A stretch of 64,000 nt of DNA, taken from NCBI RefSeq assembly GCF_008124625.1, contig NZ_VNHM01000001.1, forward strand, positions 186,001 to 250,000, given 5' to 3'. The notes under the pieces are model-generated. The model made no database searches, had not been told where the DNA came from, and was given only the letters and a program-made list of their open reading frames with translations. Position 1 is the stretch's first letter, and each line of letters starts with the position of its first letter. Below are positions 1 to 64,000 of this stretch, one piece after another. Origin of the DNA: Desulfallas thermosapovorans DSM 6562 (lineage in GTDB: Bacteria > Bacillota > Desulfotomaculia > Desulfotomaculales > Desulfallaceae). The position numbers and the translations under genes are program-made.

Positions 1-620
1 GTGATTTTGGCACCCATCTCCCAGTTGGGGTGGTTAAGGGCCATAGCAGGGGTGATGCCGGCCATTTGCTCTGGATTGTAACGACGAAATGGCCCCCCCG
101 AGGCAGTAAGTAAAATTCTGGCTACGTTATTACCATCTTCCCCGTGTAAACACTGCCAGATGGCCGAATGCTCGCTGTCTACCGGTCTGATGTTTACACG
201 GTATTCATGAGCCAGACACATAACCAGCTCACCAGCGGCCACCAACGTTTCTTTATTGGCCAGGGCTATATTTTTACCGGCCCTAATGGCCGCCACAGTG
301 GGCCCAAGCCCCACTGCACCGGAAATTGCTGTTAACACCGTATCAACGCCGGGACAGGTGGCCACCGCCAGCAACCCCTCCTGGCCGTAAAATATTTCAG
401 TTTTTCTGTTGCCAACCTGTCGCTGCAACCACCGGGCATCCTCTTCCCCTTGCAACGAAACCAGACGGGGCCTGTATTTTTTCACCTGTTCCAATAATAG
501 CTGTTTGTTTTTTCCGGCGGCCAGCGCCACAGGTTTAATATCATCAGGAAAATTATCCACCACTTGCAAGGCCCGGCGACCAATGGATCCGGTGCTGCCT
601 AAAATCGCTAATTGCTTCAT
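1..620 (-). CDS. dxr: 1-deoxy-D-xylulose 5-phosphate reductoisomerase, N-terminal part (cut by window edge)
   Basis: Catalyses the NADPH-dependent conversion of DXP to 2-C-methyl-D-erythritol 4-phosphate in the MEP isoprenoid pathway, in the cytoplasm. About 206 residues are visible. The N-terminus has the NADPH-binding GSTGSIG motif, and DSEHSAI near residue 145 carries the metal-binding Asp and Glu. The ATG at 620-618 follows a GGAGAG site. The frame stays open to base 1, so the C-terminal half lies outside the window. It follows cdsA and a membrane-protein gene, the usual uppS-cdsA-dxr order that groups isoprenoid and phospholipid synthesis. The family call is secure. Confidence 0.95.
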   Translation of the reverse strand, partial: MKQLAILGSTGSIGRRALQVVDNFPDDIKPVALAAGKNKQLLLEQVKKYRPRLVSLQGEEDARWLQRQVGNRKTEIFYGQEGLLAVATCPGVDTVLTAISGAVGLGPTVAAIRAGKNIALANKETLVAAGELVMCLAHEYRVNIRPVDSEHSAIWQCLHGEDGNNVARILLTASGGPFRRYNPEQMAGITPAMALNHPNWEMGAKI

Positions 621-642
621 TATACTCTCCAATTAGTCATTT

Positions 643-1725
643 TTATTTATTAACGGAGTTCCCCGCCTTAAACGCTGCCATGATAGCAACAATCAAAATA
701 GGACCTAGTATAAGGCCGATCACACCAATGGTTTTTAACCCTACGAACATAGCCACCAATACCGCCAAAGGGTGCAGTCCCAAATTGGAGGCTACAACCT
801 TGGCTTCCAGCATGGCCCTGATAACCATTACCATCAAATATAACACTGTAAGCTCTATGCCCAGCACTGTATTACCGGTCACGAAGGCTAGAAAAGCCCA
901 GGGAACGTATATTGTGCCCGGACCCAATACCGGTATCATATCCAAAAAACCGATCAGTAACCCCACGGTCAGAGCATACTTGACCCCTATTAAATAAAGA
1001 CCGATGATACTGATAAATGCAGTGATGGAAACTAAAATAATTTGTGCTCGAACATATGCTTGAAAAGCCACGGCAATTTGCTTGCTAATTTCCATAATGC
1101 GCATCCCCCACGGCTGGGGAACTACTCCAAGCCAAAGCCTGGCTATTTTTTCCCTGTCTCTGCTGAAAAAAAAGGTAGCAATCAAGCTTACAAGTATGAC
1201 CATAAAAGCGCCGGGGACACCACTGATAACAGCTAATAAAATAACCACCAGTTCTCCGGCCCAGTGCTCTACGGTACCAATGATGGCATTCAAAGATTCC
1301 TGAAAACTAGAGGTTACACTTTTTGGCAATGCACCGTAAAATAAAACGCCTTTTTTTATCCACAAATCGATAAAGTTTTGGGCTTCAACAGCCATCCGGG
1401 GTATAGTTGCGGATAGGTCGCTTAATTCCTTAATCAACCTCAAAAAAATCAGCGCAAGTACAGTACCGATGCCTCCAAAAAAAACCAGCATAGCCATTGG
1501 TACGGTAACCGCCCTTGGCACCCTGCCGTTATGCCCCAAAAAAATTACCAATGGCTCCATGAAAATACTAAAAATCACCGCCAATAGGAACGGAAGCAAT
1601 ATAACCAGTAAATAAGAAAGTAAGGAAAATGCTTCGGGCACAACATACTTGATAACCAGATAAACAGCCAGCAGTGTCACCGCACCCGCCAGCACGTACA
1701 ATATTTTTATGATCGACCGCGGCAA
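643..1725 (-). CDS. AI-2E/YtvI-family integral membrane protein
   Basis: A 360-residue polytopic membrane protein with about eight hydrophobic segments: two near residues 8-60, one at 78-100, and a dense block from 160 to 350. The layout and length match the AI-2E transporter superfamily (UPF0118), which includes B. subtilis YtvI, a sporulation-associated membrane protein. Substrate is unknown; the name AI-2E comes from one E. coli member and should not be read as quorum-sensing function. It sits between cdsA (10 bp upstream) and dxr (22 bp downstream), so it is probably cotranscribed with them. The YtvI-type assignment is inference from the spore-forming context. Confidence 0.8.
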   Translation of the reverse strand: MPRSIIKILYVLAGAVTLLAVYLVIKYVVPEAFSLLSYLLVILLPFLLAVIFSIFMEPLVIFLGHNGRVPRAVTVPMAMLVFFGGIGTVLALIFLRLIKELSDLSATIPRMAVEAQNFIDLWIKKGVLFYGALPKSVTSSFQESLNAIIGTVEHWAGELVVILLAVISGVPGAFMVILVSLIATFFFSRDREKIARLWLGVVPQPWGMRIMEISKQIAVAFQAYVRAQIILVSITAFISIIGLYLIGVKYALTVGLLIGFLDMIPVLGPGTIYVPWAFLAFVTGNTVLGIELTVLYLMVMVIRAMLEAKVVASNLGLHPLAVLVAMFVGLKTIGVIGLILGPILIVAIMAAFKAGNSVNK

Positions 1726-1735
1726 CTAATTCACC

Positions 1736-2521
1736 TCAGCTTATTAAAATAAAGCACACGTAATAATATACCAGGGGAGCCGTGAAGAGCATGCTGTCGA
1801 ATCGATCCAGGATACCCCCGTGGCCGGGTATCAGCTTGCCGGCGTCTTTAACCCCGGCTTGACGTTTAATGGCGGATTCCACCAAATCGCCGGCTTGAGC
1901 CGCCATACCGGTGACCATGCCCAGTAACAATACCGGCCACAGTGGTTGCTCAAAGAACAAAGCCACTGCCCAGGCTGCTATAATACTGCCCAATATACCT
2001 CCCAAAGCCCCTTCCCTTGTCTTGCCCGGGCTAAGTTCGGGTGCCATGCGCCGGTTGCCCCACCGGCGGCCAACCAAATAAGCCATGGTGTCGTTGGACC
2101 AAGTACAAGCCAGCATTAATACCAACCACACGAAACCGTTTGGCAGCGTACTGAGTAAATAAAGAAAAATAAGCAAACCGGTATATACAGTGCTGAAAAA
2201 GGATACCATTGCATCAAAGGGGGTAAATCGTGGGTAAAATATTGTCATAATGATCAAGTAAAACACCAGTATCAGTATGAGTACTTCACCCGGAAAACCA
2301 CCTTTATATTGATATGCGGCAATGACTAAAAATAGACAACCCGGGAAGATCATAATTGGGGGCACTTTCAAATCAAGCTTGGAAAATATTAAAATCATTT
2401 CCCGGGCGCCCAGTAACATCAATGCTGCGGTTACGGCCAACAATAAAATTTCACCATACCATACCGCAGCAATTAATATGGAACCTCCAATAATTGAACT
2501 TAACAACCTCTGTCTAAACAA
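1736..2521 (-). CDS. cdsA: phosphatidate cytidylyltransferase
   Basis: Makes CDP-diacylglycerol from phosphatidic acid and CTP, the branch point of phospholipid synthesis, in the cytoplasmic membrane. The 261-residue protein has about seven hydrophobic segments. Near residues 215-241 it carries the family signature, SAIKRQAGVKD followed by IPGHGGILDR, whose Lys-Asp and Asp are typical catalytic and metal-binding residues. The start is TTG (MFRQRLL) behind a GGTGAT site. It lies 69 bp downstream of uppS, the conserved pairing of undecaprenyl diphosphate and phospholipid genes. Confidence 0.94.
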   Translation of the reverse strand: MFRQRLLSSIIGGSILIAAVWYGEILLLAVTAALMLLGAREMILIFSKLDLKVPPIMIFPGCLFLVIAAYQYKGGFPGEVLILILVFYLIIMTIFYPRFTPFDAMVSFFSTVYTGLLIFLYLLSTLPNGFVWLVLMLACTWSNDTMAYLVGRRWGNRRMAPELSPGKTREGALGGILGSIIAAWAVALFFEQPLWPVLLLGMVTGMAAQAGDLVESAIKRQAGVKDAGKLIPGHGGILDRFDSMLFTAPLVYYYVCFILIS

Positions 2522-2590
2522 TTAATCACCAGCCCGGGATAAATTATTATCCGTGTCTTTCAAATAAAGCATTGTCGAAAATACAATCAG

Positions 2591-3370
2591 TTATGTAATG
2601 AGACCGCCAAAACGCCTCTCCCTTTTTTGAAAATCTAATAATGCCTGTAAAAATTCCCTCCTGCCAAAATCCGGCCACATAACATCTGTAAGCCAAAATT
2701 CTGTATAAGCCAGTTGCCACAAGAGAAAGTTACTAACCCGGCAATCGCCCGACGGCCTGATTAGCAGGTCCGGGTCGGGTTGGCCCTTAGTAAATAAATG
2801 ATCGGCTATAACTTGTTCATTTATTTCCTCAACTTTTATTTCACCGCTATTAATTTTTTGTCCGATTTCCCGCACAGCTTTCAGTAGTTCGGACCTACCG
2901 CCGTAATTTAAGGCCACATTAAAAACCAGGCCGGTATTATTTTTGCTGCGCCGGATGGCCATATCCACCGCTTCCCGGGGCTTAGGGGGCAACTCGGACA
3001 ATATACCCATTGGATTAATATGAACATTATTGGCACACAGCTCGTCAATTTCTTTGTACAGGTACTCCACCAACAAGTTCATTAATATGTTTACTTCCTC
3101 ACGCGGCCTTTTCCAATTCTCGGTAGAAAAGGCATATACCGTCAAATACTTTAATTTAAGCTCCACGCTTAATTTTACAACTTCACGTAAAGCGTTGACG
3201 CCAGCCCTGTGTCCAAACGACCTGGGCGCTCCCCGCCTGGTAGCCCACCGCCCGTTGCCGTCCATGATAATGGCAACATGTACCGGCAACTTGGAAATGT
3301 CCAGCTGTTTCATCAATTCTTCTTCACTTAGTGTAGATTTATGACGTCCGCCCAACAGCCGTTTCAACAT
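2591..3370 (-). CDS. uppS: undecaprenyl diphosphate synthase (isoprenyl transferase)
   Basis: Elongates farnesyl diphosphate with isopentenyl diphosphate to the C55 carrier used in peptidoglycan and wall-polymer synthesis. The 259-residue sequence has IIMDGNGRWA at residues 34-43, where Asp37 is the Mg2+-binding catalytic Asp, and FGHRAG shortly after. The C-terminal block has PSGDCRVSNFLLWQLAYTE and ends in RERRFGGL, all typical of cis-prenyltransferases. It has about 20 N-terminal residues more than the minimal family core. ATG with an AGGGGAG site upstream. A strong terminator separates it from the ferredoxin gene upstream, so it may have its own promoter or depend on read-through. Confidence 0.96.
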   Translation of the reverse strand: MLKRLLGGRHKSTLSEEELMKQLDISKLPVHVAIIMDGNGRWATRRGAPRSFGHRAGVNALREVVKLSVELKLKYLTVYAFSTENWKRPREEVNILMNLLVEYLYKEIDELCANNVHINPMGILSELPPKPREAVDMAIRRSKNNTGLVFNVALNYGGRSELLKAVREIGQKINSGEIKVEEINEQVIADHLFTKGQPDPDLLIRPSGDCRVSNFLLWQLAYTEFWLTDVMWPDFGRREFLQALLDFQKRERRFGGLIT

Positions 3371-3390
3371 TCCGGGCTCCCCTTTCTTTA

Positions 3391-3424
3391 TAAAACAACC
3401 CCCTCCGGATACGAGGGGGTTGTT
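3391..3424 (-). terminator. intrinsic terminator after the ferredoxin gene
   Basis: On the minus strand a 12-bp perfect stem (arms 3413-3424 and 3394-3405, loop 3406-3412) begins just after the ferredoxin stop codon and is followed by TTTTAT. It would end the frr-small ORF-ferredoxin transcript before uppS. Confidence 0.85.
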
Positions 3425-3427
3425 CCA

Positions 3428-3595
3428 TTATTCTTCAATAATGGCTCCGGTGGGGCATTCTTCAATGCAGGTTCCGCAATTTTCACATTTATCCGCGTCA
3501 ATCTTATATATATCGCCTTCTATAATTGCTTCACTGGGGCAGGATTCCAAGCAAGTTCCACATGCCAAACATTCATCGGTAATTCTGTATGCCAA
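3428..3595 (-). CDS. 2[4Fe-4S] clostridial-type ferredoxin (55 aa)
   Basis: A small electron carrier. The 55-residue protein has two canonical cluster motifs, C-x2-C-x2-C-x3-CP at residues 9-20 (CLACGTCLESCP) and residues 37-48 (CENCGTCIEECP), each followed by a short acidic loop, as in bacterial-type ferredoxins. It starts at TTG with GGAGGTG at good spacing; the AUG-only frame would miss it. It lies directly behind a 70-aa ORF whose stop codon abuts its Shine-Dalgarno site, suggesting translational coupling. A ferredoxin gene among translation and lipid genes is consistent with an anaerobe. The redox partner cannot be told from context. Confidence 0.93.
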   Translation of the reverse strand: MAYRITDECLACGTCLESCPSEAIIEGDIYKIDADKCENCGTCIEECPTGAIIEE

Positions 3596-3598
3596 TTC

Positions 3599-3811
3599 TT
3601 ACACCTCCTTCCCTGGAACATCTCTGGCCACCGTCAGCAGAATACCGCCGCCGGCAAGCTCACGACCACGAAGTACTCTGTATCGCCCCGTCGATTCCCC
3701 ACGGGGTGGCGAGGTGACTTCCACCTTGACTTGCCAACCCGCTAAACGGCATAATTCCAAAGCTGTATCCAGTTCCACAGTCAAGAGGTTATCTATTTGC
3801 AATTTAATCAC
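3599..3811 (-). CDS. hypothetical protein, 70 aa
   Basis: I do not recognise this protein. It is 70 residues with no membrane segment and no cysteine pair. It begins MIKLQIDNLLTVELDTA and has a basic, Gly/Arg-rich middle (GESTGRYRVLRGREL). It sits between frr and the ferredoxin gene on the same strand, 17 bp after frr. The GTG start has a weak ribosome site; a TTG three codons later (3802) is better placed behind GGTGAT. Its stop overlaps the ferredoxin leader, which favours a real coupled gene. Confidence 0.6.
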   Translation of the reverse strand: MIKLQIDNLLTVELDTALELCRLAGWQVKVEVTSPPRGESTGRYRVLRGRELAGGGILLTVARDVPGKEV

Positions 3812-3828
3812 CGTCGTTGTAAGAATAG

Positions 3829-5173
<1,345 letters not shown>

Positions 5174-5827
5174 TTATTTTCCTGCCTGGGCCATTACTTC
5201 AGCAGCAAAATCATCTTTCCTCTTTTCCAGACCCTCACCAAGCTCGTAGCGCACGAACCGGCGCACAGAAATATTTTCACCTATTTTTGAAATTTTTTCA
5301 GTTACCAGATCTTTGATGGTTTTATCAGGATCTTTGATAAACGGTTGTTCCAACAGGCAAACCTCTTTATAAAATTTTTCAATCCTACCTTCAACCATCT
5401 TCTGAATAATTTTTTCCGGTTTTCCTTCATTGGCGGCCTGGGCAGCCAAAATCGCCTTTTCCTTGGCCACGATGTCCGCGGGCACTTCTTCCCGGGCAAC
5501 GTATTGTGGACGTGCAGCAGCAACCTGCATGGCGATATCCCTAACCAGCGCTTTAAACTCATCGGTTTTGGCTACAAAATCCGTTTCACAGTTTACTTCC
5601 AGCAGCACGCCTATCTTACCGCCGGCATGAATATAGGACTCCACTAAACCCTCGGCTGTAATCCTGCCGGATTTCTTAGCTGCGGAAGCCAGTCCCTTTT
5701 CACGTAAAAAATCTATGGCCTTATCCATGTCGCCTTCGGTTGCTAAAAGTGCCTTTTTACAATCCATCATGCCAGCACCGGATTTTTCCCTCAGTTCTTT
5801 TACCATTGCCGCAGTTATTTCAGCCAT
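5174..5827 (-). CDS. tsf: elongation factor Ts, short form
   Basis: Guanine nucleotide exchange factor for EF-Tu. It is 217 residues, much shorter than E. coli or B. subtilis EF-Ts (about 280-295), and belongs to the compact form seen in several Firmicutes and cyanobacteria. The N-terminal UBA-like domain has [19 protein letters not shown]. The core has the exchange motif TDFVAK at about residues 81-86. A region rich in Glu and Lys follows, with the C-terminal [14 protein letters not shown] module. ATG start behind AGGGGG. An attenuator-like hairpin precedes it, downstream of rpsB. Confidence 0.95.
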
Positions 5828-5898
5828 ATAATAAACCCCCTATTAAAAATGTTTTTTCTGTAATATACTATTATAACCAAAAATTCATGATAATAGAG

Positions 5899-5937
5899 AA
5901 AAAGGCAGGGGTTACCTTCCCAGGCTAATCCCCCGCC
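5899..5937 (-). terminator. terminator or attenuator between rpsB and tsf
   Basis: On the minus strand an 11-bp stem with one bulge (5926-5937 with 5904-5914) is followed by TTTTTCTCT. It lies 7 bases after the rpsB stop and 72 bases before the tsf start. No separate tsf promoter is obvious, so partial read-through would set an S2:EF-Ts ratio above one (inference). Confidence 0.7.
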
Positions 5938-5943
5938 AACGAG

Positions 5944-6642
5944 TTATTCAGCAGTTTGTTCACCCTGGTTGCCTTCAATCACGGCATCAGCAATTTTTGC
6001 TGTTAAAAGCCTGACCGCCCTGATGGCATCATCATTACCGGGTATAATATAATCAACTTCATCGGGATCACAATTGGTATCCACAATAGCAACAATGGGG
6101 ATGCCCAATTTGCGTCCCTCGGCAACAGCAATGCGTTCTTTACGTGGATCAATTACAAACAAAGCCTGGGGCAAACGACGCATATCCTTAATTCCGCCCA
6201 AAAACTTGGACAACCTTTCTTTCTCATGCAGCAATTCAGCAACTTCTTTTTTGGGCAGCTTATCCATTGTACCATCCTGTTCCATCTTCTCCAATGCATG
6301 TAACCTCTCGATACGCTTGCGGATGGTCTGGAAGTTAGTCAGCATGCCACCAAGCCAACGCTGGTTAACATAAAACATGCCACAGCGTTCTGCTTCTTCA
6401 CGAACAGATTCCTGGGCTTGTTTTTTTGTACCGACAAATAACACGCTGCCGCCTTCCTGAACGGTTGACTTAATAAAATTATAGGCTTCCTCAACCTTTT
6501 TTACGGTTTTTTGCAAGTCAATAATGTAAATACCGTTACGATCCGTAAAAATGTAAGGAGCCATTTTAGGATTCCATCTGCGGGTCTGGTGTCCAAAATG
6601 AACACCTGCCTCAAGCAATTGCTTCATTGAAATTACGGCCAC
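5944..6642 (-). CDS. rpsB: 30S ribosomal protein S2
   Basis: Small-subunit protein of 232 residues. It has [22 protein letters not shown] at the N-terminus (split here by the GTG start, MAVIS first), [23 protein letters not shown], and the C-terminal [13 protein letters not shown] and [10 protein letters not shown] blocks, all conserved in S2. The GTG start has GGAGGTG eight bases upstream. It is the first gene of rpsB-tsf-pyrH-frr and has its own promoter at 6762-6790, after the codY terminator. The leader of about 110 bases is long enough for S2-mediated autoregulation, but I could not identify a known leader fold. Confidence 0.97.
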
Positions 6643-6761
6643 CGGTAAAACACCTCCTCCCCGCCGGTTTTTTTTCCTCCGCCGCCATCATCTTTCCCAG
6701 GGCCCCCATGGGGAACCACCTGCGCAAAATCCGGCAGCGTGTGTATTTAACACCAAGATGT

Positions 6762-6790
6762 ATTCTAACACAAAGTTTACCCCATGACAA
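6762..6790 (-). promoter_or_regulatory. sigma-A promoter of rpsB operon
   Basis: On the minus strand TTGTCA (6790-6785), a 17-base spacer and TAGAAT (6767-6762) form a near-consensus vegetative promoter. It lies between the codY terminator and rpsB. Confidence 0.75.
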
Positions 6791-6810
6791 GGCTGCTTGT
6801 TAAATAGAAC

Positions 6811-6843
6811 AAAAAAAGTCAGCCTTTTATTTGTAGCTGACTT
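6811..6843 (-). terminator. intrinsic terminator of codY
   Basis: On the minus strand an 8-bp stem AAGTCAGC/GCTGACTT (6843-6836 with 6823-6816) is followed by a run of seven T, about 17 bases after the codY stop codon. Confidence 0.88.
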
Positions 6844-6860
6844 CATGTTACCTAAATATT

Positions 6861-7643
6861 TTAATGTTCTTTAATCCGATCCAGTTCTTCTAATAGGCGG
6901 TCGTTTAAAACTTTAATAAAGGTACCTTTCATACCCAGGGATTTGGATTCAATAACACCGGCACTTTCAAATTTACGCAAAGCGTTTACAATCACGGATC
7001 TGGTTATACCAACCCGGTCCGCTATTTTACTTGCCACCAATAAACCTTCATCTCCGTCCAGTTGTTTGAATATGTGGTGCACCGCATCAAGTTCGGAGTA
7101 GGATAAGGTGCCGATGGCAATTTGGACCGCAGCGCGTTTTCTGGCCTCTTCTTCCATGCGATCCTGACGGGCCCGCAGAATTTCCATACCGACCACAGTG
7201 GCACCGAGCTCGGCCAAAATCAAATCCTCATCTGTAAAATTATTATCATACTTAGCCAGCACCAGCGTTCCCAACCTGGTCCCGGCACCTACGATAGGCA
7301 CAACAGTGGTAATTTTACTATATTCACATTTCTTATCGTGATGGAAAGCACAAGCATTGACAGTTTGACATATGTTAGCATGTGTTTCATTAATACGCAA
7401 CAGGTTTTCATTATAATCACGGGGAAAACCAGCCGGCGACTCAACAATATCGTCCATTACATCACAGACAAAACCTTTTAGGTAGCTGTAACCCAGTACC
7501 TTTCCCCGGCGATCCAAGATATAAATACTACACTCGATGTTTTCACTCAAGTTTGTTGAAATCTCTTTGAAATCAACCGGATAACCCGCGGATTTTTGTA
7601 AAACTTTATTAATCGAACGGGTTTTAGCTAGCAAGTCACGCAA
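6861..7643 (-). CDS. codY: GTP- and branched-chain-amino-acid-sensing transcriptional repressor CodY
   Basis: Global nutritional regulator of Firmicutes that binds DNA when GTP and Ile/Leu/Val are abundant. The 260-residue protein has the N-terminal GAF effector domain (residues about 1-150, including RINKVLQ-type start and [10 protein letters not shown]) and the C-terminal winged helix. The recognition region is [21 protein letters not shown], near residues 203-223, typical of CodY. The start is TTG with AGAGG upstream. As in B. subtilis it follows hslV-hslU, but about 140 bases of regulatory-looking DNA precede it and a terminator follows. Confidence 0.96.
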
Positions 7644-7755
7644 GCTACATCGCCTCTTTCCTATATACTAATTCAATTGGTAAACTGTATTAACCGCCTA
7701 TAAACATTGTAGCATGTTTTACTGCCTAAAGCGCATAGCTTTAGTAACAACAGGT

Positions 7756-7775
7756 TAAATGCATGCATGCATTTA
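7756..7775. repeat. 20-bp perfect palindrome between hslU and codY
   Basis: TAAATGCATGCATGCATTTA is its own reverse complement, with an alternating GCAT core. It lies 11 bases after the hslU stop and about 110 bases upstream of codY. No T-run follows it on either strand, so it is a poor terminator; a dimeric-regulator site is possible. It does not resemble the CodY box. Confidence 0.6.
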
Positions 7776-7786
7776 TCTATAATTTT

Positions 7787-9193
7787 TTACAATATATACC
7801 GGCTCAAATCTAAATCACTCACTATTCCGCTCAATTTTTCGGCAACATATTGTTCATCAATATTAAATAACCCGCTTTCAAGCTCGGGGGCCTCAAAAGA
7901 AATATCCTCCAGCAATTTCTCCATGATGGTATGCAGTCTTCTGGCACCGATATTCTCTGTTTGTTCATTAACAGTATAAGCGATTTCTGCAATTTTCACA
8001 AGGGAATTTGGTGAAAAAGTAATCTCTACCCCTTCCGTACGCAATAATTCTATGTATTGCCTGATTAAGGAATTTTGGGGTTCGACTAAAATATGCCAAA
8101 AATCTTCCTTGGTCAGGCTGGTTAATTCCACCCTGATGGGAAAGCGGCCCTGCAACTCGGGAATCAAATCGGACGGTTTGGACATGTGGAAAGCTCCGGC
8201 GGCAATGAATAATATGTGATCCGTTTTGACCGGCCCATATTTAGTCATGACGGTGGAACCCTCCACTATAGGTAGGATGTCCCTCTGCACACCACCCCGG
8301 GAGACATCAGGTCCGGCACCGCCCTCACGCATGGCAATTTTGTCGATTTCGTCCAAAAATATAATACCGTCGTTTTCTGCCAACTGTACGGCGGAGGAGA
8401 TTACTTCGTCCATGTCAATAAGCTTTTGGGCCTCCTGCTGGGTTAGAACCTTGCGTGCTTCGGCAACGGTTAACCGGCGCAAGCGTTTTTTCTTGGGGAA
8501 AATGTTACCCAGCATGTCACTGATATTAACGCCCATTTCCTCCACACCCGAACCCGTAATAACTTCCATCACAGGTGGCCGGTTATCCTCTACTTCAATT
8601 TCCACATGCTCTTCTTCAAGTTCCCCCCTGGATAATTTTTCCCGCAAGGTTTCCCTTTCGAATTTAATCCGGCTGGCCATTTGCTGTTGGTACTGGTAAT
8701 TCTTATCAGCCTGGTCCGGCTGGCGACCGGCACCGAACAACATTTCCAGGGGATTACGCACGGTTTTATCTTCCCTGGGCATGGGAGCCAGCAGCTCGAC
8801 AATTCGCTCTTCGGCCATTATTTTAGCCTTTTCCTCCACCTGGGCCATTCTTTCGCTGCGCACCATGCGAATGGCCGTCTCCACTAAATCCCGCACCATC
8901 GACTCAACATCTCTTCCCACATAGCCCACTTCAGTAAACTTTGTGGCTTCCACCTTGATCAGTGGTGCTTTGACAAGTTTAGCCAGACGGCGGGCAATTT
9001 CAGTTTTACCCACACCCGTGGGACCGATCATCAATATATTTTTGGGCATCACTTCATCACGTAAGTCTTCAGGCAACTTGCTTCTCCGGTACCGGTTACG
9101 CAAAGCAACGGCCACCGCTTTTTTCGCTTGCTTTTGGCCAACAACGTATTTGTCCAGTTCAGCAACGATTTGCCTGGGCGTCAGCGAATTCAT
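7787..9193 (-). CDS. hslU: ATP-dependent protease ATPase subunit HslU (ClpY)
   Basis: AAA+ unfoldase that feeds substrates to HslV. At 468 residues it is full length. The Walker A motif GPTGVGKT is at residues 57-64, preceded by the family N-terminus [17 protein letters not shown]. The Walker B block [11 protein letters not shown] lies after the I-domain (residues about 110-240, Glu-rich), and the sensor and C-terminal [18 protein letters not shown] region follows. The ATG at 9193 has GGAGG at ideal spacing; the longer frame to 9208 has none. The start codon lies 4 bases after the hslV stop. Confidence 0.96.
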
Positions 9194-9197
9194 ACTT

Positions 9198-9740
9198 TTA
9201 ACCTCCATTTTTTAATGTCTCAACTATGATATGATCATTGGTATAAACACAGATTTCAGAAGCAATGGATAACGCCTCCCTGGCTATTTCGGCGGCATTC
9301 ATGCCGGTATGTTTGACCAGCGCCCGGGCGGCCGCTATGGCGTACGAGCCGCCGGAACCAATAGCCACCACTCCATCATCAGGCTCAATAATTTCACCAT
9401 TACCGCTGATGACCAAAATACATTCTTTATCAGCTACAATCAGCAGTGCCTCCAAACGGCGCAGGTATTTATCAGTGCGCCATTCTTTGGCCAGTTCCAC
9501 CGCCGCCCTTTTCATATTACCTTGATATGATTCAAGTTTGCCCTCGAACTTTTCAAATAAAGTAATGGCATCAGCCACCGAACCGGCAAAACCGGCTAAC
9601 ACCTCCCCGCCATGCAAACGGCGCAATTTGCGGGCATTGTGTTTTAATATGGTGTTTTCACCCAGGGTCACCTGACCGTCGCCGGCCATGGCTACCTCAT
9701 TGCCTTGTTTTACGGCCACTATGGTGGTGGCATGAAACAT
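9198..9740 (-). CDS. hslV: ATP-dependent protease peptidase subunit HslV (ClpQ)
   Basis: Proteasome-beta-like threonine peptidase, partner of HslU. The 180-residue protein has [23 protein letters not shown] at the N-terminus (here interrupted for length: HATTIVAV then GDGQVT). The nucleophile would be Thr5 or Thr6 after removal of a 4-5 residue leader, rather than directly after the initiator Met as in E. coli. It also has the conserved [12 protein letters not shown] and [13 protein letters not shown] blocks. ATG behind GGAGAATTGAG. It lies between xerC and hslU in the conserved order. Confidence 0.95.
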
Positions 9741-9773
9741 AATCTCAATTCTCCTTTAAGGTCAATTATACAG

Positions 9774-10682
9774 TCAAGATCTGGGATGGCATTGATCATA
9801 AACTCGTTTGATACGTTCCTTGCTTAAATGGGTATAAATTTGGGTGGTGGATAGCCGTGCATGCCCCAAAAGCTCCTGCACCGACCGCAAATCAGCACCA
9901 CGATCCAGTAGATGGGTAGCGTATGAATGGCGAAAAGTATGCGGGCTGATTTTTGCCTGCAGCTGCAACTGTTGTACATATTGCTTAACCAGCCAGCGTA
10001 CACCTCTATCTGTTAACCGGCCACCTTTGCTATTAACAAAAAGGGCCTCCTGCCGACCCTTTTTCCTTGCTATTAATAGCGGGCGCACCTGGTGCATATA
10101 ATAACGCAACGCATCCAATGCAAAGCCGCCCAGTGGGGCCAAACGTTCCCGATCTCCTTTGGCGGTAATCTTTACTGTTCCCCTGCTCAGGTCCACATCA
10201 CCGATATTAATACCCACCAGTTCACTCACCCGGATACCGGCACCGTATAAAGTTTCCAGGACAGCCCGGTCCCGTGCACCTAACAATTTTTGCCGCTGGG
10301 GACATTCCACCAACCGTGCCATATCGGCTTCCGCCAAAAAGAGAGGCAATTTCCTATCACGCTTGGGAATACTTATTCCAGAAAGGGGGTTATCTTCCAA
10401 AACTCCTTCCCGGCACAAGTATTTGAAAAAAGACCGCCAGGTGGATACCCGCCTGGCTATGGTGGCGCCTGATTTCCGGCGCGCACGCATATCCGCCAGG
10501 TAACTCCGAAATAATTCTTTGGTAATCTGGCCCGGGTGGATATTATAGTCTTCCCGGCCCATGAACCGGGCGAAAAAAGTAAGTCCATCATATAAATCAT
10601 CATCATAACTCTTAACGGTATGGGGGGAAGCATTTTTTTCGGTTTGTAAATATACAAAAAAGCCATCCATATACCCGTACAT
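9774..10682 (-). CDS. xerC: tyrosine recombinase XerC
   Basis: Site-specific recombinase that resolves chromosome dimers at dif with a XerD partner. The 302-residue protein has the N-terminal SAM-like core-binding domain (residues 1-90) and the catalytic domain. Arg I is in GAGIRVSELVGIN, the HxxR box is HTFRHSYATHLL, the second His is in LLGHARLSTT, and the nucleophile is in QIYTHLS. This gene is called codV in B. subtilis, where it occupies the same place between trmFO and hslV. ATG with GAGGATT upstream; it follows trmFO by 2 bases. Confidence 0.93.
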   Translation of the reverse strand: MYGYMDGFFVYLQTEKNASPHTVKSYDDDLYDGLTFFARFMGREDYNIHPGQITKELFRSYLADMRARRKSGATIARRVSTWRSFFKYLCREGVLEDNPLSGISIPKRDRKLPLFLAEADMARLVECPQRQKLLGARDRAVLETLYGAGIRVSELVGINIGDVDLSRGTVKITAKGDRERLAPLGGFALDALRYYMHQVRPLLIARKKGRQEALFVNSKGGRLTDRGVRWLVKQYVQQLQLQAKISPHTFRHSYATHLLDRGADLRSVQELLGHARLSTTQIYTHLSKERIKRVYDQCHPRS

Positions 10683-10684
10683 TT

Positions 10685-12016
10685 TTAATCCTCACAGTAC
10701 TTATGACAATGTAACAATTCTTCTTTGAATTGCTTCAAGTTTTCCAACGCCCGGGCGGCATACATAGCATAGCGTTTCTTTTTGTCCCGGATTTTCTCCT
10801 CCAGGGGCGGGAAAAGACCGAAAGTAATGTTCATAGGTTGGAAATGGCGGGCATCCGCCGATGTAATGTAACGCGCCAAAGCGCCGTGGGCTGTTTGGTG
10901 AGGCCAAACCAGTGGCTTTAGTCCCTTTAATAGCATAGCTGCATTGATACCGGCCACCAACCCCGAAGCTGCCGATTCCACATACCCTTCCACTCCCGTC
11001 AGTTGCCCGGCAAAAAACAAATCCTCCTTTAGTTTGCATTGGTAAGTGGGTTTTAATAGCACGGGGGAATTGATATATGTATTTCGATGCATAACTCCAT
11101 AACGCACAAACTCGGCCTGCTCCAAACCTGGTATCATGCTGAATACCCGTTTTTGTTCGCTCCATTTGAGATGGGTCTGGAAGCCGACTATATTAAGCAT
11201 TGTACCAGCCGCATTATCCCTGCGCAACTGTACCACGGCATAAGGTCTTTTACCCGTGCGCGGGTCGGTCAGTCCCACAGGTTTTAGCGGTCCGTAGCGC
11301 ATAGTATCACGCCCCCTCCGGGCCAGCACTTCGATGGGCATGCAGCCTTCGAAATTAATTTCTTGCTCAAAATCTTTACGAGGCGCCCGCTCTGCGGCAG
11401 CCAAAGCCTGTTGGAAGTCTGTGTATTCATCTTCATTCATAGGGCAGTTCAAATAATCATCCTCACCCTTATCATAACGAGATGCCCAAAAAACTTTATC
11501 CATATTGATGGATTCCAGGCTGACAATAGGAGCTACGGCATCATGAAAATATAAATATTCGTGTCCCGTGAACTCTCTTATTTTGTCCGCCAACAGATCC
11601 GAGGTCAATGGACCCGAGGCAACCAAAACCACCCCATTGGTTATATCAGTACATTCTTCTCTACATACCGTAATTTGCGGGTGCCGCTCCAGCATACTGG
11701 TAACGTCCCGGGCAAAACTCTCCCGGTCCACAGCCAGTGCCCCCCCGGCCGGTACGCTGTTACGATCGGCACACCGCATAATAATGGAACCAACCCTGCG
11801 CATTTCCTCCTTTAACAAACCCACAGCGTTCTCCAGCGCCCGGGCTCTAAGGGAGTTACTGCAAACCAGTTCGGCAAAATAGCCGGTTTGATGCGCCGGT
11901 GTATTTTTTTCAGGCCGCATTTCATAAAGCCGTACGGGTACCCCCCTGCAGGCCGCCTGCCAGGCGGCCTCGGAACCGGCCAAGCCGGCTCCGATAACAA
12001 TTAACGGTTTTTGCAC
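10685..12016 (-). CDS. trmFO: methylenetetrahydrofolate-tRNA-(uracil-5-)-methyltransferase TrmFO
   Basis: Folate- and FAD-dependent enzyme that makes m5U54 in the T-loop of tRNA. The FAD-binding motif [14 protein letters not shown] is at the N-terminus. Further family blocks are [26 protein letters not shown] (with the reactive Cys), and [15 protein letters not shown] near the C-terminus, here with QL before it. From the GTG at 12016 it is 443 residues and has GAGGTGG upstream. The frame runs on to 12070 inside topA, but the extra 18 residues lack family similarity. Same topA-trmFO-xerC order as B. subtilis. Confidence 0.95.
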
Positions 12017-12047
12017 TCCTGCCACCTCTGTAAGGCAAAATCCAAGT

Positions 12048-14192
12048 TTAGTAGGCACTTGCAGTATCATTCGATTCGTTTACGGTAACTTCATGGTTAT
12101 CCATTTCATCATCGGCGGCTTCTAGCTTATTACCACATTCTTTATTAATACATTGATAGAGCCGGCCTTTTTTATTTTCCTTTAGCACCATCATACTGTT
12201 GCACAGGGAGCATTTACGTTTAGTTGGCTTATCCCAGACCACAAATTCGCACTCGGGATAATTACTGCACCCATAAAATTTTCTTCCCTTTTTGCTACGT
12301 CTTAAGACTAGCTCACCCTGGCAATTAGGGCAAGATATACCTGTGGGTTCCAATAACGGCTTGGCGTTTCTACATTCCGGGAACCCCGGACATGCTAAAA
12401 ACTTACCGTAACGACCCATCTTGATCACCATATTCCTGCCACAAAACTCACATACTTCGTCAGTTACCTCGTCCTCCACCTGAATCTGCTCGATTTCCTG
12501 ATCCGCAACTTCCAGAAGCTCCTTGAAGGGGATATAAAAGTCTTCTATAATGTTTACCCAATTAGCATCCCCTTCCTCAACATCGTCTAATTTTTGTTCC
12601 ATTTCAGCAGTGAATTCCACATCGATAATATCATAAAAATATTTTTTCAATAGATCTACCACCACCAAACCAAGTTCGGTGGGGTAAAAATTTTTCTTTT
12701 CCCGTACAACATAACCTCTTTTGAGGATGGTATCCACAATGGGTGCGTAAGTACTGGGCCTGCCAATACCCTTTTCCTCCAAGGTCTTTATCAAGGTGGC
12801 ATCAGTAAACCGGGGCGGCGGTTGAGTAAAGTGCTGTTTAGGCACCAACGCCCGCAATTTTAATTGTTCGCCTTCCTTAAGCTCCGGCAGTGTTTTAATT
12901 TCGCCGGCCTCTTCCTCATCATCGCGCCCTTCAATGTAAACCCGCATAAAGCCGTCAAATTTAACAATAGAGCCTGTGGCACGGAAAACATATTTCCCCG
13001 CCTGTACATCCACTCCGGTGGTTTCGATGATGGCCGGACTCATCTGGCTGGCCACAAATCTTTCCCAAATCAACTTGTACAATCTATACTGGTCACGGGT
13101 TAAAAATTGCTTAATGCCTTCCGGTTCCCGCTGCACCGAAGTCGGTCTTATAGCTTCGTGGGCATCCTGGGCCCTTCCCTTTGGTGCCGCGCGTCTTTTT
13201 TCACCCGGCACATACTGGGCACCGAAACGTTCGATAATAAAGGCATCCGCTTCCTGTTCCGCAGTTTCAGATATCCGGGTGGAATCGGTACGAATATAAG
13301 TAACCAAACCCACCGGGCCTTCCTTACCCAGATCCAATCCTTCATAAAGCTGCTGGGCCACCATCATGGTTTTTCGGGCGGTGAAGTTTAATTTGCGATA
13401 GGCTTCTTGCTGCATGCTGCTGGTGGTAAATGGTAAAGCGGGTTGTCTCTTTTTCTCCCTCCGTGAAATCTTTGCCACTTCAAAGGTTTCGTTTTGCAGA
13501 TCATCTCTAATTTCATTGACCCGGGCTTCATTGGGAATATGGGCCTTTTGCCCGTCAATTTTATGTAATTTTACCTCCAGGCTGCCCGTTCTGCCTTTGA
13601 CCAGCTTTGCAACCAGAGACCAGTATTCTTCCGGTTCAAAGGCCTGTATTTCCTCCTCGCGTTCACAAATCAGCCGCATGGCTACCGATTGCACACGACC
13701 GGCGCTTAAACCTTTTTTAACCTTGCGCCATAGCAGCGGGCTCAGATTATAACCCACCAACCTGTCCAGAATACGCCTGGCCTGCTGGGCATCCACCTTG
13801 CGCCGGTCAACGGGACGCGGGTGTTTTACTGCTTGTTGCACCGCCTGTTTGGTGATTTCATTAAAGGCGATCCGACATGGATCTCGTTCATCAATATTCA
13901 ACACATGAGCCAAGTGCCAGGCAATAGCTTCCCCCTCCCGATCGGGGTCAGAGGCTAAAAGCACCTTATCAGCCTTTTTGGTGGCGGCCTTCAACTCTTT
14001 AATGATATCCCCTTTACCCCTGATGGTTATATACTTGGGTTTAAAACCCTCCTGTATATCAACCCCGAACTGACTTTTGGGCAAATCCCGCACATGTCCC
14101 ATTGACGCCTTGACAGTATATTTTTTGCCGAGAAATTTGCTCAGGCTTTTCGCCTTAGCCGGTGATTCTACAATTACCAAAGTTTTTGCCAC
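12048..14192 (-). CDS. topA: DNA topoisomerase I
   Basis: Type IA topoisomerase that relaxes negative supercoils. The 714-residue protein begins with the TOPRIM domain ([13 protein letters not shown], then [13 protein letters not shown]). The active-site Tyr is in YIRTDSTR near residue 300. Three C-terminal zinc-ribbon modules follow, each with CxxC and a later C-x(n)-C pair (CEFCGRN, CPNCQGE, CSLCNSM). A short acidic tail closes the protein. GTG at 14192 with GAGGTGAACC upstream is preferred over the GTG three codons earlier. It lies about 100 bases after dprA, a conserved Firmicute pairing. Confidence 0.96.
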
Positions 14193-14293
14193 ACGGTTCA
14201 CCTCAAGTTTAGGTTCGATAACCGATCAATAAAATCCATACCGGGTACCGCTTTATAAAATCTATCCATTAGCACTGTTTTTTAGAACATTAT

Positions 14294-15388
14294 TTACCTC
14301 ATAAGGACATACTGCCTGCCGGGCAACTGCCTGACCAGTCCCTTTACTTCAAGGAACATTAATGCCGACATCACTTCCCCGGCGCCAAGGCCCGACTTTT
14401 GAACTATGTTTTCCAGGGAAACAGCTTCAAAGTTTAATAATTTAAGCAATAGTTTTTCATTATCGTTTAATTTTAAACCCCCGGCGGACTCCCCGGGCAT
14501 TACCGGTTTCATTGTGGTCACAAGTCCCAGTTCTTCTATTATATCTCCGGCATCCAGCACCGGTGCCGCGCCCTGTTTAATAAGCTCATTGGGACCACGG
14601 CTCAGTTTGGATGTAATATTCCCCGGCACTGCCATTACATCCCGGCCCTGGTCCAGAGCCACATGGGCTGTTATTAAAGCACCGCTCCGCCGGGCGGCCT
14701 CCACCACCACCACCGCCTTGCTAAGACCGCTGATTATCCTGTTACGCACCGGAAAATGCCAGGCATCCGGCGGGGTACCCGGTGGAAATTCACTGATCAC
14801 CGCGCCGTTTTGCATAATATTACCCATTAACCTGCCGTTTTCCCTGGGATAAACCACATCAACCCCGCAGCCCAGCACGGCTATGGTCTTACCACCAGCG
14901 TCCAGCGCACCACGGTGGGCAGCAGCATCTATTCCCCTGGCCATGCCGCTGACCACGGTCACACCGGCACCGGCCAATTCCCGGGCTAGATTTTCCGCAA
15001 CACTGAGCCCGTAAGGAGTAGCTTTCCTAGCGCCAACCAAGGCCACGGTGGTATCATTCAAACAATCTGCTCGCCCGGATACAAATAATACCGGCGGAGG
15101 GTCATAAATATTTTTCAACTGCTCTGGATAACGATTGTCTGTATAAAAAAGCACGGACATTTTATTGTTATTCAGGTAGCTAGCCACTGTGAACAAATCA
15201 CAATTTTTTCGGCGCTCCAGCATTTTTCCCGCCTTATTATGATGCGAGCCCGTCAACGAATCAAACTCACTGTCCGGGGCCAGCCATGCTGTTTTGGGGG
15301 TACCGAAATATTTCATGATTGCCCAAAACTTACGGGCCTGCCCGGCCAGAACAATATGCCAAGCAAGCCAGTATATTTTTTCATCCAT
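14294..15388 (-). CDS. dprA: DNA-processing protein DprA (Smf)
   Basis: Loads RecA onto incoming single-stranded DNA during natural transformation; the gene is also widespread in bacteria not known to be competent. The 364-residue protein has a divergent N-terminal segment, then the Rossmann-type core with VALVGARKATPYG, VVSGMARGIDAAAH and TIAVLGCGVDVVYP, and ends with a winged-helix domain. The chosen ATG (MDEKIYWLAWH) has GGTGGTGAT upstream and matches family N-termini; the open frame reaches 15499. It lies downstream of the NHEJ genes and upstream of topA, so repair, recombination and topology genes adjoin. Confidence 0.93.
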   Translation of the reverse strand: MDEKIYWLAWHIVLAGQARKFWAIMKYFGTPKTAWLAPDSEFDSLTGSHHNKAGKMLERRKNCDLFTVASYLNNNKMSVLFYTDNRYPEQLKNIYDPPPVLFVSGRADCLNDTTVALVGARKATPYGLSVAENLARELAGAGVTVVSGMARGIDAAAHRGALDAGGKTIAVLGCGVDVVYPRENGRLMGNIMQNGAVISEFPPGTPPDAWHFPVRNRIISGLSKAVVVVEAARRSGALITAHVALDQGRDVMAVPGNITSKLSRGPNELIKQGAAPVLDAGDIIEELGLVTTMKPVMPGESAGGLKLNDNEKLLLKLLNFEAVSLENIVQKSGLGAGEVMSALMFLEVKGLVRQLPGRQYVLMR

Positions 15389-15506
15389 ACAAATCACCAC
15401 CGGGCCATTTATTGAACTGAACGGGACATAAGGCCATACAGCAACATGTTCAATATCAAAGAGGATTTTCCTGCTTGTTCCAAAAAATTGTAATATCAAT
15501 TATACT

Positions 15507-16460
15507 TTAAATAAGTTCTGAATTAATAGTATTGGCTCCGAGTATTTGTAATCGGTTATTCTTAATAAACAGATCAATTCTATTTTTTGAAGCCGGCAGC
15601 TTGGCGAATAAATCACCAATTTTTTCAACCCGGTCAATAATATTCATTATGTTGAAGCTATCTGGCCTGACTAAATTTCCCTCCACCTCTGTCCAGGTTA
15701 ACGGGGCGGACACGGGAGCCCCCGCCAGCGGTCTGGGGCTGTAGGTAAAGGCCATTGTTTTACCCCGCCCGTTCTGCAGGTAATCAAGGTAGACTTTTCC
15801 CTTGCGCCTGGCAATACTTCTTTCTAAAGTAACTCCACCGGGGTAAGCTCTGACAATAATTTCCGCCAGTCTTTTCATAGCTTCGGTAACCTCGGCAAAG
15901 GTGTGTTTTGCAGCCAAAGGAATAAAGATATGCATTCCACTAGACCCCGAAGTTTTGGGAAATCCGGTGATGCCAAATTCCTCAAGCATATTCCTTACCA
16001 GCAAAGCCACTTTGAGCACCTCGTCAAATGCAACCCCCTCGCCGGGATCCAAATCAAATACCGCGAGATCCGGGTAATCGATGTCCTCCACCCGGCTTAG
16101 CCAGGCGTGAATTTCCAAACAACCCTGGTTAGCCAGCCAAATTAGGGTCGGAAGATCATTACATATAATATAATTGATAATTTTACCGGTATGCTTGACC
16201 GGATATGTTTCCACCCACCGGGGTGCGTAGGAGGGACATTCCTTTTGATAAAAATAATCGCCCTTGATACCATCGGGATATCTTTTCATCACCAGCGGCC
16301 GGTTATATATATATGGCAATATGTAGGGCGCCATATTCAGATAGTATTTTATTAAATGTGCCTTGGTAATACCGGCTTCCGGCCAAAAGAGCTTATCAAG
16401 ATTGGTTAAGGTCAATACCTTGCCCTGGATTTCCACTATTTCCCGTTTTATACCGGACAC
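15507..16460 (-). CDS. LigD-type primase-polymerase (stand-alone NHEJ polymerase)
   Basis: An archaeo-eukaryotic primase-type polymerase that fills gaps at ends held by Ku. The 317-residue protein consists of the LigD polymerase domain only. It has LTLTNLDKLFWPEAGITKAHLI at its start (shown in parts: LTNLDKLFWP), RPLVMKRYPDG, the catalytic DLDPGEG, and SGSSGMHIFIPL. In many bacteria this domain is fused to the ligase; here it has its own start. GTG at 16460 lies behind GGTGGAGG. The frame runs on to 16559, overlapping the ligase stop, so a small overlap is an alternative. The phosphoesterase domain is absent. Confidence 0.9.
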   Translation of the reverse strand: MSGIKREIVEIQGKVLTLTNLDKLFWPEAGITKAHLIKYYLNMAPYILPYIYNRPLVMKRYPDGIKGDYFYQKECPSYAPRWVETYPVKHTGKIINYIICNDLPTLIWLANQGCLEIHAWLSRVEDIDYPDLAVFDLDPGEGVAFDEVLKVALLVRNMLEEFGITGFPKTSGSSGMHIFIPLAAKHTFAEVTEAMKRLAEIIVRAYPGGVTLERSIARRKGKVYLDYLQNGRGKTMAFTYSPRPLAGAPVSAPLTWTEVEGNLVRPDSFNIMNIIDRVEKIGDLFAKLPASKNRIDLFIKNNRLQILGANTINSELI

Positions 16461-16537
16461 CAGCCTCCACCTCTTTCCAACGCCTTGTAGATACACCACT
16501 AAAAAGTTTTCAATATTTATACCGCCCCTGTTTAGCC

Positions 16538-17500
16538 CTACCGCAAGACCGGCTCGCACTCCCCGGGAACTTTATCCGTTCGAAGCCCTTTATATACCGG
16601 ATGACGCAAAAAACCTTCCCTGGTGAGGGTTAAATATTCCACCCGGCAGACCAGCAGGGGCTGTACCCATTGTACATCCCGCACCGGTGGGGGACTGTCT
16701 TTAATGGATGGACTGCTTGTAACAAGAACAGCCATTTTTTTTAATAAATGAACTTCTTCGCTGTGGCTTAACCCGCTGCCTACCATTCCCTGGTAAATAA
16801 AACCTGTTCCATCCCAGGCGGCCAACACCAGCGACCCCAGCAATCTACTACCTCGCCCCACCCGGTATCCACATATAACCAAATCAGCCTCCCTGGTATG
16901 GCGTAGTTTTTTCCAGTACACGGAACGGGTACCGGGTATGTATTTACTATCCTTCCGCTTAGCAACCGCCCCTTCCAGTCCCCGGGCAACACAGGCCCGG
17001 TAAAACACAACCCCTTCCCCAATCACGGGCTCGGAGATTAAAAAATTATCGCTGGCGGTTACAACATCCTGCAGACATTCCAAGCGCCGGCTTAAAGGAG
17101 ACTGCATAATCGACTCACCCCGGTGATATAAAATGTCAAAAGCCATATAAATAGCCGGTAGATTGAGCGCCGCCCGGTGAACTCGCTGTTCATCAACCAG
17201 CTTGGCCCGGGATTGCAATGCATCAAACGAAGGTTTACCGTTCTTTAGTACTATAATCTCACCGTCCAGCACCAGGGGACCATGCTTTACCTTTTGGCAC
17301 AGGTCACCCAAATCGGGAAAGGTGCCGGTTATATCCTTTAAGTTTCTAGAAAGCAGTGTGGTCTCACCGTTTAGGTAGGCCAGGCAGCGATACCCGTCCC
17401 ATTTAATCTCATAATAGTAGTTTGGGTCATCAAAGGGTTGGGCGGGAACAGCCAGCATTGGTTTAACCAGAGGAAGTGCCTTCGCAGCCATGATGCTCAT
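16538..17500 (-). CDS. ATP-dependent DNA ligase, LigD ligase domain
   Basis: Seals double-strand breaks in Ku-dependent end joining. The 320-residue protein has the nucleotidyltransferase motif I EIKWDGYRC at residues 31-39, with Lys33 as the AMP acceptor. Motif III (LDGEIIVL), motif IV (EGAVAKRKDS) and motif V (YWKKLR) follow, and an OB-fold closes the protein. It is a free-standing ligase domain with no polymerase or phosphoesterase fusion. Its ATG overlaps the ku stop codon (ATGA), so the two are translationally coupled. Confidence 0.93.
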   Translation of the reverse strand: MSIMAAKALPLVKPMLAVPAQPFDDPNYYYEIKWDGYRCLAYLNGETTLLSRNLKDITGTFPDLGDLCQKVKHGPLVLDGEIIVLKNGKPSFDALQSRAKLVDEQRVHRAALNLPAIYMAFDILYHRGESIMQSPLSRRLECLQDVVTASDNFLISEPVIGEGVVFYRACVARGLEGAVAKRKDSKYIPGTRSVYWKKLRHTREADLVICGYRVGRGSRLLGSLVLAAWDGTGFIYQGMVGSGLSHSEEVHLLKKMAVLVTSSPSIKDSPPPVRDVQWVQPLLVCRVEYLTLTREGFLRHPVYKGLRTDKVPGECEPVLR

Positions 17501-18315
17501 GAACCTTTTCCAACTACCTGGCGTTTTTTCCGGTTACCACGTTCTTCCTTGGCCATTTCAATACTGGCTTTTAACGCAGCCATCAGGTCAACAACATTTT
17601 CCGTTGCAGGGGCGGCCGGTTTTTCCAACACCGCTTCACCAGCAATCTTGGCCCGGATCATTTCATGCAGCTTTTCGCGATAAGTACTGGTGTATTTGAC
17701 GGGTTCGAAGTCTGTGGACAGATTATCAATCAAGTTTACTGCCATCTTAACTTCATTTTCATGCAGGTTCACCTGGCCGCCGATATTCTCTACTTGCTCA
17801 ACAGCACGCACTTCGTCGGCATAAAACATGGTTTCCATAACCAACGCCTGTCCAGTGGGACGAATTACAGCCAGTGATTCCCTGTTTCTTATGGTTATTA
17901 GCGCAATAGCCGCCCGGGATGTCTGCTGCATAGCCTGTCTCAACAATTCGTAGACCTTTTTACCACCCTCCCCCGGACCTAAATAATAAGAGCGATCAAA
18001 ATATACAGGGTCAATTTGTTGTAAATCTACAAAATCAATAATATCCACACTACGGTTCTTATCTCCTGATAAGCCGGCCAGCTCATCTTCCGTAACGGTT
18101 ATGTATTGACCCTTTTCATACTCATAGCCACGCACTATTTCATCTGTTTTTACTTCCGCGGCACAATGAGGGCAATAGCGTACATAACGCAGCGGGGTAT
18201 GACACGGGGCATGTAAATAGTTAAACTTGACATCTTTTTTTTCGGTGGCAGCATACATTTTCACGGGAACGTATATTAATCCAAAGGTAATGGCACCTTT
18301 CCAAAGGGCCCGCAT
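17497..18315 (-). CDS. ku: Ku protein, DNA end-binding
   Basis: Homodimeric ring that threads onto double-strand DNA ends and recruits LigD. The 272-residue protein starts MRALWKGAITFGLIYVPVKMY, the conserved bacterial Ku N-terminus (residues 1-20). It contains a pair of CxxC-like residues (CHTPLRYVRYCPHC, residues about 40-53) and the central beta-barrel region. It ends in a short Lys/Arg-rich tail typical of bacterial Ku. ATG at 18315 follows GGTGAAAGA. The frame extends to 18402, but that extension spans the terminator of the upstream ABC operon. Confidence 0.94.
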   Translation of the reverse strand: MRALWKGAITFGLIYVPVKMYAATEKKDVKFNYLHAPCHTPLRYVRYCPHCAAEVKTDEIVRGYEYEKGQYITVTEDELAGLSGDKNRSVDIIDFVDLQQIDPVYFDRSYYLGPGEGGKKVYELLRQAMQQTSRAAIALITIRNRESLAVIRPTGQALVMETMFYADEVRAVEQVENIGGQVNLHENEVKMAVNLIDNLSTDFEPVKYTSTYREKLHEMIRAKIAGEAVLEKPAAPATENVVDLMAALKASIEMAKEERGNRKKRQVVGKGS

Positions 18316-18383
18316 TCTTTCACCTTCCCTGGCAAATAAAGCATGCATGTAGTTAAATCGTAATTTTATTATTGTTTGACACC

Positions 18384-18411
18384 AAAAAAAATAACCCCGC
18401 ATTTAGGGGGT
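18384..18411 (-). terminator. intrinsic terminator of the amino-acid ABC transporter operon
   Basis: On the minus strand a 5-bp G/C-rich stem (18411-18407 with 18398-18394) is followed by a run of eight T. It lies about 55 bases after the ATPase gene stop codon and upstream of ku, which therefore probably has a separate promoter. Confidence 0.7.
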
Positions 18412-18464
18412 AAATAGTTCCTGTTAATATTAACTTTACAATGTCATAACTTAGTGTGCGCAGG

Positions 18465-19220
18465 TTATAATATCTTGCTCAAAAATTCCCTGGTACGGGG
18501 GTGTTCGGGATTAGAGAAAATTTTTTGCGGGTCGGCATCTTCCAGGATCCTGCCGTCATCCATGAAAACAACTCGATCGGCCACTTCCCGGGCAAAACCC
18601 ATTTCATGTGTGACGACAATCATGGTCATCCCGTCCCGGGCCAAATCCTTAATCACCTCCAGCACTTCTCCCACCAGTTCAGGATCCAGGGCGCTGGTGG
18701 GTTCATCAAACAGCATTACCCGGGGTTGCATAGCCAGCGCCCTGGCAATGGCCACCCGCTGCTGCTGACCGCCGGAAAGCTGTACAGGGTAAGCATCGGC
18801 TTTATCCGCCAAACCCACCTTGGCCAACAGTTCCAAAGCCCGGGATTTTGCTTCAGCCACCGGTGTCTTGGATACTGTAATGGGTCCTTCCATTATATTT
18901 TGCAACGCCGTCTGGTGCGGAAACAAATTAAAGCGCTGAAAAACCATCCCCATACGACTTCGCAAACGATAAATATTCTTTCTGCTGTCATCCACCAAAC
19001 GGCCATTGGGCAACTTCTTTTTACCAATGGGCTGTCCTTCCATGGTGATATACCCGTCATCAATGGTCTCCAGGTAATTGAGACAGCGTAAGAAGGTGCT
19101 TTTGCCGGAACCGCTGGGACCAATAATGACCACCACCTCACCCCTGGCGACGGTAAGGCTGACATCTTTTAACACATGCAGTTTTCCAAAATATTTATTA
19201 ATGTGTTCCGCTACGATCAC
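18465..19220 (-). CDS. polar amino-acid ABC transporter, ATP-binding protein
   Basis: Energises uptake of a polar amino acid; GlnQ/HisP family. The 251-residue protein has Walker [10 protein letters not shown] at residues 34-42, a Q-loop region [10 protein letters not shown], signature [16 protein letters not shown], Walker [15 protein letters not shown] and the H-loop VTHEMG. A slightly unusual insert, [16 protein letters not shown], precedes the Q-loop. It follows the permease gene by 17 bp. Glutamine or another polar amino acid is likely but cannot be fixed from sequence. Confidence 0.94.
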
Positions 19221-19237
19221 AAGTATATCACCTTCCG

Positions 19238-19912
19238 TTAGTCGCCGTCGGATATGGCCAGTCGTTTTTCCAAGCGACTGATGATATAGATAAAAAATGT
19301 CGTCATGATTAAATAAATAATACCTACGGTTAAATATATTTCCATGGAGCGAAAATATGTTGTATTAAGCAGTATACCCGTGCGCATCAGTTCCACCATG
19401 GTAATGACCGACACCAGCGAGGTATCCTTCATCAGGGCAATAAATTCATTGCCCATGGGGGGCAGCAGGCGCCGGTAAGCTTGGGGTAAAATTACCCGCC
19501 GCATAGCCTGGGCGGTGGACATGCCCAGAGACAAGGCCGCTTCCATCTGGCCTTTGTCTATAGATTGAATGCCCGCTCTTATAATTTCAGCTATATACGC
19601 CCCGCCACAAATGCTAAGTCCCAGTACCGCCGCGGCCTTCGGGCTTAATTGGATGTCAAAATACTGTGCCAGGCCATAATATAGTATAAATAATTGCACC
19701 AACAGCGGTATGCCGCGAATTACCCAGGTATAAAAACCGCCAATCACCGCAAGTATTTTAAAACGGGAAACTTTCATCAAAGCAACAAATAAACCGATTA
19801 TGGTGCCAAAAAAAATGGCCAGTACAGTAAGCTCGATGGTCATTAACGCGCCTTTAAAAAGTAGCGGCGCTATAGCCAGTAAAAATTCCACGTCAATTGG
19901 CCCGATGCGCAA
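19238..19912 (-). CDS. polar amino-acid ABC transporter, permease
   Basis: His/Glu/Gln/Arg/opine-family membrane subunit. The 224-residue protein has five hydrophobic segments (about residues 12-35, 52-75, 88-105, 150-170, 190-212). It carries the cytoplasmic EAA loop [22 protein letters not shown] near residues 124-145, which docks on the ATPase. A single permease gene implies a homodimer. It lies between the binding-protein gene and the ATPase gene, and a strong stem-loop precedes it. Confidence 0.93.
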
Positions 19913-19950
19913 TATTAAACACCCCGTTATCAGCTATCTTAACGATTGAT

Positions 19951-19972
19951 AGGGCGCGATGAATCGCGCCCT
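19951..19972 (-). promoter_or_regulatory. intercistronic stem-loop in ABC operon
   Basis: AGGGCGCGA, a TGAA loop and TCGCGCCCT form a 9-bp perfect G/C-rich stem, 6 bases after the binding-protein stop codon. No T-run follows, so it is more likely an RNA-stabilising or processing element that favours excess binding protein than a full terminator (inference). Confidence 0.65.
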
Positions 19973-19978
19973 GTCATA

Positions 19979-20833
19979 TTATTTCGGCATGGCAATCATG
20001 TCCTTGCCATCAAACCACTTTTTCGAGATCTCGGACAATGTGCCATCTTCCATCATTTCAATGAGCGTATTATCCAGTACCTCTTTCAAATCCTTATCTT
20101 CCTTCCGCAGACCAATGGCGTACATATCCTCTACCAGGGGCTCCTCTACGATTTTGTAAGTATCCGGCTTTTGATTGATATAATCCTCAGCCGTGGTCAC
20201 ATCAACCACCACCACGTCAACCCTTCCAAGGGACAGATCCTGGAAAGCCTCAGGATACTGGTTGTACTGCTTGAGGTTGCCCTCTGTAATAATACCCTCT
20301 TCCACCAATTTTTTGCAGGCTTCATAACCGGAACTACCGGCCTGGGTGCCTATTATTTTGCCCTGTAAATCATCTTTGGTGTTGATGTCGGTGTTTTCCT
20401 TCAGCACCGCCATGCCGATGCTGGCATTAACATACGGTATGGAAAAATCGATAACTTTTTTACGCTCATCGGTAATACTCATGCCGTTAATAACCACATC
20501 AAATTTCTTTGCGTTCAGTGCGCCTGTAACTCCGCTCCAATCGGTGGGAATCCACTCTAGAGTAATACCAAGGCGTTTTTCAAATTCTTTGCCCATGTCA
20601 ATATCAAATCCTACCAGGTTACCCTGTTCATCCCGGAAGCCCATGGGTCTAAAGGTATCATCCAATCCAACGGTCATAACGCCCTTTTCCTGGATCAATT
20701 CCCAACTGGTCTTTTCGGTGTCATTTGCAGCTTGTCCACCCGAGTTGTCCGCCGGCTCGCCGCCGCAACCCGCCACCACCAGCACCAGTCCCAGCACCAG
20801 AACCAGCAGCCATAGATACTTGATTCTACGCAA
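19979..20833 (-). CDS. polar amino-acid ABC transporter, substrate-binding lipoprotein
   Basis: Family 3 extracellular solute-binding protein. The 284-residue sequence has a lipoprotein signal: a positive start, a hydrophobic core and the lipobox VVAGC with Cys23 as the lipidated residue. The mature protein has the family blocks GVMTVGLDDTFRPMGFRDEQGNLVGFDIDM (near residues 49-78, in parts GFDIDMGKEF), VVINGMSITDERKK and GTQAGSSGYE. A TTG start with GGAGATG upstream. It is the first gene of its operon, transcribed from a promoter at 20874-20902. Confidence 0.94.
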   Translation of the reverse strand: MRRIKYLWLLVLVLGLVLVVAGCGGEPADNSGGQAANDTEKTSWELIQEKGVMTVGLDDTFRPMGFRDEQGNLVGFDIDMGKEFEKRLGITLEWIPTDWSGVTGALNAKKFDVVINGMSITDERKKVIDFSIPYVNASIGMAVLKENTDINTKDDLQGKIIGTQAGSSGYEACKKLVEEGIITEGNLKQYNQYPEAFQDLSLGRVDVVVVDVTTAEDYINQKPDTYKIVEEPLVEDMYAIGLRKEDKDLKEVLDNTLIEMMEDGTLSEISKKWFDGKDMIAMPK

Positions 20834-20873
20834 TTGTGTTCATCTCCTTCGACAAAATATAATCTTCCACAAT

Positions 20874-20902
20874 AGTTTAACCAACTAAAGAATTGAAGTC
20901 AA
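20874..20902 (-). promoter_or_regulatory. sigma-A promoter of amino-acid ABC operon
   Basis: On the minus strand TTGACT (20902-20897), a 17-base spacer and TAAACT (20879-20874) lie about 40 bases upstream of the TTG start of the binding-protein gene. Confidence 0.7.
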
Positions 20903-21129
20903 TACTCTAACAATGTTGGAAAATATTAAAAGTGTACTTTAGTATAGGAAGTAATATTAAAAGGATTGTTTAAAAGAATTTATTAAAACTTTAAAAAGTT
21001 AATTCTTTGACTGTTATTCACGCTAAAAAACTGCAATACCGGACAGAGTTCAAAATAAGCTGTCCGACAAATTCGTGCGAGATTTATAATCTCTGCGTTG
21101 GCCTGTTATTGTGGTGTTATTGCAGGTAC

Positions 21130-21178
21130 CAGGTGTTGAAAGGTTGAAAGATTTAATCTTTCAACCTTTCAACACCTG
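21130..21178. repeat. 24-bp perfect inverted repeat with tandem 8-mers in each arm
   Basis: Arms 21130-21153 and 21155-21178 are perfectly complementary around a single central base. Each arm contains two tandem copies of GTTGAAAG (or its complement CTTTCAAC). It lies downstream of spoVR. It could fold into a very stable hairpin in RNA of either strand, but no T-run follows in the spoVR direction. Confidence 0.85.
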
Positions 21179-21218
21179 CCATCAAAGCCTATTTTTCCCA
21201 AACAAACTCTAAACTATC

Positions 21219-22721
21219 TTAAATGAATTTTTTACTTGTTTTCTCACCGTTATAGGTAAACACAACCCTTTTACCATCCACCACTGTTTCAAGGTGCACC
21301 GCCCGCCCCCAAACCTTATATACATGGGGCAGTGTTCTTTCCAGGTAGTAAATATCCAAATCCGTTCCCTCATGTACATGCTTCAGGTAGATTTCCCCTC
21401 TCTTGCCGAAATCACCATCTTCCACCACAATATACGGAAAACCGCAATTGTAAAGGTTTGCTACCAATCCATCCCGCACGCTTTCCCATTCTTTATCAGT
21501 TACCTTCCAATCATAGCCTACCTTTTTATATAAATACAAGTCATATTCTTCAACTATGTCCCTAGTCAAATAATTGCGTATAAAGGATATATCATTTTCT
21601 GTTTCCCGAACCTCGAAGATTTTTTGTTTACCCTCACCGCCCGGGCGGTCGTACCGTTCTTTTTCTTCAGCGGTGGGATTATCCCACCTTTTCTCAATAT
21701 CTTCAAATATTTTTAGGCCCAAAAAATAAGGGTTAATATGGTACTTAGACGGTTGAATGACCCCAGCGTGGGTCTTGGCAAACTCCAACGCTTCATCCTC
21801 GTTTAAATCCATTTCCCGCATAATGCGCATATGCCAGTATGTGGCCCAACCCTCATTCATAATTTTAGTCTGCATCTGAGGCCAAAAATACAACATTTCT
21901 TCCCTTACAATGGATATAATATCCCTTTGCCATTCCTGTAAATCTCGCCCGTAATTCATCATAAAAAACAGTAGGTCCTTTTCAGGATGTTCAGGTATTT
22001 TTATTGCCTCTTCACCGGTTTCCTCGTATTTACCTTTGCATTCACGTTTATCCAGGTCCCACAGATCATCATAAGGGGTGGTCCGCCCGGAATCATTTTG
22101 CCCGCGGCCATCCTGGCGACATCCATCCTGGCAGCATTTACCCCCTGTACAGGAGTGTCCCTGACATGATTGTTCACTGGTTCTACGCCCGCTATGTTTG
22201 CCCCCGCCCGGGTTGATGTGGCGCTCGGGGTCTACATTTTGCTGCAATGAAATTACAGCATCCAAAAAACTTTCCACCTTATCCCGACCATATTTAAACT
22301 CATAGCTCCTGATACGATCAGCAGCCACGGACATACTTTCCACCATCTTTCTGGATGTCCGGCTAAAATAATAATTATTTTTAAAAAAATCACAGTGCGC
22401 CAGAACATGGGCAATAACCATTTTATTCTGTACCAGCGAATTACCCTCCAGCAAAAAAGCATAGCAGGGATCAGTGTTGATAACCATTTCATAAATACGG
22501 CTGAGGTTATAATCATATTGGGTTTTCATTTTGTGGTATGCCTTGCCGAATGTCCAGTGGGAAAAACGGGTGGGCATACCGTACGAGCCAAAGGAATAGA
22601 TAATATCCGCCGGGCATATTTCAAAGTACATGTTGTAAAAATCAAGGTTAAACTTTTTCGCAATGGTGGTTATTTCCTCAATAGACTTCTCCAGTACCTT
22701 AATCTCTTCCTGTGGATGCAA
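21219..22721 (-). CDS. spoVR: SpoVR family protein (stage V sporulation protein R)
   Basis: B. subtilis SpoVR is needed for normal spore cortex formation; its biochemical activity is unknown. The 500-residue protein shows family blocks ICPADIIYSFGSYGMPTRFSHW (in parts, YGMPTRFSHW), HVLAHCDFFKNN, NEGWATYWH and INPYFLGLKI. Between residues about 173 and 214 is a Gly-, Ser-, Gln- and Cys-rich insert with five cysteines that looks unlike the flanking family sequence. The TTG at 22721 has GGAGG eight bases upstream; the GTG at 22730 is too close. It is the last gene of prkA-yhbH-spoVR, 15 bases after yhbH. Confidence 0.93.
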   Translation of the reverse strand: MHPQEEIKVLEKSIEEITTIAKKFNLDFYNMYFEICPADIIYSFGSYGMPTRFSHWTFGKAYHKMKTQYDYNLSRIYEMVINTDPCYAFLLEGNSLVQNKMVIAHVLAHCDFFKNNYYFSRTSRKMVESMSVAADRIRSYEFKYGRDKVESFLDAVISLQQNVDPERHINPGGGKHSGRRTSEQSCQGHSCTGGKCCQDGCRQDGRGQNDSGRTTPYDDLWDLDKRECKGKYEETGEEAIKIPEHPEKDLLFFMMNYGRDLQEWQRDIISIVREEMLYFWPQMQTKIMNEGWATYWHMRIMREMDLNEDEALEFAKTHAGVIQPSKYHINPYFLGLKIFEDIEKRWDNPTAEEKERYDRPGGEGKQKIFEVRETENDISFIRNYLTRDIVEEYDLYLYKKVGYDWKVTDKEWESVRDGLVANLYNCGFPYIVVEDGDFGKRGEIYLKHVHEGTDLDIYYLERTLPHVYKVWGRAVHLETVVDGKRVVFTYNGEKTSKKFI

Positions 22722-22736
22722 AACCAACACCTCCCC

Positions 22737-23894
22737 CTACTGCACTTTGTTTTCCGGGTGGGGATTGAAAAAAGTTTTCAAAGCAGGATAAACATCGCCT
22801 TTACCCTTGATACCAATGCTGGTGAACTTAGGATCCACTATTTTTTTAAAGGCCGTGCGCAGCGTACTGGTATGGTAATACGGCCCTTCAATTTCTCCGT
22901 AACCGACCAGATTACACATTTCTACCAGCTCTTTGACATATTTGACGCATTTTTCATTATCGGAGGTCAAGTTATCTCCATCTGAAAAATGAAAGGCATA
23001 AATATTATAATCCTGGGGATTATACCGGCTATTTATTATTTCCAAGGCTAATTTATATACCGACGAGCAGCGGGTGCCCCCGCTGGCCCCCTTGGTGAAA
23101 AACTCCTCCTCTGTGGTTTCTTTGGCTTCCACATGGTGCGCCAAAAAGACTATTTGCACATTTTGATATTTAGTGCGCAAGAATCGTACCATCCAAAAGA
23201 AAAAACTACGGGCGATATATTTCTCATATGGCCCCATAGAACCCGAAGTGTCCATCATGGCCAGAACTACCGCATTACTTTCATATTTATGTGTGATATC
23301 CCAGGTTTTATAGCGTAAATCCTCTTTGGTTATCTTACCAAAACCCGGCTTGCCCTGTCTCGCATTTCGTTTAAGGGCCTCTAAAATGGTCCTTTTGCGG
23401 TCTATATTGCTGGATATGCCCTTTTTTCGAATATCTTTAAATTCAAAGGCTTCGGAGGCCAGCTCGGGTTTTTTCTTTTGCTGTAAATTAGGTAAACCCA
23501 GGTCTTCAAAAATTAACTGGGCTAATTCATCAATGGTGATTTCCGCTTCATAATAATCTACACCCGGTTCTTCTCCGGCACCTTTACCCTTGCCGGGTCC
23601 GGCAAAATGCTTCTGGTCGCTGCCCAACACATCCCCTTTTTTGGTATTACCCTGGCCTTGACCGCCATGTTTTTGTTTACCGGTATCAAAGCGAAAGTGG
23701 TATTCGTCCAGGGACCGGATGGGCACTTTAACTACCTTGCGGCCATCCGATAAAATAATACTTTCCTCACTAACCACATCCGCCAGATTTTTTTTGATGG
23801 CTTCTCTGACCTTTTCCCGGTGGCGTTCCCGGTCAATTTCACCCTTGCGGTGCAGCGACCAGTCTTCCCGGGAAACTGTATATTCACCTGACAT
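22737..23894 (-). CDS. yhbH: DUF444 family protein YhbH
   Basis: Sporulation- or stress-associated protein of unknown chemistry (DUF444; E. coli YeaH). The 385-residue sequence contains a von Willebrand A-like fold with a MIDAS-type motif, DTSGSMG near residue 218, and a second block [12 protein letters not shown]. These suggest divalent-metal binding. The N-terminal half is charged and has a Gly/Lys-rich linker ([17 protein letters not shown]). ATG with a GGTGGTG site. The position between prkA and spoVR matches the conserved yeaG-yeaH-ycgB arrangement, implying a kinase-VWA-SpoVR functional unit. Confidence 0.93.
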
Positions 23895-23907
23895 TTTTAA
23901 ACACCAC

Positions 23908-25806
23908 CTACCTGTTTAGCAAGCTGCCTACGTATTTTAACAATTCATTGGCACATATGCTGCAGTACCCGTATTCGTCAATTAATTTGGCACTAACTTC
24001 GTTTATACGTCTAAGCTGCTCCGCATCGGGTGTCTTGGTGGAGGTAGTTATTTTTACCACATCCTTTAAATCGGCAAACAATTTTTTCTCCACAGCTTCC
24101 CTTAATCTTTCATGGGATTTGTAATCGAAACGCTTGCCTTTACGGGCATAACTAGACAGCCTGATTAAAATTTCTTCGCGGAAACTTTTTTTGGCACTTT
24201 CCGAAACGCCAATTTGTTCTTCTATAGAACGCATTAATTTCTCATCAGGATCAATTTCTTCGTCAGTGATGGGATCCTTTATTTTCACACCGTTACAATA
24301 CGCCTCCACGTTATCCAAATAATTGTCAAACAACACCCGGGCCGATTCTTCATAAGAATAAACAAATGCTTTTTGAACCTCTTTTTTAGCCAGTTCATCA
24401 TATTCCTTGCGGGCCACCGATATAAAGTTTAATAAACGTTCCTTTTCCTCCTTGGAAATAGAAGGATGCTGGTCAAGTCCATCCTTTAATGCCCGCAGTA
24501 CATCCAGCGGGTTGATACAGCGGGTGGAGGTGCGAATTAATGCCGAGCTGAGACGGTTGATTACATAACGCGGGTCCACTCCGCTCATACCTTCATCGGT
24601 ATGTTCATTTTGCAATTCAGTTAAATCCTTTTGTTTGAAACCCTCCACATCTTCACCGTCATACAGCTTCATTTTTTTAACCAAATCCATGCCCTGCTTT
24701 TTGCTTTCCTTTAACCGGCTGAGCACCGAGAAAATACTGGCCACCTTTAATGCGTGGGGCGCAATGTGAATATCCTTAAGATCACTTTGTTTTATCAATT
24801 TGTCATAAATTTTGACCTCTTCACTGACTTTTAAGTTATAGGGTATCTTCATCACTATAATTCTGGACTGTAGCGCCTCATTTTTCTTATTACTGATAAA
24901 GGCCTTATACTCGTTTTCGTTGGTATGTGCTACAATCATTTCATCGGCATAAATTAGAGCAAAGCGCCCCGCCTTGAAATTGCCCTCCTGGGAAAGGCTG
25001 AGCAAATTCCAGAGAAATTTCTCGTCACACTTCAACATTTCTTGAAACTCCATGATCCCCCGGTTGGCTATATTCAATTCCCCGTCAAACCGGTAGGCCC
25101 GGGGGTCGGATTCGGAACCATATTCACCGATGGTGCTGAAGTCAATGCTGCCCGTGAGATCAGCGATATCCTGGGATTTGGGGTCGGATGGAGTGAATGT
25201 GCCTATACCCACACGGTGGTCTTCAGAAAGTATAATCCTTTCCACTAATACGTTTTCTATATTACCGCCGTATTCTGTTTCCAACATCATCCGGCAAGAG
25301 GGACATAACTCCCCTTCAATATAAATCCCATACTCTTTTTCAAAATCAGCCCGTAATTCTCTGGGTATAAGGTGTAGCGGTTCCTCGTGCATGGGGCAGT
25401 TTTTGATGGCGTAAACTGCACCGCAGTCTGTCTTGCTGTACTGTTCCAAACCCCTTTTCAACATGGCCACCAAAGTGGATTTACCGCCGCTCACCGGTCC
25501 CATTAACAGTAAAATACGTTTACGCACATCAAGGCGCCGGGCTGCAGGATGAAAATACTCCTCCACCAGTTTTTCCAACGTGTTATCAAGCCCGAAAATT
25601 TCCTGGCTGAAAAACTTGTAACGTTTACCGCCATATTCCAACTCTTCAACTCCAGCGTCGCGTATCATGTGGTATATTCTGGCATGTGCCAGTTGGCATA
25701 CCGCGGGATTTTCTTTAACAACCTCCAGATAATCGTAAAATGTACCTTCCCATTTATACTGTTTTTCCAAAGAGCGGAATTCTTCCAATCTCTTAACAAA
25801 ATTCAC
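23908..25806 (-). CDS. prkA: PrkA family serine protein kinase/AAA+ protein
   Basis: PrkA is a sporulation-linked AAA+ protein with reported Ser kinase activity. The 632-residue protein has the N-terminal PrkA AAA domain with Walker [10 protein letters not shown] at residues 103-111, conserved Cys/His pairs (CPMHEEPLH and CPSCRMM), [14 protein letters not shown], and the AHTNENEY sensor-like block. The C-terminal PrkA kinase-like domain follows. GTG start behind GGGGAG. It is first in the prkA-yhbH-spoVR operon, with a candidate sporulation-type promoter near 25910-25938. Confidence 0.94.
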
Positions 25807-25909
25807 CTTTTCACACTCCCCTACTGCTAATATTAATTATTGGACCGGGCCCTCAACTATCATATGGTTATGCAACCAACTACTCCACATCAAACAAACA
25901 AGTACTATA

Positions 25910-25938
25910 TTTATATGCAGGAATGTTAAAATGAGTAT
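25910..25938 (-). promoter_or_regulatory. candidate sigma-E-type promoter of prkA operon
   Basis: On the minus strand ATA (25938-25936), 18 bases and CATATAAA (25917-25910) resemble the mother-cell sigma-E pattern. B. subtilis prkA and spoVR are known sigma-E targets. The match is short, so the call is tentative. Confidence 0.35.
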
Positions 25939-26061
25939 CCGGCTGAAGTGTCATAAAGGCCCACTGCTGCCTGAAATCGACAACTGGCAGTATTTTTTAC
26001 TGTTATTCGGATGTTTATATTTTTTTTGGCAGCAACTTTCAAATTGCTAGTACAAAAAGAA

Positions 26062-26113
26062 TGTAAAAAAACAGGGGAGGAAAAAGGCATTGCACAATAC
26101 CTCTTTCCTCCCC
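26062..26113 (-). terminator. intrinsic terminator after the 40-aa ORF
   Basis: On the minus strand a 10-bp stem (26113-26104 with 26083-26074) is followed by TGTTTTTTT. The other strand also carries a T-poor, A-rich tail, so it mainly serves the minus-strand gene at 26192. Confidence 0.8.
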
Positions 26114-26191
26114 ATAAAAAAACCGGTAGGTTTGTTTTACAAGTATTCCAAACCTGTACCGGGTTCTTCCAAATAAACAATATACAAGCTT

Positions 26192-26314
26192 TCAATTGGC
26201 AAGCTTAACCACGATAAAGTTTTTTTCCGGTTCCCATAACTCCTGCAGTTCTTGTTCGTTAACAAACCGGTAAAATACTTCCTTTCCTTCTGTCCAGGTC
26301 GCCAAGTAGGTCAT
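26192..26314 (-). CDS. small hypothetical protein, 40 aa
   Basis: I do not recognise it. It starts MTYLATWTEGKEVFYRFVNE and ends NFIVVKLAN. It is acidic, has two Trp, and no membrane segment or Cys. The ATG follows GGAGGTGAGGGC, one of the best ribosome sites in the window, and a terminator follows the stop by about 80 bases. Together these argue for a real gene. A longer frame to 26392 has no ribosome site. It is 89 bp after gatD. Confidence 0.65.
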   Translation of the reverse strand: MTYLATWTEGKEVFYRFVNEQELQELWEPEKNFIVVKLAN

Positions 26315-26402
26315 GCCCTCACCTCCAGGGCCGCATATTGTATACAAAATTCTTATTAACATTATTTTAACAAAACGCAAGCCTGCCGGCAACCTTTTAT
26401 TC

Positions 26403-27125
26403 CTAACCTAATAATCTTTTTACCATTGCCTCATTGGCCATGTTTTCTATACTGTCATCTAACTTGGCCAGTGTAAAATCTTTTCCTTTCCTTTCCAGGG
26501 CCAGAGAAATTAAATGGTCAGTCAACATCGGGTTTTTGGGCAACAGGGGGCCGTGCAAATAAGAACAGAAAACGTTTTTGTAACGGGCTCCTTCCAAACC
26601 GTCCCGCCCGTTATTGCCCTGGCCATATAAAACCCTACCCAAAGGTCTAAGGCCGTTTAAATAAGTTTTACCGCCGTGGTTTTCAAAACCCACCAGTTTG
26701 GTTTTCTTGCCCGCCAGTTCAGCCTCCAGTACTACATTACCGATCAGTCTGTTATCACCGGCCTCAGTATAAAAGTCTAGCATACCCAACCCGGAAATTT
26801 CCCGGCCTTCGGGTGTACGATAATAACGTCCCAATAACTGGTAGCCACCGCAAATGGCCAGCACCACCAAACCGTTGTCCACAGCCTCGCGCAAAGCACC
26901 GACACGGGTTTTCAGGTCTGCAGCCATTAATGCCTGCTCCCGGTCCGAGCCACCACCGATGAATAAAAAGTCGTAATCGGCAAAGTTCAACGGTTCACCC
27001 AGGTTAACCTCCTTCACCTGTACCGGTATTCCCCGCCAGGCGCAGCGGCGAACAAAAGCCAGAACATTGCCGCGGTCGCCGTATAAATTAAGCAAATCAG
27101 GATACAGATGGCACACGGTCAGCAT
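26403..27125 (-). CDS. gatD: lipid II isoglutaminyl synthase, glutamine amidotransferase subunit GatD
   Basis: Class I glutamine amidotransferase of the CobB/CobQ type that, with MurT, amidates the alpha-carboxyl of D-Glu in lipid II. The 240-residue protein has the nucleophile Cys92 in LAICGGYQLLG and the catalytic His191 in SYLHGPLLPKNP. The N-terminus CHLYPDLLNLYGDRGN is typical of GatD. Its start lies inside the end of murT with a 29-bp overlap, so the two subunits are translationally coupled. Confidence 0.93.
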   Translation of the reverse strand: MLTVCHLYPDLLNLYGDRGNVLAFVRRCAWRGIPVQVKEVNLGEPLNFADYDFLFIGGGSDREQALMAADLKTRVGALREAVDNGLVVLAICGGYQLLGRYYRTPEGREISGLGMLDFYTEAGDNRLIGNVVLEAELAGKKTKLVGFENHGGKTYLNGLRPLGRVLYGQGNNGRDGLEGARYKNVFCSYLHGPLLPKNPMLTDHLISLALERKGKDFTLAKLDDSIENMANEAMVKRLLG

Positions 27126-28512
27126 GGCTACTCACCCTTTCGGCCCTTTGACCCAAAATTTTCTCCACCGGCCACAGTGCTGTATAAGTGACCAGCATGC
27201 CCACCGCCGCACCTTCTTCGTGCAAAGCCATATCCACGGCCCGCCGGTAATCTTTTTCCACTGTCATCAGCGCAGGCGGCACACCGGCGTATTTCAAACG
27301 CAAAGCCATCTCCTCAGCCCGCTGGCCGGAACAAATAAACCGGTTAAACTGCTCCAAATGCTTTACCAGCACTTCAAAATCAACATCCCAGAGCCAGGAT
27401 ATATCCCGGCCGTCGGCATCATTATCGTTAATGGCGATCATAACATCCTGCCTTACCCTCTGGGATAACAAACCTGTTAGAGCCTGGTTGAACCCGGTGG
27501 GGTTTTTAACCAGGGTCAAGGTGACCGGCTTTTGGTCATAATAAAATAACTCCATACGACCTGTGGCCGGAGTATATTTTGCCAAGCTGTCGAGAGCTTT
27601 TTCCGGTGCCACCCCCAGTGACAAAGCCGTGGTAAAGGCACCCAGCCCGTTATAGATATTGTAGATACCTTGAACCGGTAGGGATACCGGCCATATGCCC
27701 TTGTTTGACCCGTTACCACGGACGATGGCCCTGGTTCCGGTTGTATCGATGTTGACGTTTATCGCTTCCATGTCTGGCAGCGGCCGGGCAAATCCGCATT
27801 GCGGGCACCTAAAGTCGCCTAACTGGCTGTATAAATAAACGCTATAAACAAGCGTGTCACCGCAAAATGGACAGAATTTGGCCTCCCGGCTGTAAGCTGC
27901 CGCACCGGCCAATACGGCATCGGGGCGCACCCCGTAGAACAAAGCAGATTTACCCGTCTCCCGGGCCAGGCGGGCCACCAGTGGATCGTCCGCATTTAAA
28001 ACCAATACAGTACCCCCGGGTAGTTTCTTTAAGGCGTCTTGTACTTTGCAAATAGTAGTATCCAGTTCCCCATAGCGATCCAACTGGTCCCGAAAGAAAT
28101 TAGTAACAATCACCCGGTCAGGCTTAATCCACCGCGTCACCACCGGGAAAGAAGCCTCGTCAACTTCCAGAACGGCATAATCGCAATTCAAACGGGCCGT
28201 CAGAGTACCGGACTTAATAAATGCAGCTGCCACTCCGGTTATTAAGTTAGCCCCTTCACGATTGGATACTACCCGCAGTCCGGCGTGTTCCAGGATATCG
28301 GCCAGCATATTACTGGTGGTGGTTTTTCCGTTGGTACCGGTGGTCATAATTACACCCCTGCGGGGCTGGCCCCGGTAATGCTTCAATAAACCGGGATAAA
28401 TACGCAATGCCAGCATGCCGGGGAGGGACGAACCGCGCCCCCGTCCTGTCAGCCGGCTCAAGTACATAGCCAGTTTAGCCGCCGCCAAAGCCAAAATTAA
28501 CCGTACAATCAT
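27097..28512 (-). CDS. murT: lipid II isoglutaminyl synthase, Mur ligase-like subunit MurT
   Basis: ATP-dependent amide-forming subunit of MurT-GatD. The 471-residue protein has an N-terminal hydrophobic stretch (LILALAAAKLAMYL), then the Mur ligase P-loop TGTNGKTTT at residues 58-66. A zinc ribbon follows (CPFCGD and CPQCGF, about residues 214-241), a hallmark of MurT absent from canonical Mur ligases. The central ligase domain and the C-terminal DUF1727 region complete it. Without MurC-MurF neighbours, pairing with gatD decides the function. Confidence 0.93.
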   Translation of the reverse strand: MIVRLILALAAAKLAMYLSRLTGRGRGSSLPGMLALRIYPGLLKHYRGQPRRGVIMTTGTNGKTTTSNMLADILEHAGLRVVSNREGANLITGVAAAFIKSGTLTARLNCDYAVLEVDEASFPVVTRWIKPDRVIVTNFFRDQLDRYGELDTTICKVQDALKKLPGGTVLVLNADDPLVARLARETGKSALFYGVRPDAVLAGAAAYSREAKFCPFCGDTLVYSVYLYSQLGDFRCPQCGFARPLPDMEAINVNIDTTGTRAIVRGNGSNKGIWPVSLPVQGIYNIYNGLGAFTTALSLGVAPEKALDSLAKYTPATGRMELFYYDQKPVTLTLVKNPTGFNQALTGLLSQRVRQDVMIAINDNDADGRDISWLWDVDFEVLVKHLEQFNRFICSGQRAEEMALRLKYAGVPPALMTVEKDYRRAVDMALHEEGAAVGMLVTYTALWPVEKILGQRAERVSSHADRVPSVS

Positions 28513-28549
28513 ACTTTACCTCATAAATAAATATTTGTATTTGTGTTAA

Positions 28550-29500
28550 CTACACATTACTGTAGTAATTTACCCCCTGTTTCGGAGAACAGTTGATCTG
28601 GCCCTTTTCCACCAGTAAATCCAGGTGAGCCACCACTTCCGACAGTCCCAGGAATATATCCCACCCCTTCAGATCCGGATACATGGCCCTGCTTATTTGA
28701 AAAGCATTTAGTTCCCCCGCCTGCAGCTTATCTTTAATGCGCGTAAATTGAGACTGGTGGTGCCTGCGTCCCACGTTAATGACACTGTTGTAATCATTAA
28801 AGGTACCGCCGTGGCCGGGAAACACCATAGTTACATTCAGCTTTTCCAGCTCATCCAGCCCGGATAAGTATTGCCTCAATGACGGCAAACGCCTGCCCGG
28901 TTTTTCCCGGTCCGGCTCCATCAGCGGGTTGGGCGTAATATGAGGTAGCAAAAAGTCCCCCGAGAAAAAAAACTTTTGGTCTGGATCATACAAGCACAGA
29001 TGCCCGGGGCTATGTCCGGGGAAATGCATAATTTTGAGCTCGCCCCTGTCAAAGGTTATACTTTCCCCCCCGCTCATTTGCCTGGTACGCAAACCCCGGA
29101 CCGAGGGATGAGGCAGCTTGTCCTTTATATCCTCTACTTCCCGCAGTACGTCGGCCGGAACACCGGTTTCCACTACAAAGGGTAGCCATTCCTTATAATA
29201 ATCCGGTTTTAAAATTAACTTGTCTTCCTCCAAATGATGAATTAAAACATCCGCGTCGGCGGCACCGGCAATTTGTGCCATCAAGCCGCAATGATCGGGA
29301 TGGGCATGGGTAATCACAATTCTTTTAATATCCTCAATCCGGCAGTCCAAAGATGCCAGCATCTCGCGTAAAAACTTACCGGCCTGCGGCGTATCGGGGC
29401 CGGGATCAATTATAGTTACCGGATCATTTTTAATTAAATACGCATTTACCGGCCCCACTGGATAAGGCGTGGGAATAACCAGTTGATATACAGGCAGCAA
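28550..29500 (-). CDS. metallo-beta-lactamase-fold hydrolase
   Basis: A 316-residue MBL-fold enzyme with the metal-binding set HAHPDHCG, HSPGH and the downstream FPGHGG. Asp in VTIIDPGPDTP is also typical. The C-terminal region, with QISRAMYPDLKG and HLDLLVEKGQI, looks like the winged-helix tail of the glyoxalase II/LACTB2-like subgroup. Substrate unknown. The TTG at 29500 has GGAGG ten bases upstream; the frame extends to 29614, but that stretch spans the glutaredoxin terminator. Confidence 0.85.
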   Translation of the reverse strand: MLPVYQLVIPTPYPVGPVNAYLIKNDPVTIIDPGPDTPQAGKFLREMLASLDCRIEDIKRIVITHAHPDHCGLMAQIAGAADADVLIHHLEEDKLILKPDYYKEWLPFVVETGVPADVLREVEDIKDKLPHPSVRGLRTRQMSGGESITFDRGELKIMHFPGHSPGHLCLYDPDQKFFFSGDFLLPHITPNPLMEPDREKPGRRLPSLRQYLSGLDELEKLNVTMVFPGHGGTFNDYNSVINVGRRHHQSQFTRIKDKLQAGELNAFQISRAMYPDLKGWDIFLGLSEVVAHLDLLVEKGQINCSPKQGVNYYSNV

Positions 29501-29550
29501 TATTTTCGCACCTCCAATTTTAAAGTATATCACTCGTTCCAATGCAAAAC

Positions 29551-29574
29551 AATAAACCACGCCATACGGCGTGG
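29551..29574 (-). terminator. intrinsic terminator after the glutaredoxin-like gene
   Basis: On the minus strand CCACGCC, a GTAT loop and GGCGTGG are followed by TTTATTGTTTTG, 37 bases after the stop codon of the 71-aa gene. Confidence 0.7.
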
Positions 29575-29610
29575 CATTTAAGCCCGGCAACACCGGGACG
29601 GTTAAATCCC

Positions 29611-29826
29611 TCACCCGCCACCGTTATACCCGGTACTGACCAATTTGCCATCTTCCACAATCACCGGCACCTTACCGGCGCCATACTTCTCTTTAACCAT
29701 TTGTTTCGCCCCGGCATCCAAACTGGTATTTATCTCTTTGAATTTTATCCCCCTGGCCCTGTAGTCCTCCATTGCTTTTTGGCAATAGGGACAACCTGTC
29801 TTGGTGTAAATTACCACATCACCCAT
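29611..29826 (-). CDS. glutaredoxin-like thiol protein (UXX-star type)
   Basis: A 71-residue thioredoxin-fold protein. The redox motif CPYC is at residues 12-15 after VVIYTKTG, and the cis-Pro region is KVPVIVEDGKL. The C-terminal STGYNGGG resembles the UXX-star glutaredoxin-like family, in which some members carry selenocysteine at the first Cys; here both are Cys. It lies 8 bases after a DUF4198-like gene and probably shares its transcript. Electron donor and target are unknown. Confidence 0.85.
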   Translation of the reverse strand: MGDVVIYTKTGCPYCQKAMEDYRARGIKFKEINTSLDAGAKQMVKEKYGAGKVPVIVEDGKLVSTGYNGGG

Positions 29827-29833
29827 TTGCCAA

Positions 29834-30469
29834 TTACCTCCTAACCCCGGGTATCACCAGCGTTGCAATACCATAATGGTCACCCGTAGCCTTGTCCACC
29901 TGGAACAACCAGTGACCCATGGCATCAAACACAAACTGCACTTTTCCTTGCTCATCAGCAGTTAAATTATGTGCAAATCCGGTCCCCTCATAAAAATGAT
30001 AAGTTGCCTGCAACCTGGCACCGGCCAGCGGAACCCCGTCATCCAGCACAGTCAAGTTAATGGTATCGCCTGGGTGAAACTCAGTGTAATTCTCGGGAAT
30101 GATTTCCAGGCCACGGTTAAGGACCGCTCCGTGCCCGTGCACGTGATGCCCCACAGGCACCAGCACCCGCGCCCAAAGCTTGGCGTTAGCGACTTCTTCA
30201 CTTTCCACCTGTACAGTATAAATACCTTCGTGGTCGCAGTTAAAAACAAGTACAGGCGGTGAGCCATCCCGGGCAGGGGTTATTTGGGCCGGTATCTCGG
30301 CACCACCGGGATCCATCACATATCCTTTCCAAAGGGCGGAGTCACCGGCACCATCCCTTTTCATAGCCCGGCCCCGTAATATTTTAACCTCAATATTATC
30401 TCCGTGATGGAAATGCAGGTGGGTTGGTTCCAGCCAAAGGGCCTGCCGAACCGCTGGTTTTTCTGTCAT
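29834..30469 (-). CDS. DUF4198-like metal-associated protein
   Basis: The 211-residue protein has no signal peptide. It has two beta-rich modules: an N-terminal one starting LWLEPTHLHFHHGD, and a C-terminal Ig-like one with HPGDTINLTVLDDGVPLAGA and TADEQGKVQF. The His-rich stretch GHHVHGHG, near residue 110, suggests Ni, Co or another transition-metal ligand. DUF4198 proteins often sit near nickel/cobalt transporters. The CDF gene with a NiCo-like leader lies 3 kb upstream, but no direct operon link exists. ATG at 30469 behind GGAAGGTGG. The exact family needs a profile search. Confidence 0.6.
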   Translation of the reverse strand: MTEKPAVRQALWLEPTHLHFHHGDNIEVKILRGRAMKRDGAGDSALWKGYVMDPGGAEIPAQITPARDGSPPVLVFNCDHEGIYTVQVESEEVANAKLWARVLVPVGHHVHGHGAVLNRGLEIIPENYTEFHPGDTINLTVLDDGVPLAGARLQATYHFYEGTGFAHNLTADEQGKVQFVFDAMGHWLFQVDKATGDHYGIATLVIPGVRR

Positions 30470-30502
30470 CTGTTTTACCACCTTCCTTATTTATCTTGTT
30501 AG

Positions 30503-30550
30503 AAAAAAAACCATGAATACCGTCTTTTCAAAGACCGGATACCTTCATGG
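30503..30550 (-). terminator. intrinsic terminator after rsgI
   Basis: On the minus strand a long, slightly imperfect hairpin with outer stem CCATGAA/TTCATGG and inner stem GTCTTT/AAAGAC is followed by a run of eight T. It lies about 150 bases after the rsgI-like stop codon. Confidence 0.8.
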
Positions 30551-30697
30551 CATAGTTGGGTATTTAGATATACCGTACGCACAGTATATAACAGTATATA
30601 AACAAAGCCTTATTGGCAAAATCCGAACCTTGATGGGCCTTTGGAAAATTATACTTAATACTGGTGAAAAAATCAACCTGTTGATTCTATGGCAGAA

Positions 30698-31972
30698 TTA
30701 ATTCCCTTTGTTCTTTTTATCATTATCTTCCCGGTCCGTTTTATTCCATTCATCCCGTTCAACCTTTTTTTGTCTAGCATGATCTTTTTTAGTTTGGTAA
30801 TCATTCCGTTTGGTAGAATTTGTTTTTCCGGAATAACCAGTAATATCCCGCGGGCTGGAATTCTTTCCGCGGGCCTTATCTTGATTACTTTTATTATCAT
30901 TAATTTTCCCTCGATTATTCTTAACTGCATCGTCCTTCCCGGGGGACCAAGATACTGGCCGGTTTAAATTATTATATCCATCGTATTGATTATTTTTACC
31001 TTGCAGATTTTTTTTGATTGTTTGACCGGGGTTATCACGCTTATCATGCTTATCGGTCTTATCACCGGACTTACCGGGCTTACCGGGTTTATCTCCAGAC
31101 TGACCGGGCTTATTAATTTTATCTCTCTTGCCAGCTTCATCCATATCACCGGATCCAAAAGCAGAGCCGGCCCGGGATTGTTTTGTGATCAAATCGCCAA
31201 CCCGAATGTTTTTATTCGCTTCCAGTACACGAATGTTTCCTTCCTTCAATTCCTGGTTGGTTATTTGCACACCTTTTTTTTGCGCTTCCTGCTGTAACAG
31301 GTAACGACCAGGGCTAACGCCGTGCTCACGGGCTTTTTTCATAGTGTCCAAATCAGTATCAGCCATGATTATTTCGGCCTTAATACCGGACTTGTTTATG
31401 GAGTTGCTGATGGAATTATATATGTAATCATGGACATCTTTTGTGTCTTTTTGCTCTTTAACGTCCTTGACTTTATCACTATTTTTATTTGCTGCTTTCC
31501 CTTTGGTTTTAGTGACCGTGGCCAGCACAAGATTTTCTTTTTCCGGGTTCAAGTATTGATATTCAATACAGCCGGCTATGATCTTCTGCACTCCATCGGC
31601 CAGCGGGTCATGCATAACATTTACCCGTTGTAACAGTTCTTTGCCATCATCATCCACGCCCCGGGCGGAAACAATTATATTATCACCGTTAATCCCCAGT
31701 TCCACGCTGGGGTTAATATCCAAGGCCACATAAGCCACTGCTCGAGGTAGCATGGAATTAAAGGCCAACCAGGCCAACGCCACCACTAAAAAAGAAGCCA
31801 CCGCCCAATAGGAAGCCTTAAACCGGTAAAAAACCGGTCGGGATATTGATATTTCCTGCCCCACCTCAGCACCTTTACGAGGCTTGGACACCTCGAGAAA
31901 CTGACCGTCACCGGTTAACACAATACAGCTTCTTTTTTTAACTTCCATCACCAATCCCCGGTTCGGTCCCAT
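30698..31972 (-). CDS. rsgI: anti-sigma-I factor RsgI family protein
   Basis: Membrane anti-sigma factor for SigI. The 424-residue protein has the cytoplasmic RsgI N-terminal domain (residues about 8-50) and one membrane segment at about 57-75. An extracytoplasmic conserved region follows, with VALDINPSVELGING. The last 150 residues are hydrophilic and low-complexity, rich in Lys, Asp, Asn and Gly, with PGKPGKSGDK-like repeats. There is no recognisable carbohydrate-binding domain, unlike cellulosome RsgI proteins. The ATG lies one codon after the sigI stop, behind GGGGAG, so expression is coupled. Confidence 0.88.
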   Translation of the reverse strand: MGPNRGLVMEVKKRSCIVLTGDGQFLEVSKPRKGAEVGQEISISRPVFYRFKASYWAVASFLVVALAWLAFNSMLPRAVAYVALDINPSVELGINGDNIIVSARGVDDDGKELLQRVNVMHDPLADGVQKIIAGCIEYQYLNPEKENLVLATVTKTKGKAANKNSDKVKDVKEQKDTKDVHDYIYNSISNSINKSGIKAEIIMADTDLDTMKKAREHGVSPGRYLLQQEAQKKGVQITNQELKEGNIRVLEANKNIRVGDLITKQSRAGSAFGSGDMDEAGKRDKINKPGQSGDKPGKPGKSGDKTDKHDKRDNPGQTIKKNLQGKNNQYDGYNNLNRPVSWSPGKDDAVKNNRGKINDNKSNQDKARGKNSSPRDITGYSGKTNSTKRNDYQTKKDHARQKKVERDEWNKTDREDNDKKNKGN

Positions 31973-31975
31973 CAA

Positions 31976-32704
31976 TCAACACTCCCCTTGCGGTAACCTA
32001 ACATATGAATTCAAATAAATAAACTCTTCACGGTAATATAATAATGTGGCTATTCCTATTATATATTTACGCCCCCGTTCCAGTACCTTGCGGCTTATCC
32101 CTGTACCCATCTCCAATTCCCGCAGGGGCAACCTTTTGCTGGCCCGCAAAGTTTCATATAAGGAGCCATGCTCAACAATATAGTAAGCCGCCCGAATTAA
32201 TGTTTGCCTGGTGTCCCGGTGCTTGGGCGAGGATTTTACAAGATCTTTAAATGTGATACCCAGATTGCTTATTTTTTCATTATAATTGTTAATTTCCTCT
32301 ATCCTTTCTCTTTGGGCAGTTTGTTCAATATACTGCTCCCAGGAAGCATCATTTTCCGCCTGGTTGGCGGCACCTTCGAGGGGAGTATTGGACATATGCA
32401 GATCCACCCGGTTCCATCTTGATTCTTTGCGCAAATAGTCGGTCACCCGACTCCTGATCACCATGCGGGCAAAGGCGGTAAAAGGTACTCCCATTTTTTC
32501 TTTAAATCGCTCTATGGCTTCATTAAAAGCTATCAGGCCGATGCTCAGCTCGTCATCATGGTCCCAGCTCAAACTGCGACCGCACAGGCGACCCACCACC
32601 CCGGCGATAAAGGGCTTTGCTTCCGCAATCAACTTTTCCCTGGATGATTCGTCACCTTCCCTGATTTTTTGCAGACATACTTCCACTTCATCCCCAAATA
32701 GCAC
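31976..32704 (-). CDS. sigI: RNA polymerase sigma factor SigI
   Basis: Alternative sigma factor of the sigma-70-like SigI family, linked to heat shock or wall/polysaccharide responses in other Firmicutes. The 242-residue protein shows the region 2 blocks DHDDELSIGLIAFNEAIERF and FTAFARMVIRSRVTDYLRKE (each in part). The C-terminal RLPLRELEMGTGISRKVLERGRKYIIG region (in part, LERGRKYIIG) is SigI-specific and carries a helix-turn-helix. GTG start behind GGGAG. It is immediately upstream of rsgI. Confidence 0.9.
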   Translation of the reverse strand: MLFGDEVEVCLQKIREGDESSREKLIAEAKPFIAGVVGRLCGRSLSWDHDDELSIGLIAFNEAIERFKEKMGVPFTAFARMVIRSRVTDYLRKESRWNRVDLHMSNTPLEGAANQAENDASWEQYIEQTAQRERIEEINNYNEKISNLGITFKDLVKSSPKHRDTRQTLIRAAYYIVEHGSLYETLRASKRLPLRELEMGTGISRKVLERGRKYIIGIATLLYYREEFIYLNSYVRLPQGEC

Positions 32705-32804
32705 ACTGCCACACTCCCTCTGGTGCTACTCCATCGCTCCTTCCCATAGTAAATCTTTCTTTACTATACGGAAATCACCACAGTTTTTTACGGGGTAACC
32801 CGGG

Positions 32805-33773
32805 TCAATCATGCTTATTCCGACAATTTTCACATACTACACAGGTACAGTGGTTATCTCCCCTTTTAAATTTTGTGCTGGCCTTGCAAACAGCACAGTC
32901 CCCCGCCTCGGGCTCACAAGGCTCAACATGAATGATTACCTCCACCTCAGGCAAGCGCCGACGCAAATCCCGTTCAATATTGTCACACAAAGCATGGGTA
33001 GTGCTGATTTTTTTCCCCCGGGGCACAATTAAATTAAAATCCATGTAGCGCTGTGGCCCGGCTTTGCGGGTACGTAAATTTCGGTAATCAACAAATCGAT
33101 CAGCATAAGAATGTAGAATTTCCTTAATCGCCTGTTCTTCACCGTCTGGCAGTCGAACGTCCAGCATATTACCCAGTGATTCCTTCAACAAGTCATAAGC
33201 AGCTTTTATGATTAATAGCGCTACGCCTATGGCAATAAGGGGGTCTACTATATACCAACCGGTAAATTTAATAATCACAATGCCAGCCAGAACGCCAAGG
33301 GACGTTAGAACATCAGTGCGCAAGTGCCAGGCGTCAGCGGCCAGAGCCGGGGAGTCAGTCTTTTTGGCCACTTTCATCAGCTTTGTAGAAACAAATAAGT
33401 TCACAGCAGCTGATAGAACCATCACCATTGCCCCCAACCCCAGCGATTTAACTTCAGTGACTTCATATAATTTGGGTATGGCTTCTTTAATAATCAGGCC
33501 CGCAGCCAGCAATATCAAAATCGCTTCAATTATGGCCGCCAGGTTTTCAAATTTACCATGCCCGTACCTGTGCCGGTCGTCAGCCGGTTTATTGGATTCC
33601 CGCACTGATACGAATGCAATTAAAGCTGCAACTAAATCTAAACCCGAATGGATAGCCTCGGAAATAATACTGATGGAATGCATGGAAAATCCAACGCCTA
33701 ATTTGCCGGCTGTCAATATGGAATTGGATATAATGGAAAGGCGAGCTACCTTTAATTTCTCTTTTGTATACAT
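32805..33773 (-). CDS. cation diffusion facilitator family metal transporter
   Basis: Proton-coupled efflux of a divalent metal. The 322-residue protein has six hydrophobic segments in the first 210 residues and typical CDF metal-site residues (SEAIHSGLDLVAALIAF, AADAWHLRTDVLTSLG). A cytoplasmic domain follows. The end is Cys-rich, with CAVC, CTCVVCENC and a terminal His, which suggests a soft or borderline metal. The ATG at 33773 has AAGGATAAT upstream; another ATG at 33797 is possible. A NiCo-like riboswitch precedes it, so Ni2+/Co2+ efflux is the favoured inference. Confidence 0.88.
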   Translation of the reverse strand: MYTKEKLKVARLSIISNSILTAGKLGVGFSMHSISIISEAIHSGLDLVAALIAFVSVRESNKPADDRHRYGHGKFENLAAIIEAILILLAAGLIIKEAIPKLYEVTEVKSLGLGAMVMVLSAAVNLFVSTKLMKVAKKTDSPALAADAWHLRTDVLTSLGVLAGIVIIKFTGWYIVDPLIAIGVALLIIKAAYDLLKESLGNMLDVRLPDGEEQAIKEILHSYADRFVDYRNLRTRKAGPQRYMDFNLIVPRGKKISTTHALCDNIERDLRRRLPEVEVIIHVEPCEPEAGDCAVCKASTKFKRGDNHCTCVVCENCRNKHD

Positions 33774-33824
33774 ATTATCCTTCCCCTCTATGGACATCCC
33801 GGCACCCCCGCTTTATGCACCCGC

Positions 33825-33930
33825 AAAAAATAATACCCGGGGCCCCTCATCTTAAGAGCCAAGATGAAGTCCCGCGGGTATATCCGCTGCCTTAAGGCCC
33901 GGTCTGTAAAAATCTTCACAGCCTGACTTT
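33825..33930 (-). promoter_or_regulatory. NiCo-type riboswitch with terminator expression platform
   Basis: On the minus strand the leader has a four-way-junction layout: P1 (AAGT 33929-33926 with ACTT 33870-33867), CAGGC, P2 (33920-33915/33910-33905), GACCGG, P3 (GCC 33898-33896/GGC 33891-33889), P4 (GCGG 33887-33884/CCGC 33877-33874) and GGGAC. The CAGGC, CCGG and GGGAC junction segments match my memory of the Ni/Co-sensing NiCo aptamer. A rival hairpin (33881-33833) followed by TATTTTTT uses the same 3' bases, so ligand binding should prevent termination and switch on the CDF gene. Confidence 0.7.
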
Positions 33931-33941
33931 ATGGTTATCTT

Positions 33942-33970
33942 AATATATCATATGCAAAGCTTCAATTCAA
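33942..33970 (-). promoter_or_regulatory. sigma-A promoter of riboswitch-CDF transcript
   Basis: On the minus strand TTGAAT (33970-33965), a 17-base spacer and TATATT (33947-33942). The predicted start near 33935 places the transcript 5' end just before the P1 stem of the riboswitch. Confidence 0.7.
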
Positions 33971-33992
33971 TGATCATGGGAAAAAGTTGAAA

Positions 33993-34694
33993 TTATTCTT
34001 TATAGTCCAGGCCGACATCAATTGTTTCCACGGGGGCGCTTTCATCATCCATATCCCGGGTACTTTCATAGAAATTACCGTCACTGCCCACCACATAGGG
34101 TATGTGATCGATCAGGTCCGTATCATCAATTGGCTCCCCGCTCGGCTCACCGCTACCATAGTAAGCACCGGCTCCGGAAAGCGGAGAATGCTCCTGCCAC
34201 CTGGCCACATCTTGCCAGGCATCCTCGCCGTCGTACTCATTTACATCCGTGGTATCGTTAAAAGTACGGGCAAAGGGCGGCTCCAACACATCCTCTTCCA
34301 CCGGACGAATATTTTTCCTATATGCAGGTTCCTCCATCCGGGACCGGCAATGAACGCACTGGGTAGTATAGGGAACCGCCCGCAGGCGTTCCAGCGGTAT
34401 TTCTTTTCCACATACTTCACAAATACCATAGGTGCCATTTTCCATTCTTTGCCTGGCGTGATCAATGGCCTGTACTTTAATCATGGCATCCTCGCGCAGA
34501 GCAAAGTCTTTACTGCGCTCAAAAACTTCGGTGCCCACGTCAGCCGGGTGTTGATCATAGGTGGACAACTCTTCCACCGAGTCGGATAATGAAACGCCAA
34601 GCCCCCCGTCATCAATATGGTTTATGGTTTGCATTAAATTGTTTTTTTCCTGTTCCAATTGTCGCTTGAAATCATTTAATAATCCCTGTTCCAT
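33993..34694 (-). CDS. yteA: TraR/DksA-type zinc-finger protein, YteA family
   Basis: The 233-residue protein has an N-terminal helical region (residues 1-85) and a DksA-type zinc finger, C92-x2-C95 and C113-x2-C116 (CEVC and CVHC). An acidic C-terminal tail follows, with PYVVGSDGNFYES. This layout matches the YteA sporulation-related family. Its role is not well defined; DksA relatives bind the RNA polymerase secondary channel. ATG behind GGGGG. It is 13 bp after the DUF5665 gene. Confidence 0.9.
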   Translation of the reverse strand: MEQGLLNDFKRQLEQEKNNLMQTINHIDDGGLGVSLSDSVEELSTYDQHPADVGTEVFERSKDFALREDAMIKVQAIDHARQRMENGTYGICEVCGKEIPLERLRAVPYTTQCVHCRSRMEEPAYRKNIRPVEEDVLEPPFARTFNDTTDVNEYDGEDAWQDVARWQEHSPLSGAGAYYGSGEPSGEPIDDTDLIDHIPYVVGSDGNFYESTRDMDDESAPVETIDVGLDYKE

Positions 34695-34707
34695 CGTGTA
34701 CCCCCTG

Positions 34708-35073
34708 TTATTTTCTGCCTAGCTGCAGTTGCACTATTCTAACCAAATCGGCAATGAAATCACCAATGACGGGCAGGTTTAAAGACACCAACCTTTGCAA
34801 AATTAAAACTATTATCGCCCCCAGAATAGCAAATCCGATGGCAATACCCAGGCCCCGGGCAATGCCGCTGATGAAATTAATGTACATAAGTTTATAGGGT
34901 TTTCCCAGCAGGTCCACATACTCGGCCAGCTTCATCTTTTCCATGTTTATAGCCAGTTCCCTGACCTTGTTTTCCAGAGCCAGCAAAACCTTATTCTGCC
35001 GGCTTGTTTCCCAGTGACCGGTTTCCCCCGGACCCAAAAAATATTTACGTGATTTAATTCTTTGTTTATCCAT
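34708..35073 (-). CDS. DUF5665 family membrane protein
   Basis: A 121-residue protein of unknown function. An N-terminal charged helix-forming region (residues 20-55, NKVLLALENKVRELAINMEK) precedes KLAEYVDLLGKP and one long hydrophobic segment at about residues 75-100 (GLGIAIGFAILGAIIVLIL). A short amphipathic C-terminus follows. The layout fits DUF5665. ATG at 35073 (MDKQRIK) follows GGAGGG; the open frame to 35175 has no ribosome site. Confidence 0.75.
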   Translation of the reverse strand: MDKQRIKSRKYFLGPGETGHWETSRQNKVLLALENKVRELAINMEKMKLAEYVDLLGKPYKLMYINFISGIARGLGIAIGFAILGAIIVLILQRLVSLNLPVIGDFIADLVRIVQLQLGRK

Positions 35074-35182
35074 AGACAGCGACCCTCCAAATCTTGTTTT
35101 AATTTGCCCCGGCCAAAACAAAAAAATTAATGGTAGCGCTTGACAAACACTCATACCGCCAACACACACCAGCAATAGAAAT

Positions 35183-35223
35183 AAAAAAACGCCTTGGAAA
35201 AATTTATAACCGTTCCAGGCGTT
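35183..35223 (-). terminator. intrinsic terminator after secF
   Basis: On the minus strand an 11-bp stem with one bulge (AACGCC and GGCGTT arms, 35223-35213 with 35199-35188) is followed by seven T. It ends the secD-secF transcript. Confidence 0.88.
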
Positions 35224-35289
35224 TTCTCATTTAATATTCAATTTACCTCATTATCCAAATAGCATAAATTGCCGATAACCATGGAGTGC

Positions 35290-36180
35290 TTACTTGGCTG
35301 AATAAGCTTCGCGGTGTTTATTATCCTTTTTTTCCATCAGTTTTAAATCAACCCACAGCGGGCTGGCGGTAAGCATGGACGAATAGAAGCCGCTGGTTAC
35401 ACCGATGATCAGGGCTAAAACAAAATTCTTAATGGTGGTGCCGCCCAGTAAATACAAAGCCAACAACACGAATAACACCGCCAGCACGGTATTGATGGAA
35501 CGGGCCATGGTTTGCCATAAGCTGACATTAACCAAATCCTCCAGAGCCTCTCCCTTTTTGCGCGTCCGCAGATTTTCCCTGACCCGGTCAAATATAACGA
35601 TGGTGTTATTAATGGAATAACCGACGATGGTTAATACCGCCGCCACAAAGGCGCTGTCAATTTCAATTTGCAATATGGAGAATATACCCATGACAACCAG
35701 TACATCATGGAGCAGCCCGGTAACCGCCGCCACGCCCTGCTTAAACTCAAAGCGGAAAGTCATATATACAATCATAAGCGCCGCTGCAATCAGCAAAGCC
35801 CAAATGGCATTCATGGTTAATTCCCTGCCGATCACCGGCCCCACCCGTTCATTGCGCAACAGGTTGACCTCGCCCACCTTTTGCTCCAGGGTGGAAATTA
35901 ATGTTGCGCTTTCTTCCTCGGTGAGCTCCCGTGTTCTGATCATATAATCGCTGGTGCCGCTTTTTTGGATGTTACGGGCGGCCGCATACCCCAACTCTTC
36001 CACCACTGTGCGCACCTGTTCAATCTTGACGTCCCGATCCAGCCGAACCTCCACAAGATTGCCGCCGGTGAAGTCTATACCCAGGTTAAAACCCCTGGTT
36101 ACCATGGAAAACAGGCCCGGCAATATAACCAGCAGTGAAATGATATACCAAATTTTTCTGTTTTTCATAAAGTTAAACAT
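35290..36180 (-). CDS. secF: protein translocase subunit SecF
   Basis: Works with SecD to pull secreted proteins through SecYEG using the proton motive force. The 296-residue protein has six membrane segments: one near residues 10-30 and five from about 130 to 280. The N-terminal GIDFTGGNLVEVR motif (GFNLGIDFTGG) and the C-terminal VGYSINNTIVIFDRVRENLR block are diagnostic. ATG at 36180 (MFNFMKNRK) follows GGAG; the open frame continues upstream toward secD. It is 14 bp after secD. Confidence 0.95.
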   Translation of the reverse strand: MFNFMKNRKIWYIISLLVILPGLFSMVTRGFNLGIDFTGGNLVEVRLDRDVKIEQVRTVVEELGYAAARNIQKSGTSDYMIRTRELTEEESATLISTLEQKVGEVNLLRNERVGPVIGRELTMNAIWALLIAAALMIVYMTFRFEFKQGVAAVTGLLHDVLVVMGIFSILQIEIDSAFVAAVLTIVGYSINNTIVIFDRVRENLRTRKKGEALEDLVNVSLWQTMARSINTVLAVLFVLLALYLLGGTTIKNFVLALIIGVTSGFYSSMLTASPLWVDLKLMEKKDNKHREAYSAK

Positions 36181-36193
36181 GTGCTCCGCCCCC

Positions 36194-37435
36194 TTAAGCG
36201 CCATAATAGCGCGGATCTTTAACCGCATTGGTGGCCGCGGTCAGGTGCAGAAACCACCTGGTCAAGGTGATGGCTGTAAACATGCTGACCAGAATACCTA
36301 TGCTGAGCGTCACGGCAAACCCGCGAATTACACTGGTACCGAAAAAATACAGCACAGCAGCACCAATCAGCGTGGTGACGTTGGCGTCGAACACGGCCAC
36401 AAACCCCCGTTTAAAACCGGCGTCAATGGCGGAACGAATACTCTTACCGGTACGCAATTCCTCTTTGACCCGCTCGAATATAATTACGTTGGCGTCCACG
36501 GCAATGCCCAGGGACAGCAGAAAACCGGCGATACCGGGCAACGTCATGGTGGCATGGATGCCGATAAAAATGGCCAGTACAATCAGCGCGTAAAAAGCCA
36601 ACGCCAAATCGGCAATCAGCCCGGGGATACGGTAATAAACCACCATAAACACCAATATGGCCACCAGGCCGACAATGCCGGCATTAATGGACCTGTCCAG
36701 GGAATCCTGGCCCAATTGCGGCCCCACGGTTCGTTTTTCCATTACCTCAAGCTGCACGGGCAACGCGCCGGAACGCAACAGTATGGCAATGGTATGGGCC
36801 TCATCCAGGTTTTCATAACCCGTGATTCTGGCCTGGCCGTTGGTGATGGGTTCCTGCACCACCGGGTTTTGCAATAACTGGCCGTCCAGGTAAATACCGA
36901 TGGGTTTGCCCACATTAGCTGTGGTGGCCTGGGCAAACTTTTTGGTGCCTTCCGGTGTAAAGGTAAGATCCACCTCCACCTGTCCGGTGTTGGGGTCCCG
37001 GGCCTCCATAGCGTCCTTTAAGTCGGCGCCCGTTATAATGGTCTGGCCCAGCTCATTTTTAAACTCCAGGTAAGCAGGCTGGATCAAATCAATAACGGCC
37101 TGCTCGGGATCATCTATACCCGCCAACTCTACAATAATTCGCCGCTCGCCCTGGCGCTGGACAACGGGTTCGGCCACCCCGGTTTCATTAATCCTTCTTT
37201 CCAGCACGGCCTGGGCTCTTTTCATGGTTTCATCGTTTACTTTGTTTTCAGGCGTATCCCTGGCCTCCAGCACCACATGCACACCGCCCTGCAAATCCAG
37301 GCCAAGGATAATTTCTTTACCCCAGGGCAGCCACGCTATATCTTTGAAGACCGGCAGCGGCACCGCCGCTGTTATGCCCAGGGCTGCAATGACCAGTATA
37401 ATGGCGGCCATGGTCAATAGCTTACTCCATCTCAT
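36194..37435 (-). CDS. secD: protein translocase subunit SecD
   Basis: Partner of SecF. The 413-residue protein starts with one membrane segment and the GLDLQGGVHVVLEA motif, followed by an extracytoplasmic P1-type domain. After residue about 240 come five membrane segments with AVDANVIIFERVKEELR. SecD here is short compared with proteobacterial forms of about 600 residues, as usual in Clostridia. It lies after an HD-domain gene. Confidence 0.95.
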   Translation of the reverse strand: MRWSKLLTMAAIILVIAALGITAAVPLPVFKDIAWLPWGKEIILGLDLQGGVHVVLEARDTPENKVNDETMKRAQAVLERRINETGVAEPVVQRQGERRIIVELAGIDDPEQAVIDLIQPAYLEFKNELGQTIITGADLKDAMEARDPNTGQVEVDLTFTPEGTKKFAQATTANVGKPIGIYLDGQLLQNPVVQEPITNGQARITGYENLDEAHTIAILLRSGALPVQLEVMEKRTVGPQLGQDSLDRSINAGIVGLVAILVFMVVYYRIPGLIADLALAFYALIVLAIFIGIHATMTLPGIAGFLLSLGIAVDANVIIFERVKEELRTGKSIRSAIDAGFKRGFVAVFDANVTTLIGAAVLYFFGTSVIRGFAVTLSIGILVSMFTAITLTRWFLHLTAATNAVKDPRYYGA

Positions 37436-37458
37436 TTTACCTCTCCCCTTTCGTTCAA

Positions 37459-38118
37459 TTACAGTAACTTGGCTCCGTTGACCACCAACTCAAAAACACA
37501 GTTTAAAAATAACGCCGCCCTTCTGCACAATATCATTCTGGTCAGAAAAATTTCAAAATACTCCATTACAGGTGTTATTTCAATATTAATGGTCAACTCC
37601 ATAGTAATAGTTCGTTTCTTCTCGTCCACCCAAACCAGGGAATTTTCCACGGCATAGTTAACCCGGTCATGAATGTCAAAGGTAGCGAATTCCCGGTTGC
37701 GCACCCGGGAGCGGTGCACGTCCGACTTATCCGCCAGTATCAACGCCGCCGCCACGGTATTAACGGGCTGGCCGTACTGCTCCTCGTGGTTGGCAATGGC
37801 CGATATAACGGTGGCCACTTCATCGGGATCCATGCCCATTTGCAGCAATATGGGCGCGCAAATGGTAGCACCCGATATACCATGATCGTTACGGCTGACC
37901 ACATTACCTATGTCATGCAAATAACCGGCAATGGCCGCCAGTTCAGCCTCCCGCTTACCATAACCCAGCTTGTCCAGTATATTTTTGGCTATGCTTGATA
38001 CCAGGTTGATGTGCCGGTAGCTGTGTTCCGTATAACCCATGGCTCCCAAAAATTCGTTACCTTTGCGGATAAAACTGTCCAACACGGGATTATTTTTAAC
38101 ATCATCGATGGTAACCAA
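37459..38118 (-). CDS. HD-domain phosphohydrolase-like protein
   Basis: The 219-residue protein has an HD domain: HSYRHINLV near residue 32, LHDIGNV (the HD pair) near residue 67, and a third acidic/His set in HGISGA and NHEEQYG. These would bind two metals. Substrate unknown; HD enzymes include nucleotide phosphatases and (p)ppGpp hydrolases. The TTG at 38118 lies nine bases after GGGAGG; the open frame reaches 38154. Found next to yajC-secD, a recurring Clostridial arrangement. Confidence 0.82.
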   Translation of the reverse strand: MVTIDDVKNNPVLDSFIRKGNEFLGAMGYTEHSYRHINLVSSIAKNILDKLGYGKREAELAAIAGYLHDIGNVVSRNDHGISGATICAPILLQMGMDPDEVATVISAIANHEEQYGQPVNTVAAALILADKSDVHRSRVRNREFATFDIHDRVNYAVENSLVWVDEKKRTITMELTINIEITPVMEYFEIFLTRMILCRRAALFLNCVFELVVNGAKLL

Positions 38119-38155
38119 ATACAAATGCCTCCCTATGCCGCCAAAAATAATCAAT

Positions 38156-38179
38156 AAAAAGAGTAGACCGGGTCTACTC
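38156..38179 (-). terminator. intrinsic terminator after yajC
   Basis: On the minus strand a 9-bp perfect stem GAGTAGACC/GGTCTACTC with one central base is followed by TTTTTATTG, immediately after the yajC stop codon and before the HD gene. It may be leaky, since secD-secF lies beyond. Confidence 0.8.
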
Positions 38180-38185
38180 CCAATT

Positions 38186-38479
38186 TTAATCTTTCTTCAG
38201 ATCAACACTTTCACTGCTGCTTGAAAGGACTTGTGCCACAGCGTTTCTCAATATTTCAATGCGCACGTTTTCGGCTATTTTTATAATGAAGGTGTCTTCT
38301 TTAACCTTGATCACAGTTCCATAAATGCCACCCACTGTGACAATACGATCATTTACTTTGATATTGGCCACCATTTGCATATGCTTTTTTTGGCGCTGCT
38401 GTTGGGGCCTGATCATTAAAAACCATAGCAATGCAAATAAACCGACAATATATAAAATACCGATGGTGGTTTCATTCAC
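38186..38479 (-). CDS. yajC: preprotein translocase accessory subunit YajC
   Basis: Small SecDF-associated membrane protein. The 97-residue sequence has one membrane segment (IGILYIVGLFALLWFLMI, residues 5-22) followed by RPQQQRQKKHMQMV and an SH3-like GDxV-type region (NDRIVTVGGIYGTVIKVKED). GTG start behind GGGGGGG. It follows tgt by 109 bases and precedes the HD and secDF genes, the common tgt-yajC-secDF order. Confidence 0.95.
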   Translation of the reverse strand: MNETTIGILYIVGLFALLWFLMIRPQQQRQKKHMQMVANIKVNDRIVTVGGIYGTVIKVKEDTFIIKIAENVRIEILRNAVAQVLSSSSESVDLKKD

Positions 38480-38588
38480 TTTGTTACCCCCCCTTTCCCC
38501 ATATAAATCAAAACATATACTAATTCTTTATTATTATTCATTTCCCTTTTTTTAATTTCATGTTGTAATTTAATGTAAAACAGTTTAT

Positions 38589-40743
<2,155 letters not shown>

Positions 40744-40761
40744 GTATTACCTCTTTTTAAT

Positions 40762-42186
40762 TTACGCCCCGTAATTTTCTACCAATTTAACATTTGTATA
40801 ATAGTATTGCAAAATATCCTGGAAACTATAACCTTGAGACGCCCAACCAGCTGCACCGTATTGCGACATACCGAGTCCGTGCCCCAGGCCGTTGCCGGTA
40901 AAGGTTACCCTGCTGATTATATCACCGGCACCCGTTTCCTTTTGCATAGTAAATAGTGCACTGTTCAAACCCAGCACGCTGCGCACCCGGTCGGCATTGG
41001 CAACAGTATACACCTGCAGCCCGCCACCAGCATCCAAACCCTCAATTAACAGCTTTTTAACCCTTTGCCCGGAAGCCGTATATTCCACTGCCCTTAAATC
41101 CGTTATAGCACTAAGCTCTGTAAATTCATTGATATATTTCTTCAATTGCCGGTTGACCAGCGCAACCAGTTCATCACCCGAATAACTAAGTGACCAGTCA
41201 TAATGTTTAATATTGTAATCCAGGGGATCATCCTGACCCCTGATATAACTTAAAGAATCAAACCAGACATCTTCGCTGTTTTCTGTACAACCGCCGCTGG
41301 AAGCATGGAAAAATGCCGCCACCGGCCGGCCGCGATGAACCAGCACCATGCCACTGGTGGCATCAACAGCTAGGTTAGTGGCCGGGTTTTCCCCGTCATA
41401 TCCCAGGTATACCTGGTTGGACTGGTTGTCCAGCACATCAAAGCCATAACTGGTGTAACTGCCCAGCTGGGTAATTAAATAACTGCGTGCCGCCACCGCT
41501 TGAGCTTTAAGCGCTTCCGCGGGGAAGGACACGGGCATTTCCCCCGGCAGCACACCATACAGGTACTGTTCAATGGGCAACTCATTGATTACGGTCAGGC
41601 CGCTTTCAGACGGCCTGATTTCTATATTGCCCCGGTAATGTTTTAATTGCCCGCCCTTTTCTACAGCAGCAATATTCAATCCACCCCGGGAAAGTTGTTT
41701 GGCCTGACCGCTTGCGTCAAGGGCATACAGGCCTGCCTTGCCGTCATACAGGTTTGCTGCGCTAGCACCGTAACCCTGTACAACCAGGCCCGCCAGGGAA
41801 TCCTTATATATTAAAGTACCATCACCGGATAATACAGCTCTTGTGGCGGCATCCAGGCTTTCGGCTTTAATGGGGCCGTTGTATAGTCCCACATGTTCCC
41901 CATTCCTGAGCACCCGGCACAGGCCACCGGCATACTCCACCGTCCAGCGTCCTTCCCCATCCCCTGCAATTACCTGACCGGTATGAATATTGACCAACTT
42001 GTAATCACCTTGCAGCACAAAGGATACCTGCGGCATATTTTGCGCCAGTCCAACCCGCACGGTATGGGGAACCACCTGCACATCCCCCCGGGCCGTACCC
42101 CCGGGCCAAAACACAACCAGCAGCAATATCGCCATCCCCACCAACAAACCCGGGCGACAGTGTTTAATAACAACACCTGAAGTCAT
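40762..42186 (-). CDS. spoIID: SpoIID/LytB-domain protein (stage II sporulation protein D-like)
   Basis: Lytic transglycosylase that degrades peptidoglycan during engulfment. The 474-residue protein is longer than B. subtilis SpoIID (about 340), with an extra N-terminal module of about 150 residues. One membrane segment is at residues 15-35. The catalytic region has VLPGEMPVSFPAEALKAQAVAARSY (in part, PGEMPVSFPAEALKAQA), and the C-terminus has GNGLGHGLGMSQYGAAGWA. ATG at 42186 with GGGGGAGG. Its location beside ruvB and queA differs from the B. subtilis locus, so it may be a paralogue. Confidence 0.9.
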   Translation of the reverse strand: MTSGVVIKHCRPGLLVGMAILLLVVFWPGGTARGDVQVVPHTVRVGLAQNMPQVSFVLQGDYKLVNIHTGQVIAGDGEGRWTVEYAGGLCRVLRNGEHVGLYNGPIKAESLDAATRAVLSGDGTLIYKDSLAGLVVQGYGASAANLYDGKAGLYALDASGQAKQLSRGGLNIAAVEKGGQLKHYRGNIEIRPSESGLTVINELPIEQYLYGVLPGEMPVSFPAEALKAQAVAARSYLITQLGSYTSYGFDVLDNQSNQVYLGYDGENPATNLAVDATSGMVLVHRGRPVAAFFHASSGGCTENSEDVWFDSLSYIRGQDDPLDYNIKHYDWSLSYSGDELVALVNRQLKKYINEFTELSAITDLRAVEYTASGQRVKKLLIEGLDAGGGLQVYTVANADRVRSVLGLNSALFTMQKETGAGDIISRVTFTGNGLGHGLGMSQYGAAGWASQGYSFQDILQYYYTNVKLVENYGA

Positions 42187-42389
42187 AAAAAAAGAACCTC
42201 CCCCGCAAAACCATATCGTGGAAAGTTCGACAAAAAGTAAATTATTCCTGCCGGCAAACATACATCAGCAGGCATATTTTAAGAGCCTGCTTGAATAGCC
42301 CGTGCCAGTCCTATTTATACTGCATTAGCCGGCTTTTGCGGTGCGCGCGTAGGTACCGGGTGTTAATAGGACAAATCTATAGTAAACCG

Positions 42390-42614
42390 CTACCTTCTGA
42401 ATAACAGGTTTACCAGTAGCGTTAAGACAATACTGACAATGATCATGGTAACCACGGGAAAATAAAAGGTAAAATTACCTCTTTGTACAAATATATCGCC
42501 GGGCAGCCGGCCTAAACCGGGAATTTTGCCCGCCAGCAGTAAAAGACCACCTGTTATCACCATAAATATGCCTATCATTATTATAATTTTACCCATACCT
42601 GCCAGGGAATTCAT
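42390..42614 (-). CDS. DUF2905 family membrane protein
   Basis: A 74-residue protein with two membrane segments (about residues 8-27 and 50-70) and the conserved linker GKIPGLGRLPGDIFVQRGN between them, a signature of DUF2905. Function unknown. The start overlaps the queH stop by one base. The family often occurs next to ruvB/queA genes in Firmicutes, so context supports the call without giving a function. Confidence 0.85.
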   Translation of the reverse strand: MNSLAGMGKIIIMIGIFMVITGGLLLLAGKIPGLGRLPGDIFVQRGNFTFYFPVVTMIIVSIVLTLLVNLLFRR

Positions 42615-43177
42615 CAGCTTTTCCCCCCTGAACCTTTTTTACTTCTATACTGTTTGTCATAACGTTCCCTTTCGCTGTAAATGCAGCCGCAATACTGCTG
42701 CCTGTACATGTTAAGGGAGCGGGACAACTCCGTGGCCTCCCGGAACCCCGACCTGAAATCATGATAATAAAAAGGTACCCCTGCTTCCTCACCCACTGCC
42801 CGGCCAATTTCGGCAATTAAATCATGTTTTTGAAAAGGGCTGACCAGTAAAGTGGTGCTGAAAGCATCAAACTTGCCATGCCGTGCTACCTGGGCCGTCT
42901 GACGCAGGCGCATGATATAACAGTACCGGCAGCGCACGCTTTCCCTGTGCACCACCTCCCTTAAATAACCTTCCAAATCGTAGTCGTCGTTTACAATTAC
43001 CTGCAAATTGTTGCTCCGGGCATAATCCAGCAGGGTTTCTTTCCTTCTCTGCCACTCGGTATAGGGATGGATGTTGGGATTACAGAAATAACCATACACC
43101 TCATGATTTTCGGACCTTAATTGTTTCAGCGGGTATATAGTACAGGGACCGCAACAGGTATGCAATAAAATTTTCAT
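42614..43177 (-). CDS. queH: epoxyqueuosine reductase QueH
   Basis: Reduces epoxyqueuosine to queuosine in tRNA; a non-cobalamin alternative to QueG. The 187-residue protein has the N-terminal LLHTCCGPC motif with vicinal Cys, the internal CRYCYIMR pair near residue 88, and the C-terminal YCGCIYSERER block. These six or so cysteines bind an Fe-S cluster and form the redox site. ATG at 43177 follows AAGGAG. It links ruvB to the queA-tgt genes. Confidence 0.93.
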   Translation of the reverse strand: MKILLHTCCGPCTIYPLKQLRSENHEVYGYFCNPNIHPYTEWQRRKETLLDYARSNNLQVIVNDDYDLEGYLREVVHRESVRCRYCYIMRLRQTAQVARHGKFDAFSTTLLVSPFQKHDLIAEIGRAVGEEAGVPFYYHDFRSGFREATELSRSLNMYRQQYCGCIYSERERYDKQYRSKKGSGGKS

Positions 43178-43194
43178 TACTTTCTCCTTCCCGT

Positions 43195-44226
43195 TTACCA
43201 CAATGTGGGCTGTTTTGCTCCGGGCATTTCCAGGCCAAGGTGTTGATAAGCAGCAGGCGTGGCCACCCTACCGCGCGGGGTGCGGGCTAACAGCCCCAAC
43301 TGTAGCAGGTATGGTTCATACACGTCCTCTATAGTCCCGGCTTCCTCACCTGTAGCCGCCGCAATGGTTTCCACCCCCACGGGTCCGCCGGCAAATTTGG
43401 TTATGACAGCGGATAATACGCGACGGTCGGCCTGGTCCAACCCCAGGGGGTCCACCTCAAAAAATTCCAGCGCTTCGGTAGCCACCCCCCGGTTAATAAT
43501 CCCGTCCGCTTTGACCTGGGCATAATCACGCACCCTTTTCAGTAAACGATTGGCTATGCGGGGAGTGCCCCGGGAACGGCGGGCGATTTCTCCCGCACCC
43601 TCTTCATCAATAACCACGCCTAAAATTTTGGCCGCCCTGGTGATTATGGTAACCAAATCAGCAGGGTGATAATAATCCAGCCTGCTGATGACACCAAACC
43701 GGTCTCGCAGGGGGGAAGTCATCAAACCTGCCCTGGTGGTGGCGCCGATCAGAGTAAAACGTGGTAAATCAATTCTTATGGAACGGGCCCCGGGCCCCTT
43801 GCCAATAATAATATCCAGAGAGAAGTCCTCCATGGCCGGATACAATATCTCCTCAACCGTGCGGCTAAGGCGGTGCACTTCGTCGATAAATAGGACATCG
43901 CCTTGCTGCAGGTTGGTTAAAATAGCCGCCAAATCTCCGGCCCTTTCAATGGCCGGTCCTGAAGTTGTGCGAATGTTGACCCCCAGTTCATTGGAAATAA
44001 TATTGGCCAGTGTAGTTTTACCCAAACCGGGCGGCCCGAACAGAAGCACATGATCCAGCGTTTCTCCCCGCTGCAGTGCAGCCTGAATAAATATGCCAAT
44101 AGTTTCCTTCACTTTATCCTGCCCGATATATTCACTCAGCTTGCGAGGCCGCAAGCTAACTTCGGTATCTGTATCTTCTTCCCTCAGGGCAGCAGTTATT
44201 ATTCTTTCTCGATTCAAATTCTCCAT
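43195..44226 (-). CDS. ruvB: Holliday junction branch migration DNA helicase RuvB
   Basis: AAA+ motor of the RuvAB complex. The 343-residue protein has Walker [12 protein letters not shown] near residues 65-75, Walker [11 protein letters not shown], sensor 1 [20 protein letters not shown] (in part, GATTRAG) and the C-terminal winged helix with [15 protein letters not shown]. All match the family closely. ATG start. It follows ruvA and precedes queH. Confidence 0.97.
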
Positions 44227-44302
44227 TACACACCCCGGCCGTTAAATGTATTTTTTCGCTGAACACAGCTAGACCCTCATAAGTAATGCCATACAAACCG
44301 GT

Positions 44303-44923
44303 TTATTTGGATTTATCCAAAAAACGCAGGGACAGCTTGATTAGCTCCGCCACACCAGGATTGTTACCCACCGCCAGATTCATTGCCCGGTGCACGGCAG
44401 CCCTGGCCTCGCCCGCCCCGTAGCCCAGTGCCATAAGACCGGCCAGGGCATCACCGGCTGCACCGGTCACCGCTGTTTCACCGGGCTGCGGTGGAACTGC
44501 AGCGTCTTTAACAGCTAACTTTTTAAATTTATCCTTTAACTCCAGCACAATGCGCTGGGCAATTTTTTTGCCCACCCCCGGCACTTTAGTGAGAGCGGTT
44601 AAATCACCCAGCGTCACAGCCCGGGCCAACCCCTGGGGCGTTAGATGAGATAAAACCGCCAGAGCGGCCCGTGGTCCCACGCCGTTAACTCCCAGCAATA
44701 AAAGAAAAACATTTATTTCGTCTGCGCTAAAAAAACCATAGAGCTGCATGTCATCTTCCCGGACAATCATATGCGTGTGCAAAAAAACTTCCTTATCCAC
44801 TTGCCCCGCCAAACTGGCAGCGCAGGCAGCTGTTACATTAACCTTGTAACCAACTCCATGCACATCGAGTACCACTGTCTCATTTTCCACGCCGGCCACC
44901 GCGCCTCTTAAAAAAGCTATCAT
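44303..44923 (-). CDS. ruvA: Holliday junction branch migration protein RuvA
   Basis: Tetramer that holds the four-way junction flat for RuvB. The 206-residue protein has the OB-fold domain I (MIAFLRGAVAGVE...VVLDVHGVGYKV), two helix-hairpin-helix motifs (LLGVNGVGPRAAL and LTKVPGVGKKIAQRIVLELKDK in part), an Ala-rich linker, and the C-terminal domain III (DALAGLMALGYGAGEA). The ATG at 44923 matches family N-termini; the frame starts five codons earlier at a GTG. Confidence 0.95.
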   Translation of the reverse strand: MIAFLRGAVAGVENETVVLDVHGVGYKVNVTAACAASLAGQVDKEVFLHTHMIVREDDMQLYGFFSADEINVFLLLLGVNGVGPRAALAVLSHLTPQGLARAVTLGDLTALTKVPGVGKKIAQRIVLELKDKFKKLAVKDAAVPPQPGETAVTGAAGDALAGLMALGYGAGEARAAVHRAMNLAVGNNPGVAELIKLSLRFLDKSK

Positions 44924-44996
44924 ACCAGTGTCGCCCACCTAACTTTTTAATTAACTGAAGTATTCTTGCCTACCCTATCAATTTAAACACTGAGTT

Positions 44997-45485
44997 TTAT
45001 TTTATAGTTAGACCACCACTGTTGTTATTAATATGACAGACCGCCACGGCCAGGGCGTCCGCCACATCATCCGGGCGGGGAATAACCGGCAAATTCAGTA
45101 TAATTTTTATCATATATTGCACCTGTTGTTTATCAGCCCGGCCACGACCCACCACAGACTGTTTCACCTGTAAAGGCGTGTACTCGTAAACCGCAAGATT
45201 TGCTTGAGCCGCGGCCAGTATAATCACACCCCGGGCCTGCCCCACGGACATGGCGGTGCGCACGTTGCGATTAAAAAATAATTCTTCCACGGCTAAACAC
45301 TGGGGACGATATTGAACTATCAAGTCTGTCAGCTCATTATACAATTTATATAATCTCATATGCGGCTGCATATCCGCCGCACTGCGTATAGCACCATATG
45401 TCACCGGCATAAAGCTGTTACCGGCATAGTCCACAATACCATAGCCTGTTATAGCAATTCCGGGGTCCACTCCCAAAACACGCAA
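44997..45485 (-). CDS. ruvC: Holliday junction resolvase RuvC
   Basis: Endonuclease that cleaves Holliday junctions. The 162-residue RNase H-fold protein has [16 protein letters not shown] with the first catalytic Asp (Asp7), [11 protein letters not shown] with the Glu, and [15 protein letters not shown] with the C-terminal Asp pair. The TTG at 45485 has GGAG seven bases upstream and gives the canonical N-terminus; the ATG five codons upstream sits too close to AGG. B. subtilis uses RecU instead, so this marks a Clostridial-type lineage. Confidence 0.94.
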
Positions 45486-45616
45486 CGAATCACTCCACAT
45501 CCTAAAAGTTAGTAAAATTATTCAATTCATCACCCAACATAGTAACATAATGACAGCACAACCACAACATGTGTTCCATGAATAGAAACATTCTCGCCCT
45601 AAAACAATAACCTGGC

Positions 45617-46231
45617 TTAACCCCTGTATTCGTCAAAGTTTTCCAGTAATACATTCAATGATTGTTCGTCGGTAAATTCCAAGGTATTTTGTAAATCAAG
45701 CTTTTCATCAGGGCTCAAAACCTCAAATGCATCGGCCCGGTGCAACTTTTCCAAAAATGGCTCCGGCAATAGATTAACATCTATGCTTGTCTCCAAACGC
45801 AATAGTATATCGTCGTAGCCCAGCGGTCCCTGATAAACAGCCAGATAACCTTCGTGGATACCCAGGTGTCTGTATTCATTGTGCATACCGCATAACCCGT
45901 CTATTTGTCTTGTAATGACCAGTTCATCACTGTGCACAGTAATAGCCCAACCATCCTGCCGGGGATACTTCATTTGCAGCCGCTTCTCATCCAGACCAAT
46001 CAGATCTTCGGTAGCCGGTCCCCGGTAATATACCTCCACATCTCCACAAGCATTATACTTGTTCTCCCGGCGCAAGGAGGTGGTGGGTTTTACCAGCGGC
46101 TCTACTCTGTCCGCGGTTAATACAGGCTTCATAGCCGGATTGGCAACGGTGTTTAAAGTAAAATAAACAGCTATGGCAACAAAAACTACAATCATGACTG
46201 CCACAATCATACCCAGCAGTTTTTTTATCAT
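45617..46231 (-). CDS. membrane-anchored protein with BofC C-terminal-like domain
   Basis: The 204-residue protein has an N-terminal membrane anchor (residues 5-27) and an extracytoplasmic part. The segment EYRHLGIHEGYLAVYQGPLG resembles the BofC C-terminal domain, which in B. subtilis restrains SpoIVB in the intermembrane space at the sigma-K checkpoint. The N-terminal BofC domain is not evident. ATG behind AAGGGG. Located between yebC and ruvC. The domain call is moderate and rests on that motif only. Confidence 0.65.
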   Translation of the reverse strand: MIKKLLGMIVAVMIVVFVAIAVYFTLNTVANPAMKPVLTADRVEPLVKPTTSLRRENKYNACGDVEVYYRGPATEDLIGLDEKRLQMKYPRQDGWAITVHSDELVITRQIDGLCGMHNEYRHLGIHEGYLAVYQGPLGYDDILLRLETSIDVNLLPEPFLEKLHRADAFEVLSPDEKLDLQNTLEFTDEQSLNVLLENFDEYRG

Positions 46232-46339
46232 GGCAATACCCCTTCGTTAAGTATTCAGACATTTATAGTTCTTCTACACTTTCCGATCAAACTGTTGCAA
46301 CTTAACTTAATAAAAGGATTATTGCCAAAATCATGCATA

Positions 46340-46372
46340 AAAATAACATAGGTTGCCTTTATAGCAACCTAT
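46340..46372 (-). terminator. intrinsic terminator overlapping the yebC stop codon
   Basis: On the minus strand a 9-bp perfect stem ATAGGTTGC/GCAACCTAT includes the TAG stop of yebC in its first arm and is followed by GTTATTTTTATG. Confidence 0.75.
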
Positions 46373-47106
46373 TCCTCGTCTAAAATATCAAAATTTGCGT
46401 AGACTTCCTGTACATCGTCATGATCCTCCAGCATCTCCATCAGTTTAAGCATTTGTTCCTGCTGGCTACCGGTAAGCACCACCGTATTTTGGGGTATTCT
46501 GGTTACTTCGGAATGGCTTATGACCACCCCTTCCACCTCCAGTGTCTCAGCTACCTGGTTCAATGCATCGGGTTCAGTAATTACCTCCAGGCTGTCATCT
46601 TCCTCCTTGACGTCCAAAGCACCGGCGTCAAGAGCGGTCAGCAAAAATTCATCTGTATCCACTTTAAGGTTGGCCTTTTCAATGATCAGTACCCCGCGAG
46701 TATCAAACATCCAGGAAACACAACCGGTTTCACCCAGATTACCACCATACTTGGAAAACAGGTGCCTTATTTCACCGGCGGTGCGGTTACGGTTGTCCGT
46801 CATGATATCCAGCATCACGGCCACTCCCCCGGGACCGTATCCTTCATAAGTTAATTCCTCGTAATTGGCACCACTCAGTTCACCGGTGCCGCGCTTTATG
46901 GCTCGTTGTATGTTTTCGTTGGGTATATTTACTTCCTTGGCTTTGGCAATGGCGTTTTTCAATCGCAAATTAGCTTCCGGGTCACCGCCGCCCTGCCTGG
47001 CCGCAGCAATTATTTCTTTAGCCAGTTTAGTAAAAATCTTGCCTCGCTGCGAATCAACTTTGGCTTTTTTTCTTTTTATAGTTGACCATTTAGAGTGCCC
47101 TGACAT
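46369..47106 (-). CDS. yebC: YebC/PmpR family protein (TACO1-like)
   Basis: The 245-residue protein begins [16 protein letters not shown] and has [12 protein letters not shown] and the [12 protein letters not shown] block, diagnostic of YebC. Historically annotated as transcriptional regulators; some members act in translation of proline-rich stretches. The ATG at 47106 follows GGAG nine bases upstream; the ATG three codons earlier is adjacent to the ribosome site. It usually sits beside ruvC in Firmicutes, here separated by one gene. Confidence 0.95.
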
Positions 47107-47146
47107 CCAATTCATCTCCTCTTGATACTTATTGCAAAAAATATCT

Positions 47147-47875
47147 TTAAAGCTGAGGCATGGCCGGCAGCTGTTTTTTATGCAAACTTTTCATGGCCAG
47201 TTCGTCCACTTTTTTTCGCACCCGGTCGTCAGCCTGTCCAGTTAAAATATATCTATCCAGCTCTTCATAGGTGATACCCATTTCTTTTTCATCACTTTGT
47301 CCCTCCCACAAACCCGCGGAGGGCGGCTTATTAATGATAGGGGCGGGAATTTCAAGCAGTCTGGCCAGCTCAACAACCTGTTTCTTAACCAGATTGGCTA
47401 TAGGCAGCAAATCTACTCCGCCGTCACCGTATTTGGTAAAATAGCCCACAGTAAGTTCACTGCGGTTACCGGTGCCCACCACCAGGCTCTGCCTTCTGGC
47501 TGCGTGATAATAAAGGGTGGTCATTCTAAGCCGCGGCTTGATATTGGCAATCGCCAAATCCTTATTATCCGGGTTAAAATCTTCACCGGTCAACAGTTTC
47601 ACCATTTCAGCAAAGGGTTTGTCCAAAATCACTGTTTTATATTCGATACCTATTGACTCAGCCAGCAACTGCGCATGCCGGGCGTCCTCGGGGTTACTAT
47701 AACAGGGCATAATCACTCCAAGAGTATTTTGGGGACAAACATTTCGGCACAATGCCGCAACAACAGCTGAATCAATACCGCCGCTCAACCCCACAACAAA
47801 ACCCTTGGCTCCTCTATCGCTAACCTGTTCCAGCAACCAACCCTCAATTTTTTTGGCCAGGTTTTCAATTTGCAT
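47147..47875 (-). CDS. nadE: NH3-dependent NAD+ synthetase
   Basis: Converts deamido-NAD+ to NAD+ using ammonia. The 242-residue protein has the PP-loop [14 protein letters not shown] near residues 28-41 and the [20 protein letters not shown] block. It lacks the nitrilase domain of glutamine-dependent forms. Two adjacent ATG codons (47878, 47875) follow GGGGGG. The substrate-binding tail is slightly short of the B. subtilis enzyme (272 residues). No clear operon partner. Confidence 0.93.
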
Positions 47876-47957
47876 CATTTGCCCCCCATTCAAAGCATTA
47901 CACACACGTTATTATTTTATCACATTTTTTTAAAGTAGAACAAATCTGCACACAGCT

Positions 47958-49349
47958 TTACCTTTTTATTTTACTATGCAAAAATTCCAACGCCTCCTGC
48001 CGGGTAGTAACTTTTCCTTCCATTTGTGCATCCCATAAATCATTTTTCAATCTGCCGACCAGAGGACATGGTTTCAGACCGAATATGCTGCAAATTTCCT
48101 TTCCATCCAGTAATGTTTTATGGTTAAATACCTGATCTTTTTTCTCCTTATATTGACGAAGTAAATGCAAAATATATTTTTTATATTCTTCAGCCAATGC
48201 AAGCTTTCCCGTGGCTCTGCGGCTGCTGGTCACATCAGCCAAGCTTAGCAGCAGACAAGCCGGAGTGTCTTGGCCCAAATGGCGAAAAAAACGGAATACT
48301 GATTTAGAAGACGGGGGATTGTTTTTGTAAAGAAACAGCGGTTGCATGTGCCATTCCACCAGGCGTCGGAATAGCTGTATTTCCCGCTTGCTCATCTTTA
48401 AACGGTGCCCGATATTCTCCGCCATCGGCCCGCCGGCCTGGTGATGGCCGTAAAAAGTTATGCGCCCGTCTTCCCGCATGCCGCTGGTTTTAAGTTTACC
48501 CACATCATGAAACAAACAGGCCAACTTAATAACGGGAAGTCGCTTTTCCCCGCGCCAATAATTTTCCCCAACCCGCAGAGATTCGTCCCGGGTCAAGCGT
48601 TCAAATTCCACCAGCGTTTTAAAACAATGATCCCAGACATTATCAGTGTGATAATAGTTTTGTTCCATACGCCGCATAAGTTCTATTTCCGGAAAAATTT
48701 GTTCCAATGCCTTTATTCGCTGCGCCAGTACATCAATAATGTCCGAAGCATTGGGCAAATCCAATATCAGGCGAAATTCTTCCCACACCCGCTCCCCCGG
48801 TGCGGTTGATAAGGGTCTTTGCAAATTTTGCATCAACTCCATGGTACCCGGCGCGATATTAAAACCTAACTGTGCTTGCAGCCTTACAGCCCGTAAAACC
48901 CTTATGGGATCCTTATTAAAAGACGCAGTTGAGCAAGCCCTGATAACCCCCTCGCGCAAATCCGACAGACCGCCCAGGGGATCAATCACCAGACCGGACC
49001 AATCTCCCTGCAGGTAATCCTTCACCGGAAGGGCCATAGCGTTTATGGTAAAATCACGCCTTCTTAAATCCAACGGCAATTCTTCGCTACCAAGGCCGGT
49101 AATATCCACATGATACATATTGGAGAGCAAAACAACCCGGACTAGATCATGTTCCTTATTTAACACCACAGTACGGATACCGTTCACTCCTACTAACTTA
49201 CAAACTAAATCCCGGGCCCGCCCGTATACCACCAGGTCAATATCCCTGGGGGCACGTCCTAACAGAAGGTCTCTTACACTACCGCCAACCAGGAAGCAAT
49301 AACCCTTGGAAACAACATTAACCATGTTAAGAACCTCGTTTACCTGCAT
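47958..49349 (-). CDS. cca: CCA tRNA nucleotidyltransferase / polyA polymerase-like with HD domain
   Basis: Adds or repairs CCA at tRNA 3' ends. The 463-residue protein has the class II nucleotidyltransferase head FLVGGSVRDLLLGR with catalytic Asp pair in RDIDLVVYG, the RRDFTINAMA motif, then RNA-binding segments. An HD domain follows with ACLFHDVGKLKTSG. An HD-containing form can have phosphatase/phosphodiesterase activity. A specialised A-adding or C-adding role cannot be excluded. The ATG at 49349 has AAGGTG eight bases upstream. Confidence 0.88.
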   Translation of the reverse strand: MQVNEVLNMVNVVSKGYCFLVGGSVRDLLLGRAPRDIDLVVYGRARDLVCKLVGVNGIRTVVLNKEHDLVRVVLLSNMYHVDITGLGSEELPLDLRRRDFTINAMALPVKDYLQGDWSGLVIDPLGGLSDLREGVIRACSTASFNKDPIRVLRAVRLQAQLGFNIAPGTMELMQNLQRPLSTAPGERVWEEFRLILDLPNASDIIDVLAQRIKALEQIFPEIELMRRMEQNYYHTDNVWDHCFKTLVEFERLTRDESLRVGENYWRGEKRLPVIKLACLFHDVGKLKTSGMREDGRITFYGHHQAGGPMAENIGHRLKMSKREIQLFRRLVEWHMQPLFLYKNNPPSSKSVFRFFRHLGQDTPACLLLSLADVTSSRRATGKLALAEEYKKYILHLLRQYKEKKDQVFNHKTLLDGKEICSIFGLKPCPLVGRLKNDLWDAQMEGKVTTRQEALEFLHSKIKR

Positions 49350-49464
49350 CCTCAAAACACCTTGATTTCTTTTATAAAGTATCTTGATTATACCAGTTAA
49401 CCTGAAAATAAAATTTTCTTCCTTTTGATGGTATGGCAATGCATGTGGATGTTAGTTTTACCCT

Positions 49465-50349
49465 TTAGTTACCTCCAACCAGTATGATTAGATCTACAGT
49501 GACCTCCCTTAAATTCATCTCCCGGGCTTTTTGCAATCGCTCTTCCGTTGTTCCCCAGGATAAGGGCGTCATCCGGATGAGCGGTTCAATACCAGTGTGT
49601 TCTAAAGCATACTTGTAATGTACCCGTTTTATTTCCTTGAGCTTGAAATTAGTTTTAAAAAGCTCCAGGGTATCGTCGTTGGAATAATTCTGTTTATCGG
49701 TATGTTGATAAAAAACGGCCCTTAGTTCTTGCAGGTGGCATCGCTCGGGAATTACCTTGATAATTATGCTATCATCTGTAATCATTCTGCGAAACTCCAT
49801 ATAATTAGCAGGCGACAGGATATTGAGGATAATATTAAACTTCCGGTCGGCAAAGGGGGCTCTGGCCAAATCTCCCACACACCATATATTGTTTTTATAA
49901 TCCTTGGAGGCTATAATGATACCATCTTTTGATATATCCAGCCCCACCCCCAAAAAATCCCTTTGAAATCTGCGGGTAATTTTCTCTTGTAAACCAGCCA
50001 AACGAGAACCTTCGCCACACCCTGCATCCAATACCGTTAATAGTGCACCGGCAGTTTCACTGTTATCCATTATTATCTCAATAATTTTTTCATCCAAAGG
50101 TGCAAAAAAGCCACTTTTACTAACTATCCGTCTGGATTTAAACATCATTTTATCGTATTTAGTATGCTGGGGATGGGTCAGCATATTTATATATCCATGC
50201 TTGGATAAGTCAAAGCAATGATTATTGGCGCAGATCAAACTTTTTAAATGCAATAATTGCATCGAACCGGAACATAGCGGGCACCTAAAAAGGTTCGTAT
50301 TTTGCGCCAGCAGACCTGTTTTTGCTGTTTTCCTCTTATTTTCGGACAT
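49465..50349 (-). CDS. 23S rRNA (guanine-N1)-methyltransferase, RlmA family
   Basis: The 294-residue protein has an N-terminal zinc finger (FRCPLCSGSM and ICANNHCFDLSKHGYINML, residues about 21-56) that is the hallmark of RlmA-type enzymes. The SAM-binding motif is VLDAGCGEGSR near residue 105. The N1 of a hairpin 35 guanine in 23S rRNA (G745 in E. coli, G748 in some Gram-positives) is the expected target; which of the two cannot be told here. It starts at ATG and has a -10-like TATAAT about 60 bases upstream. Confidence 0.85.
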   Translation of the reverse strand: MSENKRKTAKTGLLAQNTNLFRCPLCSGSMQLLHLKSLICANNHCFDLSKHGYINMLTHPQHTKYDKMMFKSRRIVSKSGFFAPLDEKIIEIIMDNSETAGALLTVLDAGCGEGSRLAGLQEKITRRFQRDFLGVGLDISKDGIIIASKDYKNNIWCVGDLARAPFADRKFNIILNILSPANYMEFRRMITDDSIIIKVIPERCHLQELRAVFYQHTDKQNYSNDDTLELFKTNFKLKEIKRVHYKYALEHTGIEPLIRMTPLSWGTTEERLQKAREMNLREVTVDLIILVGGN

Positions 50350-50494
50350 ATGACCACCCCGTTATAATACACAAAGTTAGAATTTATTTTTCAACCCTGC
50401 CGTATTATAACACAATCGATAGTAGAAATTAAAAACCTTAACAACTTGATGAAAAGGTTATCACAACAGACTCATTAAACCAAATAAGTAATGT

Positions 50495-50520
50495 AAAAGC
50501 GCCTCAAACCAAGGCGCTTT
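50495..50520 (-). terminator. intrinsic terminator after the DASS transporter gene
   Basis: On the minus strand AAAGCGCC, a 9-base loop and GGCGCTTT are followed by TTAC. It lies about 50 bases after the transporter stop codon. A second weaker hairpin (AACCTT/AAGGTT, 50434-50459) with a T-run follows. Confidence 0.65.
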
Positions 50521-50569
50521 CAATTTAAATACTTTTTTATTGTTATTTAAATTTTTATACCCGCAAAAT

Positions 50570-52282
50570 TTATTTAATCCAAGCCGGTATAGTATTAAAG
50601 CTTATACCCCAAACCACCGGCAGATAATAGAGGGTAAGGGCTGTAATTGCTATAACCCCGAAAATGTTCAAAGCAAAACCCGCCCTGGCCATCTGGGGGA
50701 TAGTAACGTAACCGGTTCCGAATACCACCGCATTGGGCGGCGTAGCCACCGGCAGCATAAAGGCGTAAGAGCAAGCAATGGCTGCCGTAATCATCAAGGC
50801 ATAGGGGTGAATACCCATGGCTATACCCATGGAGGCCATCACCGGCATTAACATAGTGGCGGTTGCCGTGTTGGAGGTTACTTCGGTGAGGAAAATGGCC
50901 ATGGTGGTAACCGCCAGCACAATCACCAGCATGGAGGCACCTTCCAAACCGGTCAGCCTGGTGGCAATCCACTCGGCCAGACCGCTGCTTTTAAAGCCCC
51001 CGGCCAGGGAAATACCGCCACCAAAGAGCAGCAAGATCCCCCAGGGAATTTTCAAAGCGCTTTCCCAATCAAGTATGAACTGTCCCTTAGCCAGGTTCAC
51101 CGGCAGTAAAAACAGCAACACGGCCCCCAGAATACTGATAGTAGCATCATTTATCATGGGAATAAAATCTTTCAGTACGAATGAACTGGAGATCCATAAA
51201 AGAGCCACCAGAATAAATACTGAGGCCACCTGAGTTTCGGCTCTGCTTATGGGACCGAGTTTTTTAATTTCGTCATTAATAACTTTCATCCCACCCGGCA
51301 GTTCCTTAATCCTTACCGGGTAAGCCACAGTGGTCAAATACCACCAGGCGAAAATCAGGGTAACAGCGGCCAGGGGAATACCATAAGCCAGCCAGGAAGC
51401 AAAGGATATATCCTGGCCCCACATCTCCTTGGCTACACCTACAAAAATCCCATTGGGCGGGGTGCCGATAATGGTGGCCACACCGCCTATGGACGCCGCG
51501 TAAGCAATCCCCAGCATCAGGGCTGTACCAAAATTAAAACGTCCCAGCGAAGTATCAATATCCGAACCCTGTTGTTTTAATAAAAGTGCGACTTGAACAA
51601 TCACCGCCAGTCCAATGGGCATCATCATCATTGCGGTGGCTGTGTTGGAAATCCACATGGAAAGAAAGGCTGTGGCAACCATAAAACCCAGAATAATGGT
51701 TTTGGGACCGGTACCGACCAGTTTTATAATATTTAATGCAATACGGCGGTGCAAGTTCCAACGCTCCATAGCCGCGGCAATGAAAAATCCTCCCATAAAG
51801 AGAAACACCGTGCTATCACCATAGGATGCCGTGGTAGATTTAACATCCTGGACACCTAATAAAGGGAAAAGCACTATGGGTAAAAGTGAGGTGGCCGGGA
51901 TGGGAATGGCCTCGGTAATCCACCAGATGGCAATCCAGACCACAGCGGCCAGCACCAACTTGGCTACCGGCGGCATATCCGCAGGGGTCGGCATTATTAA
52001 CACCAGCAAAAATAAGACGGGACCAAGGATAAGGCCGATTTTTTGGGCCAGGTTATAGCCGCCCCCTCTTGAACCATTGTCTGAACCGCCACCGGAATTA
52101 CCGCGGCCCAGGGAATCCGTGCCTCCGGGGAGCACCTGCTCTGCAATTTTGCGCTCCTTTTCAGATAAATTACCGTTATCAGCCATAGCAGCCATATCAA
52201 AACGGATAAGCCTTTTGGTTTGCCTGCTGAGCTGCCACATATATTGCCAGAGGTTTTCCAAACCGGAAATTAAACTACTCAT
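50570..52282 (-). CDS. DASS (SLC13) family sodium:anion symporter
   Basis: Membrane transporter for dicarboxylates or related anions, possibly sulfate. The 570-residue protein has about 12 hydrophobic segments and the two SNT substrate/Na+ motifs: SNTATAMMMMPIGLAV and EVTSNTATATMLMPVMASM. It has an unusual hydrophilic N-terminal extension of about 80 residues with a Gly/Ser/Asn-rich linker. Downstream of a promoter at 52461-52489. Organic dicarboxylate uptake would fit an anaerobe that oxidises C4 acids, but the substrate is not readable. Confidence 0.92.
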   Translation of the reverse strand: MSSLISGLENLWQYMWQLSRQTKRLIRFDMAAMADNGNLSEKERKIAEQVLPGGTDSLGRGNSGGGSDNGSRGGGYNLAQKIGLILGPVLFLLVLIMPTPADMPPVAKLVLAAVVWIAIWWITEAIPIPATSLLPIVLFPLLGVQDVKSTTASYGDSTVFLFMGGFFIAAAMERWNLHRRIALNIIKLVGTGPKTIILGFMVATAFLSMWISNTATAMMMMPIGLAVIVQVALLLKQQGSDIDTSLGRFNFGTALMLGIAYAASIGGVATIIGTPPNGIFVGVAKEMWGQDISFASWLAYGIPLAAVTLIFAWWYLTTVAYPVRIKELPGGMKVINDEIKKLGPISRAETQVASVFILVALLWISSSFVLKDFIPMINDATISILGAVLLFLLPVNLAKGQFILDWESALKIPWGILLLFGGGISLAGGFKSSGLAEWIATRLTGLEGASMLVIVLAVTTMAIFLTEVTSNTATATMLMPVMASMGIAMGIHPYALMITAAIACSYAFMLPVATPPNAVVFGTGYVTIPQMARAGFALNIFGVIAITALTLYYLPVVWGISFNTIPAWIK

Positions 52283-52460
52283 AGAACCAGTAACTCCTTT
52301 TGATTAATTAATTGTACAGAATCGGACCGGTATGACTTAAACTTGTCCATTACCGGAGTATAAAGCTCTGCAGAGATTAATACCGCTTAGCCGGCGTCAT
52401 ATTTCGTATCTTTTTAATTAATTACCTATTCTAAAAATTAAGATTATTGCGCGCAAATTT

Positions 52461-52489
52461 ATGTTAGCATATTTGTCGAAAAAAAACAA
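52461..52489 (-). promoter_or_regulatory. candidate promoter of the DASS transporter
   Basis: On the minus strand TTGTTT (52489-52484), a 17-base spacer with T-rich start and TAACAT (52466-52461). The leader to the ATG is about 170 bases; the G/C-rich stretch around 52395-52315 could fold, but I recognise no riboswitch. Confidence 0.4.
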
Positions 52490-52555
52490 TTCTTAATTAT
52501 ATAAACAAATATAAGGTAATTAGTGGAACCCGGGGAAATTATAAGTTACTGATTG

Positions 52556-52846
52556 CTAAATATCTTTATCGCTTTCCTTGACCGCAAGCCCCAATAATAT
52601 TAAAAAAACTATACTGGTTATGTTATCCACCATTTTTACGTAATGTTCCTCATCAACGGGTGAAATTGCCGGCGATTGTTTAACATAATTAACCAGCAAT
52701 GCCTCCAGTGGTCCGGCGATAATAATAGCCAGGGCTATATAGAGGGGGACTATTTTCCCTTTTTTTAAGTAATTACACAAGGCAGTTACTACTACAGTGG
52801 ATCCCAGTAAATAATTTAATACTGTACAGGCCCTCAACATATCCAT
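52556..52846 (-). CDS. small membrane protein, 96 aa, unknown
   Basis: I do not recognise it. Three hydrophobic segments (about residues 8-25, 32-52 and 72-88) with short loops; one loop is PAISPVDEEHYVKM. The start MDMLRACTV has an AGGGAT site upstream. It lies upstream of the DASS gene on the same strand, about 270 bases away. Composition and phase look coding, but family support is lacking. Confidence 0.55.
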   Translation of the reverse strand: MDMLRACTVLNYLLGSTVVVTALCNYLKKGKIVPLYIALAIIIAGPLEALLVNYVKQSPAISPVDEEHYVKMVDNITSIVFLILLGLAVKESDKDI

Positions 52847-52877
52847 ATCCCTGCGCTCCCACCTTACAAATTGGGTT

Positions 52878-53075
52878 ATGAATTATCATATTCTTTTACG
52901 CATGAATATGTTAGAACATTTACAAAGCATGGAAATCTCCAAATCCAATATGCAATCCGTAAACTATCAAAAATTTGCGGATAATAAAACTTATCAAAAG
53001 CTAACACAGCAAGTTTCCGGGACAGCAATGACAAAAGGGAATACCAGTGAAGGCAAAATCGAATTGATGATATAA
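52878..53075 (+). CDS. doubtful small ORF, 65 aa
   Basis: An open frame with polar composition (MNYHILLRMNMLEHLQ...) in the gap before the sulfite-reductase cluster. No ribosome-binding site is visible upstream of either ATG. Its composition is protein-like but gives no family hint. It may be non-coding sequence. Confidence 0.22.
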   Translation: MNYHILLRMNMLEHLQSMEISKSNMQSVNYQKFADNKTYQKLTQQVSGTAMTKGNTSEGKIELMI

Positions 53076-53120
53076 AAAGCCGTTGATGAAATTTTAGCCT
53101 TATTGTCCGGGTTTTTGCTT

Positions 53121-53143
53121 TATAATACTGTTATAATAACAGT
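53121..53143 (+). promoter_or_regulatory. -10 element and palindromic operator upstream of reductase cluster
   Basis: TATAAT at 53121-53126 is followed at once by the perfect palindrome ACTGTTATAATAACAGT (8-bp arms, one central base, 53127-53143), which itself contains a second TATAAT. It lies 34 bases before the start codon. No good -35 is present. The arrangement suits repression or a regulator-dependent promoter; the regulator is not identifiable. Confidence 0.5.
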
Positions 53144-53176
53144 GAATTAGACAATCAATTCATTGGGGTGAAACAG

Positions 53177-53905
53177 TTGGGAAAAGCGTATTTCAAACAA
53201 AGCTGCGGTCTCATTGCCATTAACATTGTGGCCGCCTGCGGGGTATTTACTCCGGACCAGTTTGCCGGTCTGGGTAAAGCAGCTCAGGACTGTGATGTTT
53301 TTCGGCTTAAGCTCACCACCAGACAAACAGTGGTTGCTGTTTTAGATGAACAAAGGGTATCCCAATTGGAACAACGAGTTAACGACCTGGGGCTCCATGT
53401 ATCCCCATACGGTGGGGCCGTAAGAGCAGTAAAAGCTTGTGCCGGCAACGCAGCCCTCTGTCCCAGGGCGCTGGGGGATGCCCTGGACCTGGGCATTGCC
53501 ATCCAGGAAAAATATCTCGGACAGGATGTCCCAAAGGACGTAAAGATTGCCGTGGCAGGTTGCCCCCGGGGCTGTACCGACCCGCTGTGCGCCGATTTTG
53601 GCGTTGTTGCCCGGGGTGCTGATGCCTTCGATGTTTTTCTGGGCGGGCGCGGCGGCGGCAGTAAACCCGTGCACGGTCAATTGCTGGCGGGCAAAGTATG
53701 TAAGGAAGAAGTGTTTAAACTGCTTGACCATGTATTGGAACGGTACAGGGCAATGGGTCTATCCAAAGAACGGCTGGCCAGAACCATCGCCCGGCTGGGG
53801 CCGGAACCCTTCCACCCCCCTGCGGGCTTATTGTCAGGTAGTAAAGAGCAAGGCTCGGCGGACCGGGAGTTTCTGTCTTTTCTTGAAGGGAAGGGGGAAC
53901 AGTAG
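53177..53905 (+). CDS. small siroheme/4Fe-4S nitrite-sulfite reductase-type protein
   Basis: The 242-residue protein has an N-terminal ferredoxin-like half domain (DVFRLKLTTRQTVVAV near residues 40-55). The 4Fe-4S/siroheme domain follows, with VKACAGNAALCPRALG and AVAGCPRGCTDPLC. The second motif is the normal C-x3-C, but the first is C-x6-C rather than the usual C-x5-C. It is about half the size of standard reductases and similar to the low-mass assimilatory-type sulfite reductases of sulfate reducers. The TTG at 53177 lies behind GGGGTG. It is not DsrA or DsrB. Confidence 0.8.
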   Translation: MGKAYFKQSCGLIAINIVAACGVFTPDQFAGLGKAAQDCDVFRLKLTTRQTVVAVLDEQRVSQLEQRVNDLGLHVSPYGGAVRAVKACAGNAALCPRALGDALDLGIAIQEKYLGQDVPKDVKIAVAGCPRGCTDPLCADFGVVARGADAFDVFLGGRGGGSKPVHGQLLAGKVCKEEVFKLLDHVLERYRAMGLSKERLARTIARLGPEPFHPPAGLLSGSKEQGSADREFLSFLEGKGEQ

Positions 53906-54360
53906 TGGTTGATATCAGAACTTCAGACTTGGTGGATATTGACGCCATGATCAGCCCGCTGCAAAAAATATGCGCTGACTGCGACCTTTACCAGACTGAT
54001 CAGTGCAGACCCGCAGCGTGTATGGTGGGGTTTGCCCTGCGGTCTCTGCAGTTTGCCAAACAAAAGGGTATATTGGATATCCCCGGAGCGTTAAATCATA
54101 TTCCCGGGACTGACCTGAAGCATTACTTTGTGGAGAATATCATACCGGCGCTGGCCGAAACCTGCCGGCAATGCCGGGAATGCCAGGACAATCACTCACC
54201 GGATTGTGTCATCGCATTAACCCGTACTTGTCTTGAAAACACCATACTGGAAGAAAATATCCCCTATCCCGGCAGTATTTTTATGTATCTGACCCTGTTA
54301 AAAAAACAAGATCCGGACGTAGCGAAAATGTTAGCCGGAGAACTGCAAAAGGGCAATTAA
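53905..54360 (+). CDS. cysteine-rich protein coupled to the reductase, unknown
   Basis: The 151-residue protein has two Cys clusters: CADCDLYQTDQCRPAAC (residues about 23-39) and CRQCRECQDNHSPDC (about 87-101), plus a third Cys further on. The spacing suggests two metal or Fe-S centres, but it is not a canonical ferredoxin. The GTG start overlaps the reductase stop (TAGTG), so translation is coupled. No signal peptide or membrane segment. I do not recognise a family; an electron carrier or assembly partner of the reductase is a reasonable inference. Confidence 0.8.
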   Translation: MVDIRTSDLVDIDAMISPLQKICADCDLYQTDQCRPAACMVGFALRSLQFAKQKGILDIPGALNHIPGTDLKHYFVENIIPALAETCRQCRECQDNHSPDCVIALTRTCLENTILEENIPYPGSIFMYLTLLKKQDPDVAKMLAGELQKGN

Positions 54361-54385
54361 ACCTTTTCATAAGGAGGAATTTATT

Positions 54386-54733
54386 ATGTATGTGGAAAGC
54401 GCCCAGAACATTAAGAAAATAAGTGTCAACGCCCCGGGGGCATTGAACGTCATCAAGCAATCACTGGTGGGTCCGGCTCAAGGCTGGGAAGGATGGGTGA
54501 TGCGCCTGTTCACAGTTGCCCCTGGCGGACAAACCCCCCGTCACTCCCATTCCTGGCCGCACATCAACTATATTGTATCCGGTGAGGGGACTGTTTACCT
54601 AAACGGCCGGGAGCAAAACGTGCAACCAGGTTATTCGGCCTACGTCCCCGGTGGTGCCGAACACCAATTTATTAACCGCGGGCAGCAGGATTTTGTTTTT
54701 ATTTGCATTGTACCGGAAGAGGGAGACGTTTAA
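54386..54733 (+). CDS. cupin-domain protein
   Basis: The 115-residue single-domain beta-barrel protein has the cupin motif 1 PRHSHSWPHINYIVSGEG (His in HSHSWPH) and motif 2 PGYSAYVPGGAEHQFINRG with the C-terminal His. These four or so residues would bind one metal. The start ATG (MYVESAQNI) has AAGGAGG upstream. It follows the Cys-rich gene by 25 bp in the same direction, completing a three-gene cluster. Substrate unknown; such cupins can be small-molecule sensors, isomerases or dioxygenases. Confidence 0.88.
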   Translation: MYVESAQNIKKISVNAPGALNVIKQSLVGPAQGWEGWVMRLFTVAPGGQTPRHSHSWPHINYIVSGEGTVYLNGREQNVQPGYSAYVPGGAEHQFINRGQQDFVFICIVPEEGDV

Positions 54734-54776
54734 TAAATCAACCGGGCAAGCCGGTAGTTAAGGCCACTGCAATGAT

Positions 54777-55532
54777 TTAGTCTTCCGGTGGGTAGCGATA
54801 GTGGCCAATTATTTCCCACCTGGTCAGGCAATCCTCTTCCCGGGATATACCGGCATTGTGAATAACCAGCGGTAACCCCTGTTTATTTTTGCGGTCGCTG
54901 ATGATACCACAGTGCTCCAGCCCGTTGGGAAAACGCCAGTAAACCACGTCGCCCCACTGCCAGGTCGGTAAATATTCTTCTTCCGCCGAAAGCGGTAGCG
55001 AACGCCCGAATCTATTAAAAAAGGCCATCTGGTTGGGTACCCGGCGATGATCAATGTTGGTATCCGGTCCCTGCAGACCCCAGTTTTGCGGATACAGTTC
55101 AAAATGCTGCTGCATGTCTTCGTGTATAAGTTGCTGTAAATCAATTCCCCCTTTACGGAAAGCCCGTACCACCACATCGGTGCAGGCCCCAACAGCAGGT
55201 GGAACATCACCGCCCGGGTAGGTTATATTTCGATAGCTGGCGTCGTAGGTCACTCCCCTGGCCACTTCCTCCCGGGCACCGATGACCACCCAATCATAAA
55301 CATTTCGTTGTTCAGGCGGTATTTTTTCCACCGGTGAAGGAACCGTCAGCTCAGTTAACGACATACCCGCATTCCCCTGCCCGTCGAACTCTGTACCACC
55401 ACAACCGGCGGCCAAAACAACAAGCAACATTAACACCAGGCTCACCCCGGCGGGAATAGCAACCTTTGTTATTACCGCCACACTAATCGCCCGGAAAAAT
55501 AAATGTCTTTGTTTTTTGCCCCTGATAATCAT
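54777..55532 (-). CDS. DUF1287 family lipoprotein
   Basis: The 251-residue protein has a hydrophobic N-terminal segment (residues 18-42) ending in the lipobox LAAGC, and then the DUF1287 domain. This NlpC/P60-like fold has ARGVTYDASYRNITYPGGDVPP (in part, GVTYDASY), GACTDVVVRAFR with the probable active Cys, and a C-terminal GLEHCGIISD with His. A cell-wall hydrolase or binding role is inferred. It converges with the cupin gene, separated by 43 bp. Confidence 0.85.
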   Translation of the reverse strand: MIIRGKKQRHLFFRAISVAVITKVAIPAGVSLVLMLLVVLAAGCGGTEFDGQGNAGMSLTELTVPSPVEKIPPEQRNVYDWVVIGAREEVARGVTYDASYRNITYPGGDVPPAVGACTDVVVRAFRKGGIDLQQLIHEDMQQHFELYPQNWGLQGPDTNIDHRRVPNQMAFFNRFGRSLPLSAEEEYLPTWQWGDVVYWRFPNGLEHCGIISDRKNKQGLPLVIHNAGISREEDCLTRWEIIGHYRYPPED

Positions 55533-55761
55533 CCCGACCTCCTGATTTTTATTATATCTTCCGTATTAAAGGTAGGGTTATTTGTTGCAAAAACCAACCA
55601 TAAACCCTAAAATTAGTAAAATAACCTTCCTGCAGCCATTTCTACACCTATTTATTACGTTTCATTGTACCAAATTGAATTACGGATATGTTATAATTTT
55701 GGAAGGTTACTACAGGAGGTGAATTGTTTTATCAATTAATAAAACGGGGAGGGATAGATTA

Positions 55762-57135
55762 TTGTTTAGGAAAACGATGCGCCGGGCAACAATTTTAGCA
55801 CTGGTACTGGTATTCGCATTATGTTTTTCCGCTTATGCTGCTGACAGTTCCGATTTATTAAATGTATTGCCGGGGGAACCGGGTGATACTTTAACCAGGT
55901 CTGAATTCGGTGCCATGCTGGTTAAAGCCGCCAACTTACAACCCGCAGAAAAGTCAGTTCCGTTGCCCGGCGATGTAAAAGCCGAAGCCTGGTATGCGAG
56001 CAGCATGCAAACTCTTTTATCCACGGGTATATTAAGGGGTTTTGGCGATGGTACAGTTAAACCCGACCAACCCATATCCCAGGCCGAGGCTGTAGCCATG
56101 GTAGCCAGGACACTGGGGCTGCCCCAGGAAGTACCGGCCAGGGAAGCAAACCAACTACCTATTACCGGCAACCACTGGGCATTTAATAATTATAGCTGGA
56201 TGGTCAGCGAAGGCTTGTTGACCCGGGTGGACGCCCAAAAAGTTTTAACCCCTGAGGAAGGTGCCGATTTGCTCACCCATGTCTTCGGCACAGCTGAAAA
56301 GTGCAAGGAAATCACTGATAAAATGGAAGCTGCCAATCAGAGCATCACCAGCACGCGCATGTCCGGAGAAATGGATATGCAAATGAATATGCGACAGGTT
56401 GGAGATAACCGGGACATGCCATCCAGCGTTAGCACCACCGTATACATGGATGCTGAACTGGTTATGGACCAGGGCCTGCATATGGTTATGGAAACCTTCA
56501 TATCTGCAGGCGAAAACCTGCCCGCTGAGTCCATAACCATGGAACAGTATATCACCCGTGACGGCATGTTCATGAGCATGCAGGATCCAGAAACCAAGGA
56601 GATTACCTGGACAAGAATACCCGATACAGCATTTCCCAATATCATGGAATTACTTAAACAGCAAACCAATCCGCTACCGGAAGAGCTCAAGAACATGTTC
56701 CACTACCGGTATTTAGGTGAAGAAAAACTGGCCGGCCAGGAAGTATATAAACTGGCTTATTACGGCGAAATCAAAGACCTGGCCAAAATGATTGCCGCCC
56801 TTGGCCAACTGGGCGGCGGCCAATTACAACAAACCCTGGATCAAGCCCAGGGCATGTTGCAATCAATTTCTTACGCGGGAACCATGTACGTGAACAAAGA
56901 AACCTATTTACCCGTAAGCGCCAGCAATTATTCCATCGTCACCTATGCCGGTGAGTTTCAAGGACAGCCTGTGCCCATCGACACCATGCAGGTTTGTTAT
57001 GAATTCAGCTACAGTGATTACAACGCCCCAATGGACATAGTGGTGCCCCAGGAAGCCCTCAATGCCGAGGAATTTCCTTTAACTGCGCCTGAAATTGAAA
57101 GCACTGAAACTGTACAACCGGCTGCTGAGCAATAA
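55762..57135 (+). CDS. S-layer homology domain protein with lipoprotein-like C-terminal domain
   Basis: Secreted surface protein of 457 residues. A signal peptide (RRATILALVLVFALCFSAYA) is followed by SLH modules from about residue 40 to 175: a partial one with LTRSEFGAMLVKAAN, then RGFGDGTVKPDQPISQAEAVAMVARTLG (in part), and WMVSEGLLTRVD. The C-terminal 250 residues are beta-rich with repeated Met (GEMDMQMNMRQ) and resemble LppX/DUF6612-type binding folds (inference). TTG start at 55762 with GGGGAGGG upstream. Anchoring would be by the SLH modules to secondary wall polymers. Confidence 0.8.
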   Translation: MFRKTMRRATILALVLVFALCFSAYAADSSDLLNVLPGEPGDTLTRSEFGAMLVKAANLQPAEKSVPLPGDVKAEAWYASSMQTLLSTGILRGFGDGTVKPDQPISQAEAVAMVARTLGLPQEVPAREANQLPITGNHWAFNNYSWMVSEGLLTRVDAQKVLTPEEGADLLTHVFGTAEKCKEITDKMEAANQSITSTRMSGEMDMQMNMRQVGDNRDMPSSVSTTVYMDAELVMDQGLHMVMETFISAGENLPAESITMEQYITRDGMFMSMQDPETKEITWTRIPDTAFPNIMELLKQQTNPLPEELKNMFHYRYLGEEKLAGQEVYKLAYYGEIKDLAKMIAALGQLGGGQLQQTLDQAQGMLQSISYAGTMYVNKETYLPVSASNYSIVTYAGEFQGQPVPIDTMQVCYEFSYSDYNAPMDIVVPQEALNAEEFPLTAPEIESTETVQPAAEQ

Positions 57136-57441
57136 TTAAAACCTGAACAAAGTGCCAGCATTAGATTAATGATTATGCGTAATTCGCACCAGGTGCAGTC
57201 CATTAAATGCCCTTTCATTGAAGCCCTTTACCCATCCAGCAGGGAAAGGGCTTCAATTTTATGGAACACTGATGATTTAAACATGTTGGAGGTGACCAAA
57301 ATATTAACCATGCCACCCAACCACGGGATTGGGAAACAATAGCAACACCGGGATGAATTCCGAAAGGCCAAACCGGCCTTCCGGAATATCCCTGAAGGTG
57401 ACATCCCCCGCTACCTTTGCAACTTTACACACCCGTGGCAA
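57136..57441. other. 306-base non-coding region between the SLH gene and pyrF
   Basis: Holds the SLH-gene terminator (57217-57260) and a second hairpin at 57357-57387 (stems ATTCCG/CGGAAT and AAGGCC/GGCCTT) with no T-run. The latter may mark the end of the convergent pyrimidine transcript, but nothing proves it. No coding frame is credible. Confidence 0.5.
57217..57260 (+). terminator. intrinsic terminator after the SLH-domain gene
   Basis: A 13-bp perfect stem ATTGAAGCCCTTT/AAAGGGCTTCAAT (57217-57229 with 57245-57257) followed by TTTTA, about 80 bases after the stop codon. Confidence 0.75.
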
Positions 57442-58158
57442 TTAGTTTATTTCATCGAGAATATTTTTAATTGCGGCAATCCGGTCCGCCGCCCCGGTTA
57501 CCGGGCGGCCCACCACCAGGTGACTGGCGCCCGCCTTTATAGCCTCTCCCGGTGTCATAACCCGGCGCTGGTCGCCCAGCTGTGCCCCGGCGGGACGTAT
57601 GCCGGGGGTAATAATTTTAAATTCGGGGCCGCAGGCATCCCGCACCAGCGTTATTTCCCGGGGCGAGCAAACCACCCCGTCCAACCCCGATTTTTGGGCC
57701 AGTAAAGCCCAGGCCCGCACCCGGTCTGCAATTTCCCCCGAAAAGCCAATTTCCTGCTGGTAAGTTTCCCGGTCAATACTGGTGAGCACCGTCACCGCCA
57801 CCACCAGCGGAGCCGGCATACCCAGCCGGTGGGCCTCCTCCCGGGCCGCTGCGCCTGCGGCCTGCAGCATGGCACTACCCCCCGCAGCGTGCACATTGAT
57901 TATGGAGGCCCCGGAACGCACCAGCACCCGGGCTGCCCGGCCCACGGTGTTGGGTATATCGTGCAGCTTCAGGTCCAGAAAAACCTTTGCCCCCGCAGCC
58001 ACTATTTCCTGGACAATACCAATTCCAGCAGCGTAAAATAACTCCATACCCACTTTAAAAAACCCCACATGCCCGGCCAGTTCACTCACCAGTTCAAGAG
58101 CCTTGGCCCGGCTGTCCACATCCAGGGCCACGATTAATTGATCCTTTGACAAACCCAT
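57442..58158 (-). CDS. pyrF: orotidine 5'-phosphate decarboxylase
   Basis: Decarboxylates OMP to UMP, the last step of de novo pyrimidine synthesis. The 238-residue TIM barrel has LIVALDVDSRAKAL at the N-terminus, the catalytic KxxDxK-type set VFLDLKLHDIPNTVGRA near residues 60-76, and the phosphate-binding ITPGIRPAG and VVGRPVTGA blocks. ATG with GAGGAGTG upstream. It follows pyrD by about 146 bases. pyrE is not adjacent within the window, so orotate phosphoribosyltransferase lies elsewhere. Confidence 0.95.
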   Translation of the reverse strand: MGLSKDQLIVALDVDSRAKALELVSELAGHVGFFKVGMELFYAAGIGIVQEIVAAGAKVFLDLKLHDIPNTVGRAARVLVRSGASIINVHAAGGSAMLQAAGAAAREEAHRLGMPAPLVVAVTVLTSIDRETYQQEIGFSGEIADRVRAWALLAQKSGLDGVVCSPREITLVRDACGPEFKIITPGIRPAGAQLGDQRRVMTPGEAIKAGASHLVVGRPVTGAADRIAAIKNILDEIN

Positions 58159-58304
58159 TTCACTCCTCGCTGGTCATACATAAACCCGTTGTATACCCAA
58201 AGCCTTGCAAAGTAGCTATAGTAACACCCAACGCCCCGTCGCAACGCAGCTTAAAACTCTCCGGTGTAATACAACACCCGGGATGCCTTCAATTACCCCG
58301 GTCT

Positions 58305-59228
58305 TCAGCAAGACCCGCCATCGCGCTGGGCTAAACCTACCAGCTCATTTATATCTGTAAAGCCGTGATTCTGCATATATTGTTCAATCCCCTCCACCAC
58401 ATCCAGTGTAGCCCGGGGGTTGACAAAATTGCCGGTGCCCACCGCCACCGCTGTGGCCCCGGCCAGAATAAACTCCAGGGCATCTCGGGCGGTCATAATG
58501 CCCCCCATGCCCAGTATGGGCAGGGCCACCGCCCGGTACACCTGCCAAACCGCCCGCACCGCCACCGGTCGCACGGCGGGGCCGCTAAGCCCGCCGGTGA
58601 CATTGCCCAGCACGGGCCTGCGCCTGTCCACATCAATGGCCATACCCAGCAGGGTATTAATCATGGACAAAGCGTCGGCACCAGCTTCAGCCACCGCCTC
58701 AGCCATGGCCACCATATCCGTCACGTTGGGGGACAATTTAATAATTACAGGCAAACCCGTGGACCCCTTGACGGCCCGGGTCACCTCGGCCGCCGTGCGG
58801 GGATCGCTGCCAAACTGGATGCCTCCTTTTTTCACATTGGGGCAGGAAATATTTACCTCCAACCCCGCCACCCCGGGCACGCCGTCCAGCCGGCGAGCCA
58901 CCCGGGCGTAATCCTCCAACGTATCCCCGGCAATGTTCACTATCACCGGCACCCCAAGCCCGGCCAGGCGGGGCATGATTTCTTCGGCCACCTGTTCCAC
59001 ACCCGGGTTCTGGAGACCGATGGCATTGAGCATCCCCGAAGGGGTTTCCACAATGCGCGGCGGCGGGTTGCCCAACCGGGGTTTAAGGGTGGTACCCTTG
59101 ACGGTGATCGCCCCCAGCCGCTGCAGGTCAACATAGTCCTGGTATTCCAGGCCAAATCCAAACGTGCCGGAAGCCGTGGTTACAGGGTTTTTCATGGCTA
59201 TACCGCCCAGATTTACCGCAGTGTTCAT
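58305..59228 (-). CDS. pyrD: dihydroorotate dehydrogenase B, catalytic subunit (PyrDB)
   Basis: FMN enzyme that oxidises dihydroorotate; in the B type, electrons pass through PyrK to NAD+. The 307-residue barrel has [14 protein letters not shown], the catalytic Cys in [23 protein letters not shown], and the FMN-binding [20 protein letters not shown] (in part, GMGGIMTA) near the C-terminus. The start ATG overlaps the pyrK stop codon (TAATG), so the two subunits are coupled. Confidence 0.95.
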
Positions 59229-60031
59229 TACCAGACCACCTCCCCCGCGGGAAAGACCGGGCCATCAACACAGGCATGCCGGTATGTTTCCTTCCCGCCG
59301 GCATCCCTTACCCGGCAAACACAGGCCAGGCAGGCCCCCACACCACAAGCCATCCGCTCCTCCACCGACACCTCGCCGGGCACTCCGTAATCACGCAACA
59401 TGACACACAGCGCCTTGAGCATGGGCGATGGACCGCAGGCATAAACATAACCCGGTTTCGGCTTCAATTCTTCCTCCAGCAAAGCGGTAACTAAACCCCG
59501 GTACCCTGCGGAACCATCGTCGGTGGCCACCCGTACAGCATAACCCAATTCACGGGCAGCCTCCGTTATGAGCAACTGCCGGGCATTTCGCGCCCCTAAC
59601 AACACTTTAACCCGCCGGGCCAGGCCGGCCCGGGCCAGCTCCTGCAATAAAAAATATAGCGGCGCAGCCCCAATGCCGCCGCCCACCACGATCAAATTTG
59701 CGCTCTCCGGCAGCGCTGCGGGCGGGTGGACAGTAAAACCACGACCCAAAGGTCCCATGGCATCAATAACACCGTCCCTGCGACCGGCCAGCCAGGCCGT
59801 GCCTTTACCCACCACCTGAAACATTATCTTAACTCGGCCGGACTGCCGGTCCACGGCGTGAATACTGATGGGACGCCGTAGCAGCGGGTCACTGCTCTCC
59901 CCGCAGCGAATGTGTAAAAACTGGCCGGGTTGGGCTGCCCGGGCCAAGTGCGGGGCCGTAAATTCCATTACCCGCACGCCGGGCACATGTTCCCAATGGC
60001 CGGTTATCTCCAACTGCATTAACCGGGACAT
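59228..60031 (-). CDS. pyrK: dihydroorotate dehydrogenase B, electron transfer subunit
   Basis: FAD and [2Fe-2S] protein that carries electrons from PyrDB to NAD+. The 267-residue protein has the FAD-binding [10 protein letters not shown] region near residue 55, the NAD-binding [15 protein letters not shown] block, and the C-terminal cluster motif [16 protein letters not shown] with a further Cys (HACVDGPVF). The start ATG lies 58 bp after carB. Together with pyrD it makes the NAD-linked enzyme expected in an anaerobic Gram-positive. Confidence 0.95.
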
Positions 60032-60089
60032 AAATAGTCACCCCCTGTACTAGATACCCGTGCTATAAATTGTACCGCAGAAAATAATG

Positions 60090-63000
60090 TTAATACGGGA
60101 CAACGTACTCCTGCAGGGGCACCAGCGGGAAGTCGGAGCCTTCCTTGATGTCCCCCAGCACTTCCAGGATGGCCCGGGCGGTGTCCAGGGAGGTCAGGCA
60201 AGGAACGGCCAGTTCCACGGCGGCCCGCCGGATGACAAAGCCGTCCCGCTCCGGGGCTTTGCCCTTGGTCAGGGTATTGATCACCAGGTGAATATCCCCC
60301 CGGCGCAGCAGGTCAGCAATATGGGGAGAGCCTTCCCGCACCTTGTTCACCCTGGTCACCGCCACCCCGTGTTCTTCCAGGTAACGGGCCGTGCCTGTGG
60401 TGGCGTATATTTTGTGACCCAGGCTATTAAAGCCCTTGATAATGGGCAGCATCTCTTCCTTATCTTTATCAGCCACGGTCACCAGTATATTGCCCTGCCG
60501 CTGGAACTCCACTCCCGAAGCCAACAAAGCTTTATACAGGGCCACCGGGTAGCTGGCATCCACCCCCAGCACCTCACCGGTGGATTTCATTTCGGGACCC
60601 AGTGATATATCCACCTGCAACAGCTTGGCAAAACTGAACACGGGTGCCTTGACCCCCACCAGCCTGCCCTCCGGGTAAAGGCCGCCCTGGTAACCCAGCT
60701 CTTTAAGTTTGCGGCCCATGATGATTTTGGTGGCCAGGTTAATCATGGGAATACCTGTAATCTTGCTCATATAGGGCACCGTGCGGCTGGCCCGGGGATT
60801 GACTTCCAGCACGTAAATTTGACCGTTATAAAGCACGTACTGAATATTGATCATGCCCCGCACATCCAATTCCAAAGCCAGCCTGGTGGTATAATCCACG
60901 ATTTGTTCCCGGGCCGCCCGGTCCAGGTGATCGCCCGGGTAAACGGCAATGCTGTCCCCCGAATGCACCCCGGCTCGCTCCACGTGTTTCATGATACCGG
61001 GAATAAGCACCGTTTCCCCGTCGGCAATGGCGTCCACTTCAATTTCCTCGCCCAGGAAATATTTATCCACCAGCACCGGGTGTTCCGGGGTTACTTTAAC
61101 CGCCGTGGCCATATAATTCCTCAAATCATCCATATTATAAACAATTTCCATGGCCCGCCCGCCCAGCACATAGGAGGGGCGCACCAGCACCGGGAAACCA
61201 ATACCGGCGGCAATTTTTTCGGCGTCGGTCACCGAAAAGGCGGTACCACCCGCAGGCCGGGGAATATTCAAATGGCTTAGCAGGGCGTCGAAACGCCGGC
61301 GGTCTTCGGCCCGGTCGATGCTATCCAGGGAAGAACCAAGGATATTAAAGCCGGCCTTTTGCACATGGGCAGCCAAGTTAATGGGGGTCTGCCCGCCAAA
61401 CTGCACAATTACCCCCACGGGTTGTTCCTTCTCCAGTATATTTATTACATCCTCGGGAAGCAGCGGCTCAAAGTACAGCCGGTCTGCGGTATCAAAATCG
61501 GTGCTGACGGTTTCCGGGTTATTATTGACAATAATGGCCTCGTAACCCATTTCCTTCAGCGCCCACACCGAGTGTACCGAGCAATAGTCAAATTCAATAC
61601 CCTGGCCGATACGAATGGGACCGCCGCCCAGCACCACCACTTTGGGATTATTTGTGGGCTCAGCTTCATCCTCGGTATCGTAACAGGAATAGTAATATGG
61701 TGTAACGGCCTCAAATTCAGCGGCGCAGGTATCCACCATTTTGTAAACCGGTAGTATACCGTGCCCTTCACGCAACGCCCGCACCTCACCCGTCTTAATA
61801 CCCGCTGCCTGGGCCAGGTAAGCATCGGCCATACCCATTTCCTTGGCCCTCCTGAGCAGCTCCGCAGTTAAAGCCGCCCGGCCACCGCGACGCAGCTGAT
61901 CCTCCAACTGCACCACGTTATCTATCTTTTGGATAAAGAAACGGTCTATTTTAGTCAGGTTATGGATGCGTTCCAAAAGCATGCCCCGGCGCAGCGCCTC
62001 GGCCAGCACAAAGAACCGCTCGTCATTGGGCTGCTCCAGCTTTTGCTCGATTTCATCCTGGGACAGGTCCGCAAATCCGGGGTAAATAAGGCCGGGCACA
62101 CCAATTTCCAGGGAGCGAATCGCCTTTAACAGCGCCCCCTCCAGGGAACGGTCAATGGACATTACTTCACCGGTGGCCTTCATCTGGGTCCCCAGGGACC
62201 GGTCGGCCAGAGCAAACTTGTCAAAGGGCCAGCGGGGGAATTTGACCACCGTGTAATCTATAGCAGGCTCAAAACAGGCATAGGTTTTACCCGTCACCGC
62301 ATTTTTAATCTCATCCAGGTTAAGACCGATGGCAATTTTACTGGCCACCTTGGCGATGGGATAACCCGTGGCCTTGGAGGCCAGGGCTGAAGAGCGGGAC
62401 ACCCGGGGATTAACTTCAATAACGTAATAACTGTAACTGTTGGGGTCCAGGGCGTACTGAACGTTGCACCCGCCTTCCACCCCCAGGGCGCGGATAATTT
62501 TCAAAGCAGCGCTGCGCAGCATCTGGTACTCCCGGTCGCTTAGGGTTTGGGCCGGGGCCACCACCACGCTGTCCCCTGTATGCACCCCCATGGGATCAAT
62601 GTTTTCCATACTGCAAATGGTGATACAGTTATCGGCACTGTCCCGCATTACTTCAAACTCGATTTCTTTCCAGCCCACCAGGCTGCGTTCAATGAGGGCC
62701 TGGTGGATAATACTGGCCTTTAGGCCCTTGGTGCAGGTACTGATCAGCTCATCCATATTGTAGACCATGCCGCCGCCGGTGCCGCCCAGGGTATAAGCCG
62801 GGCGAACCACCAGGGGAAAGCCGATTTCCCTGGCAAAGTCCACCGCTTCTTCCACCGAGGAGACGATGACACTTTCGGGCACGGGCTCGTTGATTCTTTC
62901 CATGGTGGATTTAAACTGTTCCCGGTCCTCGGCCCGTTTGATGGCATCCAGCGGGGTACCCAGCAGTTGCACATTATATTTTTCCAGCACTCCCATATCA

Positions 63001-63308
63001 GATAACTGCAGCGCCATGTTCAGTCCCACCTGGCCGCCCAGGGAGGGTAAAAAACCATCGGGCCTTTCCTTCTCAATAACCCGGGTGACAAATTCGGGGG
63101 TAATGGGTTCAATATAAATCCGGTCGGCCATGTTGCTGTCCGTCATAATGGTGGCCGGGTTACTGTTGATCAGTACCACTTCCAGCCCTTCCTCCCGCAA
63201 TGACCGGCAGGCCTGGGTGCCCGCATAGTCGAATTCAGCGGCCTGGCCGATGATGATAGGACCCGAGCCCACCACCAAAACCTTTTTAATCCCTTGCTTA
63301 ATAGGCAT
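60090..63308 (-). CDS. carB: carbamoyl-phosphate synthase, large subunit
   Basis: Makes carbamoyl phosphate from bicarbonate, ammonia and two ATP. The 1072-residue protein has two homologous ATP-grasp halves: [19 protein letters not shown] at the start of the first (residues 10-28) and [19 protein letters not shown] at the start of the second, near residue 558. A C-terminal MGS-like regulatory domain follows ([18 protein letters not shown]). All length and motif features match. ATG one base after the carA stop. Confidence 0.97.
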
Positions 63309-63309
63309 G

Positions 63310-64000
63310 TTACCGTCCCTCCCCGCGCATCATATCCATAAACTGGTCAAATATATAATCCGATTCCTGCGGCCCCGGTGATGCCTCGGGGTGATACTGC
63401 ACCGCAAACAAAGGCAGGTGTTTATGCCGGATACCTTCCACCGTGTGGTCATTTAAATTGATATGGGTAACATCAACATCCAACCCGGCCAGCGAATCCT
63501 CAGCCACGGAAAAACCGTGGTTGTGGGAGGTAATGTAAACCCGCCCGGTACGCAGATCCTTTACCGGGTGGTTGGCACCACGGTGACCGAACTTCATTTT
63601 ATAGGTTTTAGCGCCCAGGGCCAGTGCCATGACCTGGTGACCCAGGCAAATACCGAACAGAGGGTACTTGCCCATGATAGCCCTGGTGGTGGCGATGGTT
63701 CCCGGCACGTCCTCGGGGTCACCGGGGCCGTTGGATATGAGCACCCCATCGGGGGCAAGCTGGGCAATTTGCCCGGGAGTAATATCCGGCGGCACCACCA
63801 TCACAGTGCAATCCCGTTCTTTAAGCTTGCGAATGATATTTTGTTTTGATCCCAAGTCAATGAGCAATACCCTGGGACCGCCCCCGGCAATGGTATAAGA
63901 CTCCTTGACAGCCACACCGGCCACTAGTTTTTGACCGCTTAAAGTTGGGCAGGTTTTGGCCCTCTCCACCAATAGAGCCGGGTCCACCGTCCCCGTGGCA
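63310..64000 (-). CDS. carA: carbamoyl-phosphate synthase, small subunit (cut by window edge)
   Basis: Glutamine amidotransferase subunit. About 230 C-terminal residues are visible. They include the class I GATase domain with [14 protein letters not shown], the nucleophile Cys in [17 protein letters not shown], and the His-Glu pair in [14 protein letters not shown]. Ammonia produced here is channelled to CarB. The frame remains open to the window's last base, so the start codon is outside. Confidence 0.95.

Follow-up and report, generated by a model that had tools for sequence, protein, structure and literature searches.

The leader of the only CDF exporter gene detected in the genome of Desulfallas thermosapovorans DSM 6562 is very probably a compact metal riboswitch on the NiCo scaffold, in which helix P1 has lost its bulged A and bound metal would block termination and thereby switch the exporter on. 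The underlying observation is real and more than chance, as confirmed by the expectation value of the Rfam NiCo match, by that of a model made from leaders outside the organism's own family, and by covariation. A literature search covering parts of open-licence papers returned no description of such a compact variant.

Architecture of the leader

Positions refer to the window, that is, the whole stretch of 64,000 nucleotides analysed. The leader lies on its minus strand, with the CDF exporter gene (32805-33797) on one side and a YteA-like gene (33993-34694) on the other, and is composed of the following features.

33942-33970, minus strand: promoter-like TTGAAT-17-TATATT with TG ahead of the -10; predicted transcript start just 5' of P1
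33867-33938, minus strand: compact NiCo-type aptamer by model match (R2, 57.4 bits; RF02683, 28.3 bits over 33865-33940)
33925-33929, minus strand: P1 5' strand AAGUC, no bulged A; partner 33871-33867
33924, minus strand: linker A between P1 and P2
33901-33923, minus strand: P2 hairpin GGCUGUGAAGAUUUUUACAGACC with one bulged A, by folding
33899-33900, minus strand: P2-P3 linker GG, whose guanines are putative metal ligands by our mapping onto the known structure
33889-33898, minus strand: P3 hairpin GCCUUAAGGC
33888, minus strand: linker A between P3 and P4
33874-33887, minus strand: P4 hairpin GCGGAUAUACCCGC
33872-33873, minus strand: P4-P1 linker GG, whose guanines are putative metal ligands by the same analogy
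33867-33871, minus strand: P1 3' strand GACUU; with the preceding GG it makes up the GGGAC reused by the terminator
33835-33879, minus strand: competing intrinsic terminator hairpin, -25.9 kcal/mol by folding; its 5' arm overlaps the P4 3' strand and GGGAC
33825-33833, minus strand: terminator U tract UUAUUUUUU, directly after the hairpin
32805-33797, minus strand: CDF cation efflux gene (PF01545, 6.1e-51; PF16916)

Most of this anatomy had been anticipated by the initial annotation, which described a four-helix junction with CAGGC, CCGG and GGGAC segments, a terminator reusing the 3' half of P4 together with GGGAC, and a promoter of 17-bp spacing just before P1. All of it was recovered. The three segments are found on the minus strand at 33925-33921, 33902-33899 and 33873-33869, the minimum-energy fold of a transcript of 71-75 nt consists of P1-P4 around a junction, the predicted terminator takes up the P4 3' arm and GGGAC, and a promoter-like element is placed as described. 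The promoter motif alone is weak, because a 401-base region contains three such sites where 1.1 would be expected. Among the 81 compact leaders introduced below, 63 score as having an extended -10, a count made without a null. When the transcript is folded as it grows, P1 is already lost at 95-100 nt and the terminator has formed at 105 nt. For the 163-nt leader the folding energy is -55.3 kcal/mol (z -2.33), a value equalled by one of 200 shuffles. A simple terminator scan of 33700-34100 found no terminator, probably because it demands an unbroken stem and a short loop.

Relation to the NiCo family

A scan with the Rfam NiCo (czcD) covariance model, RF02683, had been suggested at the outset as a check and was positive yet below threshold: on the leader alone (a 251-bp stretch) the model matched at full length with 28.3 bits (E 1.4e-4) against a gathering cut-off of 37. 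Seven matches were obtained genome-wide at E up to 10; the leader ranked first (E 3.8e-4), and the next had 18.6 bits. No Rfam family reached its gathering score anywhere in the 64-kb window. The match is significant, but falls outside the curated limit. The likeness to RF02683 comprises four helices around a junction, linkers A, GG, A and GG, the CCGGG and GGGAC segments, a terminator overlapping P4 and GGGAC, an anatomy from which ON control is predicted, and metal exporter genes downstream, in this case a CDF gene that directly follows the leader and is the putative target of control. Given that the leader scores below 37 bits and has no counterpart of the bulged A that the Rfam consensus shows in P1 (GAgC/GAC), it is not filed under RF02683. 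A riboswitch of some other class was ruled out, with no other bacterial family among the Rfam matches; the yybP-ykoY Mn2+ riboswitch, which is also a metal-responsive RNA with a four-way junction (PMC6754395, partial text), is absent among the matches of the leader up to E 10.

It is extremely improbable that the match is accidental and the RNA non-functional. Such a reading could point to the sub-threshold score and to the NiCo matches that 7 of 14 control genomes yield at E up to 10, but none of the 14 yields one at E up to 0.01, and both covariation and a second model argue against it. This model, R2, was made from 34 compact leaders, all from outside the window's family, and gives the window's leader 57.4 bits (E 4.4e-14) with the next match in the window at 11.2 bits; in the whole genome the leader stands at E 2.0e-12 and the next match at 18.2 bits. 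R2 is held out in letters, not in discovery, its 34 leaders having been found with RF02683 or with R1, a model of 11 compact leaders that includes the window's. Within the window's family it scores 11 compact leaders at 43.1-64.8 bits, and on 43 loci of the bulged-A type it matches 37 at E up to 10, the best at 31.3 bits.

Covariation, which had likewise been put forward as a check, is positive in P1-P4 of 81 compact leaders (80 distinct), aligned from sequence only, and lies beyond all 500 shuffles. In this alignment 91.3% of cells pair and 13 of 18 pairs change on both sides. Cells with both-side changes number 130 against 41.6 +- 6.4 in shuffles that leave the relatedness of the leaders in, a count that leans towards structure because the models used to find the leaders themselves reward pairing; five measures were reached by none of the 500 shuffles, and shifting the structure by 1-3 columns leaves no more than 38 such cells. 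The inner P1 pairs are uninformative here because GUC and GA were selection criteria and the pairs are invariant, and the outermost P1 pair is poorly conserved, being unpaired in 50 of the 80 sequences.

The terminator is similarly widespread. One that overlaps P4 and GGGAC and ends in a U tract is found in 79 of the 81 compact leaders (L143 and L155 fail; L numbers denote loci), and it is the energy, with a median of -22.1 kcal/mol against -9.6 in shuffled controls, rather than mere presence that carries weight, because 278 of 405 shuffled controls pass the loose criterion. These figures supersede an earlier, looser count (71 of 81 leaders, 182 of 405 shuffled). So strong and conserved a terminator is what an ordinary attenuator would have, one devoid of its own metal site and controlled, for example, by a protein or by transcription speed. 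That is nonetheless highly unlikely: the A/GG/A/GG linkers and the paired P2-P4 are superfluous for termination, and they resemble the solved metal-binding junction.

What defines the compact form

The leader had been described as a possibly divergent NiCo member on account of its short P2 and P3. The divergence is borne out, but the short helices are not its sole basis, the key change being the loss of the P1 bulged A throughout a group of leaders. In ordinary NiCo RNAs, P1 has G-A-N-C opposite G-A-C with one bulged A (N being G, U or A), whereas in compact ones GUC stands opposite GAC in a perfect helix. The U next to the lost A pairs with the A of GGGAC, which makes for a more regular helix next to the junction. 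A NiCo-like element upstream of a CDF exporter, the core of the original proposal, survives as a prediction on the strength of the sub-threshold model match and covariation.

Among 183 classed leaders, the P1 states are GUC in 86, GAGC in 57, GAUC in 24, GAAC in 14 and unclear in 2, some of them set by eye (L118, L160, L164, L173, L175, L177, L179, L252, L265, L270, L274, L275 and L277) and L134 left out. RF02683, which has had none of our GUC training, found 83 leaders: 50 GAGC, 13 GAUC, 13 GAAC, 5 GUC and 2 unclear. The GAUC leaders look like steps between the bulged-A and GUC types.

The junction linkers are retained. In 89 unfiltered GUC matches of R1, the P2-P3 linker is GG in 84, AG in 4 and GC in 1, and the P4-P1 linker GG in 83, AG in 5 and UG in 1. 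Both are GG or AG in 87 of the 89, the remaining two (L163, L169) having no CDF gene behind them. This pattern would suit N7 coordination, with the proviso that R1 itself favours GG. Across the strict set of 81, the P3-P4 linker is A in all and the P1-P2 linker A in 80 and G in one; the GUC and GG/AG columns of this set are not free evidence, because it was selected on them.

Other differences from RF02683 concern P2 and P4. P2 is shorter in the compact form (median 17 against 30 nt, from 81 compact and 76 bulged-A leaders, with a 6-nt value for L262, probably a parsing slip, inside the median) and opens with GGCGA in 1 of 81 compact but 49 of 76 bulged-A leaders; P4 opens with NCGG in 71 of the 81, where the Rfam consensus reads GCAG. 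The P2 length and GGCGA differences are tendencies, not rules. That a short P2 always accompanies loss of the bulged A was ruled out by L254, L257, L268 and L273, which keep the A with a P2 of 10-12 nt, and the converse by L274 and L277, which lack the A yet have an ordinary-looking P2 (by eye).

Two aberrant leaders were seen in passing. L065:1501-1572 is a compact leader in which GGGCC replaces GGGAC; with no 90-aa ORF detected downstream, it may be a decayed copy. L261 is a NiCo match seemingly without most of P3 (by eye).

Surveys and distribution

RF02683 was run on 113 genomes of the order (the class sample is identical), where 31 genomes matched at E up to 0.01 and 15 exceeded the cut-off, and on a phylum sample of 398, where 113 matched and 71 exceeded it. 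R1 matched in 49 of the 113 and 75 of the 398 at E up to 0.01, some of these matches being weak noise or ordinary NiCo RNAs. In the loci inspected, bulged-A leaders score 28.6-79.5 bits with RF02683 and compact ones 23.3-37.1, so that the score alone separates the two types incompletely. Compact leaders in the order survey precede CDF genes 52-80% identical to that of the window; L031, L033 and L034 (24-25 bits) have no CDF gene and look like noise.

The strict set was drawn from R1 matches. Applied to 159 of 179 loci (20 duplicates and noise loci excluded), R1 gave 142 matches, of which 89 fit the GUC pattern. Five were dropped by name (L008, L163, L167, L169, L174) and two (L065, L159) by a filter requiring GG or AG linkers and a P1 3' strand starting with GA, which left 82; removal of L160, whose true P1 is GAGC, left 81. 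L130 and L131, with altered P1, are outside the 81. Of these 81 compact leaders, 60 were put through the Rfam search at its gathering cut-off, and a single one, L022 (37.1 bits), passed. Of the five GUC leaders found by RF02683 itself, L252 (44.1) and L270 (38) exceed the cut-off and L274, L275 and L277 lie below it.

The compact group was found mainly in Bacillota. A DNA pattern covering the 3' portion of the RNA, which misses other forms because it requires GCAGCGG, picked out 61 stretches in named genomes, and 35 of these have GUC(A/G)GG at most 60 nt upstream, 34 in records named as Bacillota (Desulfallas, Desulforamulus, Desulfotomaculum and Syntrophomonas among them). L208, from a Chloroflexi bin, carries GUCAGG some 50 nt upstream, together with a long P2, a CDF gene of 47% identity behind it and only three clear P1 pairs; either the variant is more widely spread or the contig is misplaced. 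L205 and L209, both in Bacillota, read GUCAAG. GAGC, GAUC or GAAC was seen by eye in bins of Chloroflexi, Deltaproteobacteria, Elusimicrobia, Armatimonadetes, Spirochaetaceae, Kiritimatiellae and Thermoleophilia. Pattern matches in Streptomyces (twice) and Mycolicibacter have no CDF gene and look like chance.

Both types occur at separate loci in at least nine genomes among the loci examined. In all nine the GUC leader stands before a CDF gene; the other type is followed by a P-type ATPase gene at L008, L011 and L101 and by various genes elsewhere.

The exporter gene and its neighbours

A search of the organism's genome with PF01545 gave a single match, the gene behind the leader. Its start is more likely the ATG at 33773 than that at 33797, judging from the strong ribosome-binding site AGGGGAAGGA ahead of the former (33771-33797 region) and from relatives (L022, L060) without a counterpart of the latter. 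Metal site A of the protein reads HDHD. The closest solved relatives, FieF/YiiP, belong to the same CDF family (137 bits to FieF), but their site A is D-D-H-D, in place of which the alignment shows H-D-H-D in this protein. An MntE-type manganese exporter (NF052621) was rejected at 226 bits, where more than 500 is needed, and with site A as HDHD.

A CDF gene stands behind 83 of 86 GUC leaders: 71 of the 86 precede one at least 40% identical to the window's, a proportion inflated because R1 was trained on leaders before such genes, and 12 precede other CDF genes. The remainder comprise one P-type ATPase and two leaders without an assigned gene (L147, at a contig end, and L155). The 95 bulged-A leaders precede 9 CDF genes at least 40% identical, 50 other CDF genes, 28 P-type ATPases (called by similarity to the L093 protein, PF00690) and 8 unassigned genes.

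On a quick tree of 110 CDF proteins, with long branches flagged and the L131 label (GAAC) doubtful, the GUC state (76 rows) needs 7 changes against a shuffled mean of 29.3, and at least six are forced by well-supported branches. GUC marks one large clade and the lineages L069/L072/L073/L079, L142/L149 and L080/L138/L146. Conceivably, though this is put forward only tentatively, the compact GUC RNAs are a second, functionally separate class on the NiCo scaffold, with a metal preference or set point of their own, which may have moved onto, or arisen before, several CDF lineages and which coexists with canonical switches running P-type ATPases and other genes.

Genes upstream were listed for the 81 leaders, and eight were run against Pfam: four belong to the CobT family, and glycine dehydrogenase, SecD/SecF, DksA/TraR zinc-finger and E1-E2 ATPase account for one each. 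Such neighbours give no general hint on the metal, the four CobT cases all being in one genome family; at these loci (L066, L070, L075, L150) the compact leader and its CDF gene come immediately after a cobalamin riboswitch and a CobT-family gene (PF02277).

Several other neighbours were recorded. Directly downstream of the window's CDF gene, on the same strand, is a SigI/RsgI pair (30698-32704). At L018, L109, L110 and L280 an ordinary (GAGC) NiCo leader stands before the gene of a small membrane-like protein, 122-139 aa long (two such proteins run against Pfam gave nothing above cut-off). Leaders of this type are also followed by a His-rich 72-aa protein at L019, L109 and L110, and by a kinase-like ORF (by eye) at L019, L021, L109, L110 and L137. 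All are unusual company for a metal riboswitch.

Proposed mechanism and the question of the ligand

In the proposed mechanism, RNA polymerase would start just 5' of P1, and a divalent metal (Ni2+ or Co2+, possibly Fe2+ or Zn2+) would bind the GG linkers and hold the junction together. The P4 3' arm and GGGAC would thereby be kept out of the terminator hairpin, and transcription of the CDF exporter gene could proceed; in the absence of metal, the terminator would form. The junction fold, its covariation, the overlapping terminator and the gene context were computed directly, and from them and from the known family we infer metal binding, ON logic and the identity of the metal. In the known NiCo RNA, G46, G47, G87 and G88 are direct N7 ligands of two Co(II) ions, and in czcD RNA metal binding promotes readthrough by the same antitermination logic (PMC7689651, partial text). 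By analogy, the GG linkers of the window's leader would occupy places that match these ligand guanines and are putative counterparts of them. An ON switch for the exporter, which had been predicted from the outset, is the best reading because the terminator overlaps P4 and GGGAC and because antitermination is known for czcD; it stands as a prediction from anatomy. Ni2+ or Co2+ as ligand is carried over from the NiCo family, where binding is cooperative, and would apply here by analogy.

Whether the scaffold has retained that ligand is a separate matter. The compact form may instead sense Fe2+, Zn2+ or Mn2+, a possibility that we regard as real and yet rather doubtful. Consistent with it are the loss of the P1 bulged A, the genomes that hold both types at separate loci, and the response of canonical czcD RNA to Fe(II) and Zn(II) in vitro, the natural metal of NiCo/czcD RNAs being itself disputed (PMC7689651, partial text). 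Set against it, the putative ligand guanines are mostly unchanged, and site A reads HDHD in 73 of 76 CDF genes behind GUC leaders and 33 of 34 behind other leaders on the tree, an agreement that gives no hint of a different metal. The four cobalamin riboswitch and CobT loci, from one family, lean towards cobalt. The reading that we retain as most likely is a compact ON switch for metal export on the NiCo scaffold, with Ni2+/Co2+ or another first-row divalent metal as its putative ligand.

Implications

In the Desulfotomaculum group and its relatives, NiCo-type control over metal export is undercounted by Rfam. More broadly, the question has been raised of whether aptamer variants extend the range of metal ions sensed by the known types (PMC10043782, partial text). 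The compact form is a natural, well-populated variant in which there is one defined structural change and the putative metal-binding core is largely unchanged. Further, compact and ordinary forms sometimes share a genome, and a comparison of the two RNAs would bear directly on how the P1 bulge relates to the choice of metal.
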